A stretch of 64,000 nucleotides of DNA from Clostridia bacterium 41_269. GTDB taxonomy: Bacteria; Bacillota; DTU086. Each line of letters starts with the position of its first letter. The first letter of the stretch is position 1. This document shows positions 1 through 64,000 of this stretch, one piece after another. The notes beneath the pieces were generated by a model. It was not told where the DNA came from. It worked only from the letters and a program-made list of their open reading frames with translations, and did no database searches. The DNA lies in the NCBI GenBank assembly GCA_001508005.1, contig LGEZ01000007.1:1-64000 (forward strand). Reading direction: 5' to 3'. The position numbers and the translations under genes are program-made.

Positions 1-154
1 GGGAGGCGCGAATAGGATGTGAGCGCCAGCCCCAACTGAGACAGGACGTCGAATTTGGGGCGGTCCGGTTTTGCCCATAACCCTTTGCTCAGAGCTGTCC
101 AGTGTGAGTTCAGGAGTAAGAAAACTGCAGCAGAGACTTTTTGCCAACAAGCTG
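1..154 (+). repeat. Dispersed structured repeat, copy A (5' part outside window)
   Basis: Shares gggaggcgcgaataggatgtgagcgcc...gtccggttttg...gtccagtgtgagttcaggagtaagaaaactgcagcagagac...caacaagctg with copies at 23.8-24.1 kb and 54.0-54.3 kb; followed by terminator hairpin aatcggcttaaataagccgatttttt. Confidence 0.9.
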
Positions 155-181
155 AATCGGCTTAAATAAGCCGATTTTTTT
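155..181 (+). terminator. Intrinsic terminator abutting repeat copy A
   Basis: aatcggcttaaataagccgatt stem-loop followed by T-tract. Confidence 0.75.
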
Positions 182-986
182 AGCCCCAAAATGCGGCAAT
201 TCCTTCCTGCACCAACTTGGCTGCCGTCACTGCAGAAATTTCCGCAGCATCATATGCTGGATGCAGCTCAACAACATCCATACCGATGATTTTAAAAGAC
301 CTAAGCTTTTTAAATATCTCAATTATCTGACCATAACTCATTCCCCCAGGTTCCGGATTTCCCACACCTGGACAAATGCTGGGATCGAGAACATCAAGGT
401 CTATGCTTATATATATGGGCCTTTGGGGATCTAGATTTTTATACAATTCTTCTGCCAAAACATATACCTCATCCATTTCTGCCCCATAAAAGGAACGGGC
501 ACCCACAACCCAAACCTTGCCCTCAAGCATTTCCCAAAGACGTCTCACAGTACAGGCATGAGAAAGGGGGCTTCCTTCATAACTTTCCCTCCAGTCAGAA
601 TGGGCATCAAGAACTACTCCCTGCAGATCTGGATAAACACTAAGGGCACCTTTTACTACGCCTACAGTTATGCTGTGATCTCCGCCGAGAACAACAATTT
701 TTAGGTTCTTTTCTAGATACTTTTCAGCATTTTGTGCTATTTGCTCCATTACCTCTTCTGGATTTTCTCTTAAAATCAGATCGCCCCCATCAATTATTTT
801 AATATCCTTTAAATCTCTCCTAAAAATTCTACTGTAGCTTTCAATACTTTGGGAAGCCTTTCGTATTGCAGCAGGGCCCAAAGCACTTCCCTTTCGATAG
901 CTGGACATATTTTCAAATGGTGCACCAAATATTACAATTTTTGCACTGACATTTGTTTTTTGGGGTTCAGCTTCTAAAAACCGCAT
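180..986 (-). CDS. speB: Agmatinase / aminopropylagmatine ureohydrolase family
   Basis: Ureohydrolase motifs GGDHSIT, DAHSDWR, SIDLDVLDPS; adjacent to speE. Confidence 0.92.
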   Translation of the reverse strand: MRFLEAEPQKTNVSAKIVIFGAPFENMSSYRKGSALGPAAIRKASQSIESYSRIFRRDLKDIKIIDGGDLILRENPEEVMEQIAQNAEKYLEKNLKIVVLGGDHSITVGVVKGALSVYPDLQGVVLDAHSDWRESYEGSPLSHACTVRRLWEMLEGKVWVVGARSFYGAEMDEVYVLAEELYKNLDPQRPIYISIDLDVLDPSICPGVGNPEPGGMSYGQIIEIFKKLRSFKIIGMDVVELHPAYDAAEISAVTAAKLVQEGIAAFWG

Positions 987-1064
987 AAAAAAACCCCCAT
1001 TAACAGAATGTGCAGCTTAAGCTGCACAACAAATTTCAACATAATCATAATAAATGTAAACCGT

Positions 1065-1925
1065 TTAATATTTTAATAGTTCCTGTACAAAGGGAGGAAG
1101 AATAAAGCTTGAAAGATGTACTTCTGGAGAATAATAGCGGCATTCTGTCAAACCCCGCTGCTCACATCGTTTTTTGATTTCGGATAAATTAAGCTCATTT
1201 AGTTTTTCGCCTGCCACAGCATAAGCCCACAATCCAGAAGGATATGTAGGGACATACCCCAAATACATCTTTACCTGAGGAAAAACACTGCTTAAATTTT
1301 TATTAACCATCCTTACCTCATTGTGAAAATAAAAAGGCGTACCGCACTGCATGGATAGCATGCCGTGAGGTTTGAGTACACGACGGCACATTTCAAAAAA
1401 TGGCTGTTCAAAAAGCGGTATGGCTGGGCCAATGGGATCGGTCCCATCCACGATAAGGGCATCAAAAGCATCTTCTTTATCTGCAAGCCATTCTTCTCCC
1501 GGTGCAATAATCAAATTAACCCTTGGGTCCTCAAAGACTCCCATACATACGGAAGGAAGCAAGCTGCGGGATGCTTCCACCACAGCTTCATCTATTTCAA
1601 CCCAGAAAACCTTTTCAACAGAAGGATGGCGCAGTATTTCCCGCACTGTACCTCCATCTCCTCCCCCAATAACCGCAATTATTTGGGGGCTATCCAGCAT
1701 TATCATCAGCGGATGTACAAGCATTTCATGATAATAAGCTTCGTCGGCCTCTGTCAGCATAACTTTGCCATCTAATGCCATCATTCGTCCCAAGTCTTCT
1801 GTCTCAGCAACAACCAATTCTTGATAATGGGTTTTTTGCCGCAGCAGCCACTGCTTAATTTTTAAGTAAAGATGTACTCCTTCGACCTGTTCTTCAACGA
1901 AAAAGGTATCATCTTTTTTTGCCAC
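1065..1925 (-). CDS. speE: Spermidine synthase family aminopropyltransferase
   Basis: VIGGGDGGTVREILRH motif; polyamine gene context. Confidence 0.93.
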   Translation of the reverse strand: MAKKDDTFFVEEQVEGVHLYLKIKQWLLRQKTHYQELVVAETEDLGRMMALDGKVMLTEADEAYYHEMLVHPLMIMLDSPQIIAVIGGGDGGTVREILRHPSVEKVFWVEIDEAVVEASRSLLPSVCMGVFEDPRVNLIIAPGEEWLADKEDAFDALIVDGTDPIGPAIPLFEQPFFEMCRRVLKPHGMLSMQCGTPFYFHNEVRMVNKNLSSVFPQVKMYLGYVPTYPSGLWAYAVAGEKLNELNLSEIKKRCEQRGLTECRYYSPEVHLSSFILPPFVQELLKY

Positions 1926-1934
1926 GTCCTATAT

Positions 1935-2330
1935 TCACACTCCCCGTTCCAGCTTAATAATTTTACAGCTGCGGGGTTCAAAATAACTGCGTATTACTTC
2001 TAAAGCCTTTTCGGGAAATGTATCCCCGCAGGTAAAAACATCCAATGCAAGATATCTCATTTCAGGCCATGTATGGATAAACAAATGGCTTTCAGATACT
2101 ATAGCAATGGCACTAACACCATAAGGCTCAAAACTGTGAACAACCAATTTTAAAAGATTTGCTCCAGTACGCTGTACAGCTTCTTTTAATGCTTCGCGAA
2201 CAACAGTTACTGAAAAAATCTGTTCGTTGCATTCCCAGCACTCTGCTATTAAATGCTTGCCCACTGCACGGTGAGGAACAAGGGGAAGCAACTCACTTTT
2301 TAATTCGCTCTTCAAATTTAAGTTTTTCAT
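1935..2330 (-). CDS. speD: S-adenosylmethionine decarboxylase proenzyme
   Basis: SESHLFIHTWPE pyruvoyl cleavage region and DVFTCGDTFP; start set at MKNLNLKS downstream of a Shine-Dalgarno. Confidence 0.93.
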   Translation of the reverse strand: MKNLNLKSELKSELLPLVPHRAVGKHLIAECWECNEQIFSVTVVREALKEAVQRTGANLLKLVVHSFEPYGVSAIAIVSESHLFIHTWPEMRYLALDVFTCGDTFPEKALEVIRSYFEPRSCKIIKLERGV

Positions 2331-2376
2331 GGGCCACCTCCTGTTTTTGTCCATTTTTTTGTTATAAAAAGTTTTC

Positions 2377-2862
2377 TTATCTCCAATATGCACAGGCAGC
2401 AACAATTCCTCCGCATTTTACGATCTCATGCTCCACAGCTGCTTGAAGAGTTTTTACTAATTTAAGTCCCCTAATTTTAAATGCCTCTTCCACCATAAAA
2501 AGAGCTTTGGAAGCCGCTTCTTCTGCAGTTTCTCCTGAACTTTCCATTATTACACCAAAACCATCTTCAGCAAGGCCTACTGCCAGAGCAGCAGCTATAC
2601 GTTGGCCGGGCGTAGCACTTGTATTGGCAGAATAAACACAAGGCACCAAAGCACCCCGGGGAAGTTCAGGCTTCGCTAAAATCACTTCAGCTTCAGGGGG
2701 CACAATACTGGAAACCTTTATAAGATTTACATCACCAATACCTGCATCAATTAAAGCATTATCAAAAGCATTTAAAGGAGTTTCTCCTTCCGCCTTTCCT
2801 GTTACAAGATATAATCTTGTTACATCAAACAATTTATTCACCTCGTTTCTGGGATGCTTCAA
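2377..2862 (-). CDS. Pyruvoyl-dependent arginine decarboxylase
   Basis: VSSIVPP cleavage site and overall PvlArgDC-like sequence. Confidence 0.9.
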   Translation of the reverse strand: MKHPRNEVNKLFDVTRLYLVTGKAEGETPLNAFDNALIDAGIGDVNLIKVSSIVPPEAEVILAKPELPRGALVPCVYSANTSATPGQRIAAALAVGLAEDGFGVIMESSGETAEEAASKALFMVEEAFKIRGLKLVKTLQAAVEHEIVKCGGIVAACAYWR

Positions 2863-2977
2863 AATACAACCAAATAGTTTAATAATAAATAGTAAAATAA
2901 GCCTGTTTCAATTAATATTTAAAATAACTTTTTATTTTTTATCTCATAATACATTTCCTAAATTTTCTAATATATTT

Positions 2978-4054
2978 TTAGTTTGTTGCCACTTCTTCGT
3001 CATCAAAAATGTTGCCCGCAAGTTGTGGATTCTCTACTTCAACTTCTCTTAACAACTCCAGCCGATAAAGAGCAGAACTATACCACAGATGATTTGGAAG
3101 CACTTTTGTAGGAAGCCATGACCAGGAACGCATCTCCTTCATATAATTCCAATTAACATAGCTGCTGAAATCATCCCGCAGATCTGTAATAACCGCACCC
3201 TTATCCAATAAAAATCTTTGAACCTTTGCCCATTTACTCATACTTGCTTCCACATGAGTAAGTCCAAAATAACCGGCACTACCAGGCCCTTTAAGGCATA
3301 CAAGGCCGCGCCCCACAAAAGCCTTTAACCCAACAATACTTTCTGGAGGATCACACATAAAGGTATCAAAGGATTTTAACCATTCATCTCGAAGGGGTTC
3401 TCTCAAATCATGTCGTACAGCTTTGAGGTTTTTTAGACCTTCCCGCTCAGCAACTTCATTTATAAAATTAATGAGCCTTTCATCAATATCCAATGCCAGC
3501 ACTCTTTTGGGAGCTCCAGTAAGTGCGGCGGCTATGCTCTTTAAATCATCATCTCCAAGAATAATAATTTCTTTACCCTCAATGTCTCCCCGCTGCCATG
3601 CAAAGGATACACAGGCAAGGGACGTTGCTTCTGTAACATACCCCTGGTCATAATCCTGTATAGCCTCTGGACGGTCTTTACATATTTCTGAAAACTTTTC
3701 CCCTAGACTTCCATAAAATTTTGAAATATCTATACCCCGTCCTTCGCAGGCTTCACAAATACCCTCTTTAATTGGAGCTATTTCAAGAGCAGAAACCAAA
3801 TCTTTCCCTTTATCTGTTAATTTAAGCTTTCCATCAGATGCATCCACTAAGCCGCCGTCTATAAGCTGAATGCACAAATCACACAAAAACCGCATTGGAA
3901 CATGACTTAGACGTATAACTTCCCAAAAATCAGAAGCAGCCTGAATCGCCGATAGTACTCTTACTGCATCCCGTGCTACAAAAGGAACGGGCGTCTTCTG
4001 CTTCATCTTATCAATCATTTCAGAAAAAATCTTCTCGGCTTCAACACGATTCAT
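2978..4054 (-). CDS. bpsA: N4-bis(aminopropyl)spermidine synthase (branched-chain polyamine synthase)
   Basis: BpsA-like sequence with ILGDDDL, DIDERLINFI, FDTFMCDPPES; polyamine cluster. Confidence 0.9.
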   Translation of the reverse strand: MNRVEAEKIFSEMIDKMKQKTPVPFVARDAVRVLSAIQAASDFWEVIRLSHVPMRFLCDLCIQLIDGGLVDASDGKLKLTDKGKDLVSALEIAPIKEGICEACEGRGIDISKFYGSLGEKFSEICKDRPEAIQDYDQGYVTEATSLACVSFAWQRGDIEGKEIIILGDDDLKSIAAALTGAPKRVLALDIDERLINFINEVAEREGLKNLKAVRHDLREPLRDEWLKSFDTFMCDPPESIVGLKAFVGRGLVCLKGPGSAGYFGLTHVEASMSKWAKVQRFLLDKGAVITDLRDDFSSYVNWNYMKEMRSWSWLPTKVLPNHLWYSSALYRLELLREVEVENPQLAGNIFDDEEVATN

Positions 4055-4127
4055 GCTCTGTCCCTCCCCCTGCAGCAGCGTATGATTACCGCATTGAATT
4101 TTAAAACAAAATATTTCACAAAAAAAA

Positions 4128-4255
4128 ACCGCTCGCTCCCGCCGCTCAGAGAAGCGACCAGTTGTTCAGCACTCCGCTTCAGTAACACACCGAGCTCCTA
4201 TTAGGCTCGATGCTTCAAATGAGCAGCTTAAAACGGAGTACCGTGCTGATTATCT
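4128..4255 (-). promoter_or_regulatory. Candidate structured 5' leader of bpsA with hairpin and U-tract, class unassigned
   Basis: Minus strand CAGCA(cggta)CTCCG ... CGGAGTGCTG closing stem, internal CGAGCctaataggaGCTCG hairpin, then GC-rich hairpin followed by a long U-tract about 75 nt before bpsA. Confidence 0.45.
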
Positions 4256-4435
4256 GTAAAAAACAATAACACACAGGGTGAAAAATTGTCAATAAAAAAG
4301 TATAACGTTGTATATTAAAGTTTTTTGTTTAGAAATAAAGGATTGTTCAGTAATGACGCGAAATAAAAAGAAATTTGGCATTAAAAATTAAAATAAGGAC
4401 ATATTATGACAAATTTGCTCCTATAAAAAGAAAAA

Positions 4436-5338
4436 CTATGAACGAGGAGTAATGCCAACTTTTTCCGCAGCTTCAACAGCTTTTTCAAACTCATGTCTGG
4501 TAACCATTCTGTTTAAGGGGGGATAATTTCCTGCTTTATGGGCTGGATAATACTGCCTCATAATATTTACAAAACTTTTGGGTGACAGCTCTTCAGCTAT
4601 AAATTTCATTATTTTTTCTGTTCCCGCAAGGTCACATGGCAGCACCAAATGACGTATAATAAGACCTCTTTTTGCAATTCCATTTTTATCAACCTTAAGT
4701 TCTCCCACCTGTCGATGCATTTCCTTTAAAGCTTCTTTAACTCTTTCCGGATAATCCCTAACTCCTGACAGCCTTTGAGCAACTTCAGGGTCATCATACT
4801 TAACATCAGGCATGTAAATATCAATAACTCCATCTAGTATTTTTAGAGTCTCAACGGATTCATATCCTCCGCAGTTATAAACCAGAGGTACACAGAGCCC
4901 CTTATCCCTTGCAATATAGAGAGCTTCAAGTATTTGGGGTACATAATGGGTAGGAGTTACCAAATTTATGTTATGGCAGCCCCTATTTTGAAGTTTTATC
5001 ATTATTTCAGCAAGTTCATGAATGGATATCTCCTTTCCACAGCCAGCCCAGCTGATGTCATAATTCTGACAGAAAACACATTCTAGGTTGCAGTGAGAAA
5101 AAAATATAGTCCCTGAACCATTTGTACCAACCAATGGCCTTTCTTCCCCAAAATGGGGGCCATAGCTTGCTATTTTTACTTTGTTTCCTGCTCTACAGGC
5201 TCCTTTTTCTCCCTCTCCCCTTAAAACTCCACATTCCCTAGGACATAATCTGCATTCTTCCTGTAATTTATATGCCTGCTTTATTTTCTTCTTCAATTCT
5301 TCCTCAGATAAATTAAGATACGCAGGAACAAAAGACAT
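4436..5338 (-). CDS. Radical SAM protein (PflA-like)
   Basis: CNLECVFCQN radical SAM CxxxCxxC motif; N-terminal CRLCPRECGV. Confidence 0.85.
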   Translation of the reverse strand: MSFVPAYLNLSEEELKKKIKQAYKLQEECRLCPRECGVLRGEGEKGACRAGNKVKIASYGPHFGEERPLVGTNGSGTIFFSHCNLECVFCQNYDISWAGCGKEISIHELAEIMIKLQNRGCHNINLVTPTHYVPQILEALYIARDKGLCVPLVYNCGGYESVETLKILDGVIDIYMPDVKYDDPEVAQRLSGVRDYPERVKEALKEMHRQVGELKVDKNGIAKRGLIIRHLVLPCDLAGTEKIMKFIAEELSPKSFVNIMRQYYPAHKAGNYPPLNRMVTRHEFEKAVEAAEKVGITPRS

Positions 5339-5386
5339 TTCAGACCTCCTCAAAACCTTTCCATAGTACTTAAATATTTAAAATTT

Positions 5387-6328
5387 CTACACTCCATCAA
5401 CAAGAACTGTAGATAGATATCTTTCGCCGGTATCAGGCAGAAGAACCACTATCTGCTTCCCTTCACTTTCTGACCTTTGGGCAATCTTTACCGCAGCATG
5501 AAGCGCCGCACCCGATGAAATTCCAGCAAATATACCTTCTTTTCTTGCCAGCAGACGAGCAGTTTCAACAGCCTCTTTGTCAGTTACCTTTATGATCTCA
5601 TCAAGAATTTCCATATTTAAAATTTCTGGAATAAAACCTGCACCTATGCCCTGTATTCTATGGGAACCCGGCTGTCCCCCTGAAAGCACAGGTGATCCTG
5701 CGGGCTCCACTGCAGCTATATGCACTTGGGGATTGCGTTTTTTGAGAATTTCTCCAACCCCTGTTATGGTTCCTCCAGTACCAACTCCTGCAACAAAAAC
5801 ATCCACCTGACCACTGGTATCTCTCCATATCTCCTCAGCAGTGGTGCGTCTGTGAATTTCTGGATTGGCAGGATTTGAAAACTGTTGAGGTATAAACGAA
5901 TTGGGAATCTGCCTTGAAAGCTCCTCTGCTTTGCGTATAGCTCCGCTCATACCTTCTTCCCCTGGAGTAAGAACAACTTCAGCACCATACATTTTCAAAA
6001 GATTACGCCGTTCTACGCTCATTGTTTCAGGCATCGTTATAATAAGGCGGTACCCTTTGGCTGCAGCAATCATAGCAAGACCGATACCCGTGTTGCCGCT
6101 GGTTGGTTCGATAATCACCGTATCTTTATTAAGAATCCCCTGTTTTTCTGCCGCTTCAAGCATGCTGTACGCAATACGGTCCTTAACACTCCCTCCAGGA
6201 TTGAACATTTCAAGTTTAGCAAAAATATTTAAGCCCCTTTTAGGATCGCTAAAATGTTTTAAACGAACTAATGGTGTATTTCCAATAAGATCTACTACGC
6301 TTTCAACAGTCTTCCTGTTCATTTCCAT
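5387..6328 (-). CDS. cysK: Cysteine synthase
   Basis: [13 protein letters not shown]-lysine motif, [23 protein letters not shown]. Confidence 0.95.
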
Positions 6329-6443
6329 ACTGTACTCCCTTCTTTTTGTATAACAAAGAGTTTAATTAATAATATTATACTTTTTCTTTTTAAAAATTTA
6401 AAAATTTTTATTGACGCAGCTTGACTGACGTATATAAGATAAT

Positions 6444-6463
6444 AATTGAAATTGGTTTTCATT
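6444..6463 (+). promoter_or_regulatory. Candidate Fur-like iron box upstream of feoAB
   Basis: aatTGAAAttggtTTTCAtt imperfect palindrome about 60 bp before feoA. Confidence 0.4.
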
Positions 6464-6520
6464 TGCATTGAGCTAAATCACATTTTAGAAACGACATTTA
6501 GGTAGAGGGAGTGTGAGTTA

Positions 6521-6739
6521 ATGACCCTTGACAAGGCTAAAAAGGGACAAATTCTAAAAATATTAAACATACCCGATGCTAAGATTAGGGCTCAGGCTAT
6601 ACGATTCGGCATCTCCGAAGGAGAAATGGTAACTTGTTCGGAAGTTATTCCCTTAGGTCCTATCATCATTAGAAAAAATAATCAAGAAATTGCTCTGGGT
6701 CGAAATCTTGCCCGACAGATCACTGTTGTTTCAAATTAA
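6521..6739 (+). CDS. feoA: Ferrous iron transport protein A
   Basis: FeoA SH3-like sequence immediately upstream of feoB. Confidence 0.88.
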   Translation: MTLDKAKKGQILKILNIPDAKIRAQAIRFGISEGEMVTCSEVIPLGPIIIRKNNQEIALGRNLARQITVVSN

Positions 6740-6784
6740 AAAAGATAAACAAAACGTGCTGCAGGAGGCAGGAGGAGTTAGAAT

Positions 6785-8767
6785 ATGTCAAAAGGCAGCG
6801 ATTTTATGGAACTGGATATACCTCCAGGAGTTAAAAAAATAGTGCTGGCGGGAAATCCAAACAGTGGAAAGTCAGTGCTGTTCAATGCCCTAACGGGGAT
6901 GTATGTTGATGTATCAAACTATCCAGGTACAACCCTGGAAATATCCTACGGAAAATATTCTGATGATGCAGTTATAATTGATACTCCAGGAGTTTATGGG
7001 ATTTCTTCCTTTAACGATGAAGAACGCACAGCAAGGGATATAATTCTTAAGGCAGATATAGTTGTCAATATTATAAATGCTCTGCACTTAGAAAGGGATC
7101 TATTCCTAACCCAGCAGATAATAGATACCGGACTGCCGGTGATAGTAGCTTTAAACATGATGGATGAAGCTGAAAGACAGGGATTATCCATAAATATTGA
7201 TCTTTTAAGCAGTATGTTGGGAGTAAAAGTAATTCCCATGGTAGCTATAGAAAAAAAAGGACTGGAAGAACTGAAAAACAACATTTTCAATGCATCTCGC
7301 GGCATAACAACCCCAGGAATCGAAGAAAAGCTTCAAGAAATGGAAAAGCAGACTTTTTCGCGAGGTGAAGCCCTACTTATTCTTGAAGGAGACCCCATAA
7401 TAGCTCAGCGCAATGGGGTTCCCCCCGGCAAAATGCAGGAAGAAATTTATTTAAAAAGACGAAAGCACGTTAACTCCATTGTGGATAAAGTGGTAAAATA
7501 CAATAAATCCGAAGAAGATTTTAAAACAAAGCTCAGCAGTCTAATGATTAGGCCCTATACAGGAATTCCTATTTTTTTATTATCCATGGCAGTCTTGTAT
7601 GAAGTTATAGGAGTTTTCATTGCACAAACAGTTGTCGGCTTTACCGAAGAAACAATAATGCAGGGATATTATCAGCCTTTTATTACAGAATTGTTGAGCA
7701 AATGGATCAGCATAAACTCCCCGCTGTGGCATATACTGGCAGGAGAATTTGGCTTCCTTACTATGCCTGTAATTTACCTTCTGGGTCTGTTAATGCCCCT
7801 TGTGGTGGGCTTCTATTTGATGCTCTCCATATTTGAAGACTCCGGTTATCTTCCCAGAATTGCTGTATTAACCGACAGGATATTGACAAGCATAGGTCTT
7901 AACGGTCGTGCAGTAATACCCATTATACTAGGTTTCGGCTGCGTTACCATGGCAACCATTGTAACAAGAATCCTTGGGTCTGATAGAGAAAGACGCATAG
8001 CAATATTTTTACTGGGTCTTACTATTCCTTGTTCCGCCCAGCTGGGTATAATTGCTGGAATGCTAGCAGGGCTTGGACCACCTTACGTTCTTCTATACAT
8101 TTTAATAATTTTTTCCATTCTTGCTTCAGTAGGAACTCTTTTAAATGCAGCCCTTCCGGGAAAGTCAACAGATTTAATAATTGATCTTCCTCCTTTAAGG
8201 TTTCCGCGAGCTGGTAATGTACTGAAAAAAACAGCCACCAAATCCCTGCATTTTCTTTTAGAAGCAGCACCGCTCTTTGCTCTGGGAGCTCTTATCATAA
8301 GCGTTTTCCAAATAACAGGATTTCTTGATTTGGTTCAAAATTTAATTAAACCCATTACTGTTGGATGGCTTGGACTTCCTAAAGAAGCAACAACTGCTTT
8401 TATTATGGGAATAATAAGACGAGACTTTGGAGCTGCGGGGCTCATGAGCCTAGAACTGGATAAAATTCAGTCTCTGGTAGCCCTGGTTACCATTACCCTT
8501 TTTGTTCCATGTATAGCTTCAATTATGATGTTGTTTAAAGAACGAAGCAAAAAGGAAGCCCTCGTCATGTGGTTGAGTTCTCTTTTTATAGCCTTTTTAG
8601 CAGGAGGAATTATTTCAAAGCTCTCAAAACTTACGGGTGAATTTCTGCCTGTATACTATCCCATTGCAGCCTTTTTCATAGTTTTGATGATGGTCTCTTT
8701 TGCTGTAAGCCGCTTTAAAAGCAGGACTGAAAAATTTGAAGAAAAACTGGAAGGAGTAGGTAAATGA
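6785..8767 (+). CDS. feoB: Ferrous iron transport protein B
   Basis: N-terminal G-domain AGNPNSGKSVLFNALTG, DTPGVYG; Gate-domain membrane segments. Confidence 0.95.
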   Translation: MSKGSDFMELDIPPGVKKIVLAGNPNSGKSVLFNALTGMYVDVSNYPGTTLEISYGKYSDDAVIIDTPGVYGISSFNDEERTARDIILKADIVVNIINALHLERDLFLTQQIIDTGLPVIVALNMMDEAERQGLSINIDLLSSMLGVKVIPMVAIEKKGLEELKNNIFNASRGITTPGIEEKLQEMEKQTFSRGEALLILEGDPIIAQRNGVPPGKMQEEIYLKRRKHVNSIVDKVVKYNKSEEDFKTKLSSLMIRPYTGIPIFLLSMAVLYEVIGVFIAQTVVGFTEETIMQGYYQPFITELLSKWISINSPLWHILAGEFGFLTMPVIYLLGLLMPLVVGFYLMLSIFEDSGYLPRIAVLTDRILTSIGLNGRAVIPIILGFGCVTMATIVTRILGSDRERRIAIFLLGLTIPCSAQLGIIAGMLAGLGPPYVLLYILIIFSILASVGTLLNAALPGKSTDLIIDLPPLRFPRAGNVLKKTATKSLHFLLEAAPLFALGALIISVFQITGFLDLVQNLIKPITVGWLGLPKEATTAFIMGIIRRDFGAAGLMSLELDKIQSLVALVTITLFVPCIASIMMLFKERSKKEALVMWLSSLFIAFLAGGIISKLSKLTGEFLPVYYPIAAFFIVLMMVSFAVSRFKSRTEKFEEKLEGVGK

Positions 8768-8931
8768 AAGATATAGAAAAAAATACTGAAAAGCTTATAT
8801 GTCCTCAATGTGGATATACAATTAAGGACGTTAAGGAAAGCCTGCGCTGTCCTAGGTGCAATGCCCTTCTTGTGGAAATAACCCTCTGCCAGGGAAGCTG
8901 CAGAAACTGCAGCATAAAAATGAGCTGCTAG
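8764..8931 (+). CDS. Small Cys-rich zinc-ribbon-like protein in the feo operon (not in ORF track)
   Basis: Manual translation MKDIEKNTEKLICPQCGYTIKDVKESLRCPRCNALLVEITLCQGSCRNCSIKMSC*; overlaps feoB stop. Confidence 0.8.
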   Translation: MKDIEKNTEKLICPQCGYTIKDVKESLRCPRCNALLVEITLCQGSCRNCSIKMSC

Positions 8932-8966
8932 GCCGTTTTCCCAAAAAGGAAAACGGCTTTTTTATA
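8932..8966 (+). terminator. Intrinsic terminator after feo operon
   Basis: gccgttttcccaaaaaggaaaacggctttttta. Confidence 0.9.
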
Positions 8967-9010
8967 TTTTTTATAGATATTGATATAACAAACAGGTTTT
9001 AATAAAATAA

Positions 9011-9031
9011 CATATGAACAAATGTACATAT
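9011..9031 (+). promoter_or_regulatory. Candidate ArsR/SmtB-type operator
   Basis: catatgaacaaatgtacatat imperfect 12-2-12-like palindrome just upstream of the ArsR-family gene. Confidence 0.55.
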
Positions 9032-9102
9032 ATTGATATAAGGAGTGATGTTTTATTAAAAAAGAAGATATATGCAGTGTTAAAGCTATAAATAAAGAAG
9101 CC

Positions 9103-9411
9103 GTGTTAAAGGTCAAGGAAAGAATGCTGATGGATAAAGATGTTGAAAAGCTTTCTTCTTTATTTAAAGCTTTAGCCGAACCCACAAGGATAAAAATTAT
9201 GTATGCTTTGAGCATTAAGGAACTCTGCGTCTGTGATCTTCAAGCAGTTTTAAACATATCCCAATCTGCAGTATCTCATCAGCTAAGGCTTTTAAAAAAT
9301 CTTAGACTGATTAAATACCGACGGGAAGGGAAAAGAGTCTATTATTCCTTAGACGATGATCATATTGAAAAGCTTTTTCGTGAGGGACTGGAACATATAA
9401 GCCACCATTAA
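9103..9411 (+). CDS. ArsR/SmtB-family metalloregulator (CadC-like)
   Basis: ALAEPTRIKIMYALSIKELCVCDLQAVLNISQSAVSHQLRLLKN; coding likely extends upstream (MFIKKEDICSVKAINKEAVLKVK...) if one T is removed from tttt at 9051-9054. Confidence 0.88.
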   Translation: MLKVKERMLMDKDVEKLSSLFKALAEPTRIKIMYALSIKELCVCDLQAVLNISQSAVSHQLRLLKNLRLIKYRREGKRVYYSLDDDHIEKLFREGLEHISHH

Positions 9412-9440
9412 ATATTTTATAAAGAGGGAGAGGATAATTT

Positions 9441-11519
9441 TTGCTCAAAATACAAAATAAAAAAAACGACATATCCTTAGAAGCTGCTGACTGCTGCTGC
9501 CAAATAGAAAATATTGAAAACAGTGAATTACCTGCCGCTGCAGAAAAAACCTGCTTAGAAACTTTTTCATTTCTTAGAAAAAAAATAAAAATGTTCAGTG
9601 GACATAATGCTAATGCGGCAGCTGCTTTTATCCTTTCCTTTATTCTTTTTATAATAGGAATTGCCTCAGAAAGTTATATTAACCAAACATCCCACTGGTG
9701 GATTGAATATATTATCTTTCTTAGTGCTTACTTCCTGGCAGGACATAGAGTCATTTTTACTGCATTGCGAAACATAATTAAAAAAAAGAGCTGTTTTTGA
9801 TGAGAATTTTTTAATGACTCTATCCACAGCAGGAGCAATATTAATCCATCATCTTCCAGAAGCAGTGGGCGTTATGCTTTTCTATTATTTGGGTGAAATT
9901 CTTCAGGATGCAGCAGTAAACCGTTCCAGGCGTTCAATTAAAGATCTGTTGGATATTCGTCCCGATTATGCAAATTTAAAAACTGATAACGGAATAAAAA
10001 CCATCCCTCCTCAAGAAGTCTCAGAAGGTAATTTAATCGTTATAAAGCCAGGAGAGAAAATCCCTTTGGACGGAATAGTAGTGGAAGGAACTTCTTTTAT
10101 TGATACTTCAGCATTAACAGGAGAATCTTTACCCCGAAGGGTAAAGCCAGGAGATAAAATTCTGGCAGGGATGGTAAACAGTACCGGCCTTTTAACAGTA
10201 AAGGTTATAAAAACATACGAAGAATCCTCAGCATCTAAAATCCTCAAATTAGTGGAGCAAGCTGGGGAGCGCAAAGCATCCACTGAAAAATTTATAACAA
10301 AATTTTCTAGATACTATACTCCCGCAGTGGTTTTTGTTTCCATAATAATTGCTTTTGTGCCTCCCCTTACAATAGAAGGCGCAGCATTTAAAGATTGGTT
10401 CTACAGAGCACTAACCCTTCTCGTGATCTCCTGCCCCTGCGCCTTAGTAATTTCAATTCCACTGGGGTTTTTTGGCGGCATTGGAGGCGCCTCAAAAAGA
10501 GGTATACTAATTAAAGGGGCCAATTTTTTAGAAGCGCTTACAAATATTCATACTGCAGCCTTTGATAAAACAGGGACCCTAACTTGGGGAGTTTTTAAAG
10601 TCTCTAAAATTGAAACCTTAAACTTAAGCCCCAATAAACTGCTCTATTATGCAGCTGCAGCAGAATACTATTCAAACCATCCCATAGCAAAATCCATACT
10701 GGAAAGATATAGAGAAACAAATACAAATCCCATTGATCCTAAAATAATAAAAAATTACAGAGAAATCCCTGGATATGGAGTGAAAGCAGAAATTAACGGC
10801 AGAAAGGTAGTTGTGGGCAGCGCTGGTCTGATGCAAAAAGAAAAAATAAAATCAATGCCTGCATCTAATCCTCACTCCAATACCACGGTGTATGTAGCTA
10901 TTGATGGAATCTTTGCTGGTATAATATATATTTCCGATGAAATAAAAGAAGACGCCAAATTAACAATTAAAAAGCTAAAGGAACTGGGTGTTAAAAGAAT
11001 TGTTATGCTTACAGGAGATAGCCAGAAATCAGCAGAAGAAGCAGCAAAAAAAATTGGAATAAATGAATATTATGCTGATCTACTTCCCCAGGATAAAGTA
11101 AAATTGATGGAAAAACTGATAACAGAAAAGAAAAATGAAAAAGGATATGTGGTTTTTGTAGGGGACGGAATTAATGATGCTCCCGTTTTAGCTCGGGCAG
11201 ATATTGGAGTCGCTGTAGAGGGCTCAGCCTCTGATGCAGCCATAGAAGCAGCAGATGTAGTTTTGATGGGCAGCTCGCCCTCAAAGCTGGTGGAAGCAGT
11301 AAAAATAGCCTATTTTACAAAAAAATTATTCTTCAAAATATTTTCATGGCTTTGGGAATAAAAATTGGATTTATTTTATTAGGAGCAGCAGGAAGCACAA
11401 CCCTTTGGGAAGCTGTTTTTGCAGATGTGGGTGTAGCTCTAATTGCTGTAATTAATGCATCCCGTGTTTTAAATTTTAGAAGCAGAAGCCTTTTCAACCT
11501 TAAAGCATTCCAGAACTAA
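9441..11519 (+). pseudogene. Heavy-metal P-type ATPase (CadA/ZntA-like) interrupted by two 1-nt homopolymer indels
   Basis: ORFs 9441-9800 and 9814-11361 plus C-terminal ...FMALGIKIGFILLGAAGSTTLWEAVFADVGVALIAVINASRVLNF; motifs SCPCALV, DKTGTLT, GDGINDAP. Frame restored by A8 to A7 at 9780-9787 and A7 to A8 near 11319. Confidence 0.85.
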
Positions 11520-11538
11520 AGCTAAAGCTTGCCTATTA

Positions 11539-11568
11539 TTGACATATGATAAAATAATCAATTATAAT
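11539..11568 (+). promoter_or_regulatory. SigmaA-type promoter for CDF transporter leader
   Basis: TTGACA, 18 bp, TATAAT. Confidence 0.75.
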
Positions 11569-11574
11569 GCTGTT

Positions 11575-11662
11575 AATAACGGTCAGGGACTTTTTATCAA
11601 TGACCTAGCATATATTCTGCAGCAGGCAAAACCTGTGGGTTCCCTACCCCGCAAGTTTTTTT
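11575..11662 (+). promoter_or_regulatory. Candidate attenuator leader upstream of the CDF transporter, class unassigned
   Basis: GGTCA...TGACC hairpin, CAGGcaaaaCCTG, then aacctgtgggttccctaccccgcaagttttttt terminator-like hairpin 20 nt before the ORF. Confidence 0.5.
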
Positions 11663-11682
11663 AACGGAAAAGGTGAAAGATC

Positions 11683-12684
11683 ATGATAAGCATTAAACTG
11701 GATAGAAAAATTAAAACTGCTGTCCTTTCTGTTATCTCTAACAGCATTCTTATAACAATAAAGCTAATTGTTGGAATTTACAGCGGTTCAGTAAGTATAA
11801 TATCTGAAGCCATGCATTCTACAATAGATCTCATAGCATCAATAATTGCAGCATTTTCTGTTAAATTGTCATCAAAGCCTGCTGATAAAGAACATCCCTA
11901 TGGTCATGGAAAAATTGAAAATATTTCAGGATTAATCGAAGGACTGCTAATTTTAGTAGCTGTTTTTATGATAATATTGGAGGCTGTAGACAAATTATCA
12001 GGCCACCATGAACTTAATGTTACAGCAGCAGCTGTGGGCGTGATGATGATTTCAGCTCTAATAAACCTTATAGTGTCCAGCATCCTTTATAAAGTTGCTA
12101 GGGAAGAAGATTCCATTGCTCTTGAAGCTGATGCCCTGCATTTAAAAACCGATGTTTTAACTTCTGCAGGTGTTGGAATAGGCCTCATTTTAATAAAAAT
12201 AACGGGGTTTTCCGTAATTGACCCCATCGCCGCCATATTGGTTGCACTTCTTATATTAAAAGAAGCCTGGAATTTATGTTTAAATGCCTTTAATCCCCTT
12301 TTAGATTCCAGTCTCCCTGAAAAAGAAGAAAAAATTATTGAACAAATACTAAAAAAATATACCAATAATAATCTTCAATTCGATCATCTTAAAACAAGAA
12401 AGTCAGGTCCATACCGTTTTGTGGACTTTCACGTCATTACAGATCCTGATATCTCCGTGAAGAAAGCTGACGAAATGACAAAACATATAATTAAAGAAAT
12501 TGAAAACAGTATACCCAACGTCCACGTCCATATAAATATTGAACCCAAAAAAAGAATAATAGGCTTAAGTTATTCCCATCTTTTCTGCAGCTTTTTTATC
12601 AAGGTGTACAATAAAGGCGAGAACTTCTGCCACTGCACGATACATCTCAGGAGGTATCTCCTGCCCAATTTCAAGGGTGCTTAA
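11683..12684 (+). CDS. Cation diffusion facilitator family transporter
   Basis: CDF motifs HSTIDLIAS, HPYGHGKIE, DALHLKTDVLTS. The last ~40 aa are probably artefactual: with A6 instead of A7 at 12547-12553 the frame ends IEPKKE* at 12559. Confidence 0.88.
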   Translation: MISIKLDRKIKTAVLSVISNSILITIKLIVGIYSGSVSIISEAMHSTIDLIASIIAAFSVKLSSKPADKEHPYGHGKIENISGLIEGLLILVAVFMIILEAVDKLSGHHELNVTAAAVGVMMISALINLIVSSILYKVAREEDSIALEADALHLKTDVLTSAGVGIGLILIKITGFSVIDPIAAILVALLILKEAWNLCLNAFNPLLDSSLPEKEEKIIEQILKKYTNNNLQFDHLKTRKSGPYRFVDFHVITDPDISVKKADEMTKHIIKEIENSIPNVHVHINIEPKKRIIGLSYSHLFCSFFIKVYNKGENFCHCTIHLRRYLLPNFKGA

Positions 12685-12864
12685 AGCATATACCAAATCG
12701 GGATCCTTATGAATGGGTATATTGTGCTTTTGTGCAGTTTCAATGATTTTCTGCGCAATGGTACCCTTACCTAAAGCTATCACCCGAGGAGCATCATCTT
12801 CACCCTGCTTGTATTTTAGAGCGGCAGCATATTTAATACCCGTATTTTTTCTTTTTTGCGACAA
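12565..12864 (-). CDS. EscU/YscU/HrcU-family (FlhB C-terminal-like) protein
   Basis: AAALKYKQGEDDAPRVIALGKGTIAQKIIETAQKHNIPIHKDPDLVYAL. Confidence 0.82.
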   Translation of the reverse strand: MSQKRKNTGIKYAAALKYKQGEDDAPRVIALGKGTIAQKIIETAQKHNIPIHKDPDLVYALSTLEIGQEIPPEMYRAVAEVLAFIVHLDKKAAEKMGIT

Positions 12865-12876
12865 TGATAATCACTC

Positions 12877-14253
12877 CTAAACTCTAGTATCAAGACTGCT
12901 GTTTCTTATAGATCCTGCCTCCAGTATTTCCTTATCAAAATTTTCCCTTAACTCTTGGGAGCTAACCCTAGTATTATAAATTATTAATTTCCAGGGTAAA
13001 TCCTTAAGCTTACTTTCCAAAATTGCAACATTACTGTCAATTATTTCTTTGTATTTTTCCTGTTCCACTGTAAAGGAACAGGTCAAATGCCCTTTTTCTA
13101 AAACCAAGCGGCACATTACTTCTCCCAAATATTTTTTGGTAATGAAAAAAAGTACCTGACAGGAAAAGTCTCCTTTTTTCTCCTCTTCAATGTTAAATCT
13201 TTTCAATTTTAGAAAAAAGGGGGATATTTTTCCCTCAAAACTATAAACCCATCCCTGAAGAAAAAGGTTAAATCCATCACTGTCCTGCTGTTCAGAAAGA
13301 TTAAGGAGCTGAAGTGCTGTAATATTATTAAAAATTTCTTTAAAAAATTCTCCTGAAACTGCTTTCCCTTCTTCTTTACCTGCCAAAGAAGCGTGAAGGA
13401 TGCGGAGTATTTCCCCCTTTAAAGAAAAAGTCTTAACAGCTTCTTTTCCATTAACTAAATTTTCAGCCTCTGCATAGTTTCCCGTCTTGAATGCTCCCCT
13501 TTTATCCAAAAGAGCAAGCTCAAAAATTTCCCGCTCATGATTAAGCCCTAAATTTTCAGCAAGACTGCTTAACTTTTGAGCAATTTTCCCCGCGTTTTCG
13601 TCTTCCTTGATGAAAACATTTTTAAGAAGGCTGATAAGATGACCCAGACTGTTCTCTGCGTTTGAAAAAGACTTACTGCTCCCTAAGAGCTGTACAGCAG
13701 CTTTTTCATCAACAGCCCCCTGTCCCCTACTAAGGAAGCTGTGAACCGCCTCCACAGCCTCTTTGGAAAGGGGAAGATTTCTGCTCCACAGCCATAAAAC
13801 CGCAGGCACATGTTCTTCAGTTAGAGAATTGCTGCCCATAAAAGCCTCAAGCACTGATAAATCCGAAGCAGAAAAAGAAATTCCTCTCTGAAGCATTTTT
13901 TCAACGAGCAGTATATTAAGCCTGCTGGCTTTAATCCCTAAATGATTAAGCAGTGCTTCTGCTTTTCCTTCAATTATCTTCCCAGCAGTTTCAGTACTAA
14001 TTTTCTTAAGAACCAACGTACCATCAGGTTTTTGTTCCTCAACATAAAGAAGCAAACGCTCCCCTACAGAAGCAGAAATTTTTAATTCAGCTGATATATT
14101 TACACCATTTATTAAAAGCACTGCCTTTGAACCATCGATTTGAAGCACTTTTCCATGGATAAACTGTCCTGGTCTTACAACAACAGCTGTTTTTTCATTC
14201 TGAATATTTTTTCCCAAAAATACATGTAAAAATTCTGGTATTTTCTCTACCAA
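12877..14253 (-). CDS. FliK-like / hypothetical protein paired with FlhB-like gene
   Basis: Length, position upstream of the FlhB-like gene, OB-like N-terminus VVRPGQFIHGKVLQIDGSKAVLLINGVNISAEL. Confidence 0.5.
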   Translation of the reverse strand: MVEKIPEFLHVFLGKNIQNEKTAVVVRPGQFIHGKVLQIDGSKAVLLINGVNISAELKISASVGERLLLYVEEQKPDGTLVLKKISTETAGKIIEGKAEALLNHLGIKASRLNILLVEKMLQRGISFSASDLSVLEAFMGSNSLTEEHVPAVLWLWSRNLPLSKEAVEAVHSFLSRGQGAVDEKAAVQLLGSSKSFSNAENSLGHLISLLKNVFIKEDENAGKIAQKLSSLAENLGLNHEREIFELALLDKRGAFKTGNYAEAENLVNGKEAVKTFSLKGEILRILHASLAGKEEGKAVSGEFFKEIFNNITALQLLNLSEQQDSDGFNLFLQGWVYSFEGKISPFFLKLKRFNIEEEKKGDFSCQVLFFITKKYLGEVMCRLVLEKGHLTCSFTVEQEKYKEIIDSNVAILESKLKDLPWKLIIYNTRVSSQELRENFDKEILEAGSIRNSSLDTRV

Positions 14254-14354
14254 AGGCCTTCACTCCAGTTTTTCCTCCTACTAAAAATTTCGGTAAGACA
14301 GAAGATTTCATAAAGCTTTTTTCCCAATCCTTCTTTACATTATCCGGCCAATTT

Positions 14355-15311
14355 CTATTTGTTTTTTTTATTTTTCATCTCCAGAAATCTAACTAAATCA
14401 GCTATACAGCGGTTAAAAGGTGTTTTAACTCCTGTTCTAATGCCGTACTCAACGATCTTTCCATTTAAATAATCAATTTCTGTCCTTCGTCCTCTCTCTA
14501 TATCCTGAAGCATTGAAGGCCTATGATCCCTTGTGGGAGGAAGAAGAGTATCATAAAATTCTTTTATATAATCTTCAGCTCTGGTCCAGAAAAGATCCAC
14601 TCCCAATGCATCAGCTACAGAAAAGATCTCCTTTATAACTTCATCCATAATTTTTCTTGTGTAAGGACTGTCCCCAAGGGAACCATAATCAACTCCCAAA
14701 AGTGCTCCCAAAGGATTAAGAGCACAGTTGTATAAAACCTTAGCCCAAATATATTTCTCAACATCATCACTGTAGCGGCAGGGAATCCCTGATTCATTAA
14801 TAGCAGCTGCAGCACTTTTAATCTTTTTTATACTTACCTCTGGATAGCTTCCTTTTATAGGTCCTAAAACCACATCATCAGCACATACAGTTACCCTAAC
14901 CCTGCCTGGGGAAGTAATTTCCGCCCCAAAAATTACCCTACCCAAGGCACACCTCTCTCTGCCTATTTCCTTTTCCAATATTTCTCTATTTCCCAGCCCA
15001 TTCTGCAGCGAAACAGCAATCCCCTGATCATCCATAAGCTCTGCACTAAGGGAAGCCATTTTTTCTGTATCATAGGATTTTACTGTAATTAATATCAGCT
15101 CATAACCAGACTGAAGCATGCTTTCACGATCCGCAGTCTTTAAATTGGTAATTAAATGTTCTCCCCATATTCCTTCAATTCTCAGGCCATGACTATTTAT
15201 GGCATCCATATGCCAGCTTCTGCCCAAAAGGGTAACATCGTGGCCAGCTTTAGCTAAAAAACCCCCAAAAACAGATCCAATGGCACCTGCACCTAACACT
15301 GCTATTTTCAA
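14355..15311 (-). CDS. panE: 2-dehydropantoate 2-reductase family
   Basis: MKIAVLGAGAIGSVFGGFLAKAGHDVTLLGR; ALGVD; KVLYNCALNPLGALLG. Confidence 0.85.
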   Translation of the reverse strand: MKIAVLGAGAIGSVFGGFLAKAGHDVTLLGRSWHMDAINSHGLRIEGIWGEHLITNLKTADRESMLQSGYELILITVKSYDTEKMASLSAELMDDQGIAVSLQNGLGNREILEKEIGRERCALGRVIFGAEITSPGRVRVTVCADDVVLGPIKGSYPEVSIKKIKSAAAAINESGIPCRYSDDVEKYIWAKVLYNCALNPLGALLGVDYGSLGDSPYTRKIMDEVIKEIFSVADALGVDLFWTRAEDYIKEFYDTLLPPTRDHRPSMLQDIERGRRTEIDYLNGKIVEYGIRTGVKTPFNRCIADLVRFLEMKNKKNK

Positions 15312-15480
15312 TGTCCATCTCTCCTCTGCTTATCTTGCATTTTTTTTATTTTATCTTTAATAATTCTCAATAATAAGCTTTTTCCCCCTTTTTAAGGAAA
15401 CAAAAAAATAAAAAATTAAAAAAGGAAATACAGCAAATCCTATGGAAAAAGCTTAGCAGCTAATTTTGGAGGAAACCCAA

Positions 15481-16623
15481 ATGGAAAAAGTCCAGTTAAT
15501 TGCAACATCAACATTCGGAATGGAATCTATAGTAGCCCAAGAAATACGAAGCTTAGGGTATGAAAACTTAAAAGTTGACAATGGAAAGATAGCCCTTACT
15601 GCAGACCTAGAAGCCATATGCAGATTAAACCTTTGGCTCCGCACTTCAGACAGAGTGCGTTTATTGGTGGGAGAATTTGAAGCAAAAACCTTTGAAGAAC
15701 TTTTCGAAAAAACAAAAGCCCTCCCGTGGGCTTATATACTTCCAGAAAATGCTGCTTTTCCAGTTGAAGGTAAATCTGTAAAATCAACACTTTTCAGCGT
15801 TCCTCACTGCCAGTCAATAGTAAAAAAAGCTGTGGTTGAAAGTTTGAAAAAAAATACAAGCGTTCATGGTTTGAAGAAACAGGCCCTTTGTATAAAATTG
15901 AAGTTGCCCTTTTGAAAGACAGGGCAACCATAACCATTGACACAAGCGGACCAGGGCTTCACAAAAGAGGTTACAGAAAAATAAACACCCATGCTCCAAA
16001 TAAAAGAAACCCTTGCTGCAGGTCTTGTAATTTTATCAAAATGGGAACCTGAAATACCCTTAATTGATCCTTTCTGCGGCTCGGGAACCATACCTATTGA
16101 AGCAGCGCTAATAGGATTAAACATAGCTCCTGGTATAAACAGAAACTTTGCAGCCGAAAACTGGCCCCAAATACCTAAAAAATTGTGGGAAAAATGCCGA
16201 ATGGAAGCCAAAGAAAAAATTAATCTCAGTAAAAAGCTGGATATAGCAGGCTACGATGCTGATGCTGAAGCCATAAAAATTGCTCAATCGAATGCTTTAA
16301 AAGCAATGGTAGGAAATCAAATAAGTTTTGAGCAGCGTTCTTTAAATCAGCTTAGTTCAAAGAAAAAATACGGGAAAATTATCTGCAATCCCCCTTATGG
16401 AGAACGTCTTGGCAGTAAAAAAGAAGTGGAAAAACTATACAAGGAAATGGGAAGATTTTTTAAAAAACTGGATACCTGGTCTTACTACATTCTAACTTCT
16501 CACAGAAACTTTGAAAAACTTTTTGGAAGAAAAGCTACAAAAAAAAGAAAACTTTATAATGGAGATATTAGGGTGGATTATTACCAGTATTACGGACCAA
16601 AACCCCCTAAAACAGCCACATAA
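15481..16623 (+). pseudogene. THUMP-domain class I rRNA methyltransferase (RlmL/YpsC-like) split by two 1-nt indels
   Basis: ORF1 15466-15915 and ORF2 15991-16623 joined by ...KKYKRSWFEETGPLYKIEVALLKDRATITIDTSGPGLHKRGYRKINTHAP...; DPFCGSGTIPIEAALIG, CNPPYGERLG. Confidence 0.82.
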
Positions 16624-17042
16624 ACCCCTGACATTTTAACCGCTTCTTTTCCGCTGCTGAAAATGGAAACCTCCAGATTAATGGATGCTTTTCCTCTGGT
16701 GATCAATTTTTCGTAAAATTTTTTTAAATTATCTTCTGAAGGTCTGCACACAGCCTGAAAATCTTCTTCAACAGGGGCAAGAAATTTTATATGGGTATCT
16801 GCAAGAACCACTCTGGAAGAATCTAAATTTCTTTTTAAAAGAAAAAACATAAGCAAACACCAGCCGCACAGCATAGCGGTAGAAGCAAGGGAACCCCCAA
16901 AAGCCGTTTCCTTGTGGTTTTTATTGGGCAAAAGGGGTGCCCACAGAATAGTTTCAGCAGAATCTATTTTTTTAACCTTTACACCCATATGCGCCGTTAG
17001 AGAAATTTTGCTGTTTAAAATTTCCTGAAAATAATCCTCCAC
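16590..17042 (-). CDS. Thioesterase domain-containing protein (YiiD C-terminal / DUF4442-like hotdog)
   Basis: FGGSLASTAMLCGWCLLMF hotdog-like core. Confidence 0.65.
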   Translation of the reverse strand: MEDYFQEILNSKISLTAHMGVKVKKIDSAETILWAPLLPNKNHKETAFGGSLASTAMLCGWCLLMFFLLKRNLDSSRVVLADTHIKFLAPVEEDFQAVCRPSEDNLKKFYEKLITRGKASINLEVSIFSSGKEAVKMSGVYVAVLGGFGP

Positions 17043-17105
17043 TATGCCTGTTCCTCCTTGACCTGCTTAAATTTTCTTAATATTAATTAATTTTTTATCT
17101 GTAAA

Positions 17106-17693
17106 TCAGCTTTCCTGCAGAAATTTCAGTGCAATCTCCTTTGCCCTATCATACTTTCTTTTAATCCTCATTGACTGTTCCAAATTGCCATACATCTTCC
17201 AGCCACAGGTACCCCTGTATTCTATAGACGTCATTTTGAGGTAGCCAACTATATCCTTAATAGGATATCCAAGTACCACAGCAATTTCATGGGGAATCCG
17301 CCCACTTTGTTCCCATTTTGCCCTTAATTTCCCAAAAAACTGTTCAGCAGTCAGATTTTCTCCATAGCCAACTTTTATAAAAAAGGGCATGTTCTTAATT
17401 TTTTTTAAAGCTCCATTTACCCTGGAATGGTTGTAAATAATCGCCCTTACGCCCCTATTATCCCTGTATACTTCAAAAAAACCCAACCCCCAAAGCATTC
17501 CTAAATACCGAGCCCTTTCAAGCTGAACATCTAATTTTATACCAAACCGTTTTTCTCTAAACATAACTAATTCAGCAGGTTTTTCTGAAAACAAAACCCC
17601 TGAAGTTGTTAAAAACAGCCATTTTTCGAACTTCATTAAATCTTCATTTAATTTTTTTAAAGACTCTTTCCATGATAACAGTTGGGGCTGCAT
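17106..17693 (-). CDS. DUF3793-like protein
   Basis: GRIPHEIAVVLGYPIKDIVGYLKM, YRGTCGWKMYG. Confidence 0.6.
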   Translation of the reverse strand: MQPQLLSWKESLKKLNEDLMKFEKWLFLTTSGVLFSEKPAELVMFREKRFGIKLDVQLERARYLGMLWGLGFFEVYRDNRGVRAIIYNHSRVNGALKKIKNMPFFIKVGYGENLTAEQFFGKLRAKWEQSGRIPHEIAVVLGYPIKDIVGYLKMTSIEYRGTCGWKMYGNLEQSMRIKRKYDRAKEIALKFLQES

Positions 17694-18042
17694 ATTTAAA
17701 CCTCCAAGGAATATGCTTTGCCAAAAGAAAGAGAGGCGGGTAAAAAACCGCCTCTATTCTGGTTGTGCTGCTCCAGCCCACGAAGGGATAGGATGTATTC
17801 ACTAATATTTTTTCCATTCGCGTAATTTTTATTATAAATTATAGCAAATTTATTGCTGAAATGTTAAAAAAAAAAATTATACAGTTATGGTCTTTTTTTT
17901 GCATTTGGAATTCCTGTATTCCAAAAAAATTCTTAAAGGAAAATAAAAGCCATCACCGAAGGTATGTTAAGATAAAAAAAGCCACTTATCAAAAAAGTCT
18001 GCAGGGTAATTCCCGCAGAGCGCTTAAGGAGGTTCTTTTATT

Positions 18043-18417
18043 TTGGATATAGTGGAACTCATAGCTGAAAATAAAATTAGGGAAGCTATCAGCAACGGTG
18101 AATTTGACAATCTGCCGGGAAAAGGAAAGCCCATTAAAGTGGAAGATCTATCACGCATTCCTGAAGAACTTAGATCTGCTTATTTAGTTTTAAAGAATGC
18201 CGGGGTACTCCCTGAAGAAATACAGCTCAAAAAGGAAATAGCCAGCATTAAAGACCTTTTAAAATTCTGCAGTGATAATGAAGAAAGTTCCCAATTAAAA
18301 AAGAAGCTCAATGAAAAGATGCTGCGCTTTAATATGCTTATGGAAAGAAGAAAATTAAGCAGCACTAAAAGTATCAGTCCCTATCTGGGTAAAGTACGCC
18401 AGAGATTCGGTGAATAG
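18043..18417 (+). CDS. DUF1992 / DnaJ-homologue subfamily C member 28-like domain protein (TTG start)
   Basis: AENKIREAISNGEFDNLPGKGKPIKVEDLSRIPEELR. Confidence 0.85.
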   Translation: MDIVELIAENKIREAISNGEFDNLPGKGKPIKVEDLSRIPEELRSAYLVLKNAGVLPEEIQLKKEIASIKDLLKFCSDNEESSQLKKKLNEKMLRFNMLMERRKLSSTKSISPYLGKVRQRFGE

Positions 18418-18425
18418 GCTTTACT

Positions 18426-19952
18426 TTAAAAAGAAAAACTGTTCAGCTTTTTCAAACAACTAAGGACAATCCTTTCAGCTTCATGTTTTTTCTTCTTGTT
18501 CCATTCATGGAACATGTTCCAAAGGGGCATTTCCTTATTATTCTGTATATGTTTTTGGAGAAAAAGAGAAATGCCCTTTAAGTAGTACATAAAATCTAAA
18601 TTAAGGTAAAGCATTTTCAGAATTTGCACAGCTTTCTTTTTTTCTTTATCCAAGAATTTGGAAACAATTTCTAAGCTGTAAAAATAACTTCTGATTTCAC
18701 AGCGCAGTTTTTCCACTAAATACCAGCTTAAAGACTCAGTTTTTATATCCGAAAAAAGGTCAGCTGTACATCTCATTATATAATCTGCTCTTTTGCATAT
18801 ATAATCACCCCAAACACAGCTGAACTTTTCTTCAGAACCCTTTTTTTCATAAAGGTCGAAAAGCCATCCAAAAAAATTAAGAATATGCGGCGTAGCTTGC
18901 CCCTCAGCTAATTTTCTGTATATTAAATCTTTCTTATACTCATAATCTTTTCTCAAAAGCTCATCCACCGCATTCATTTCTTTGGTTCTACAGCTATCAT
19001 TTGCAAATTTTTTCCATATGTTTCTTAGCCCTTGAAGCTCCAAAATTGGATACAGAAAAACTTCCAATTTGTTTATATACCCCAAAGCTCTGCTGTCATC
19101 TTCACTTTCTACAAGGGAATCTGCAAAAAGCAGAAACGATTTCAATCTTTCCAGTTCATTTCCCAAAAAAAGCTCCTTTTTAAAGGAATCCGGAGAGAGT
19201 AAAAAATCTTCCTGCGTTTTAACAAACCTAAAAAATAAATGCATAAGGGTATTAAAAAAACCTTCTAACATTGAAACCTCAGCTTTAATTTCAAAATTAG
19301 GAGGCTCTTCCTTCCATCTGATTTCAAAATCCAATAAGTCAAGCCCCCGTTTAAATTTACTTCGGGTTTCCATCATAAGGGGATATTTTTCTGCAAGAGC
19401 CGCCCCCAATTTAAATATCTCTCCCGCAGATCCGGATTTCAGTTCCAGCTCCAGCTCGCAAATCTCCTCCCTTTTATTTCCAGCAACTATTTCTCCTTTA
19501 TCCAGTGCCAATTCAATGATAGTACCCCTTACATTTAGAAAAGCAGAAATCCTTTTAAAACGTATGGAAAAAAGATTTGTGAGTTTTTCTTCTCCCACAG
19601 CCTGCTGCAGCACATTAAATATGGGAGTTTCGGCAAAAACACTAATATCTGGATTAAACCCTTTAACAGGAACTGAATATTCCAAACGGCTGTGAAGTCC
19701 CCCTAGAGAAAATCCTTTCCCTTTCACACATGCTGTAAAATTTTCTCCTTCTCTTCTAACTCTAAATGCCAAACCAGCATTCATAAGAGTACCTTGGGAT
19801 GTATCATAATGCCTAGTTTCAAACTCCCTCTCAACAGGCTGATCTAAAAATAAATTTCTTAATATTTCATCAGAAATTATTTTATCTGCCATGCCAGGAT
19901 TCAGAATACGCAGTTTAAGCTCTGTCTCCATACCTGTAAGCACAAAATACAC
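18426..19952 (-). CDS. CYTH and CHAD domain-containing protein
   Basis: N-terminal METELKLRI CYTH (ExExK) followed by CHAD-like helical region. Confidence 0.75.
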   Translation of the reverse strand: MYFVLTGMETELKLRILNPGMADKIISDEILRNLFLDQPVEREFETRHYDTSQGTLMNAGLAFRVRREGENFTACVKGKGFSLGGLHSRLEYSVPVKGFNPDISVFAETPIFNVLQQAVGEEKLTNLFSIRFKRISAFLNVRGTIIELALDKGEIVAGNKREEICELELELKSGSAGEIFKLGAALAEKYPLMMETRSKFKRGLDLLDFEIRWKEEPPNFEIKAEVSMLEGFFNTLMHLFFRFVKTQEDFLLSPDSFKKELFLGNELERLKSFLLFADSLVESEDDSRALGYINKLEVFLYPILELQGLRNIWKKFANDSCRTKEMNAVDELLRKDYEYKKDLIYRKLAEGQATPHILNFFGWLFDLYEKKGSEEKFSCVWGDYICKRADYIMRCTADLFSDIKTESLSWYLVEKLRCEIRSYFYSLEIVSKFLDKEKKKAVQILKMLYLNLDFMYYLKGISLFLQKHIQNNKEMPLWNMFHEWNKKKKHEAERIVLSCLKKLNSFSF

Positions 19953-19973
19953 CCCTTTATGAAAAACTAACGG

Positions 19974-21662
19974 TTAGTCTGGTCCACCTGCAGTGCCGTC
20001 CCCGCGTATATCCGCAACACCTTGAAATCCTTTTCTTTTATGCCTTCGGAGCACAGCCTGCACGCATCCTAAATAATATGAATAGGTGCTTCTTTTATCA
20101 ATTCGATAACCTTTGGCTTTAAGTCCCTCGATAATATCTTCGGGAAATCTATCTGCTTCTATGCTTATAAGACCTCCCAAGGAGCAGTGAAGTCTAGGGC
20201 GCCTCATAGCTTCACCCATATCCACCCCTTCTTCAACAATATGAATTAGAAACTGGGCAATGGTTGAAAAGATCCTTTCACTTCCAGGACTGCCTACAGC
20301 CATCCAGGGTTTTCCTCTATGAAAGATGATTGTGGGACAGGCTGAGCTCCAGGGAACAGCATTAGGCCTTAAATAATAAGGATGGGAAGGATCTTCATAT
20401 ACAAAGTCCATCATGTAATTATTGTACAGAAAGCCGAGACCTTCCGCAGCAGCATGGGAACCATATACCTTTTCGATGGACTGGGTTAAGCTTACAGCAT
20501 TTCCCCACCTGTCCATTACTGCTAGATGAGTAGTATCATGATCCAACAGCTCGTCAGCCGACTGCGTTATGGGCAGTGAAGAATCTATCTCTTCAGCAAC
20601 TGAAGCTGCCAATTCTCTGGCAAAAGATTTCTGAAGCAGAACTTTTCTCTTAACCTGAGGAAAGAAGTTCGGATCATAAGGACGCTCCATGCTCTCCCTA
20701 TAAGCCTTTCGCATCAGCTCAGCTAATAGGTGATAACTTTTTAAAGATTTCTCTGTAAGTATTTCAGAAGGAATGAACTCCAGCATCCTCAAAAGCAGCA
20801 GAAGAGTCCTTCCTGCCCCTGGAGGAGGCATGGTAGCAACAGTGAGTTCACGGTACCTCCTCTTTATCACTTTTCTTTCAATGGGCCAAGGAATCAATGC
20901 CAGATCATCATATCTTATTAGGCCTCCATTCTTCCTCATATCAGCATCTATCTGTCTTGCTACTTCACCTTGATAAAACTCCTTTATCCCTTTACGGGAA
21001 AGCCTCTTTAAAAGCTCAGCTAAGTCTTTTTGCACAAACAATTCTCCCGGCTCATAAGGTTCCTTTCCGTTTTTCAAAAAATATTTAGCACCAGAACGAG
21101 ACGGCACTTCAAAAAAACGCTCCAACTCATTTTTTTGAAGCAGGCTTTGTAGTTCGGTTGTTCTGTAGCCTTCAGCAGCAATCTGAATTGCTGGTTCCAA
21201 GATTTCTTCCCGTCTTAGGGTACCGTAATGAAAATAGAGATAATTCAGAACAGCAGGAGTGCTGGGCACCGTTGCAGCAAGATATCCTATCTGCAGATCT
21301 TCTTTTTTCAGGACATCAGGATGGGCCAGGGAAGGAGCCCTTGAAGAACCATCCACTGCAAAAGTTTTACCTCTATAGTGAACCAAAGCCATTGTCTGGC
21401 CTCCCAATCCGCTTGCTTGAGGTTCGCAAACAGCTAGGGCAAAGGCAGCAGCACATGCAGCATCAACAGCATTTCCGCCTCTTTTCAGCATTCTGATCCC
21501 AGCTTCAGTAGCTTCGGGAAAAGCCGTGGAAACCATACCTCCCTTAGCTTCAGCACATTTTCCATCACCGCTGGGAATAAATTCCCCTTCAATTTTTTCA
21601 AAGTTGATCACCTTATCACTCTCCCAATAATATAAAAAGATTTTTTCCCAATTATATACCAA
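19974..21662 (-). CDS. Gamma-glutamyltransferase family protein
   Basis: HDTTHLAVMDRWGNAVSLTQSIEKVYGS; GGNAVDAACAAAFALAVCEPQASGLGG. Confidence 0.9.
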   Translation of the reverse strand: MVYNWEKIFLYYWESDKVINFEKIEGEFIPSGDGKCAEAKGGMVSTAFPEATEAGIRMLKRGGNAVDAACAAAFALAVCEPQASGLGGQTMALVHYRGKTFAVDGSSRAPSLAHPDVLKKEDLQIGYLAATVPSTPAVLNYLYFHYGTLRREEILEPAIQIAAEGYRTTELQSLLQKNELERFFEVPSRSGAKYFLKNGKEPYEPGELFVQKDLAELLKRLSRKGIKEFYQGEVARQIDADMRKNGGLIRYDDLALIPWPIERKVIKRRYRELTVATMPPPGAGRTLLLLLRMLEFIPSEILTEKSLKSYHLLAELMRKAYRESMERPYDPNFFPQVKRKVLLQKSFARELAASVAEEIDSSLPITQSADELLDHDTTHLAVMDRWGNAVSLTQSIEKVYGSHAAAEGLGFLYNNYMMDFVYEDPSHPYYLRPNAVPWSSACPTIIFHRGKPWMAVGSPGSERIFSTIAQFLIHIVEEGVDMGEAMRRPRLHCSLGGLISIEADRFPEDIIEGLKAKGYRIDKRSTYSYYLGCVQAVLRRHKRKGFQGVADIRGDGTAGGPD

Positions 21663-21810
21663 AATCTATCTGCCAACTGACAATGAATAAAAATTTTTTG
21701 ATAAATATTTGACCATAAATTCTAAATTTTGTCGTTTTTTATGCAGAAAAAAATTTTTTTGGGGTAATATAAAACTAACCAAAATCATTTCAGCAGGGAG
21801 GTAGACATCA

Positions 21811-23760
21811 ATGGCTTTTGATTATCTTTTTCAACCCGGGAAAATTGGAAATATGGAAGTAAAAAACCGCCTAGTTATGCCTCCTATGAGCTCAAGGCTG
21901 TCCACCGTAAACGGAGAAGTGACAAAGGAACTTATAGCTTACTATGCTGAAAGAGCAAAGGGTGGAGTGGGAACCATAATAGTAGAATATTCCTACATAG
22001 ATGAATTTGAAAGCAGAGCCGCAATCTGTCAGCTGGGAGTGCAGAGCGACCACCATATTAAAGGGTTAAACGAACTAGCGGAAGCCATCCAGAGCTACGG
22101 TGCAAAAGCCATTCTTCAGATAGCCCATGGAGGTAGACAGACGGATCCAAGCAAAATGGGTATGGATCCTGTGGCACCTTCTGCGATTCCAGACCCCATG
22201 ACCAGCGCAGCCTTGGGACGACCCAATTGGGTGCGAGAACTGGATCAGGAAAAAATCCAGGAGATAATCGATTCCTTTGCAAAAGCAGCAAGAAGAACTA
22301 AAATGGCTGGTTTTGACGGTGTTGAACTCCACGGAGCCCACGGCTACCTATTATGTCAATTTCTTTCTCCCTTCAGCAACCGACGAAATGATATGTATGG
22401 AGGAGACCTTGAGGGTAGGGCTAGAATGCCTTTGGAAACAGTTGATCGAGTGCGTTCCACAGTGGGAAAAAATTTCCCTCTGCTTTATCGTCTTAGTGCC
22501 GACGAATTCGTCAAAGGCGGATTAACTCTTGAGGAAACCGTTCGATTTGCCCAGATGCTCGAAGAGGCAGGGGTAGACTGTATTCATGTATCCTGCGGCA
22601 ACTTTGCAAGCATTCACAGATTTGTTCCTCCTATTTACTTTAAACACGGATATTTTACATATTTAGCAGAGGAAATCAAAAAAGCAGTCAATATACCTGT
22701 TATAGCTGTGGGGGCAATTTCTGAGCCTGAACACGCAAACTGGCTAATAGAGCAGGGTAAAGCTGACTTCGTAGCTATGGGAAGAGCACTTATTGCAGAT
22801 CCCCATCTGCCGAACAAAGCAAAAGCTGGTAAACTGGACGAAATACGTCCTTGCATTAGGTGCAATGAAGGTTGCATAAACCGCTTCTTCAAAGGATGGA
22901 CCATACGCTGTGCCACAAACCCCCAGTGCGGCAGAGAAGTAGATTACGCTGAAATACCTCCAGTTCAAAAACCCTCTAAAGTTCTCGTTGTAGGAGGAGG
23001 TCCCTGTGGAATGGAAGCAGCTATCATTTCAGCTAAAAGGGGACACAGCGTAATCCTCTGTGAAAAAGAAGGAGAATTGGGAGGTCTCCTTAAAGATGTA
23101 GTGGTCCCGGATTACAAATACGATATAAAAAGGCTTCTTAACTATCTGAAATATATGGTTTACCACACGGATAATATCGAAATAAGGCTCCATACTGAAG
23201 TTACACCTGAATTGGTTCAAGAAATCTCTCCCGATATAGTTTTTGTAGCCACAGGATCAAGGGATTTTATTCCTGATTTTCCAGGTTCAGATAGACCCAA
23301 TGTTGTTTCAGGAATTGAGGTTTATGCTGGAAGACAGGAAGTAGGACAAAAGATTGTAGTGGCAGGAGGAGGACTTTTGGGATGTGAAACAGCCCTCATG
23401 CTTGCAAAACAGGGAAAAGAAGTTACTGTGGTTGAAAAACTTGATACCATAGCCTACGATGTGGAGCCATTAACTCAAATGACTTTAAAAGAAATGATGG
23501 CTGAACAAAACGTAAAAATTTTAACAGGCACTGCATTGGACAGCGTAACAGATGAAGGAGCAGTAATAATAGACAGGGAATTCAACAAAACAATTCTCCC
23601 AATGGACAACCTGGTAGTAGCCCTAGGAAGGAAGCCTAATAAGGAAGCTGTGGAAAAACTTATGGGCACGGCTCCTCAAGTAATACCCATAGGTGACTGT
23701 TTAGAAGCAGGGGATTTAGCAGACTGTATTCAGCAGGCTTTTGTTTATGCAGTAAGATAA
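21811..23760 (+). CDS. NADH:flavin oxidoreductase / 2,4-dienoyl-CoA reductase-like (OYE family with FAD/NAD domain)
   Basis: Old-yellow-enzyme barrel HGAHGYLLCQFLSP, 4Fe-4S Cys CIRCNEGCINR, GGGPCGMEAA. Confidence 0.92.
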   Translation: MAFDYLFQPGKIGNMEVKNRLVMPPMSSRLSTVNGEVTKELIAYYAERAKGGVGTIIVEYSYIDEFESRAAICQLGVQSDHHIKGLNELAEAIQSYGAKAILQIAHGGRQTDPSKMGMDPVAPSAIPDPMTSAALGRPNWVRELDQEKIQEIIDSFAKAARRTKMAGFDGVELHGAHGYLLCQFLSPFSNRRNDMYGGDLEGRARMPLETVDRVRSTVGKNFPLLYRLSADEFVKGGLTLEETVRFAQMLEEAGVDCIHVSCGNFASIHRFVPPIYFKHGYFTYLAEEIKKAVNIPVIAVGAISEPEHANWLIEQGKADFVAMGRALIADPHLPNKAKAGKLDEIRPCIRCNEGCINRFFKGWTIRCATNPQCGREVDYAEIPPVQKPSKVLVVGGGPCGMEAAIISAKRGHSVILCEKEGELGGLLKDVVVPDYKYDIKRLLNYLKYMVYHTDNIEIRLHTEVTPELVQEISPDIVFVATGSRDFIPDFPGSDRPNVVSGIEVYAGRQEVGQKIVVAGGGLLGCETALMLAKQGKEVTVVEKLDTIAYDVEPLTQMTLKEMMAEQNVKILTGTALDSVTDEGAVIIDREFNKTILPMDNLVVALGRKPNKEAVEKLMGTAPQVIPIGDCLEAGDLADCIQQAFVYAVR

Positions 23761-23784
23761 GAAACGGCACAGAAAAATAAAAAA

Positions 23785-23805
23785 GGCACTCTAAACTGTA
23801 GGGCC
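23785..23805. repeat. Left copy of ~21-bp terminator-hairpin duplication flanking repeat copy B
   Basis: ggcactctaaactgtagggcc vs right copy ggcactttaaactgaagtgcc (24076-24096), 18/21 identical. Confidence 0.75.
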
Positions 23806-23808
23806 TTT

Positions 23809-24070
23809 CAGTTTGTTGACAAAGGGTCTCTGCTGCAATTTTCTTACTCCTGAACTCACACTGGACATCTCTAAGCAAAGCTTAAAGACAAAACCGGACC
23901 GTCCCAAATTCGACGTCCTATCTCAGTTGGGGCTGGTGCTCACCTCCTATTCGCGCCTCCCGGTTTTGCCTTACGCTTCGCCAAGAGCTGTTAGCCAGTG
24001 CTCGTTAAGTCGTTTCGCAAACCGCAACAGAGACCTACTAAGATTTACTTAAGAGGGTTTGTCTACAGTC
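23809..24070 (-). repeat. Dispersed structured repeat, copy B (full length)
   Basis: Reverse-complement match to copies A and C; terminal stem GGTCTCTGTTGC/GCAGCAGAGACC. Confidence 0.93.
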
Positions 24071-24075
24071 TGAAA

Positions 24076-24102
24076 GGCACTTTAAACTGAAGTGCCTTTT
24101 TT
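24076..24102 (+). terminator. Terminator hairpin at outer side of repeat copy B
   Basis: ggcactttaaactgaagtgcctttttta. Confidence 0.85.
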
Positions 24103-24242
24103 ATTTTTTAAATAATAAGCATAAAAATGATAAAAATACTGAATAATAATAAGTTTAATTATTAATAAAAAATTAGTAAAAAATACTATTAAGTTAAAAG
24201 CTTGTATGGTATAATTTTCAAAAAAAGAAAGGGGTTTTGTTG

Positions 24243-24401
24243 ATGAGTAAATGGGAATGTACAATCTGCGGTTACATTTACGATCCCGAGGTAGGAGATC
24301 CTGACAACGGAATTGAGCCCGGCACTTCTTTTGAAAACCTTCCCGATGATTGGGTATGCCCTGTATGCAAAGTTGACAAAGGAAACTTTGTGGAAATTTA
24401 A
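24243..24401 (+). CDS. Rubredoxin (not in ORF track)
   Basis: Manual translation [52 protein letters not shown]. Confidence 0.97.
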
Positions 24402-24416
24402 GGAGGACTCCTCAAT

Positions 24417-24794
24417 ATGAACAAGCCAAATAAAAACAGTCTGGCAAACTATCTGCATACCAAAAAAGATGAAGGAAAAGAAAAGCACGTACCTGTAATT
24501 TACTGCCCTGAAGAAGTCACCGCAGGTGAAATTTTCGAAATAAAAATAGCCATTGGAGAAGAAGTGCCCCATCCAAATACTTGGGAACACCATATAAAAT
24601 GGATTCAGGTATTTGTCAAAGAAGAAAATAAAGAGCCCGTTCATGTGGCAACTTTTGACTTAGGACCCACCATTGCAGAACCCAAAGTAACTGTTGCAAT
24701 GAAACTCAATAAATCAGCAACCATACATGCCGTTGAGTACTGCAACATTCATGGGCTGTGGGAATCCTATGCCGAAATAAAAGTATCAGGATAA
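24417..24794 (+). CDS. Class II desulfoferrodoxin / superoxide reductase
   Basis: EVPHPNTWEHHIKWIQVF, EYCNIHGLWES Fe-binding motifs. Confidence 0.93.
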   Translation: MNKPNKNSLANYLHTKKDEGKEKHVPVIYCPEEVTAGEIFEIKIAIGEEVPHPNTWEHHIKWIQVFVKEENKEPVHVATFDLGPTIAEPKVTVAMKLNKSATIHAVEYCNIHGLWESYAEIKVSG

Positions 24795-24822
24795 GTTAAA
24801 TATGAGAATGAAAATTAAAAAG

Positions 24823-24857
24823 TCCCCATGGAAATTCCATGGGGATTTTTTATTATT
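24823..24857 (+). terminator. Intrinsic terminator
   Basis: tccccatggaaattccatggggattttttatt. Confidence 0.9.
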
Positions 24858-24861
24858 ATAT

Positions 24862-26115
24862 TTATTCCCTTTCTATGGACAATACTTGAGCATTTACAGC
24901 CTCTTCAGGCAGTTCTATGGTTAAATTCTGATTATATTTCAGATCCTCAACTTTTATATTCATTTGAATTCTTTTGATAGGAACAGCTTCTCCTTTAAAT
25001 TCTGGGGTAAAGGTAATAACAAACAGCAGCTCGCCACCTTTATCTGAAAAATCCACAGCGCCTATATTCTGAAATCCCCATAATGAAATATTTTCCATTA
25101 ACCCAACTGAATCTTCCCACAGCTTCATCAGCTGTTGATCCATCCCCAGCTGTGGATAAACAGTCTCTATGAATTCATTAAAATCTTTAATGGACCCGTA
25201 ACATGCTAGTTGGTAAACTTCCTCCCCATTTATTGTTGTTTTTCCCATCATGCGATAGCGTATGTACTTTTCAAGTTCAGGAGGTACAGAATAGGAATTG
25301 TCACTTATAACTTTATTTAAATCTGGATATATCCCTTCAGGGTAGCGATACCACTGCATTTCTCCACTTTCTTCATTGGGTATCTTAGCATATACTTTAT
25401 CTCCTATATAATACATTTCAGATATAAATTTGGCTTTATCAGCACCGGGAACATCAGCTTCCACTGTTATTTTCTGATGAACTTTATCGGGCATCACAAT
25501 TTCCTGATTTATTTCCATATTTACTTCAATATCATAAAGTATTCCCGTCTCCTCAGCCTCAGTTTGAGGAACTATTTTTATTTTAGCGTTGATTGTGCTG
25601 CTCATATCATTAATTTCTTTTAATTTTTCCTTTGCTTTTTCCATTATTGAAAGGGCTTCGGGATCTGATGTAAATATCCTGTCTAAAAAAGCACTGCCCT
25701 CTTCTCGGGTCATCACCCCAAAGGGATCTCCCTCTATTAAGCCGTAGCGCTCCAGCCAGGAACAGAAAGCATATGCCCACTCCCTCTGTTCTTTTGAAGT
25801 CAGAGAAAACAAAACCTCATCCTCAAGTCCCAGAGTCCTTACAACCATTGCAGCTGCTTCTGCACGGGTGATGCTGCGATCTAAAAAAAGCTCTCCACCT
25901 GGATAACCTTTAACTATCCCCTTCTGCTTAAGAAGTTCTGCAGGGAGAATTTTTTCGGCTTTTATCCCCGCTTTTTCAGCAAGCATGCCAGCAAATTCCC
26001 CTCTGGTAAGCTCTGTATCAGCTTTTAAATCCTCAGCCTGCACCTCAACCACAGGACATGCTGCAAACAGAAATGCAGCAAGAAGAACTCCAAACCATAG
26101 CCAACCTTTCCTCAT
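24862..26115 (-). CDS. SLH-domain-containing secreted protein with DUF6612-like lipoprotein region
   Basis: Signal peptide; KGYPGGELFLDRSITRAEAAAMVVR SLH repeat. Confidence 0.65.
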   Translation of the reverse strand: MRKGWLWFGVLLAAFLFAACPVVEVQAEDLKADTELTRGEFAGMLAEKAGIKAEKILPAELLKQKGIVKGYPGGELFLDRSITRAEAAAMVVRTLGLEDEVLFSLTSKEQREWAYAFCSWLERYGLIEGDPFGVMTREEGSAFLDRIFTSDPEALSIMEKAKEKLKEINDMSSTINAKIKIVPQTEAEETGILYDIEVNMEINQEIVMPDKVHQKITVEADVPGADKAKFISEMYYIGDKVYAKIPNEESGEMQWYRYPEGIYPDLNKVISDNSYSVPPELEKYIRYRMMGKTTINGEEVYQLACYGSIKDFNEFIETVYPQLGMDQQLMKLWEDSVGLMENISLWGFQNIGAVDFSDKGGELLFVITFTPEFKGEAVPIKRIQMNIKVEDLKYNQNLTIELPEEAVNAQVLSIERE

Positions 26116-26199
26116 AAATTATTAAGCCTCCCCATTAATTTATCCCTTCTCCGACAGCTTTACCTTATCATATCATCAAAGTTTTCTATATACAATGTA

Positions 26200-27081
26200 T
26201 TATGGTCTGCATACCTTACAGGGAACATATCCAGAACTCAGCGCTTCATTTCTACTTTTAAAATTCACCCTATTTGAGGGGCTGATCTTTTTAGCCCATA
26301 TACAGTCAGGGCGATGAAATTTTTTTGATCTCATATTTCCAATATAAGATGTCTCTCTCATCGAAGAATTCTGTAGTACTGCATTTCCCCAGAAACCCTT
26401 TCTGTTTTTTTGAGCTTCCCGCTGAAATTTGACAAAATAATCAGTGTACTTAACATCAGGAGGAAAGGTGGCTGTCTGAGCATAACCTCCTAAAAGCAAA
26501 ATTGCATTGAACATTTTATTCCTAATCTCGCTTTCACTGTTATTTTGGGGAACCTCCAGCCAAACATAGCGGAGGAGGCGTCCGTATTTATCCCTTTCAC
26601 TTACATCTTTCTCCAAATAAATGGTTCTTCCTAAAAGCTTTGATTTTGTGTAGTTCGAAGCCTCTTTGCCATAGGGTTCATGTCTAATTGTACTTTCTGG
26701 GGTATCAACCCCTATAAGCCTTACCTTCTCTTCTCTACCATTTAATGCAATTACAATGGTATCCCCATCAATTACTTCTGAAACATAAGCTTTAACAAAT
26801 CCTTCAGGAACTGCATCCTCTATTTGCAAATCCTTCTTTTTTTCGGCATCAGCAGAACTGTCTGCACTATCAGAAGGCGCTTCATTTAGACTGCTTTCCT
26901 GAACTTTTCCCCTTTCATTTGTTAAATTTGATGTGTCATCTTGAGAAGCACCGCAAGAAACCAGCAGAAAAGATGCTGTTAATAAAAATAAAACAAAAAC
27001 AGATAAAAATATTTTTTTACTAAATGATTTTTTGCTAAATGATTTGTTTTTTAACAAAAAGGCATTAGCAAAATTCTTCAT
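26200..27081 (-). CDS. Lipoprotein thermonuclease (SNase-like) with C-terminal Ada-like zinc motif
   Basis: Lipobox LLVSCG; VIDGDTIVIALNGREEKVRLIGVDTPES; C-terminal HRPDCIWA...VPCKVCRP. Confidence 0.85.
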   Translation of the reverse strand: MKNFANAFLLKNKSFSKKSFSKKIFLSVFVLFLLTASFLLVSCGASQDDTSNLTNERGKVQESSLNEAPSDSADSSADAEKKKDLQIEDAVPEGFVKAYVSEVIDGDTIVIALNGREEKVRLIGVDTPESTIRHEPYGKEASNYTKSKLLGRTIYLEKDVSERDKYGRLLRYVWLEVPQNNSESEIRNKMFNAILLLGGYAQTATFPPDVKYTDYFVKFQREAQKNRKGFWGNAVLQNSSMRETSYIGNMRSKKFHRPDCIWAKKISPSNRVNFKSRNEALSSGYVPCKVCRP

Positions 27082-27125
27082 TTTTAATGCCCCTCCATTG
27101 AAAAATTTTCTTTTTTTAATAGAAA

Positions 27126-28310
27126 TTGGTTTTTTTCCCAGCCCTTACGATAATTACTTTTATTGCATATGCTCCGGGCTATCTTGTCGCCTTTTTAGTA
27201 ATGTCAATGCTGATTGACAGGCAACCGCCTTTTAAAATTTCAGAACCTGATGTTCCCATAACAATTTTAATTGCTGCTCACAACGAAGAATCAAATATTG
27301 AAACAACTTTAAAGTATGTTGCTCTCCAAAAATACTCGGGACCAATATCGGTCATCATTGTTGATAATGCTTCAACAGATAATACTGCAGATGCTGCACG
27401 TTCAGCTGCAGAAAAATATAGAATCAATTTAAAAATTTTAAAAGAAAATAAAAAGGGCAAAAACTTTGCATTGAACAGGGGTTTTTCGGAAATAGATACA
27501 TCTCTTTTTATCACCCTAGATGCAGATACAATCCTTCATTCCCTTGCAGTTAAAAATATAGTTGCACGTCTATTAAGCTCACCTTCAGATGTTGGAGCTG
27601 TTGCAGGACATGTGCTTGTGAGAAACAGCAGGGATAATTTCTGGACAAAAATTCAGGATTGGGATTATTTCCTAGGCATTGCATCAATTAAAAGAATTCA
27701 AGGTTTGTTTCAAGGAACATTAGTAGCCCAGGGAGCCTTCAGCCTGTATAAAACTGAAGCTGTACGTCAGGCAGGAATGTGGCCTGACGCCATAGGAGAA
27801 GATATTGTGCTTACATGGAAGCTCATGCACGCAGGATATAGAGTCTATTTTGAACCCACAGCAGTAGCCTTCACTGTGGTTCCCAAAAACAGGAGGCATT
27901 TTATAAGGCATAGAAGCCGTTGGGCAAGGGGAATGTTCGAAGGAATTAGAACCGTTCAACCATGGAAGCAGCCTACATATTTAAAAAAGTTTTTAACTGC
28001 AGTAGACCTAATTATCCCATTCATTGATCTTTTTTATACATTAGTTTGGGTTCCCGGTTTAATACTGGCATGCTTTGGGAAATATTATATTGTGGGACCC
28101 TATACCCTTTTAGTTATGCCCTTAAACATTTTGGTATCATTTGTAATGCTCAGCTTTCAGAAAAGAATCTTCAGCATTCTTAATCTTAAGATAAGAAAAA
28201 ATCTTCTGGGACTTATATCATATATGCTCATTTACCAAATAATAATTTCTCCCATATCCCTTTGGGGTTACATTCAGCATATCCTCAATCTGCGCAGGAT
28301 ATGGCAGTAA
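27126..28310 (+). CDS. Glycosyltransferase family 2, membrane-associated
   Basis: TILIAAHNEESNIETTLKYV, LDADT, GEDIVLTWKLMHAGYRV, HRSRWARGMFEG. Confidence 0.88.
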   Translation: MVFFPALTIITFIAYAPGYLVAFLVMSMLIDRQPPFKISEPDVPITILIAAHNEESNIETTLKYVALQKYSGPISVIIVDNASTDNTADAARSAAEKYRINLKILKENKKGKNFALNRGFSEIDTSLFITLDADTILHSLAVKNIVARLLSSPSDVGAVAGHVLVRNSRDNFWTKIQDWDYFLGIASIKRIQGLFQGTLVAQGAFSLYKTEAVRQAGMWPDAIGEDIVLTWKLMHAGYRVYFEPTAVAFTVVPKNRRHFIRHRSRWARGMFEGIRTVQPWKQPTYLKKFLTAVDLIIPFIDLFYTLVWVPGLILACFGKYYIVGPYTLLVMPLNILVSFVMLSFQKRIFSILNLKIRKNLLGLISYMLIYQIIISPISLWGYIQHILNLRRIWQ

Positions 28311-28347
28311 GCCTCATAATATAAAAGCATTTTAATTTTTTTCATGA

Positions 28348-30237
28348 TTAATCAATAATTATTGAAGTGACTGCTTTTTCAAGAATTTCAGATATTCGGT
28401 TTACCATAGTTGATGTATCCACTAAAAATCCCGCTGCTAACAGAGCGTTATCAAATAACTGTTCAGCAATTTTTTCTGCAAACTGTTCGTCTTTATTTCT
28501 TAAGATATTTAAATTTTTTATAAGACTGTGATTAAAATTAATTTCAAGTATTTTGAGGCTCTTCATACCTAATTCCCGATTAATAGCCTGTACTGCCCTT
28601 TGCAGTCCTCCAGTGAATCCCTCAGGATTAAGCACCACTGCCGGGCTTTCCACAAGCCTTTTCGATTCTCTTATAATGGAAACCTTATCCCCTAAAATCC
28701 CTTTTAACCATTTCTTGAAATCTTCCATTTCATCTTTTGGAAAAACTTCATCTTTACTTTTCTCTCCAAGGGGTCCTGGAAGCTCCAAATTTTCCTGATC
28801 AATAGAAATAATTTTTTTCCCCTTATAATCCCCTATAAGATTAAAAATATAATCATCTGCTGCATCGTCAGTATACAATACCTCCAAATCCTGCCTGCGA
28901 AAAGCCTCCATGTAAGGACTGGAATCGGCCATATCCCTTGATGGAGTATTTAGATAATAAATAACCTTCTGTTCCTCTTTCATTCTTCCTACATAATCTT
29001 TTAAGGAAGTTAGTTTATCTGGCTCTAGTTTGGAAGATTGAAAACGCATCAGTTCCAACAGATCGTCTCTAAAATCCCCATCCGTTGCAGCACCTTCTCT
29101 AATAAAAGAACCAAATTTTTTCCAAAATTCACTATATTTATTTTCATCTTTTTCTGCCTGTTCCTTTAAAAATTTCAAAAACCTGCCTGTGATAACCTTT
29201 TTAAGTCGCGCAGCAAGGGCACTCCCCTGAAAGCTCTCCCTAGAAATATTTAATGGGATTTCTTCGCTGTCAACCACACCTTTTAAGAAACGAAGCCATT
29301 TGGGCAGTATATCTTCACATTTCTGCTGTATAAGTATTTTTTGGCTGTAAAGATTAACCCCTGGCTCAAGCCTGCCCAGTCCAAAACGCTCAAAATTTTC
29401 TTCCGGTACAAAAAGAATTGCGCTGATGGAAATGGGTACATCAGAAGTAAAATGAAAAGTCATCAAGGGATCATCATAAGCATTGGCTATATACTTATAA
29501 AACTCTGCGTACTCTTCCTTGGTTATCTCATTTTTGTTTTTTGTCCATAAAGCCTTTATAGTATTAACCCTTTCCCCGTTGACAAAAATGGGAAAAGGAA
29601 CAAAACTGGAATATTTTTTAATAATTTCTTTTATTTTGTTTTGATCCGCAAACTCCTGAGCATCTTCTTTTAAATAAAGAACCACTTTCGTTCCCCTTGT
29701 AATTCCCTCTGCTTTTTCAATGGTATAAGTTCCTGCTCCGCAGGAAGACCATATCCATCCTTCTTCTCCTTGTTTATAAGAACGGGTATAAACTTCTACT
29801 CTGTCAGCTACCATAAAAGCCGAATAAAAACCTACACCAAACTGACCTATTAAATTTACATCTCTCTCATTTCCTTGAACCAAGTGTTCAACAAACTTTT
29901 TTGAACCTGAATAGGCAATGGTCCCTAAGTTTTCTATGAGCTCTTCCTTCGTCATTCCAACCCCAGTATCAGATATAACAAAGGTACCTTCATTTTTATT
30001 CAAATCTATTTTTATTTCTAAAGGCAGCTCTCCATCAGCAATATTCTTCTGAGTTATCTTCAAATAGCGCAGTTTTTCCAGTGCATCAGAAGCGTTGGAA
30101 ATGAGCTCCCTTACAAAAATTTCTCTATCGGTATAAAGAGAATTAACTACAATATTTAAAAGCTGTTGAACCTCCGCCCCAAAGCTTCGTGTTTCCCTTT
30201 GAGAACTTCTCTCCATATCCTTGACCTCCTCCCCCAT
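28348..30237 (-). CDS. htpG: Molecular chaperone HtpG (Hsp90)
   Basis: ELISNASDALEKLRYL, GQFGVGFYSAFMVAD. Confidence 0.96.
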   Translation of the reverse strand: MGEEVKDMERSSQRETRSFGAEVQQLLNIVVNSLYTDREIFVRELISNASDALEKLRYLKITQKNIADGELPLEIKIDLNKNEGTFVISDTGVGMTKEELIENLGTIAYSGSKKFVEHLVQGNERDVNLIGQFGVGFYSAFMVADRVEVYTRSYKQGEEGWIWSSCGAGTYTIEKAEGITRGTKVVLYLKEDAQEFADQNKIKEIIKKYSSFVPFPIFVNGERVNTIKALWTKNKNEITKEEYAEFYKYIANAYDDPLMTFHFTSDVPISISAILFVPEENFERFGLGRLEPGVNLYSQKILIQQKCEDILPKWLRFLKGVVDSEEIPLNISRESFQGSALAARLKKVITGRFLKFLKEQAEKDENKYSEFWKKFGSFIREGAATDGDFRDDLLELMRFQSSKLEPDKLTSLKDYVGRMKEEQKVIYYLNTPSRDMADSSPYMEAFRRQDLEVLYTDDAADDYIFNLIGDYKGKKIISIDQENLELPGPLGEKSKDEVFPKDEMEDFKKWLKGILGDKVSIIRESKRLVESPAVVLNPEGFTGGLQRAVQAINRELGMKSLKILEINFNHSLIKNLNILRNKDEQFAEKIAEQLFDNALLAAGFLVDTSTMVNRISEILEKAVTSIIID

Positions 30238-30314
30238 CTATTAGAGGAAACCTGCTGAAATCTAATGATAAAAAAGATCAGCAAATTGTCAATATTTTCT
30301 TACATTTTCCTTTT

Positions 30315-30761
30315 TTACATCTCACCGCGTATTTTTTTATAAATATCTTCTAAGCTTTCCAGGGGAGCTTCTCCTCTAAGAATATCCTTTATTTCTGCAA
30401 CAATATTGGGATCTGCTGTAACTAAAACTTCATCAATATTGGAAAAGCCCTTTGCGTAGTCAGCAGTTTCCCTTTTTATTTTATCTATTTCTTCAGGAGG
30501 CATGGGTTCCTTAAGTTCAAGGGCAACTAAAGCAGTTCTGCTTAAAACCAAAACACTGGCATCAAGAACACCATTCATTCTCTCAACCCTTCTTTCAATT
30601 GCCGTCCCCGTATCCTGCAGTTCTGGATCAATAGGAGGAGCATTAAAGGGCTTTTTTCTTGGAACAGTCATTTCGGGATCACCAGAAGCAACTACAGCTG
30701 CAACAATTAGCACAAAAAGTACAAAAATTATAACTGCATTTAAAGACCATTTTCTGCTCAT
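30315..30761 (-). CDS. YhcN/YlaJ-like sporulation-type protein
   Basis: VERMNGVLDASVLVLSRTALVAL...FSNIDEVLVTADP pattern. Confidence 0.55.
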   Translation of the reverse strand: MSRKWSLNAVIIFVLFVLIVAAVVASGDPEMTVPRKKPFNAPPIDPELQDTGTAIERRVERMNGVLDASVLVLSRTALVALELKEPMPPEEIDKIKRETADYAKGFSNIDEVLVTADPNIVAEIKDILRGEAPLESLEDIYKKIRGEM

Positions 30762-30790
30762 AGTTATTTATCACCCCTCTCTAGTATCTG

Positions 30791-32119
30791 CTAGAGAAGG
30801 GGTATTATATTTATTCCATTAGAATAGGGAATATATTTCATTATAATTTCGGCTAGTTTTAAAGAATCATGACGAATGTGATGACAGTTATCTACTAAAG
30901 GTGCTTCAATAACTTTTACACCCATTTTTTCTAATTTATCTCGAGCTGGAGCAACGGGATGTGAATTTTCTTCAAGGTATTTTTGCAATAAACTCTCAGA
31001 AACATTTTGGCTGTTTACTATAACAAAATCAACAATATTTGAACCCACATGCTTTATTACGGCTTCAAGGTGATCACCAGCATCATATCCATCTGTCTCT
31101 CCCGGCTGTGTCATAATATTACAAACATAAAAAACCACAGCTTTAGTTTTTATAAGAGCTTCAGCTATACCCTTGACCAAAAGATTTGGAATTATACTGG
31201 TATACAGGCTTCCTGGGCCAAGGATAACAGCATCTGCATCTATTATTGAATTTACAGCCTCCTCTAAGGCACTGCACTCCTTTGGAATTAAAAAAATGCG
31301 TTCTATTTTTTCCCTAGAATTTGAAATATTCGTTTCCCCATATATAATACTACCGTTTTCCATAACAGCCCCTAAAGTTACTTTGGACAGTGTAGAAGGA
31401 ACAACCCGTCCTCTCACAGCTAAAACCTTTGCCATTTCCTGTACTGCACTGTAAAAATCCCCCTTCATCTCACTCATGGCAGTAAGCAGAAGATTTCCCA
31501 GGCTGTGCCCTTTAAGACCCTGTCCCTTATCAAAGCGATAATCAAACAGCTGACGCATGCTGCTTTCTGTATCTGCCAGCGCCACAAGACAATCCCGTAT
31601 ATCTCCAGGGGGTAAAATATCAAAGTCCCCCCTTAATATGCCAGAGTTGCCGCCGTCATCTGTAACCGTTACTACGGCAGTAATATTTGATGTATATTCC
31701 TTGATCCCCCTTAAAAGAACCGAGAGCCCTGTTCCCCCACCAATGGCAGTAATTTTGGGACCTCTTTCTAAATATCTTTTATAATAAACTCTGTTAAAAA
31801 AATAATCTCCTTTTTTATCCGGTGCCACTGCAGCAAAAATTGAACCAATGCTTTTTTTAAAACCCAATAAAAAAAAGCCAAAACCCAAGCAGATCATCAG
31901 GATTCCAGCTAATGCAGCTTTGTTTCTGTCCAAATGATTTAAAATGCCAAACATATAAAATTCTAGCGTTTCTAAAGGAAATAATAGACAAAACCCCCAA
32001 AAAGCCAAAATAACACCCACTGCAGAAAGAAACAGCCAGCGTTTAACGCCCAGCCCTGGTATCAGCCAGCGCAGTACTTTCATAAAAATTCCTCCGTTAT
32101 TTCTCCTACTCTCTGTCAA
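30791..32119 (-). CDS. yvcK: YvcK family gluconeogenesis factor with N-terminal membrane segments
   Basis: [38 protein letters not shown]. Confidence 0.92.
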
Positions 32120-32987
32120 TATCCCTGTGCCTAACAGAAACCTTATATCCCTCGCTGCTCAATATTTCCCCCACTTTTCTTGAAAGAGCAACAGAACGGT
32201 GCTTCCCTCCTGTACACCCTATGGACACTACTAGATGGCTTTTACCCTCTTTCACATAGTAGGGAAGCAAGAATAAAAGCAAATCGCTCAGCTTATTTAT
32301 AAAGCTTCGTGTTTCAGGAAAACGCATTACATAATTTTCTACTTCTGCATCTTCTCCTGTCTTAGATCTTAAATTCTCGGCATAGTGAGGATTGGGTAAA
32401 AAACGCACATCCAAAACTAAGTCAGAATCAAGGGGAAGCCCATATTTAAATCCAAAAGACATAACAGTAATTAAAAGGGAACGGCCGCTTTTTTCATCAA
32501 TGAGATCTCTTAGCTGTTCCTTCAGCTGTACCGGCGTTAAATCAGAAGTGTCAATAATTTTGGTTGCTATACCCCTTATATCGTATAAAAGTTTTCTTTC
32601 TTCAATTATACCCTCTAATATGCTGCCTTCCCGAGAAAGGGGATGTTTTCTCCTTGTCTGCTTGAACCTTCTAATCAGTGTTTCATCAGAAGCTTCAAGA
32701 AATAGAATCTCATATTTATATCCTTCCTGTTCAAGATATTTTAAAGAATCAAAAAAAGTGTTAAAAAAATGCCCACCGCGCACATCCATAACGAGGGCAA
32801 TTTTTTTGATCTGCTGTTCTGAATTAGCAAAAAGCTCTGCAAATTTAGATAAGAGATTTGGGGGCAGATTATCCACACAAAAATAACCCAGATCTTCAAG
32901 GCTTCTCAATGCAGAAGTTTTGCCTGCTCCAGAAAGTCCCGTAATAATTACAAGCTTAAAATCCCCTCTTCGGTTCATTTTTCTCAC
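32106..32987 (-). CDS. rapZ: RNase adapter RapZ / nucleotide-binding protein YvcJ
   Basis: [39 protein letters not shown]. Confidence 0.95.
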
Positions 32988-33042
32988 CTCAAAAACATAT
33001 AAAAATAAAATAATAAAAATCCTTAAACCCCCACTGCTGTTT

Positions 33043-33783
33043 TTATTTATCCTGATGAAATCTCTTAAGCTTTCCTCTGCTCTTCAGGTAACTTATCACT
33101 TTATCAGTAGAAGTATTAAGTACCTGCTCCTCTGTAACCCCCGCTTCTTTTAAAAGTTTTAAAGCCTCATCAAAGGAACCCAACCGATCCACATAATGAG
33201 CATCACTCCCAGTACATAGAAGCATCTTTTCTTCTGCCAGCGCTTTAGCAATGGCAAAACAGTTGCTTCTACTCCCTTTTCTGGCTCCACCTGATAAAGA
33301 CGTGTTGTTGATTTCTAAAAGGCATCCATATTCCTTTGCAGCGGATATAACTTCTTTAATATCAATGGGAAAAGCAGGATTTCCAGGATGTACTATAACA
33401 TCAACAAGGGGATTTTTGATGACATTTATCATAGCCTCAGTATTTTCTACAATACCTCTATCTTCATAGCAGGGCGCATGGAAACCTGCTAGCACAATAT
33501 CAAGTTTTTCAAGATAACGCTCCGGCATATCCAGGCTTCCCTTTGTATCCAAGATATTAGCTTCAACCCCAACTAAAATTTGAACATCTTCTTCTATTTT
33601 GGGCAGTATATACAGATAACCGAAATATGAAAGATCAGGACCGCCAGGAAGGGCAGGCCCATGATCAGTTATAGCAATCATTTTTTAACCTTTCCTTTTA
33701 GCAGCTCTTACATATTCATTAACAGTGCTGTAACCATGACCGCTAGCCACTGTATGTAAATGAAGATCTGCTACTAAATGCAT
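33043..33783 (-). pseudogene. PHP-domain phosphatase (YcdX-like) with in-frame TAA
   Basis: [47 protein letters not shown]...; TAA at 33685-33687, both sides in the same frame. Confidence 0.82.
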
Positions 33784-34611
33784 TTAGATCCCCGCTTCCT
33801 TCTTTAAGATAAATTTTTCCAGCGCTTCAGCAACACCGTCATCTTCATTGGTCGCAGTAATATAATCCGCGTATCTTTTAATATCTTCTCTGGCATTGCC
33901 CATTACCACAGCTAGTCCAGCATACTCCAGCATTTCCAGATCATTATAACTATCACCAATGGCCATAATTTCATCCTTTTTCAATCCCAGATGTTCAGCC
34001 ACTGCTTCTAATCCCCTTGCTTTGGTTGCTTCTGGATGAGAAAACTCCAGAAACTCGGGCATGGATTTAGTAATATGGAGATATTTTCCAAATAATTCCC
34101 TGCACTCCTTTTCAAACTTATTCATTTCTTCTTCGTTTTCATTTATGATCAGGAGTTTTATGGGAGAAATATTAGAAACATTGGAAAGATCTCCAATTTC
34201 TTTAACTACTACATTATATTTTCTAGCATATTCAATATTTTGAGGAGCAAGTTCTTCCACAAGTACACAATCATCAACATAAAAATTAATAGGATATCCC
34301 CGTTTCCTAGTAGCTTTAATAACTTCCTGGGCAAGACCCGACGGTACTCTGCGTTCATAAAGGGTTCTCTGGGAATCAGAATATTTAACTAAAGCCCCCA
34401 TATAGGTTATCAAAGGAAGATTTAATCCCAACTCTTCAGCAAAGGGTTTTGCTGAAAGGAAAGTTCTTCCTGTGGCTAGGGTAACTTCTACTCCCTTTTC
34501 TCTAACCTTACGTACAGCTTCCTTTACCCTGGGAGATATCTTCCCATCATTATCCAAAAGAGTTCCGTCCAGGTCCACAGCAACTAACTTTATTTTTAAA
34601 TTTCTTTTCAT
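33784..34611 (-). CDS. Cof-type HAD-IIB family hydrolase
   Basis: VAVDLDGTLLDNDGKISP; AIGDSYNDLEMLEYAGLAVVMGNA. Confidence 0.92.
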   Translation of the reverse strand: MKRNLKIKLVAVDLDGTLLDNDGKISPRVKEAVRKVREKGVEVTLATGRTFLSAKPFAEELGLNLPLITYMGALVKYSDSQRTLYERRVPSGLAQEVIKATRKRGYPINFYVDDCVLVEELAPQNIEYARKYNVVVKEIGDLSNVSNISPIKLLIINENEEEMNKFEKECRELFGKYLHITKSMPEFLEFSHPEATKARGLEAVAEHLGLKKDEIMAIGDSYNDLEMLEYAGLAVVMGNAREDIKRYADYITATNEDDGVAEALEKFILKKEAGI

Positions 34612-34674
34612 TTAATAAAATTTACCCCCTTACGCCCATATCTAATTGTATTATATATGCCCCAGCGGTGCAAA

Positions 34675-34704
34675 CAAAAAAGGCCGCCCCAGCTAACGGC
34701 CTAA
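34675..34704 (-). terminator. Intrinsic terminator after MBL-fold gene
   Basis: Minus strand ggccgttagctggggcggcctttttttg. Confidence 0.75.
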
Positions 34705-34765
34705 AAACTACCTCTAAGTCCCAAAAAGCTTCTGAAAAAGCTTAAATGATGCAGTTAGTGACAAC

Positions 34766-35542
34766 TCAATTAACACCAGCCAAAAGTTCCTGAAGATGAA
34801 TAACCATACCGTCCTTAGCTGCTATCACCCTTATTCCCACAGCTTGGGAAATTTTATCTGCTACTTTATCCACTCCTTCTTTATAAATCTGCATGCCAAA
34901 ATGGGTTAATACAGCCACCTGGGGTTTAATTTCTTCAATAAGACAGATAACATCAGGTACAGATAGATGATCAATGTTTTTATTCCTATGGAGCATTAAG
35001 GTAGATATTATGCATATGCTGCTTTTATAAAATTCTGCAAGCTCCCTAAAATATCTAGTATCAGGAATATAAGAAAGAGAGTAATTACTGCCATAAAAAA
35101 TAAACCCATAAGTTTCAGCATCTCCGTGTTTATGGGGAATTGAAGTTTTAAATTTTAAATTTCGACAGCTGTAAGGCTTTAGCCCTTCAATGGGTTGGAT
35201 TCTTTCCACATAATTTCTGAGATAATTTAATATCACAGGATCATCATACAGCGCCTGCTTTGGAGCAAAAACTACCCCTTTTCTTTTATAACCTCCCCCT
35301 GTCATGGCTTCAATCATAACATTAACATCACTACAGTGATCCAGGTGACGATGAGAAATCAAAACCCCATCCAGCTTGTTTATGTTAACTTTTTCCTGTG
35401 CAGCACGAAGAACTGCCCCAGGTCCTGGATCAACGCTCAGCATCGTGTTTTTTATTTCCAGTATAAAACCCCCAGTAGATAGAACCTGAGTGGTCATTAC
35501 ATTTCTTGCGCCACCAGTTCCCAAAAATATAATTCTGTCCAT
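34766..35542 (-). CDS. Metallo-beta-lactamase-fold hydrolase
   Basis: SHRHLDHCSDVNVM; VAVLTHFGMQ. Confidence 0.85.
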   Translation of the reverse strand: MDRIIFLGTGGARNVMTTQVLSTGGFILEIKNTMLSVDPGPGAVLRAAQEKVNINKLDGVLISHRHLDHCSDVNVMIEAMTGGGYKRKGVVFAPKQALYDDPVILNYLRNYVERIQPIEGLKPYSCRNLKFKTSIPHKHGDAETYGFIFYGSNYSLSYIPDTRYFRELAEFYKSSICIISTLMLHRNKNIDHLSVPDVICLIEEIKPQVAVLTHFGMQIYKEGVDKVADKISQAVGIRVIAAKDGMVIHLQELLAGVN

Positions 35543-35662
35543 AATTAATCCCCTGATAAAAACATCTGCATATTATCTAATATTATATCACTCTGCCGGT
35601 GGAATACTGCTGTAAATTAATTAATGGCTTCAATTAAAGAACTGTAAAATCCATTGTCGTTC

Positions 35663-37497
35663 CTACTTTTGTTTGAGAATAATGCTTTTAGTTCCTCCAT
35701 CCCATTGAACCTCTAAATTTAAAGCTTCACCAATAGCTCTAAGAGGCAAAAGAATTCTCCCCCCTATTATAACAGCAGGCTGATCTCTTTTCTGCTCGGT
35801 TCTTCTGTAATGTCTTGGGAAAATTTAAGAAGCAGAGGAGCGCTGAAATGCTGATAACGGGCAACTACATATCCCCAAGGCTTATAAAACTTTTTAACAA
35901 TTAATCGACCTTCAGAAACCTCACCTTCAAAACCGTAAAATTCCCATTGAACTAAACTGGGAGAAACCTCTCTGTTGGAACCTAAAGCAGTCAAAGTAAG
36001 TTTTAGATCATAGCTCTGCCCAAGAGAAACAATCCCTACAGGACCCTTCAATACCATCCGATCAATATCATCTCTTCCCACAACACGAACCTCTGTTTTT
36101 CCTTCTATGCTTCCCTTTACAGCCTTGATTCTTCCCTGCCCCGGATTTACTGCAGCAGCCGTTCCTTTTTCAACTTTTATAACCTTTCCATCTCCTAAAA
36201 TTTCAGCATCATTGATACTTACAGGGTTGTAATACCTGTCATACCCTTTGATTTTATATTCAATCTCTTCCCCCACAAGAAGGGCATTTTTATTTTTAAC
36301 TTCTAAAATAATTCCTTTCAGCTCAGAAGCAGGAGCTTTAGAAAATATACCTATGCTGTTGGGAACATATCTCTCACTCCCCTGTTCTGGTTCAAAGGCC
36401 CTTACCGTTGAAAATTCGCCTAGGGGCCTTACCACCATAGTTGTAGAACCGCCTCCATCAAGATTTAAAGCCCTCCAAGAACCTATATATGCCATAAAAG
36501 AAGAAAGTTCATCCAAATCTAAGCCTACACTGTCACCAGATTTCTCAACACCTACCAAATAAACCCTGTCTCCATCTTTTGAAACCCCAACAGCTGTTCT
36601 TGCTCTAAGTCCACCTAAAGAAGACTTGCTTTTAGCATAAGGAATAGCCCTGCCGCCGTCCACAAGTAAAGCATGACCACCAATGACCATACTCCACCTG
36701 CCGGCTGGCTCAAGGGAATATTCAATCCTGATTCTATCTCCAACTTTAAAATTCTGGATCAAAAAATCAGCTGCTTTTCCGTGTCCCCGTAGAATATATG
36801 CCCCTTTAGGGACACCCTGATAGGGAAGATATGAACCTTCAGATATTTCCACTACTTTACTATCTTTAACCAAAATCTCAGTGGGAATTGTATATCCATC
36901 GTTCCCCCTAGTAGATCCTCCCCACATATCATCATAGAGATGGAGCTTATCATAGTGGCTGTGGGAACCATTCTGTTCCCAGTAAGCTTTTTATTCAAAC
37001 CAGATATGGGGAATTCCATACCTGACGGGGATATTACCTTACCCCACAAACTAAAACTCTGAATTACCGCTCTGCGGTCCTGAGTTATCCCCAATGCATA
37101 TAGACCGTCTATTTTTGATGGAGATGCAGCCGTTCTACCCCCTACCACCATGGGCCCTATGGGAGCTCCTTCACCATAAATATTAAAAAAAATCACCATT
37201 AACCGCTGCTACAGCTCCTGCATTACTCGCCATAGCAGACACATTTAGGCGCTTTGTTATTTTTCCAGCTCCTGGTATTACATCTAAAACAATGTAGGGA
37301 TTATTTAAATCCACTTCCAATACATGTATCTCTACGGGACCATCCGCTGTTTTCCATCGGTACTCCTTATGTACCGCCCCTGCTGTGACCGGCTGTTCAA
37401 AAACTTTTATCGGAACCGATGATGCCTCAGCAGGCTCAATCAATATGCTAAACATAAATATTAAAGCTAAAATAAAAACTAGGGATTTCCTGAACAT
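35663..37497 (-). pseudogene. Phosphodiester glycosidase (NAGPA-like) with copper-amine-oxidase-like stalk domain, broken by three 1-nt indels
   Basis: ORFs 37183-37548, 36852-37199, 35767-36927 plus GGRILLPLRAIGEALNLEVQWDGGTKSIILKQK*; frame restored at T8 (37185-37192), GG (about 36969) and A4 (about 35792). Confidence 0.78.
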
Positions 37498-37540
37498 TAT
37501 GTATAAACCTCCCTCCGGTTCTCTCCTTTCCCATTCAAAT

Positions 37541-38074
37541 TTAAGCAATTCCTGCAGAAATCATAAAGCGCAGTGCCGTTTCTGGATCCATATCCACTTC
37601 TTTTACTCTATCCTTTGGTACAATCAAAGTAAGTCCTGCAACCTGAAAAGCAAGGGGAACATAAACAACCAAATGATTTTCCAAAAAGCATTCTTCCTTT
37701 GTTAAAAAAGCAAGGCTCTTAAATCCCTCTAGCTCAATCATAACAACCTTGCTGAAAGATCTTTTTTCACCAATTAAAGAATTTAGGGTGTCCTTTATTG
37801 CTGAATAAAGCTTTCCCACAATGGGAGCTTTATAAAAAAGCTTTTCAATTTTATCTATTAATTTCTCACTAATGTAAAAAGAACCCACATAGCCAATTAA
37901 TAAAATAATCAACACCGAAATAAGCAGGCCCAATCCAGGTAAATCAAAAAAAGGAATAAAAAAGTTGCCCACTCTATCAAGAATTCTCAGCACTCCAAAG
38001 ACAATGTAAAGCGTTACAGCAACAGGAAGAAGAATTAATATGCCCCGCAAAAAAAACTTACCCAAATTTTTCAT
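37541..38074 (-). CDS. DUF502 family membrane protein
   Basis: FLRGILILLPVAVTLYIVFGVL, PIVGKLYSAIKDTLNSL. Confidence 0.88.
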   Translation of the reverse strand: MKNLGKFFLRGILILLPVAVTLYIVFGVLRILDRVGNFFIPFFDLPGLGLLISVLIILLIGYVGSFYISEKLIDKIEKLFYKAPIVGKLYSAIKDTLNSLIGEKRSFSKVVMIELEGFKSLAFLTKEECFLENHLVVYVPLAFQVAGLTLIVPKDRVKEVDMDPETALRFMISAGIA

Positions 38075-38197
38075 TTCTGCCCATCCCCCTTTGTTTCACT
38101 GTCCCAAGAACCTCAAAAAATCTCCTTTTAAGGAACTACGACGTTTTTCTTACCTTTCTTTCTAAAATTTTTCAGCCCCATTCTATTACAATAAAAA

Positions 38198-38872
38198 TCA
38201 TCCTCCAAGGGTAACATCCTGGGTTTGATACCATTCAAGAGCACTAAAAAAATGCTCAGGCTTAAAATCAGGCCACATTTCGTCCACTACATAAAAATCT
38301 GAATAAATAGACTGCACTGGGAGGAAACCGCTCAATCTCCGCCTGCCGCCCCAACGTACTATCAAATCTATTCTAGAAATTTCCGACGAGGCTATGTGCT
38401 CAACAATATTTGAACCTTTTTGTCCATTGTTATTCTTATAAAAATAACTTAAATCCCAATTCCAACTGTAATTCACTAAAAAATTAACCCTCATAGAACC
38501 CCTCCCAAATTTCACCCTTTTTGTGTAAGGCAAGAGTTCCTTGGGAAATAAAGGGGAATCGGTATTCCCCACTACCAAAAGCTCCGCATCCTCCTCAGCT
38601 AATTTTTCAACAGCCTCAACGCATGCCCTTTGAAAAGCCCTGGTTTGCTCTGCCGGCCGTTTGGTATTGTCCTGTGTAAAACCATAAAAAGTCATTTCTT
38701 CGATACCGAGAGCATGGCAAATTCTATAAAGTTCTAAGCCAGGTGCTATACCGTATTTGTATCCTGCATGTTTGGGCAGACCCCTGGCAGTGGACCACCG
38801 CCGATTCCCATCAGGAATAATCCCAACATGTCTGGGAAGCCTCTTAAATTTTGGCACTTTCAAAGAATTCAT
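38198..38872 (-). CDS. Undecaprenyl diphosphate synthase family (cis-prenyltransferase)
   Basis: HVGIIPDGNRRWSTARGLPKHAGYKYG; DLIVRWGGRRRLSGFLPVQSIYSDFYV. Confidence 0.87.
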   Translation of the reverse strand: MNSLKVPKFKRLPRHVGIIPDGNRRWSTARGLPKHAGYKYGIAPGLELYRICHALGIEEMTFYGFTQDNTKRPAEQTRAFQRACVEAVEKLAEEDAELLVVGNTDSPLFPKELLPYTKRVKFGRGSMRVNFLVNYSWNWDLSYFYKNNNGQKGSNIVEHIASSEISRIDLIVRWGGRRRLSGFLPVQSIYSDFYVVDEMWPDFKPEHFFSALEWYQTQDVTLGG

Positions 38873-39025
38873 TATTTAGTAATCCTACACCTCCAAAAAT
38901 TCCATTATAGTAAGCAAACCCTGCTGTATTATATAGAATAACCAACTTAAAAACCAATTTTTCTTCTACAGTGAAATAAAGAAAGGGGCAATAACCTGCC
39001 CCTTTCTCTTTTAAAATCTCCGTTT

Positions 39026-39406
39026 TTAGACTTCACTTTTATTTGTATTCTTATCGTTTTTCTTATAAAACTGTTTATACAGCTTCAGAGCTACATCCAT
39101 GCCCATTTTTATTCCTGCTATACTTTTCAAAAGCTTCGGAGCCCCTTTTCCAACCATAAACATAAACGCCAAATTTCCCACAGAATTTCTTAATGCATTT
39201 ATTAACTCCCTTAAGCTTCCAAGAGTGGACTTAGCCTCATCAATAACAGGCAAAAATTCTTTATCAAAAGCTGTCTTTAAAGCCTTAACTTCCAAACTCA
39301 ATTTAAAGATAAGTCGAGCTAACAAAAATGCCCCAGCCACTACCATTAAAACCAACAGCAGTAGGCAAACACCCATTAGCAGCAGAACTATTTCAATGGA
39401 GCTCAT
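39026..39406 (-). CDS. DUF948-like membrane protein
   Basis: N-terminal TM helix, coiled LIFKLSLEVKALKTAFDKEF; upstream YtxH. Confidence 0.65.
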   Translation of the reverse strand: MSSIEIVLLLMGVCLLLLVLMVVAGAFLLARLIFKLSLEVKALKTAFDKEFLPVIDEAKSTLGSLRELINALRNSVGNLAFMFMVGKGAPKLLKSIAGIKMGMDVALKLYKQFYKKNDKNTNKSEV

Positions 39407-39408
39407 TC

Positions 39409-39681
39409 TTAGGTTGTCTCCTGACCAGCCTCATTAGTTTCTTCCCCAGAACAGCAGGGAAGCTTTTCCCGTGCTGTTTCCACCACACGTGTTACTCCGC
39501 TCTTTACTTTGCCACTTACTTCACCAATGGTTTCCTTGGTTTGTTCCACAATTTCAAAAGTTTTATCTGCTATTTTACTACGTGTCTCCTTCCCAGAAGC
39601 TGGAGCAAGAAGAACTCCTGCAATAAACCCTAACAGCCCTCCAATAACCAGCCCTGCCAAAAAATCTCCATTATCAGACAT
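39409..39681 (-). CDS. YtxH domain-containing protein
   Basis: FLAGLVIGGLLGFIAGVLLAPASGKETRSKI. Confidence 0.88.
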   Translation of the reverse strand: MSDNGDFLAGLVIGGLLGFIAGVLLAPASGKETRSKIADKTFEIVEQTKETIGEVSGKVKSGVTRVVETAREKLPCCSGEETNEAGQETT

Positions 39682-39779
39682 TTAAAAACACCCCCTTTAT
39701 TGTAGAGTTCTACAACATATAGGGGTTTCCCTTTTTCAAACAGCCCATAAAGGAAATTAATAAAAAGAAATTAACTTTT

Positions 39780-40727
39780 TTATTCAATTCCACTCATTTT
39801 TTCCTGTATAGCATTTTTCAAAGCAAGGGGGTCAAAGCCTATCCTTTCCATCTGACGGCAAAAACTGCAAATTTCGGCTGTAGTAGGCTGTCCGCATTTT
39901 AAACAGTTCTTTAGTTCTATTTCTTCTTCTACTTTCTTAAAAAACTTCTGCCCCCTTTCCAAAAAGCCCAGATAAAATTGGTCTTTGGTTCCCGGAGAAG
40001 AAGCCTCTAAAAGGTTCAAAGCTTCTTTGTATTTTAGACTGCTTGCACCCTCGGACATGGGACATTCATCAAGAATATATTCTATTCCTTTAACAACACA
40101 ATATGCTGCCATTTCCCTTTCTGTTAGACGGCACAGCGGCTTAACTTTGCGTGCAAGTCCACCTCTTTCCGGCATATTTGGTGCCTGACGAGCTAAATAC
40201 CCAACCTGCCAGTGCATTACATTTCCCAAAAGGGCTGCGGATTCATCATCCAAATTATGTCCCGTAGCAACAGCATCAAAGTTTCCAAGCTTTGCAGTCA
40301 AATTCATAACATATCTCTTGATTAAACCGCAGGTAGAGCAAAAAGACTTATAACTCTTTCTTGCAATATATTCCATTCCTTCTCCAAAAATTTCTTTGAG
40401 GGATATCGTATAGAGGGTTGCTCCTCTTAAAGCAGCAAATTTTTCTGCCATTTCACAGGATTTATCTGAATAAGAACCAATTCCCAAATGTATATAAAGC
40501 CCTTCTGCATCATAACCCAGGTCCAGCAGTATATCCCATAATGCCAGACTGTCTTTTCCCCCTGAAACAGCCACTAAAATTCGGTCTTTAGGCAAAAACA
40601 TCTTAAATTTTTTTATAGCTCTTTCAACTTGAGTACGCAGATGTTCAATTAAATGCTCTTGACAGAATGCAGCACGGTGACGCCGAATTTCAAAACAAGC
40701 CCTTTGGCCGCACTTTAGACATTTCAA
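39780..40727 (-). CDS. ttuA: tRNA 2-thiolation ATPase, TtuA/Ncs6-like
   Basis: N-terminal CxxC...CQEH zinc motif, SGGKDSLALWDIL PP-loop, CSTCGLIKRY, GHNLDDESAALL, C-terminal CLKCGQPT...CSFCR. Confidence 0.85.
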   Translation of the reverse strand: MKCLKCGQRACFEIRRHRAAFCQEHLIEHLRTQVERAIKKFKMFLPKDRILVAVSGGKDSLALWDILLDLGYDAEGLYIHLGIGSYSDKSCEMAEKFAALRGATLYTISLKEIFGEGMEYIARKSYKSFCSTCGLIKRYVMNLTAKLGNFDAVATGHNLDDESAALLGNVMHWQVGYLARQAPNMPERGGLARKVKPLCRLTEREMAAYCVVKGIEYILDECPMSEGASSLKYKEALNLLEASSPGTKDQFYLGFLERGQKFFKKVEEEIELKNCLKCGQPTTAEICSFCRQMERIGFDPLALKNAIQEKMSGIE

Positions 40728-40757
40728 CTTTATTCACCTCTTAAAATATTAGCTCTC

Positions 40758-40952
40758 CTATCCCCCTGAAACCACAGGAATAACCTCAATCTCTTCATCG
40801 TCTTCAATTTTGGTATCCAAAGTGATCAAACGCCCATCTTTAATAACAAGAACAGTTTCCGGCAAAATATTTAGCATTTTAAGCACTTTTTCCACTGTAT
40901 AACTCCCTTCGATTTCTTTAACAGTGGAATCTCTGCGAATAATAACTTTCAT
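40758..40952 (-). CDS. ttuB: MoaD/ThiS-family sulfur carrier (TtuB-like)
   Basis: 64 aa beta-grasp-like, C-terminal GG, upstream of ttuA. Confidence 0.8.
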   Translation of the reverse strand: MKVIIRRDSTVKEIEGSYTVEKVLKMLNILPETVLVIKDGRLITLDTKIEDDEEIEVIPVVSGG

Positions 40953-41115
40953 TATATTTTCACCCCCTGTGCTGGTAGTTTACAGTATGAATTGTAGAAA
41001 TTCAATTCAAAAGAAAATGTATTTATTTAATTTGGTTTAAATTAAGAGCTGTGGTAAACTGTTAATTGATTTACCTTTTATTACAGTTAAGCATAAATTA
41101 AAAAAAAATAAATTA

Positions 41116-41892
41116 TTGGGGGTTTTGGAAATGCTGGATGACAAAATCCTCATAACCGATGGAAAAAAATTTAAAAGAGTTTTTAACATAAATTCCGTTG
41201 AAAAAGTCAAACTTCCCACCGGTGAAATTGATGGAGAAAAATTAAAGGAAATTCAAAAAGGCAGTTCTTTTATTGTTAACAATAGAAGATATTATGTATT
41301 CAACTGCGATCTTTACGATTATATTATGTATCATCTCACCCGCCATACTCAAATAGTATATCCAAAAGAAGCAGCCTATATTATGGTTAGACTGGACATT
41401 TCCCCGGGAAAGAGAATAGGAGAAGCAGGCACAGGCTCGGGAGCATTAACAGCATTTTTTTCAAGGGCAGTAGGGAAGGACGGAAGGGTTTATACATATG
41501 AAAAGAGGGAAGAATTTGTAAGCATTGCTAAAAAAAATCTTTCCCGCTGCAGGGAATTTGACAATATAATCTTTCATCATAAATCCATTGAAGATGGCAT
41601 AGAAGAAAGGGACCTCGATGCTTTCTTTTTAGATGTTAGGGAACCCTGGTTAGTAATCACCCAGGTCCGGGAAGCCCTTAAGCCTTCTGGGAGTTTGGGA
41701 ATATTAGTCCCCACCACAAATCAGGTAAGTCAGACAATTGAAAGTTTAGAAGACAATAATTTTTTCATTCTTGAGGTGTCTGAAATAATTATGAGAGAAT
41801 TTAAAATTAATGCCCAAAGGCTTCGGCCCAAAGACATAATGGTTGGACATACAGGTTACCTCATATTCGGAAAAAAAGTAGTGGATATTTAA
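41116..41892 (+). CDS. trmI: tRNA (adenine-N1)-methyltransferase (m1A58)
   Basis: IVYPKEAAYIMVRLDISPGKRIGEAGTGSGALTAFFSRAVG. Confidence 0.92.
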   Translation: MGVLEMLDDKILITDGKKFKRVFNINSVEKVKLPTGEIDGEKLKEIQKGSSFIVNNRRYYVFNCDLYDYIMYHLTRHTQIVYPKEAAYIMVRLDISPGKRIGEAGTGSGALTAFFSRAVGKDGRVYTYEKREEFVSIAKKNLSRCREFDNIIFHHKSIEDGIEERDLDAFFLDVREPWLVITQVREALKPSGSLGILVPTTNQVSQTIESLEDNNFFILEVSEIIMREFKINAQRLRPKDIMVGHTGYLIFGKKVVDI

Positions 41893-41912
41893 TTTATAAT
41901 TAAACAAACATT

Positions 41913-43280
41913 TTATCTGCAAAGTACTTTTCTAACCATTACTAATCTACCGAATGCTAGAACATTTGTAATAACAGCTAAAATACCCAAAACTAAAGGT
42001 AGCTGCCCAAAAATACTTCCAAGCATTATTAAAAATAGGCGTCCGTCACGGTTTGCAGGCACATAACGCAGAAAACCATCATATTTTTCAGGATAGTAAG
42101 GATTTCCGGTCAAAGCATGAAACTTTTCCTTTCCTAACATAGACATGGGCGAACCGATCAGCGCTGCACTTCCTAGAAGCCATATAAAAACCTCCGAATG
42201 AGCCAAGTACCAGCCAAGAGTCATTCCAAAAATAATTAAAGCATCACCATACCTGTCAAGAATAGAATCAAAATAAGCACCATACTTGGTAGCCATGTAT
42301 TTAAGACGAGCAATTTCTCCATCTACACCGTCAATTACTGCAGCTGATTGAGCTAAAAGCCCTCCAACGGGCCATAGTCCCTTAATAAAAGCAGCAGCAG
42401 ATAAACAAGCAACTAAAAAATTTAGAAAGCTTATCATATTAGGAGTTACCCTTGTGGAAGCAACTAAACCAGAAATAGGTATAGACAGTCTCCTATTAAT
42501 TAATTTTGAAATCAGCCCATCTCTAGGAGAACGAAGGCTTTCCAGCAAACGTTTTCGAGCTTCTTCAAGATCCCATTTGTCATCAACATCAATCCACCAC
42601 TCTTCTCCAATGTCAACTCCTTTAACCATACCATTTTTCGCCAAGCGCCTAATACCATCACTTAATGCATGTCTTCCTTCTAAAGCCTCATCTGAAAGTG
42701 CTTGGAAAATACCAGAAGTGCATAAAAATACACCGCAATCAACGGCGTTATAATCCTTAATGTCTTTTCCAATGTCTAGTATCCTTCCGTCTGAATCCAC
42801 CAAAACCTTCGTAGCTTCTTCAATCCTGAACACCTTTTGGCACTTATAATCCACCAGAACATATACTTCCCCTGGCTTTACCTGCTCATCACTTTCCAGC
42901 AATTTTTTTACTGCTCCAGGCTGCATCACATGATCTGCCATTATAAGCAGAAAACTTGATTCTTTCTTTAGAGTCCTTTCAGCTGCTAGAACTGAGCTGC
43001 CGTTTCCTTTTGTCCATTGATCATTATCTATATATGAAACTTTAACACCATATCTGCTGCCATCCTTAATAAACCTTTTTATTTTTTCTCCCTGATATCC
43101 CGTTACAATAAAAATTTCTTCAATGCCGTTTTCCCGCAGATTAAGAATGGTTCTTTCAAGGAGAGAAAGACCTAAAAGGGGAGTTAGAGGCTTGGGGAAA
43201 TAAATTTTCCCCTTGGCAGCAGATTCCTTAAGCCTCCTCCCCTCCCCTGCAGCTAGAATTAAAGCTTTCAAAGGGCACAC
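41913..43280 (-). CDS. Bifunctional sugar nucleotidyltransferase / CDP-alcohol phosphatidyltransferase (IPCT/DIPPS-like)
   Basis: N-terminal LILAAGEGRRLKES NTP-transferase; C-terminal DGVDGEIARLKYMATKYGAYFDSILDRYGD matches Dx2DGx2ARx8Gx3Dx3D; adjacent inositol-phosphate synthase. Confidence 0.87.
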   Translation of the reverse strand: MCPLKALILAAGEGRRLKESAAKGKIYFPKPLTPLLGLSLLERTILNLRENGIEEIFIVTGYQGEKIKRFIKDGSRYGVKVSYIDNDQWTKGNGSSVLAAERTLKKESSFLLIMADHVMQPGAVKKLLESDEQVKPGEVYVLVDYKCQKVFRIEEATKVLVDSDGRILDIGKDIKDYNAVDCGVFLCTSGIFQALSDEALEGRHALSDGIRRLAKNGMVKGVDIGEEWWIDVDDKWDLEEARKRLLESLRSPRDGLISKLINRRLSIPISGLVASTRVTPNMISFLNFLVACLSAAAFIKGLWPVGGLLAQSAAVIDGVDGEIARLKYMATKYGAYFDSILDRYGDALIIFGMTLGWYLAHSEVFIWLLGSAALIGSPMSMLGKEKFHALTGNPYYPEKYDGFLRYVPANRDGRLFLIMLGSIFGQLPLVLGILAVITNVLAFGRLVMVRKVLCR

Positions 43281-43285
43281 CCCCG

Positions 43286-44380
43286 TTACCTTTCCCTCTT
43301 ACCTGCAATAAACTCCTCTACCATAACCCGTGCTTCATCATCGGTATATTGAACTGGAGGAGACTTCATGGTATAGGCGGAAACAGAATCCAATGTTCCC
43401 CCAATTTTTCTGTCCAGGGCGAGCTTCATGCAGCGTATAGCTTCAATTATAACTCCTGCACTGTTGGGAGAATCCTCCACTGAAAGCTTCAGCTCCAGCT
43501 CCAACGGTACACCTCCAAAACCTCTTCCCTCCATACGAATATAGCAGATTTTGTTGTCCTTAAGCCATGGAACATAATCGCTTGGGCCTATATGAATATT
43601 TTCTGGATCTAAAGGAAGAGCAAGCTGCGACTGTACAGACTGCGTCTTGGATTTCTTCTTAGACGACAGGCGGCTGCGGTTCAGCATGTTAAGGAAGTCA
43701 GTATTTCCACCAAAATTCAGCTGATAAGTTCGATCAAGCTTTACCCCTCTATTTTCAAAAAGTTTTGCAAGTACTCTGTGGACAATGGTTGCTCCCACCT
43801 GACTCTTAATATCATCTCCTATGATGGGAATACCTTTGTTTTTGAATTTTTCAGCCCATTCTGGATCAGAAGCTATGAACACTGGCATTGCATTGATAAA
43901 TCCAACTCCTGCTTCAAGGCAGGCTTCAGCATATTTTTTAGCCGCTTCTTCGGAACCAACGGGAACATAATTTATAAGCATGTCTGCACCGGATTCTTTC
44001 AAAACCTTAACCACATCACAAGGAGGCTCATCACCGGGTATAAAAGTAATATCTTCTGGATAATCTTTCATATGCTGGGATACACCATCACAAATATATC
44101 CCATCTGAACCGTTACCGGATACTCAGGCAGATTACCCCAGAAAATTTTAGTACAGTTGGGTTTTGCAAAGACAGCTTCCCTTAGGTTTTTACCAACTTT
44201 CCTTTTATCCACATCAAAGGCAGCAACAATTTTTATATCTCCTGGGGTATATCCACCCACATCACAGTGCATCAGCCCCACAGCTTCTTTGGGATCCACA
44301 TTTTTGTAGTATTCAATTCCCTGTATCAAAGCACTGGCACAGTTACCCACACCTGCAATGGCAACCCTAATTTCTCCCAC
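43286..44380 (-). CDS. ino1: Myo-inositol-1-phosphate synthase
   Basis: [50 protein letters not shown]. Confidence 0.93.
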
Positions 44381-44949
44381 AATACATCCCTCCTTCTATT
44401 GTATTGATATGATATTATGTAAACTTAATTTTCCATAATTATACAAGCCGCCGCAGCAAACACTTCTGCTGCAGCTGGTTTAAATTTTTGCAGTTTATTT
44501 TTATAATCAATAAAAGAGGCAGTGGAAAACTTCCGGAGTGAAATACAGCAAAAACTAATGCTTAACTTAGATTATCCCACGCTTAAAATCTTAAAAATCC
44601 AACCTTAAGCATGGAAATAGGCTTCCTAGCAATGCTGTTTAATTGGAATCTTCTATCTATTGGAATGTTTAGAAAGGCGTTAAAAGAGAGTGAGAAAACA
44701 AGGTTGGAAAAAGTCTCTCAATGCATAATTTTTAAACAAATATAATCTTAAAGTCAAATTTTAAAAATAATGGTCAAATAAGGACTGGATTTCAAATCTT
44801 GTCTTTTTTTAAATTTTTTTAAAACTTAGTATTCTTTGCTAAGCCTTAAACCATTTTATTAAGCAAAATAAAAACTATAAAAAATATGCCCGAAACAGAT
44901 AGCCTCGGGCCGCTTACATTTTTGATTTTGTACTTTTATATTTCTATTT

Positions 44950-46035
44950 CTATATTTCTACCAAAGTATATTCCAAACTACCCATTCCAATACGAGCAGC
45001 ATGTTCCAGCTGGTGCATAGCATTTAATTTTCCATAAGAAACTTCAGCCAAGTTCCTTTTATTAGCTTCTGCTGTAAGATCAAGGGTGGCTTTATCAATG
45101 GCTACAGGATCAAAAGAACCCAAAATGCCAATGTCAGAAATTATTTTTTCCTGCTTTTTATCCAAACAGTCACAGTCTTTGGTCATATTAACCAGAACAT
45201 TTATAAAAAAGCATTTATCTTCTTTCCCTTTTATTACTCCATATGCGTGCTCAGCCATCTCCTTTTGAACAATAACAGAATCCCGCCCAAAATTATACTC
45301 AACAGCGCCGAAGCGGCAGACAGCAAGACATTCCCCACAGCCTATACATTTTTCACTATTTATAAAAGCTGAACTGCCCCTTTCCTCAATAATATTCTCA
45401 GGACACCACTCTATACATTTGCCGCACAGCCGGCACTTACTTTCTTTTATGGTAGGCTTCATGGAAGAATGCTGGCGCATTTTCCCCATCCTGCTGGCAA
45501 GCCCCATTCCAAGGTTTTTAATACACGCTCCTAGAGCGGTAAGCATATGCCCTGTGGGATGGGAAATTATAACCATTGCGTCGGCAAGGCGGATCTCCCG
45601 GGCTATTTTTACCGTTTTGTTCAGCTCGCCGTTAATTTCCACTTCTATCTCCGTATTACCCGCTAGGCCGTCGGCCATAATAAAGGGCGCCCCCACCTGA
45701 TCTATGCCAAACCCGCGCCTGTGAGCATGCATTATATGCTTAATTGCATTTTCCCGCTCTCCTTTATAAAGTGTTGAGGTTTCCGTTAAAAAAGGCAGTC
45801 CTTCATTTTCTTTAACTTTTTCTACCACTGCTCGAGCAATCTCAGGATGCATATGGGTGATATTGTTTTTTTCTCCCACATGTACCTTAATGGCAACAAA
45901 ATCCCCTGGGCTTATGCACTTTTCTGCTCCAGCAGCATCAAATATTTCTTTCGTTTTCTGGGCCTGTTCATATGGAGTACTTCCATTCTTCAACCTTGCA
46001 AAATAAACCTTAGCTGCCATCATGCCCCTCCCCAT
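44950..46035 (-). CDS. DUF362 domain protein with 4Fe-4S ferredoxin motifs
   Basis: CRLCGKCIEWCPENII, CIGCGECLAVCRFGAV. Confidence 0.92.
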   Translation of the reverse strand: MGRGMMAAKVYFARLKNGSTPYEQAQKTKEIFDAAGAEKCISPGDFVAIKVHVGEKNNITHMHPEIARAVVEKVKENEGLPFLTETSTLYKGERENAIKHIMHAHRRGFGIDQVGAPFIMADGLAGNTEIEVEINGELNKTVKIAREIRLADAMVIISHPTGHMLTALGACIKNLGMGLASRMGKMRQHSSMKPTIKESKCRLCGKCIEWCPENIIEERGSSAFINSEKCIGCGECLAVCRFGAVEYNFGRDSVIVQKEMAEHAYGVIKGKEDKCFFINVLVNMTKDCDCLDKKQEKIISDIGILGSFDPVAIDKATLDLTAEANKRNLAEVSYGKLNAMHQLEHAARIGMGSLEYTLVEI

Positions 46036-46199
46036 TTATTAAATATTGCTTTACCGACATTTTGATACTACATTATTTAGTTAAAACTGACAAGCATTAC
46101 CTTGCTTTTTTTACATTGCTTTTACCAAAAGATAAAAAAGCAGGGATTTCATCTGATTCATTTGCAGTAGAATATCCCTGCTTTAAAAGATTTTATTTA

Positions 46200-47915
46200 T
46201 TACGCCAGCCTAAACTGTTCCACAGTTTTATTTAATTCTTGTGCAAGCTCCGCCAGTTTTTCTGCCGAGCTAGCAACTTCTTCCATAGAAGCATTTTGTT
46301 CTTCTGTAAACGAAGCAGTCTCCTCCAGCCCTGCTGTTGCCTGTTCCGTTAACTCCAGCAGACTTTCCATAGCCTGCGTGATATTTCTGCTTCCCTCTGC
46401 AATTTCCTGAGTTGCAGCTGAAATTTCCTGCACCTTTCCGCTCAGCTCATTAATATGTGAAGCAATGGCACGGAAAGCTTCCTCAACTTTAGCAATAACC
46501 TCTGTTCCAGCATTAACCCTAAGGGTGCTTTCCTCCATAGCTGCAACTGCTCTTTCTGCTTCCTGACCTATCACACCTATAAGAGCAGCAATTTCTTCTG
46601 CTGCATTGGACGATTCTTCTGCAAGCTTCCTCACTTCTTCAGCAACCACAGCAAAACCTCTACCTTGGTCTCCAGCCCTTGCAGCTTCAATGGCAGCATT
46701 TAAGGCCAAAAGATTTGTTTGGTCTGCAATATTTGTTATCATATCTACTATTTTTGCTATTTCCTTTGATTTTTGTCCCAAACCTTTTATAACATCAGAA
46801 GTCTCGTCAGTTTTCTGCTTGATGCTTATTATCTGATCATGGGCATCCTTAACAAATTTACTGCCGTCTGCAGATGCGCTATTGGTATTATGTGCAAGCT
46901 CAGCAATGGATCTTAAATTTCCTGCTGTATTCTGCATTTTTGCATCCATTTCCTGTACTGTTTCCGTTACATTCTGAGCTTTTTCAGCCTGATTCTGTGC
47001 AGCTGAAGAAAGATCCTGTATGGTTGAAGCCACCTGTTCCGTAGCACTGGTAGTCTCCTCAGCACTAGCACTCAGTTGCTGCGATGAGGCAGCCACCTGC
47101 TCTGAAGCTTCTGCCACTTCATTTATCAGCCTGCGCAGGTTTTCAAAACCTTTACCCAGAGCATTAAGCATTTCTCCCAATTCATCAGCGGAGCTGCTTG
47201 ACGGAATTTCCCTAAAATCACCTTCTGCCAGTTTATTTGCAAAATAAACAGCAGTTTCAATGGGCTTGAGAATGCTCCTGCTCATCAGATAACTCAAAAC
47301 TATTAGAACAATCAAACCTGCTGCAATAAAAGCAATAATCATGGTAGTTGCCTCTCGGTAATCCTCATGGGCCCTTTTTCTAGTCTCTTCAGCCTGGGCA
47401 AGAGAAGCTTCAGTAAGCCCGTCCAAGGGCCCCCTTGCATTCTCAAAGGCAATATTGATCTCTTCTTCCAGAGCTGCAGCTTGGGCTTTTGCCTCAGGGG
47501 TTCCCTTCTGCAATACACTGAGATATTCATCTATATATTTCCTGAACTCATCTCTAGCAGACTCATGTTGAGAAATTAGCTCCTTTTGTTCTTGGGTAAC
47601 AGCATATTTTGCATAATCGTTTACTCTGTCCACAACCTGCTGGTAATTTTCATCAATATCACCAATAAACCCCTCCCATTCCTGTGAACCCGGGATGGTT
47701 TCAAAAATATCCTTAACCGCTACTAGAACCTGATATAAATCCCTGTCGGCATTAAGAATCAACTGTACACTGGGAAGATACATATCGGTCATTTTTGATG
47801 TGTCCTCGTTGAGTTTGGAAAGGTTGCTTATCCCTATGTAGCCAATAATCAGTGACACTATAGCGGCTACCGCTGTAATAATAACTAAACGTGTTTTTAT
47901 TTTCATAAACCACAC
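46200..47915 (-). CDS. Methyl-accepting chemotaxis protein (4HB-like sensor, HAMP)
   Basis: [41 protein letters not shown]. Confidence 0.96.
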
Positions 47916-48021
47916 CTCTTATAACTGAAATCTAAGATGAGCTTTTTCCTTTTTTTAAACTATTAAATTTACGCTCACACCCCTTTTACATAAATTAAAC
48001 CTGCTTCCTTCAACAACAGCA

Positions 48022-48143
48022 GGCTGCCTATGGATATAAATGGATATAAATGTGTGCAAATAAAATTGGCAGCCTGGCAGTCATAGCCCATCGGGGCTTT
48101 AGACCCAAAGCTTTGCGCCCCTGCCTTTCGACAGGTTTGCCCT
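48022..48143 (-). promoter_or_regulatory. c-di-GMP-I (GEMM) riboswitch upstream of MCP, with candidate expression platform
   Basis: Minus strand GGGCAAACCTGTCGAAAGGCAGGGGCGCAAAGC...GGGTCTAAAGCCCCGATGGGCTATGACTGCCAGGCTGCC; downstream GGCAGCC can pair with GGCTGCC. Confidence 0.92.
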
Positions 48144-48343
48144 TTTCGTAGGAAATTTTGGGTAATATCAGCATCTGGCATTAAATTTTCGATAAATATC
48201 ATTCATTTCCTGCCTTTTTTAAATAAAATACGAATTTTTGCATTTTAAATTTAAAATAATTCGTAGGTAAAAATAATGGAGAGGTTTTCACCTCTCCAAC
48301 CTCTCCAATTAACTTCTCCATTACTTTTTAAATGTTTAATACC

Positions 48344-48682
48344 TCATAAAGCTTTTTCACCTTTCTCTTTTGTTCTAATCCTAACAACATCATCTATTGG
48401 AGAAATAAATATTTTTCCATCTCCCTCACTATTGGTACTGCACGTCTCACTTATTATGTCGATCACCCTTTCCACATCCTCATCCTTAACAACCATCATC
48501 AGCATCAGCTTAGGAAGCATATCAACCTTATAGTTTCCTGCCCGCCATTCCAAATAAATTCCTCCTTGATTCCCCCTTCCTTTTACTTTAAAAACTGTCA
48601 TCCCTATAAAGCCGCTGCTTTCCAGCTTTTCTTTAAGAGCTTCCAGCTTTTCTTCCCTTATAACAGCCTCAATTTTTTTCAT
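48344..48682 (-). CDS. glnB: P-II family nitrogen regulator
   Basis: MKKIEAVIREEKLEALKEKLESSGFIGMTVFKVKGRGNQGG; adjacent amtB. Confidence 0.93.
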   Translation of the reverse strand: MKKIEAVIREEKLEALKEKLESSGFIGMTVFKVKGRGNQGGIYLEWRAGNYKVDMLPKLMLMMVVKDEDVERVIDIISETCSTNSEGDGKIFISPIDDVVRIRTKEKGEKAL

Positions 48683-48697
48683 AAAGCTGCACCTCCC

Positions 48698-49921
48698 TTA
48701 TAATCCGCCGTAAGCTTCTTCACCATGGGCTGAAATGTCAAGACCAATGAGTTCTTCTTGGGGTTTGACACTCATGCCCAACATCACGTCAATTGCCTTA
48801 GCAATTACGAACGTAGCTACAAAGGAAAAAGCCCAAACCACCGCAACAGCATAAAGCTGCACCCACAGCAGACTTGGATTCCCCAAAATCAAATCGTTAA
48901 TGCCTGCAGCATTAACACTTTTATCTGCAAAAATTCCTGTGGCAACAGCACCCCAAGTTCCTCCCATTCCATGGCAGGCCCATACATCTGAAGATTCATC
49001 AAGCCCGAGCCTTTCTCTCAATTTTATGCAGTAATATGATACTACGGATGCAACGGCCCCTATTATGACAGCACTTCCAACGGTAACAAATCCTGATGCA
49101 GGAGTGATGGCCACAAGACCAACAACAGCACCGGTAGCTATTCCCATGGCACTGGGTTTCCCATAAAGCCAGCTTAAGACCATCCATGCAAGGGCTGCAC
49201 AGGCCGCTGCCGTATTGGTAACCAAAAATGCATTTACAGCAAGCTCATTAGCGCCCAGAGAACTTCCAGCATTAAAGCCAAACCAGCCGAACCATAACAG
49301 GACAGCTCCTAAAATGGTTACTGGAATATTATTAGGCTCCATTGTATAAGAACCAAACCCCATTCTCTTTCTAACAACTAAAGCCAGGGCAAGGGCAGAC
49401 ACTCCCGATGTTATATGAACAACAGTTCCCCCTGCAAAATCTAGGGCTCCAAGATCTTTCAGCCATCCTCCTTTAGCCCATACCCAGTGAGCCACAGGAT
49501 CATATACAAAAGTTGCCCATAAAAGGGTGAACAGAATAAACGAACTAAATTTAATGCGTTCTACAAAAGTACCCGTTATCAATGCCGGCGTAATTATTGC
49601 AAACATCATTTGAAATAACATAAAGAGAAGATGGGGAATAGTTGATGCATAATCGGGATTTGGCTTAAAGCCTACTCCATTTAACAGCAGCCATCTCAAA
49701 GAACCTATAACTCCCCCCACATCAGGACCAAAAGCTAAGCTGTACCCAAAAAGTACCCATTGAACACTTATCAATGCTAAAGTCACAAAACTCATGGTAA
49801 TTGTGGAAATCACATTTTTTCTTCTTACCATTCCACCGTAAAACAGCCCCACAGCTGGTGTCATGAGCATAACCAGAGCTGATGAAATTAAAACCCATGT
49901 AATATCAGCAGCATTCATCAA
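48698..49921 (-). CDS. amtB: Ammonium transporter
   Basis: [53 protein letters not shown]. Confidence 0.96.
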
Positions 49922-49947
49922 ACCGCCCTCCTTTACGTATTTAAAGC

Positions 49948-49984
49948 AAAAAAGGCGCTTTTCAATTACCGAAAAACGCCTTTG
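49948..49984 (-). terminator. Terminator-like hairpin in the amtB leader
   Basis: Minus strand GGCGTTTTTCGGTAATTGAAAAGCGCCTTTTTTGC immediately before amtB. Confidence 0.7.
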
Positions 49985-50145
49985 CTTTTCTTCTTATGGT
50001 GCAGCACTGCACCTCAGCAGTGTCATTTGAACATGGCTTTAAAGCCTAACTTAAATGGACACCCCAACAAGAAAAATATAAAGATAGATCATAACTTCTT
50101 TAATAAGCCACCAAACAGCATCCCCCCTTTCCCCAAAATTAAAAA

Positions 50146-50214
50146 ACGTCCTCATGGAGGTTTACCTCCTCTGAGGACGTCTCTGCCCATCTCCAGCCGG
50201 ACTTCCCTGCCCGG
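50146..50214 (-). promoter_or_regulatory. ANTAR-type dual hexaloop hairpin antiterminator plus intrinsic terminator, amtB leader
   Basis: Minus strand CCGGGC-AGGGAA-GTCCGG and GGGC-AGAGAC-GTCC (both hexaloops A1, G4), second stem overlapping ACGTCCTCAGAGGAGG...CCTCCATGAGGACGTTTTTT. Confidence 0.75.
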
Positions 50215-50466
50215 ATGGAAAAACATAAATGTTTTTAATTTCCTGTGATTATAAAAAGCCTTTAAATAAGCTGTCAATAAATTTTGGAAAAGAATATTGT
50301 ATACATTGAGCCACAATTTTTATAGGAAAACTTTCTTTTCTGAAATTAATAAAAAGATCATTAAACTAAAATTTTTAATAACTGATTGTACAAACATTTG
50401 GGCACACCCCTATGCATATATTATTATCTAAGGAAATTGAAAATAAATATATGGAGGTGACAGGAG

Positions 50467-51576
50467 CTGCCTACAGGAAGGCTGAAAAAGGCTTTTCTTG
50501 GAGGAAACACCCCTTTAGGGTTTCATTCTTTTTTTGACTACAATTCTATTATCAATCCATCTAATATAAAAAGGCTTTTCATTTTTAAAGGAGGACCTGG
50601 CGTAGGAAAATCGACCTTTATGTGCAAAATTGGCGAAGAAATGCTTAATCAAGGCTTTGATGTTGAATTCTTTTTCTGCTCTTCGGATAATAATTCACTA
50701 GATGGAGTGGTTATACCTCAAATAGGAGTAGCATTAATAGACGGTACCGCACCGCACATTGTTGACCCCAGATATCCCGGTGCAGTAGACGAAATTATTC
50801 ACCTTGGAGAACATTGGGATGAAGGAAAAATAGAAAAAAATAAGGATGAAATTATCAGATTAAACAATGAAATCAGCAGGCTTTTTTCCACAGCATACCG
50901 ATATCTAATGCAGGCCAAAATCCTACACGATGAAATGGAAAGCTATTACAAAGACAGCGGAGCCTTAAATATAGCGGGCCTTAACCAAGCAGCGCGGGAA
51001 ATTGCTGATAAAATTTTCAATGGAAAAGAAAAGAAAAATATCCCTTGGGTACGCCATCTATTTGCCAGTGCCATTACTCCGAATGGAGCCGTTAATCATT
51101 TGGAGAATATTTTTGCATATTTTAAAAAAAGAATAATCTTAAGCGGACCAGCAGGAACAGGAAAATCAACTATCATTAAAAAAATCTATTGGGAAGCTGT
51201 AAATAGAGGATATGATATTGAAGCCTACCACTGCAGCCTAAAACCCAATGAATTGGAACATCTCGCCATTGAGGCCTTAAGTACTGGAATAATCACCAGT
51301 GAATTCCCCCATATCTTTAAGCCTTTTCCAGAAAAAGATGTTATAATAAACATGCTGGAATATGTAGATGAAAGCTGTCTTAAGCCCTATACAGCAGACC
51401 TAGAGGAAGCAAGACGGCGTTATCAAGAAGCATTTACAAGAGCTGTTGATTGTATCAATAAAGCCAAGATGCTTCATGATGAATTAGAAAAGCTGTATAT
51501 ACCAAATATGAACTTTTCAGCTGTTGATAGTTTGCGCAAAGAAATTCTAAAAAAAATTCAAAATTATAAAAAATAA
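50467..51576 (+). CDS. PRK06851-like protein with two P-loop ATPase motifs (non-ATG start CTG, or upstream frameshift)
   Basis: Manual extension LPTGRLKKAFLGGNTPLGFHSFFDYNSIINPSNIKRLFIFKGGPGVGKSTFMCKIGEEMLNQ; second P-loop SGPAGTGKSTI. Confidence 0.8.
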   Translation: MPTGRLKKAFLGGNTPLGFHSFFDYNSIINPSNIKRLFIFKGGPGVGKSTFMCKIGEEMLNQGFDVEFFFCSSDNNSLDGVVIPQIGVALIDGTAPHIVDPRYPGAVDEIIHLGEHWDEGKIEKNKDEIIRLNNEISRLFSTAYRYLMQAKILHDEMESYYKDSGALNIAGLNQAAREIADKIFNGKEKKNIPWVRHLFASAITPNGAVNHLENIFAYFKKRIILSGPAGTGKSTIIKKIYWEAVNRGYDIEAYHCSLKPNELEHLAIEALSTGIITSEFPHIFKPFPEKDVIINMLEYVDESCLKPYTADLEEARRRYQEAFTRAVDCINKAKMLHDELEKLYIPNMNFSAVDSLRKEILKKIQNYKK

Positions 51577-51656
51577 ATTATCCCTACAGCTTCTGCTGTA
51601 GGGATAATTTTTATATTGTGTAAGGATAATTTATATAAATGAATGGGAATGCCCGC

Positions 51657-52355
51657 TTACTTTATTGGGAAGATGCTTGAGTACCGTCTGTAATAACCTC
51701 TTTTTCGCGTTTTTTCTTTAAAATAATAACCTATAATTATTGCCAATGCTGCTCCCGCCAAAGGCACTGTACTGTGCAGAAAATGGTAGTTGTGAACCAG
51801 GTCCGCAGCAACCTTATCCCCAACAATCATCTCTCCAGCAACATAACCTAGTATACCTGCACCGATATAAATTATTATGGGGAACCGAGCCATCAATCTC
51901 ATTATTAGCGTACTTCCAAATACTACAATAGGAATACTGATCCCCAAACCAATAAGAAGGAGGGTAAAATTACCCCTTGCTACTGCAGCAATTCCCAAAA
52001 CGTTATCCAAACTCATTATCACATCGGCAAAAAGAATGGTTTTTATGGCCGAAATTAAATTGTCGCTTGCCTCAACGTGTTCTTCTTTTTCTCCTAAAAG
52101 GAGCTTTACGGCAATAATAAACAGCAGTATACCACCTATAAGCTGCAAGTATGGAAGTTGCAAGAGCCAAGCTGCGACAAAGGTAAGTACAACGCGGAAA
52201 ACCACAGCACCCACTGTTCCCCAAATTATACCCAACCTCTGAGCCCTTGGCGGCAGGTTGCGGCATGCCATGGCAATAACCACAGCATTATCACCGCTCA
52301 ATACAATATTGATCATCAAGATCTGAGATAAAGCGAGCCAAAAATCATTTCCCAA
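51657..52355 (-). CDS. TerC family (YkoY/YceF-like) membrane protein, probable Mn exporter
   Basis: NIVLSGDNAVVIAMACRNLP; DVIMSLDNVLGIAA; yybP-ykoY riboswitch upstream. Confidence 0.92.
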   Translation of the reverse strand: MGNDFWLALSQILMINIVLSGDNAVVIAMACRNLPPRAQRLGIIWGTVGAVVFRVVLTFVAAWLLQLPYLQLIGGILLFIIAVKLLLGEKEEHVEASDNLISAIKTILFADVIMSLDNVLGIAAVARGNFTLLLIGLGISIPIVVFGSTLIMRLMARFPIIIYIGAGILGYVAGEMIVGDKVAADLVHNYHFLHSTVPLAGAALAIIIGYYFKEKTRKRGYYRRYSSIFPIK

Positions 52356-52460
52356 TACTTTCTCACTCCTTTTTTAAATTTTTAACAAGATTAAGCCTAA
52401 AACCTTAATACGCCCTTCTAAATGTTTTTCTCATTACCCCCTTTCTTTTTCCCAAAATAA

Positions 52461-52575
52461 AAGACCTTTGGTGCATGACAAACAACACCAAAGGTCTCAC
52501 CGACACCCTGGAGGATGCCCGACAAGCCAAGCCTACGCTGTAGTGTTGACCTGCCGACAAGCTACTCCCCTTCGG
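52461..52575 (-). promoter_or_regulatory. yybP-ykoY manganese riboswitch with terminator, upstream of TerC family gene
   Basis: Minus strand AAGGGGAGTAGC...GTCGGCAGGTCAACA...CCAGGGTGTCGGTGAGACC followed by AGACCTTTGGTGTTGTTTGTCATGCACCAAAGGTCTTTT. Confidence 0.93.
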
Positions 52576-52870
52576 TTTAAAACACCAACTATTTTATTTT
52601 GAATATTACCTGTTTCTATCGTATTCCTATCGCAGCTTGTATTATTAAAAAAATAACTTCTACTGTCAATCCCCTTTTTCTTTTAAAAGATATTAAAAAA
52701 CTTCATTTTTTTTATCTATATACTTAAATCGCTCTTATTTATATTCAATAATATAAATTTCGCAAATTAAAAACAAAAAATTCAAAAAAGGAAAATGGTA
52801 TACCAATATCGAATAAAGTGGATTATTTAGCAAACAGAAAGCAGCATGGTGTGAAAGGGGATAACAGCCA

Positions 52871-53443
52871 ATGAGCAGAAGCGACACTGCAGCTGTTAAA
52901 GCATCCCAAAAAAAATTTGAGTTCAGCTGGCGGGAATATTTTGCAAAGATAAAAAGTAAACCAAGGGAGCATCCCCTGCCCGGTATTAACGGCTTTGATT
53001 TATTCATTTCATGGTTAGGAGCTTTTTTAGGAATCAGCACTGTGGCTTATTTAACCCTTACATATGACGTCCCCCTGATGGTTGCATCTTTCGGTGCCTC
53101 AGCAGTACTTATATATGGTGTTCCAGATGTGCCCCTGGCTCAGCCCAGGAATGTTTTTTTCGGACATGTAATTTCCGCTACAATAGGGGTAATAATTTAT
53201 TACCTTTTCGGATTAACATGGTGGTCTACCGCTCTGGGATGCTCCTTAAGCATTGCCGCTATGCTGGTAACAAAAACTACCCATCCGCCAGCTGGAGCTA
53301 CAGGAATGGTTGCTGTATGGACACAGCAATCTCCCCAGTTTATAATTACCCCAGTAGCCGTTGGGGCACTTATTTTAATTTTCATTGGTCTTATCACTAA
53401 TAATTTATCCCCACGAAGAAGCTATCCAAAATACTGGTTTTAA
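52871..53443 (+). CDS. HPP family membrane protein
   Basis: LMVASFGASAVLIYG, LAQPRNVFFGHVISA, THPPAGATGMVAV. Confidence 0.9.
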   Translation: MSRSDTAAVKASQKKFEFSWREYFAKIKSKPREHPLPGINGFDLFISWLGAFLGISTVAYLTLTYDVPLMVASFGASAVLIYGVPDVPLAQPRNVFFGHVISATIGVIIYYLFGLTWWSTALGCSLSIAAMLVTKTTHPPAGATGMVAVWTQQSPQFIITPVAVGALILIFIGLITNNLSPRRSYPKYWF

Positions 53444-53459
53444 AATCATATAAAAAGAA

Positions 53460-53485
53460 GGCACAGGGAAAATACCTGTGCCCTA
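53460..53485. terminator. Hairpin between convergent genes
   Basis: ggcacagggaaaatacctgtgccc. Confidence 0.6.
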
Positions 53486-53528
53486 AATTAAGCTGAGCAG
53501 GAGGCAGGCTAAAAATTTTTAAATAACT

Positions 53529-53882
53529 TTATTCGTCCTTTTCCCCTTTAAGGTCCTTAATACGTCTTTTAACATTCTCAAGACACTCTTCAAAGTATTC
53601 CGCCTGTTCCTTCAGAAGCTCCAGCTGTTTCTCCTTAGAAATCTCAAAGGCAGAGGGGTTAACAAATCCTCCCCATGCCGGCAGCCCTAAGGACGCTCTC
53701 TGCCAGCCGGGAAGTCCCGTTGCATAATACCAGTTGCGGTAACCCCTTCCTCCTCTTCCCCAAAAATGCCTTCCAGGTAGAGGATTTGCAAATCCCGGAA
53801 CAGGGTATCCAGCACAATAACCAGCTCCTCTACCGGTCATTGGACCAAACCCAAGAGGACCAGTGCCATCTCCACGGGGCAT
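53529..53882 (-). CDS. DUF5320 family protein
   Basis: MPRGDGTGPLGFGPMTGRGAGYCAGY. Confidence 0.88.
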   Translation of the reverse strand: MPRGDGTGPLGFGPMTGRGAGYCAGYPVPGFANPLPGRHFWGRGGRGYRNWYYATGLPGWQRASLGLPAWGGFVNPSAFEISKEKQLELLKEQAEYFEECLENVKRRIKDLKGEKDE

Positions 53883-53910
53883 ATAATTTTCACCTCCCAA
53901 TATTAGTTTT

Positions 53911-53958
53911 AAACATATGTTCATTATTTATGATACAAAACCTTTTGAACATATGTCA
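53911..53958 (-). promoter_or_regulatory. Two ACATATGT-centred ArsR-like operator candidates upstream of DUF5320 gene
   Basis: aaacatatgttca and tgaacatatgtca on the + strand in the promoter region. Confidence 0.45.
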
Positions 53959-54002
53959 ATAACAAAATTAAAATTTTTTGAAAATTCCTTTTAAAAAATA
54001 AA

Positions 54003-54022
54003 GCCGAGGAAATTTTCCCGGC
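54003..54022. repeat. Left copy of terminator-hairpin duplication flanking repeat copy C
   Basis: gccgaggaaattttcccggc vs right gccgaggaaattttccccggc (54289-54309), one C difference. Confidence 0.8.
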
Positions 54023-54025
54023 TCA

Positions 54026-54288
54026 AACTGTCGATAAACCCTCTTAAGTATATTTTAGTAGGTCTCTGCTGCGGTTTGCGAAACGACTTAATGAGCACTG
54101 GCTAACAGCTCTTGGCGAAGCGTAAGGTGAAACCGGGAGGTGCGAATAGGATGTGAGCACCAGCCCTATACTTTCATAGGATGTCGAATTTGGGGCAGTC
54201 CGGTTTTGTCTTTAAGCTTTGCCTAGAGATGTCCAGTGCGAGTTCAGGAGTAAGAAAACTGCAGCAGAGACCTTTTGTCAACAAGCTG
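54026..54288 (+). repeat. Dispersed structured repeat, copy C (full length)
   Basis: Terminal stem GGTCTCTGCTGC (54061-54072)/GCAGCAGAGACC (54261-54272); internal GGTGC-gaataggatgtga-GCACC. Confidence 0.93.
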
Positions 54289-54309
54289 GCCGAGGAAATT
54301 TTCCCCGGC
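54289..54309. terminator. Right terminator-hairpin copy flanking repeat copy C
   Basis: gccgaggaaattttccccggctttt. Confidence 0.75.
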
Positions 54310-54329
54310 TTTTCCCCGGCTTATTTAAT

Positions 54330-55163
54330 TTATGTCAATTCCACTTCTTTATACTTTTTAGTGAGCTCAATAACAGCTTTTTCCGTTGGTATGCGCTCTC
54401 CGCTTGAGCCTGCAACATAACCCACAGCATCTGTATTTCTTACTGAATATTCGGCAGACTCAACATCCTTAATGGGCCCCCCATGGGTAACAACCAATAC
54501 ATTGGGATTGACTCTTTTGGCCGCATCACATACAGCCTGTATTTCTTCTACAGCTTTTTCTAGGCTCACCGTTTCTCCAGCACCCGTAAGCCCCCCTGTG
54601 GTTACTCCAATCATAGCACCGATAACATCAGCACCAGCCTCGGCCATAACCTCTGCCTCTTCAGCATTAAATGCCCATGCTAAAGTAAATATACCTATTC
54701 TGCTGGCTCTTCTAATAAGTTCCACCTCTCTAGAAAAGCCTATGCCTGCTTTTTCCAGTTGTGCAGCAAATTCACTTCCATACATTCCCACAAAGGGCTC
54801 ATTGGTTACCCCCGAATAGCCAAGTTCCAGCACTAAATCAATCATTTTATCAAGATCAAGGGTTGGGTCATGGGCACCTATACCTGCTACACAGGGTGTA
54901 TTTTTTACCACCGGCAGAATCTCTTTAGACATTTCCAGCATCAGCTCATTGCAGTTGGAATAGGGTAGCCATGCCATTAAGGAAGGTTTGCCCATCATTC
55001 GATACTTTGCGGTGGAATAAACGCAGATTATATCTGCCCCTCCTAATTCAGCACATTTAGCTGTCAGCCCTATTCCCGCCCCAAATACTAAAATCATACG
55101 GTTATTGTTGACCTGCTCTAAAAGCCGATCAATAACTTCATTTCGAGTAAATCTTTTAGCCAC
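54330..55163 (-). CDS. TIM-barrel protein, PEP-hydrolase / Tm-1 C-terminal-like family, paralog 2 (GTG start)
   Basis: FGAGIGLTAKCAELGGADIICVYST; AHDPTLDLDKMIDLVLELGYSGVTNEPFVGM; THGGPI. Confidence 0.87.
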   Translation of the reverse strand: MAKRFTRNEVIDRLLEQVNNNRMILVFGAGIGLTAKCAELGGADIICVYSTAKYRMMGKPSLMAWLPYSNCNELMLEMSKEILPVVKNTPCVAGIGAHDPTLDLDKMIDLVLELGYSGVTNEPFVGMYGSEFAAQLEKAGIGFSREVELIRRASRIGIFTLAWAFNAEEAEVMAEAGADVIGAMIGVTTGGLTGAGETVSLEKAVEEIQAVCDAAKRVNPNVLVVTHGGPIKDVESAEYSVRNTDAVGYVAGSSGERIPTEKAVIELTKKYKEVELT

Positions 55164-55185
55164 TATTCTCCCCCTTTTAAACTTT

Positions 55186-56539
55186 TTACAGCTCTTCCAG
55201 ATGGACAATATATGAAAGATCGTGGTGGCTTCCTTTTTTCCATCTGCCCGTAAGCATTTCTTCTAAAAGCTCTGACATCAAATCTGCAAATTCAGGTTCG
55301 TTGAGGTGCTTATCAACAATTAGAATATCTACATTGGATTTCTCCAAATCCACCTTATCGAGCAGAGTCCTAGCAAATTTCCTGCTCCTTAATGACCGCT
55401 CTGGTTTTTCAGGGTCAGAAACCCAAACAGGACCTGGGTCCGGCCCAGCCCATCCCAAATCTTTGTTGGGCTCTGACAAATCACATGCTCCCCAACCCCT
55501 CATGGGAATACAGAAAGCTGTTGGCCCCTTGGCTCTGTTGATCTTTTCGGCAATATGTTCAGCAATGAGACTTGCCTCATCAGGAGAGACCCCTACACAG
55601 GTAACTGTAGGATTATGAATGTAAAGGCCTTTTCCAGGTAAATGGGTTTTGCTGAGATGTTCTTCCGGCACCGTATCCTTGGGTCCAAAATTTATCAGGT
55701 CCAATCCTCCTGGTGCAATTACTTGGGGTATCCCTATATCACCAGCTGCAGTAAGCCTATCAGGTCCCGCACTTAAAACACCACCCAGCAGGTAATCGCC
55801 GATCTCATGGGTGGTAATATCCAAAACCCCTGAGATCAGGCCATCCCCTATTAATTCTTCCATGGACCTTCCGCCGCTTCCCACAGCATGGTTGATTATT
55901 ACGTCATAACCCCTGCTCTCAAAATATTTTGAGGCACGCAAAACGCATGGAGTTGTAACTCCAAACATCATGCACCCAATGAGGGGTTTTTCTGCAATAT
56001 CATCAAGATCTGGAGAATTAGCCATACCTACTACGCATGCAGCTGCGTTATTAAGTATTCTCCTGGTAACTTTGTTAAGGCCGGCCTCTGCTATGGGATA
56101 CATCATGCATATATCCTTTGTACCCACATAGGGGCTTATATCACCAGCGGCCATAGTTGTCAGCATTAACTTAGGAAAACCTACAGGCAGCGCCCTCATG
56201 ACGCTTGTAGCAATGCTTGCCCCCATAGAACCCCCATAGGCAACAATTCCATCAATTTCATTTTTTTCGTACAGCTCAAGGACAAGCCTTTTAGCCCCTT
56301 CAATAACAATATCTGCTGCTTTTCCCCGATCCAGCGAAAAGACTTCTTCGGTGGTTTTACCAACTTTACTTAAAACATCGCTGATGCTGATATCAGCCCA
56401 ACCCACTTCTTTTCCTACACTGATTTCTAAAATGATGGGATCCCCGCCTGATTTTTTAACCCTATCAGCTAAAAAATTTAATTTCTTCTCCCTTTGTATC
56501 GAGGATTCCCATTACCACAATTTTGGGGTTTTTTTTCAT
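55186..56539 (-). pseudogene. UPF0261 / Tm-1 N-terminal-like protein with one apparent frameshift near the 5' end
   Basis: MKKNPKIVVMGILDTKGEEIKFLADRVKKSGGDPIILEISVGKEVGWADIS... if T6 (plus-strand aaaaaa 56471-56476) is read as T5; GGVLSAGPDRLTAAGDIGIPQVIAPGGLDLINFG. Confidence 0.85.
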
Positions 56540-56664
56540 CCTCAATCTCCCCTTCTGGTTTTATACCGTAACAACCCCCTATCCACCACAGCACCCGCTC
56601 AAAGGCAAAAAACTTTTTTTTGGGGGTATTTGGAAAAACCATAAAGCATTCCTGAACCCAAACA

Positions 56665-57504
56665 TTACTTGAGGGGAACATTCTTAAATCTTTCTACTGC
56701 TTCCTGGATTGGCTTTTCCACAGGAATACGTTCTATGCTGGAAGCTCCCAGGAAGCCCACCGCTTCAGTGTTTTTATAAATATATTCGGTATCTTCAGGA
56801 TAGGAAATGGGACCACCGTGTGCAAAAATCATTATGTCCTTATGATACTTGCGGGCTTCAGCAGTCATCTTACAAATAAGCTCAGCACATTCCTCCAGTG
56901 AAATTCCTTCTGCTTCTTTAGAACCTATAGCTCCACCTCTGGTTAAACCCATGTGGCAGATAAGTACATCCAGCTTAGCTTCTCCCACCATAGCTGCTTC
57001 CTCAGGATTAAATGCATAGCCCAATGTGAAAAAGCCCAATTCTGCAGCCAGCTTTAAGGCTTCAATCTCTTTACCATATCCCATACCTGTATCTTCCAAC
57101 TCCTTGCGGAATCTCCCATCAATTAACCCTACTGTGGGAAAATTCATCACACCAGAAAAACCCAGCTCTTTCAAACATTTAAGATACGGCTTCATTTCCC
57201 TGGTAGGATCCGTTCCACATATACCTGCAATCATAGGAGCTCCCTTTATTTGTGGAAATACACGGCTTGCCAAATCAATAACAATTTGATTGGCATCTCC
57301 ATAGGGCATAAGACCTGCAAGGGAACCATTTCCATCCATGCGGAACAGCCCTGAATTATAAACACCAATCAGGTCTGCTCCTCCCCGCTCAGCAAACTTT
57401 CCCGAAATTCCTGTACCAGCACCAGCAATAATTACAGGCTTACCCTCCGCAATTGTAGCTTCAAGACGAGCTTTTACCTCTTCTCTCGTATACTGTTTAG
57501 CCAT
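56665..57504 (-). CDS. TIM-barrel protein, PEP-hydrolase / Tm-1 C-terminal-like family, paralog 1
   Basis: AGAGTGISGKFAERGGADLIGVYNSGLFRMDG; GTDPTREMKPYLKCLKELGFSGVMNFPTVGLIDG; AHGGPISYPEDTEYI. Confidence 0.88.
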   Translation of the reverse strand: MAKQYTREEVKARLEATIAEGKPVIIAGAGTGISGKFAERGGADLIGVYNSGLFRMDGNGSLAGLMPYGDANQIVIDLASRVFPQIKGAPMIAGICGTDPTREMKPYLKCLKELGFSGVMNFPTVGLIDGRFRKELEDTGMGYGKEIEALKLAAELGFFTLGYAFNPEEAAMVGEAKLDVLICHMGLTRGGAIGSKEAEGISLEECAELICKMTAEARKYHKDIMIFAHGGPISYPEDTEYIYKNTEAVGFLGASSIERIPVEKPIQEAVERFKNVPLK

Positions 57505-57506
57505 AC

Positions 57507-58367
57507 TTACATACCTCTAAAATCTGGATGTCCCAAAATGGGTACATTAATGTCGGGATCTTCAGCAAGCATTACAACCGCATCTAAACCCACGGTTAAA
57601 TAATTGATCATAAGGCAGTTGGCACCAGCTTCCAAGCATCTGTATGCATTTTCTTTAATTTTATCTACTCTATCAGTTATATTCACAGCATAGAGAGTTT
57701 TTTCACTTTTTTCATCATCTGCTCTCTTTAGGGCTTCCATTACTTTTTTAACCCTTACTTCAAGGGGAGAGTAAGCTGCATCAGCTATCAATTCGTCATC
57801 CTTAATTATGTCTGTACCCCCTACTGCAGCTTCATAAGCAAGCTGAGCAGTAGCTTCTGGAGTTAAACCAGCACAAGGCTTAATCATGTTGTTAACCAGG
57901 GGCCTTTCGGGTATACCCAGGATTTCCCTCACTCCTTCAACACCAAATTTAGGTCCTTTAAAGGTACTCAGCCAGCTTTCCGGCATTTCCAGATCAAGGA
58001 GTTTAAGTTTTCCCCCGCTGGATATGTTTCCGATTACAGAAGTTAAAAGCATAGCAAACTGAACTGTAAAGTTTTCCGTTGGGAAAGCTATTCTAACCAC
58101 AAAATGTCTTTCTTTTACGTCTTCGGGGATTTCCCATGAAAAATTAGGGATCTCATAAATACCCACAATTTTTGCTATATGCTTTTTCCTAAGCTCAGGA
58201 GTCTCTGCGGGGACAGGAAGCCAGGTTCCCGTACTCTGTTCAACAGCTATAGCCGCTGAATATCTTAAAGCATCAATATTCCTTTTTCCTGCAACATAAT
58301 AAGTAGCAATTATGTACTTTTCCTTGTCTAGGTTGTCAGGGAGATCATAAAGCAGCGGATCCAGCAT
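57507..58367 (-). CDS. RuBisCO-like protein, C-terminally truncated (about 286 aa)
   Basis: MIKPCAGLTPEATAQLAYEAAVGGTDIIKDDELI (KPxxGLxP and KDDE) and GLDAVVMLAEDPDINVPILGHPDFRGM*; stop 3 nt before next ATG. Confidence 0.87.
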   Translation of the reverse strand: MLDPLLYDLPDNLDKEKYIIATYYVAGKRNIDALRYSAAIAVEQSTGTWLPVPAETPELRKKHIAKIVGIYEIPNFSWEIPEDVKERHFVVRIAFPTENFTVQFAMLLTSVIGNISSGGKLKLLDLEMPESWLSTFKGPKFGVEGVREILGIPERPLVNNMIKPCAGLTPEATAQLAYEAAVGGTDIIKDDELIADAAYSPLEVRVKKVMEALKRADDEKSEKTLYAVNITDRVDKIKENAYRCLEAGANCLMINYLTVGLDAVVMLAEDPDINVPILGHPDFRGM

Positions 58368-58579
58368 TAATAATTCCTCCTTTATATTTGTTTGATTAAA
58401 TTTATAGTAAATACAAAATTTTAATAACAATTAGCCCAAAAGGACAAAAATTCAAATACATTTATAGGTTTTTTCCATCAATGTCTTGTTTTCTTATATT
58501 TGTTTTTCTGTTAAATTAGGTTTCTCAATCCTTATTTTCCCCCTTCTTCAAAATTTATGTGTATTAATATATAACCTAA

Positions 58580-58620
58580 AAAAAAAAAAAGAAACCGGAG
58601 AAATAAGCCGGTTTCCTTCA
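58580..58620 (-). terminator. Terminator after MBL-fold gene
   Basis: Minus strand aaaccggcttatttctccggtttctttttttttttt. Confidence 0.88.
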
Positions 58621-58628
58621 AATAAAGC

Positions 58629-59465
58629 TTAAAATTCTATGGAAAAGCCTACGTCGCTCTGGTAATATTTACCCCTAAAATATTCTGCAAAGAAAGCACA
58701 GGAATGAAAGCCGGTGCAGTGGGAAAAGGCTATAATACTAACATCCCGCTTCTCTATTTCTTTTAAAGTATTTTCAAGCTGATTTCTATCTGCCTCAAGG
58801 AGATGGGTTCCCCCAAGAAGAGCATAAAACCTTTTTTCCCCTGTAATTTTTTCCACATGATTCATAGTATTAATTACACCCGCATGGGCACAGCCAAAAA
58901 TAATTACAATTCCTTGGCTGGTTTCCACCACCAGGGCTTGATCGTCTTCGAAGGGATCTTCAACAAGTTCCCCATTCTTTACAATAAAATGGGACTTGGT
59001 TGACGTTTCCTTAAACAGCCTTTCAATAGGACCTGTAAGCATTATTCCCGTAATAATTTCTGTGGGACCATTATTAAATTTAAAAACAGCTCCCTCTTTT
59101 TCAAGTTCAGCCTGGGTAAAGGGAATACCCGTATCCGCAGGTCTGCCGTCTTTTCCCAATTTCTGCCTTGGATTGAATATCCCCCTGTGAGCATAAATGG
59201 TCATACCGTCTTTACCCCTCATTTTTAAAACTTTCATCAGTCCCCCAGTATGGTCATTGTGTCCGTGGCTTACAGCAGCAGCATCTAAATCTGAAAGGTC
59301 AAGCCCCATTGCTTTAATATTGTGCTCCAAAGCCATACCCTGTCCTGTATCAAAAAGAACTGCACCATACTTATTTTCCACTAATATGGAAAGTCCGTGT
59401 TCCCCCAGAAGTCCCCCTGTAAAACAGCAGTCATCCACCAAAGTGGTAATTTTAACTCCGGGCAC
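58629..59465 (-). CDS. MBL-fold metallohydrolase (dihydropterin-phosphate synthase-like)
   Basis: DDCCFTGGLLGEHGLSILVENKYGAVLFDTGQG; SHGHNDHTGGL. Confidence 0.87.
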   Translation of the reverse strand: MPGVKITTLVDDCCFTGGLLGEHGLSILVENKYGAVLFDTGQGMALEHNIKAMGLDLSDLDAAAVSHGHNDHTGGLMKVLKMRGKDGMTIYAHRGIFNPRQKLGKDGRPADTGIPFTQAELEKEGAVFKFNNGPTEIITGIMLTGPIERLFKETSTKSHFIVKNGELVEDPFEDDQALVVETSQGIVIIFGCAHAGVINTMNHVEKITGEKRFYALLGGTHLLEADRNQLENTLKEIEKRDVSIIAFSHCTGFHSCAFFAEYFRGKYYQSDVGFSIEF

Positions 59466-59506
59466 TTTTATCCCCCCTTTTAAAACACATTACGCCCTAT
59501 AACGCC

Positions 59507-61375
59507 CTATAAATCATGTTCCCCCAAATACTCCAGAAGTTTTTTTGCAGCACGCTTATTCATACCTTCTACCTGTGCCAGTTCTTCAACAGAAGCTTTT
59601 CTAATTCCTTCCAAGGATCCAAATTTTCTCAGAAGAGCTTTTTTGCGTTTGGGTCCGATACCTGGAACTTCATCCAATAAAGATCTGCTCATCTGTTTGC
59701 CCCTTAAGCGGCGGTGATAAGTTACGGCAAACCTGTGAGCCTCGTCTCTAATCCTCTGGAGCAGAAATAATGCCTGGGAATTTCGAGGCAGAATATAAGG
59801 ATCTTTTCTCCCCTCTTTAAAAAGCTCCTCTCTTTTTTTTGCCAGCGCAAAGGTGGGGATATCTTCGACCCCAAAGCTGCGCATAACCTCCCGCGCAGCT
59901 TTAAGCTGCCCCTTGCCCCCGTCTATAAGTATCAGATCGGGAAGAGTGGAAAAACCCATATCCCCTTCCCCTGCATTTTCAGTGCCGTTTTTTTCTGCAC
60001 TTTCAGCTCTCTTAAACCTTCTGTAAATCAGCTCCCGCATGGATTGGTAATCATCAGGACCTGATGTGGAATTGATCTTAAACCTTCGATAATGCCTTTT
60101 TTGGGGCACGCCGTTTTCAAATACAACCATGACTCCCACGTTGTTGGTACCGGAAATATTTGACACATCGTACCCTTCTATTCTTAAGGGAAGCTGATTT
60201 AGATCAAGATATTCTTTAAGCTGGAGCAGAGCTTCTTCTGTTTCAGCAATCCTTTTGCTCTGCTCCCTTTCATGCTCCTTCAATTCCATAAGGGCATTTC
60301 GGGCAACCATTTCCACAAGGTCCTTCTTAGGACCCCTAAAGGGAACTTTGAGGGTTACCTTTTTACCACTTTTTTCACTCAACCACTTTTCGATAACTTC
60401 TTTATCCTCGGTATTATGGGACAAAAGAACAGTATGGGAAATTTCCGCCGCCCTGCTGTAATACTGTTTAAGGAACACAGACATTATTTCTTCTTCAGAC
60501 ATACCCTCAGTACCATCGAGGAAAAAATGTTCCCGGCCCATAAGTTTTCCTTCCCGCACAAAAAACACCTGCACACAGGTTTCATCTTTACCCTTTGCCA
60601 TGGCTATGACGTCCTGATCCTCTCCGCCCGGATATACTATTTTCTGTTTTTCTAAAACCGCTTTGATTGAGCGGATCTGATCCCTTATTTCCGCAGCTTT
60701 CTCAAACTCCAAATTTTCCGAAGCCTTAAGCATTTTTTCCTCAAGGCGGCTGATGAGGCTTTCCTGCTTTCCTTCGAGAAAAAGAATCAGTTCATTGATC
60801 ATCTCCCTATACTTTTCCCCATCCACTCTGCCGCTGCACGGCGCCAGACATCTTTTAATATGGGCATTGAGGCACGGTCTTTCTCTTTTTTTATAGGATG
60901 CCCCTCTGCAGGTCCGAATGGGAAAGAGGCGCCTTAAAAGCCGCAGCGTCTCATGAAGAGCTCCAGCGCTGGTATAAGGACCAAAGTAGCGGGAACCATC
61001 CTGCACCACATTTCGAGTAATCTCTATTCCCGGCCATTCTTCATTGAGGGTAATTTTCAGATAGGGGTAGGATTTGTCGTCCCGGAACATAACATTGTAC
61101 TTGGGACGGTACTTCTTGATTAGGTTGAATTCCAGAATCAGCGCTTCCACTTCATTGTCTGTAACAATATATTCTAAGTCTTCCACAGACTTTACCATGG
61201 AAAGGACTTTGGGGCTGTGGTTTTGGGAAGAACGAAAATAGGATCTAACCCGGTTCTTTAAAGATGCAGCTTTGCCCACATAGATGACCTCTCCGTCGGA
61301 ATCGTAAAACAAATACACTCCCGGCTTATCCGGCACCAGCTGCAGTTTTTCCTCCAGACTCACTGACATCGGCAT
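59507..61375 (-). CDS. uvrC: Excinuclease ABC subunit C
   Basis: [44 protein letters not shown]-terminal HhH. Confidence 0.96.
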
Positions 61376-64000
61376 CACGCTCCAAAACACGGCGCAGAAA
61401 ACGCCCTGTGTAGGATTCTTCAACTTCTGCTACCTCTTCTGGGGTCCCCACAGCAACAACATAACCCCCTTCATCCCCTCCCTCAGGCCCCAAATCAATA
61501 ATATAATCAGCTGTTTTTATAACATCCAGGTTGTGTTCAATAACCACCACTGTATTACCGTTATCTACAAGGCGGTCCAAAACCTTCAGGAGTTTTCGGA
61601 TGTCATCGCTGTGAAGACCCGTTGTGGGCTCATCCAATATATATATGGTCCTTCCGCTGCCGCGCCTGCTCAGCTCAGCAGCCAGCTTCACCCTTTGGGC
61701 TTCTCCGCCTGATAGCTGAGTCGCAGGCTGTCCAAGCCTAATATAACCGAGCCCCACATCCTGCATGGTTTTCAGTTTATTATATATGCGGGGAACATTT
61801 TTAAAAAACTCCACTGCTTCATCAACGGTCATTTCTAAAATATCAGCTATATTTTTACCTTTGTACCTTATTTCCAGAGTCTCCCTATTGTATCTTTTAC
61901 CCTTACATTCTTCACAGGGAACATAAACATCAGGAAAAAAATGCATCTCAATTTTTATTACCCCATCTCCACGGCAGACTTCACAGCGTCCTCCCTTAAC
62001 ATTAAAGCTGAACCTTCCAGGTTTATACCCTCTCATTTTAGCTTCCGGTGTCATAGAAAAAAGCTCCCTTATATAATCAAATACACCGGTATAAGTGGCA
62101 GGGTTTGACCTTGGAGTTCTGCCGATGGGGGACTGATCAATATCCACAACTTTATCTAAATGCTCCATACCATACACCGCATCATGTTCCCCAGGTTTCA
62201 CCTTAGCACCATAAATTTCTGACGCAAGTTTTTTATAAAGTATTTCATATATGAGGGTGCTTTTGCCGGATCCCGAAACCCCTGTAACACAGGTAAACAC
62301 TCCCAGCGGAATTTCCACATCAATATTCTTGAGATTGTGTTCCCGGGCACCCTTTATAATAATTTTTTTTCCATTTCCCCTGCGCCTTACAGAAGGAACT
62401 GGTATTTTCTTTTTTCCAGAAAGGTATTGACCAGTAATGGATTCAGGACTATTCATTATATCTTCGACAGTACCTTGGGCAACCACCCTTCCTCCATTGG
62501 CTCCGGCACCAGGACCTATATCAATTATGTGATCCGCAGCCAGCATGGTCTCCATATCGTGCTCCACCACAATCAAAGTATTTCCAAGATCCCTGAGATC
62601 CTTTAATGTATCAATGAGTTTAGAGTTGTCCCGGGGATGAAGCCCAATACTGGGTTCATCTAAAATATACAAAACGCCCACCAGGCCCGAACCAATCTGA
62701 GTGGCCAGTCTTATCCTCTGGCTTTCTCCACCAGAGAGGGTTGATGCAGGACGATTAAGGGCAAGATAACCCAGCCCAACTCTAATAAGAAAATCAAGGC
62801 GCTGACGGATTTCCTTCAAAATCTGCCCTGCAATTTTTCTTTCCCTTTCGCTTAAGTCCAGCTCGTCAAAAAATTTTCTTGCCTCCAATACTGGCATAAG
62901 GGTCACTTCGTATATATTTTTTCCTCCCACTAAAACAGAAAGGCTCTCTTTTTTCAGCCTGGTGCCCCTGCATAGGCTGCAGAGCTTAGTGCTCATATAT
63001 TTTTCTATTTCGCTTTTTACATATTCAGATGTGGTTTCCCGGTATTTCCTTTCCAAATTGGGAATAACCCCTTCAAAATTTCGATAATAATAACCTTTAA
63101 AACCAATTACAGGTAATTTATCATTGGTTCCATAGAGAATGAGTTTTTGATGCTGGGGATCCAGATCCCCAAAAGGCACATCCAGGCTAAATCCGTATAT
63201 TTCCGAAAGATCTCTAAGTAGATTAAGGTAACAGGTGTTGTTTCCCTTACTCCAGGGAACTATGGCTCCCTGGTTTATGGATTTACTTTTATCGGGAACA
63301 ACATAATCGGGATCAATTTCAGTTTTGCTCCCCAGGCCGCTGCATTCTGGGCAGGCACCATAAGGGCTGTTAAAGGAAAAAGTACGGGGAGTAATTTCTT
63401 CAATGCTTAATCCGCAATCAACGCACGCAAAGTTTTCGCTAAAAACCAGGTCTCCCCTGCCGCTTACTGCAGCAACCATTATTCCCTGGCCCATTTTTAA
63501 AGCGGTTTCTATGGAATCCGCAAGGCGTCCGGAGATCCCGTCTTTAATAATCAGCCTGTCTACTACCACTTCAATGGTATGTTTTTTATTTTTATCAATT
63601 TTAATATCCTCATCAAGATAATAAATTTCTCCATCAATCCTTACCCTTACAAACCCTTCCTTTTTTAGATGGGATAGTATATTCTGATGCTCCCCTTTTC
63701 TTCTCCTAACCACAGGGGCCATAATCTGGATCTTAGTTCCCTCAGGAAGATTCAAGAGCTGGTCCACCATTTGGGTAACAGTTTGTTTGGCAATGGGCTT
63801 ATAACATTTAGGACAGTGGGGCTTTCCTATTCGCGCAAATAAAAGGCGCAGATAGTCGTAAATTTCCGTAATGGTACCCACTGTGGAGCGGGGATTACGG
63901 TTGCTGTTCTTTTGATCTATAGAAATGGCTGGGCTTAAGCCCTCAATATAATCCACATCAGGCTTATCCATCTGTCCAAGAAACTGCCTGGCATATGCAG
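61326..64000 (-). CDS. uvrA: Excinuclease ABC subunit A (N-terminus beyond window)
   Basis: [53 protein letters not shown]. Confidence 0.97.

Follow-up and report, generated by a model that had tools for sequence, protein, structure and literature searches.

TwoAYGGAY (Rfam RF01731) is an RNA motif of unknown function (PMC2864571, PMC4333381) for which binding of CsrA via two GGA loops has been proposed (PMC4333381). GGA hairpin loops within one RNA are also a feature of CsrB, RsmY and RsmZ, the CsrA/RsmA-binding sRNAs encoded by host genes of Gammaproteobacteria. Among mobile elements, IS1272 of the IS1182 family targets stem-loops, which it is reported to replace, and one branch of its authors' model also leads to duplication of the stem-loop (PMC5678879). 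Bacterial MITEs, e.g. MITEAba12 (PMC6382973), are short non-coding sequences with inverted-repeat ends that occur in many copies and duplicate their target.

The repeat described here lies in the window, i.e. the whole stretch of 64,000 nucleotides that was analysed, and has something in common with each of these systems. Like the described TwoAYGGAY RNAs it matches the model over its full length, in some copies below the cut-off, has GGA in the loops of two hairpins, though not in every copy, and shows a conserved multibranch fold, but the RNA is enclosed in a mobile element that ends in inverted repeats and is flanked by duplicated terminator hairpins, and its loops in the host genus are often AYAGGAY or GGAG variants. 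It shares the targeting of hairpins with the IS1182 family, whereas it holds no transposase gene and carries a structured RNA. Short, non-coding and repeated as MITEs are, it differs from them in that the duplicated target is a whole, variable terminator-like hairpin and a covarying RNA fills the element. In contrast to CsrB, RsmY and RsmZ it is a mobile repeat, with about two putative sites per copy. Within the open-licence literature we found neither TwoAYGGAY described as the cargo of a mobile element nor an IS1182-family MITE with a structured RNA, which does not prove that the mobile form of this known RNA family is new.

Anatomy and copies of the element

The order of parts is a hairpin, CAGACTGTNGACAAA, a linker, the RNA core, TTTGTCAACAAGCTG and a matching hairpin, and the ends of the element are the inverted repeats CAGACTGTAGACAAA...TTTGTCAACAAGCTG. 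In window coordinates, the copies and the parts of copy C are as follows; the hairpins, the arms of the 12-bp stem and the AAACCGG/CCGGTTT helix of copy C were read from the sequence itself.

54003-54022, no strand assigned: left host terminator-like hairpin GCCGAGGAAATTTTCCCGGC of copy C, with an A-tract upstream and, on the minus strand, followed by TTTATTTTTT
54024-54038, plus strand: left terminal inverted repeat CAAACTGTCGATAAA
54061-54072, plus strand: 5' arm of the 12-bp stem, GGTCTCTGCTGC
54088-54246, plus strand: TwoAYGGAY RNA core (29.8 bits with the full RF01731 model; sibling copies pass the cut-off of 43, which this copy does not reach)
54130-54136 and 54200-54206: AAACCGG/CCGGTTT helix
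54139-54161, plus strand: hairpin 1, GGTGC (54139-54143) and GCACC (54157-54161), with GGA in the loop
54162-54196 (limits approximate), plus strand: hairpin 2 region, with GGA at 54179-54181
54261-54272, plus strand: 3' arm of the 12-bp stem, GCAGCAGAGACC
54274-54288, plus strand: right terminal inverted repeat TTTGTCAACAAGCTG
54289-54309, no strand assigned: right host hairpin GCCGAGGAAATTTTCCCCGGC, the target-site duplicate
23783-24098, minus strand: copy B, with the element at 23809-24072 and the duplicated hairpins at 23783-23808 and 24073-24098
1-176, plus strand: copy A, right half only (contig start), with the element at 1-154 and the right hairpin at 155-176

A first-pass annotation had described a 20/21-bp hairpin on both sides of copy C, a perfect 12-bp stem within it, the AAACCGG/CCGGTTT helix and an internal stem which reads GGTGC/GCACC in copy C, GGCGC/GCGCC in copy A and GGCGC/GCACC in copy B, and all of these are present. 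The loop of this internal stem, called invariant there, is identical in copies A and C, but copy B has GAATAGGAGGTGA. A scan for terminator-like sites matched the left hairpin of copy C on the minus strand (54024-54001), and no site resembling a promoter was found within copy C. The predicted fold of copy C has an energy of -117.1 kcal/mol, compared with -79.2 +/- 4.75 for shuffled sequences (z = -8.0; 0 of 200 shuffles reach it).

In the host genome the element was located at 26 positions, corresponding to about 23 copies or fragments once halves at contig ends are joined. Six contigs (C6, C13, C15, C17, C24, C27) break inside element copies, and the hairpins of these six halves match uniquely, giving three copies (C17/C13, C24/C27, C15/C6); the left half of copy A, with its matching hairpin, is at the end of contig C15. 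The same unique matches predict three scaffold joins in the host assembly. Copy C shares about 92% identity with both copy B and the copy at locus L004, pairwise identity among 13 aligned host copies does not exceed 96.2%, and copy B has an orthologous copy (L048) in the congener G001. As a separate observation, the left end of the element and a hairpin are followed by unrelated sequence at about 1450-1560 of locus L029 (host contig C13:60947), a locus in which the right end was not found.

We consider it probable that in these lineages the element is a non-autonomous IS1182-type MITE with TwoAYGGAY cargo. Each copy would be a MITE-like transposon of about 265 bp, with 15-bp terminal inverted repeats and the RNA inside.

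The RNA and its fold

Copies C and B score 29.8 and 35.9 bits with the full RF01731 model, whose gathering cut-off is 43 bits, while siblings in the host genome pass it (L004, 51.8; L009, 53.7; the copy at C24:12705, 48.8) and congener copies reach up to 69.7 bits. Judged by the copies that pass, the element appears to carry an RNA of the TwoAYGGAY family. Of 399 genomes of the phylum, 52 had matches to the model, and several copies per genome were common (no more than six candidates were scored in each). None of the other models proposed for comparison in the first-pass annotation, namely HEARO/OMEGA, group II intron, raiA and 6S, had an Rfam match at the element. Elsewhere, contig C4 of the host has a 6S RNA (114.5 bits; L004:2301-2486, minus strand) at a distance of about 0.6 kb from a copy of the element, and a c-di-GMP-I riboswitch (88.7 bits) is located at 48065-48151 of the window on the minus strand.

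For the analysis of covariation, 31 copies from three genomes and 43 base pairs were used, and 92.2% of the cells pair. Changes on both sides of a pair occur in 14 of the 43 pairs and in 68 cells, compared with a mean of 23.1 cells in shuffles, a control that ignores relatedness (0 of 500 reach 68); with slid partners, a control that allows for relatedness but favours a structure derived from these very sequences, at most 7 pairs and 15 cells show two-sided changes. This is the conserved fold with covariation by which a TwoAYGGAY RNA is to be recognised. Moreover, G-U cells (114) outnumber A-C cells (33), which points to an RNA of the stated strand rather than to folded DNA.

The earlier annotation had proposed selection on a folded RNA, to be checked by covariation across the copies, and such selection is supported by the covariation, the G-U excess and the RF01731 matches of the siblings, although it had missed the match to a known RNA family and that the flanking hairpins are a duplication. 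The compensatory C-G to T-A change on which it relied does exist, but is weak evidence on its own, as this pair (columns 86/105 of alignment A1) is CG in 26 of the 31 copies, UA in one, UG in one and unpaired in three; the strong covariation is found in other pairs.

GGA is found in hairpin 1 of 24 and in hairpin 2 of 28 of the 31 copies. Some copies in G001 have exact AYGGAY loops, whereas those of the host are of the AYAGGAY type. The presence of two GGA loops in 57 of 60 copies from other genomes was discarded as evidence, because the search model already contains these loops.

An IS1182-type MITE could also carry such an RNA without any cellular role, its fold being kept because the ancestor was folded or because it aids transposition, and we give this reading a substantial, though lesser, chance. 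Long inverted repeats are common in MITEs, the copies are not biased towards the sense strand, and half of the G001 copies in the alignment no longer have the GGA of hairpin 1, all of which would fit; the compensatory covariation inside the core, the excess of G-U over A-C and the occurrence of the core within different outer repeats in other lineages argue against it.

Duplicated hairpins and the mobilising enzyme

The sequence of the flanking hairpin is specific to the locus, and the left and right hairpins of one locus agree. Among 25 copies with recognisable ends from five genomes, the left/right flank score averages 32.2 within a locus versus 13.1 between mismatched loci (0 of 20,000 permutations reach the observed mean), and in 19 of the 25 the highest score falls to the partner at the same locus. 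The hairpins adjoin the 3' ends of genes. An A-tract generally precedes the left hairpin and a T-tract follows the right one, as expected of a bidirectional terminator-like hairpin that was duplicated around an inserted element. The flanking hairpins are thus not part of the RNA but terminator-like hairpins of the host, which became duplicated when a mobile element inserted. The duplicated hairpin constitutes the target-site duplication expected of a MITE; in contrast to the loss of the stem-loop reported for IS1272, the stem-loop stands on both sides.

No empty site was recovered for copy C, as no orthologue of the neighbouring PEP_hydrolase gene was found in G001-G003, nor for copy B, which is common to the host and G001. 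For an insertion found in G001 only (C5:21148-21380), the corresponding part of the window (about 38965-39049) lacks the insertion, but divergence of the flanks prevents its use as a clean empty site. Read-through transcription was considered as a route of expression and rejected, as the copies showed no sense-strand bias.

Matching ends and the hairpin duplication also surround TwoAYGGAY copies in four genomes of other families (G120, G258, G253, G384). In G384, locus L172 encodes an IS1182-family transposase (NF033551, PF05598 and PF13751) that is split over broken reading frames; it is bounded by CAGTTTGTTGACAAA and TTTGTCAACAGTCTG, which are near-identical to the ends of the element, and the hairpin AGTGCAGAG...CTCTGCACTT stands on both sides. 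The same genome holds the TwoAYGGAY copy L191, and terminal inverted repeats common to the RNA element and an IS1182 element are found in full in this one genome. One such end beside a hairpin was seen at four further loci (L163 in G384; L164, L173 and L184 in G151). An apparent IS1182 end in G161 (L171) was discarded, since it is the end of another TwoAYGGAY copy. The shared ends, the duplication at L172 and the duplicating branch of the IS1272 model (PMC5678879) together lead us to infer that an IS1182-family transposase moved these particular copies in trans. The enzyme would choose a terminator-like hairpin and insert the element at its foot, with staggered strand transfer duplicating the whole hairpin; as a hairpin is left on each side, insertion beside gene ends would cost little.

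The IS1182 DDE domain was not found in the host genome, G001 or G003, and G002 holds a fragment; likewise, a source of transposase (PF13751) is present in G384 but was found neither in the host genome nor in G001, both of which are incomplete assemblies. Together with the copy identities of at most 96.2% and the orthology of copy B in G001, this suggests that the activity of the element in the host genus is probably old. Apart from this, the last approximately 100 bases of locus L100 (G002) hold an IS1182-like transposase 3' end, GAGAAAAGTGCAGCAGAGA, which resembles the right end of the element, AAGAAAACTGCAGCAGAGA, a single short match that may hint at where the MITE end came from.

Most transposases do not usually duplicate an entire palindrome. 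This, and the failure to find an IS1182 transposase in the host genus, would fit another mobilising enzyme, e.g. a Cas1-like integrase or a retroelement, as the agent that duplicates the hairpin, but an IS1182-family element with near-identical ends shows an equal duplication and no group II intron matched at the element, so that we regard such an enzyme as improbable. A free-standing host sRNA or cis-regulatory RNA gene, repeated by chance, whose own 5' and 3' structures would be the hairpins, is very improbable, since the hairpins are locus-specific and duplicated, the copies lie at gene 3' ends and not in leaders, none of 23 lies between divergent genes (both neighbours called, by simple ORF calls) and the terminal inverted repeats are shared with an IS1182 element, even though Rfam types TwoAYGGAY as Cis-reg and its copy number ranges from single to multiple across genomes.

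Returning to the IS1182-type MITE, this vehicle is not universal, as many TwoAYGGAY copies elsewhere are without IS1182-type ends and lie within long inverted repeats that differ in sequence. At L147-L149 (G072) and L144-L146 (G031) the core sits in a different outer repeat, with apparently opposite orientations in the two genera, which would fit repeated uptake of the RNA as cargo.

A possible link to CsrA

CsrA is present in 49 of the 52 genomes with TwoAYGGAY and in 244 of the 347 others (Fisher p = 5.7e-5, phylogeny ignored). The three genomes lacking a CsrA match are G182, G236 and G313; G182, with strong TwoAYGGAY copies (63.4 bits) and an assembly that is 94% complete, represents either an assembly gap or a genuine exception that speaks against the CsrA reading. 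The host itself encodes CsrA, as expected for the host of a CsrA-binding sRNA, in a flgL-fliW-csrA locus (L067; csrA beside fliW, and flgL named by inspection of reading frames). The co-occurrence and this locus lend moderate support to the published idea of a CsrA sponge, whereas the three exceptions and the G001 copies that have lost the GGA of hairpin 1 count against it.

If the RNA of the element is transcribed, as we presume, its paired GGA hairpin loops may bind CsrA, so that each copy would act as a small CsrA decoy. On present sequence evidence, we hold the chances of such a putative sponge role to be slightly short of even. The wider suggestion that TwoAYGGAY is a mobile CsrA decoy throughout the phylum, carried repeatedly by different small transposons, with dozens of copies beside gene ends titrating CsrA, is speculative and on balance rather unlikely.

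The function of TwoAYGGAY has been unexplained since 2010, and its carriage by a transposon that targets terminators, in several lineages, accounts for the many copies and their intergenic positions. Two ideas thereby become directly testable: recognition of hairpin structure by IS1182 transposases, with duplication of the hairpin, and titration of CsrA by RNAs that transposons carry in bacteria other than Gammaproteobacteria. If the mobile-decoy reading were true, transposition would change the dose of a global regulator.
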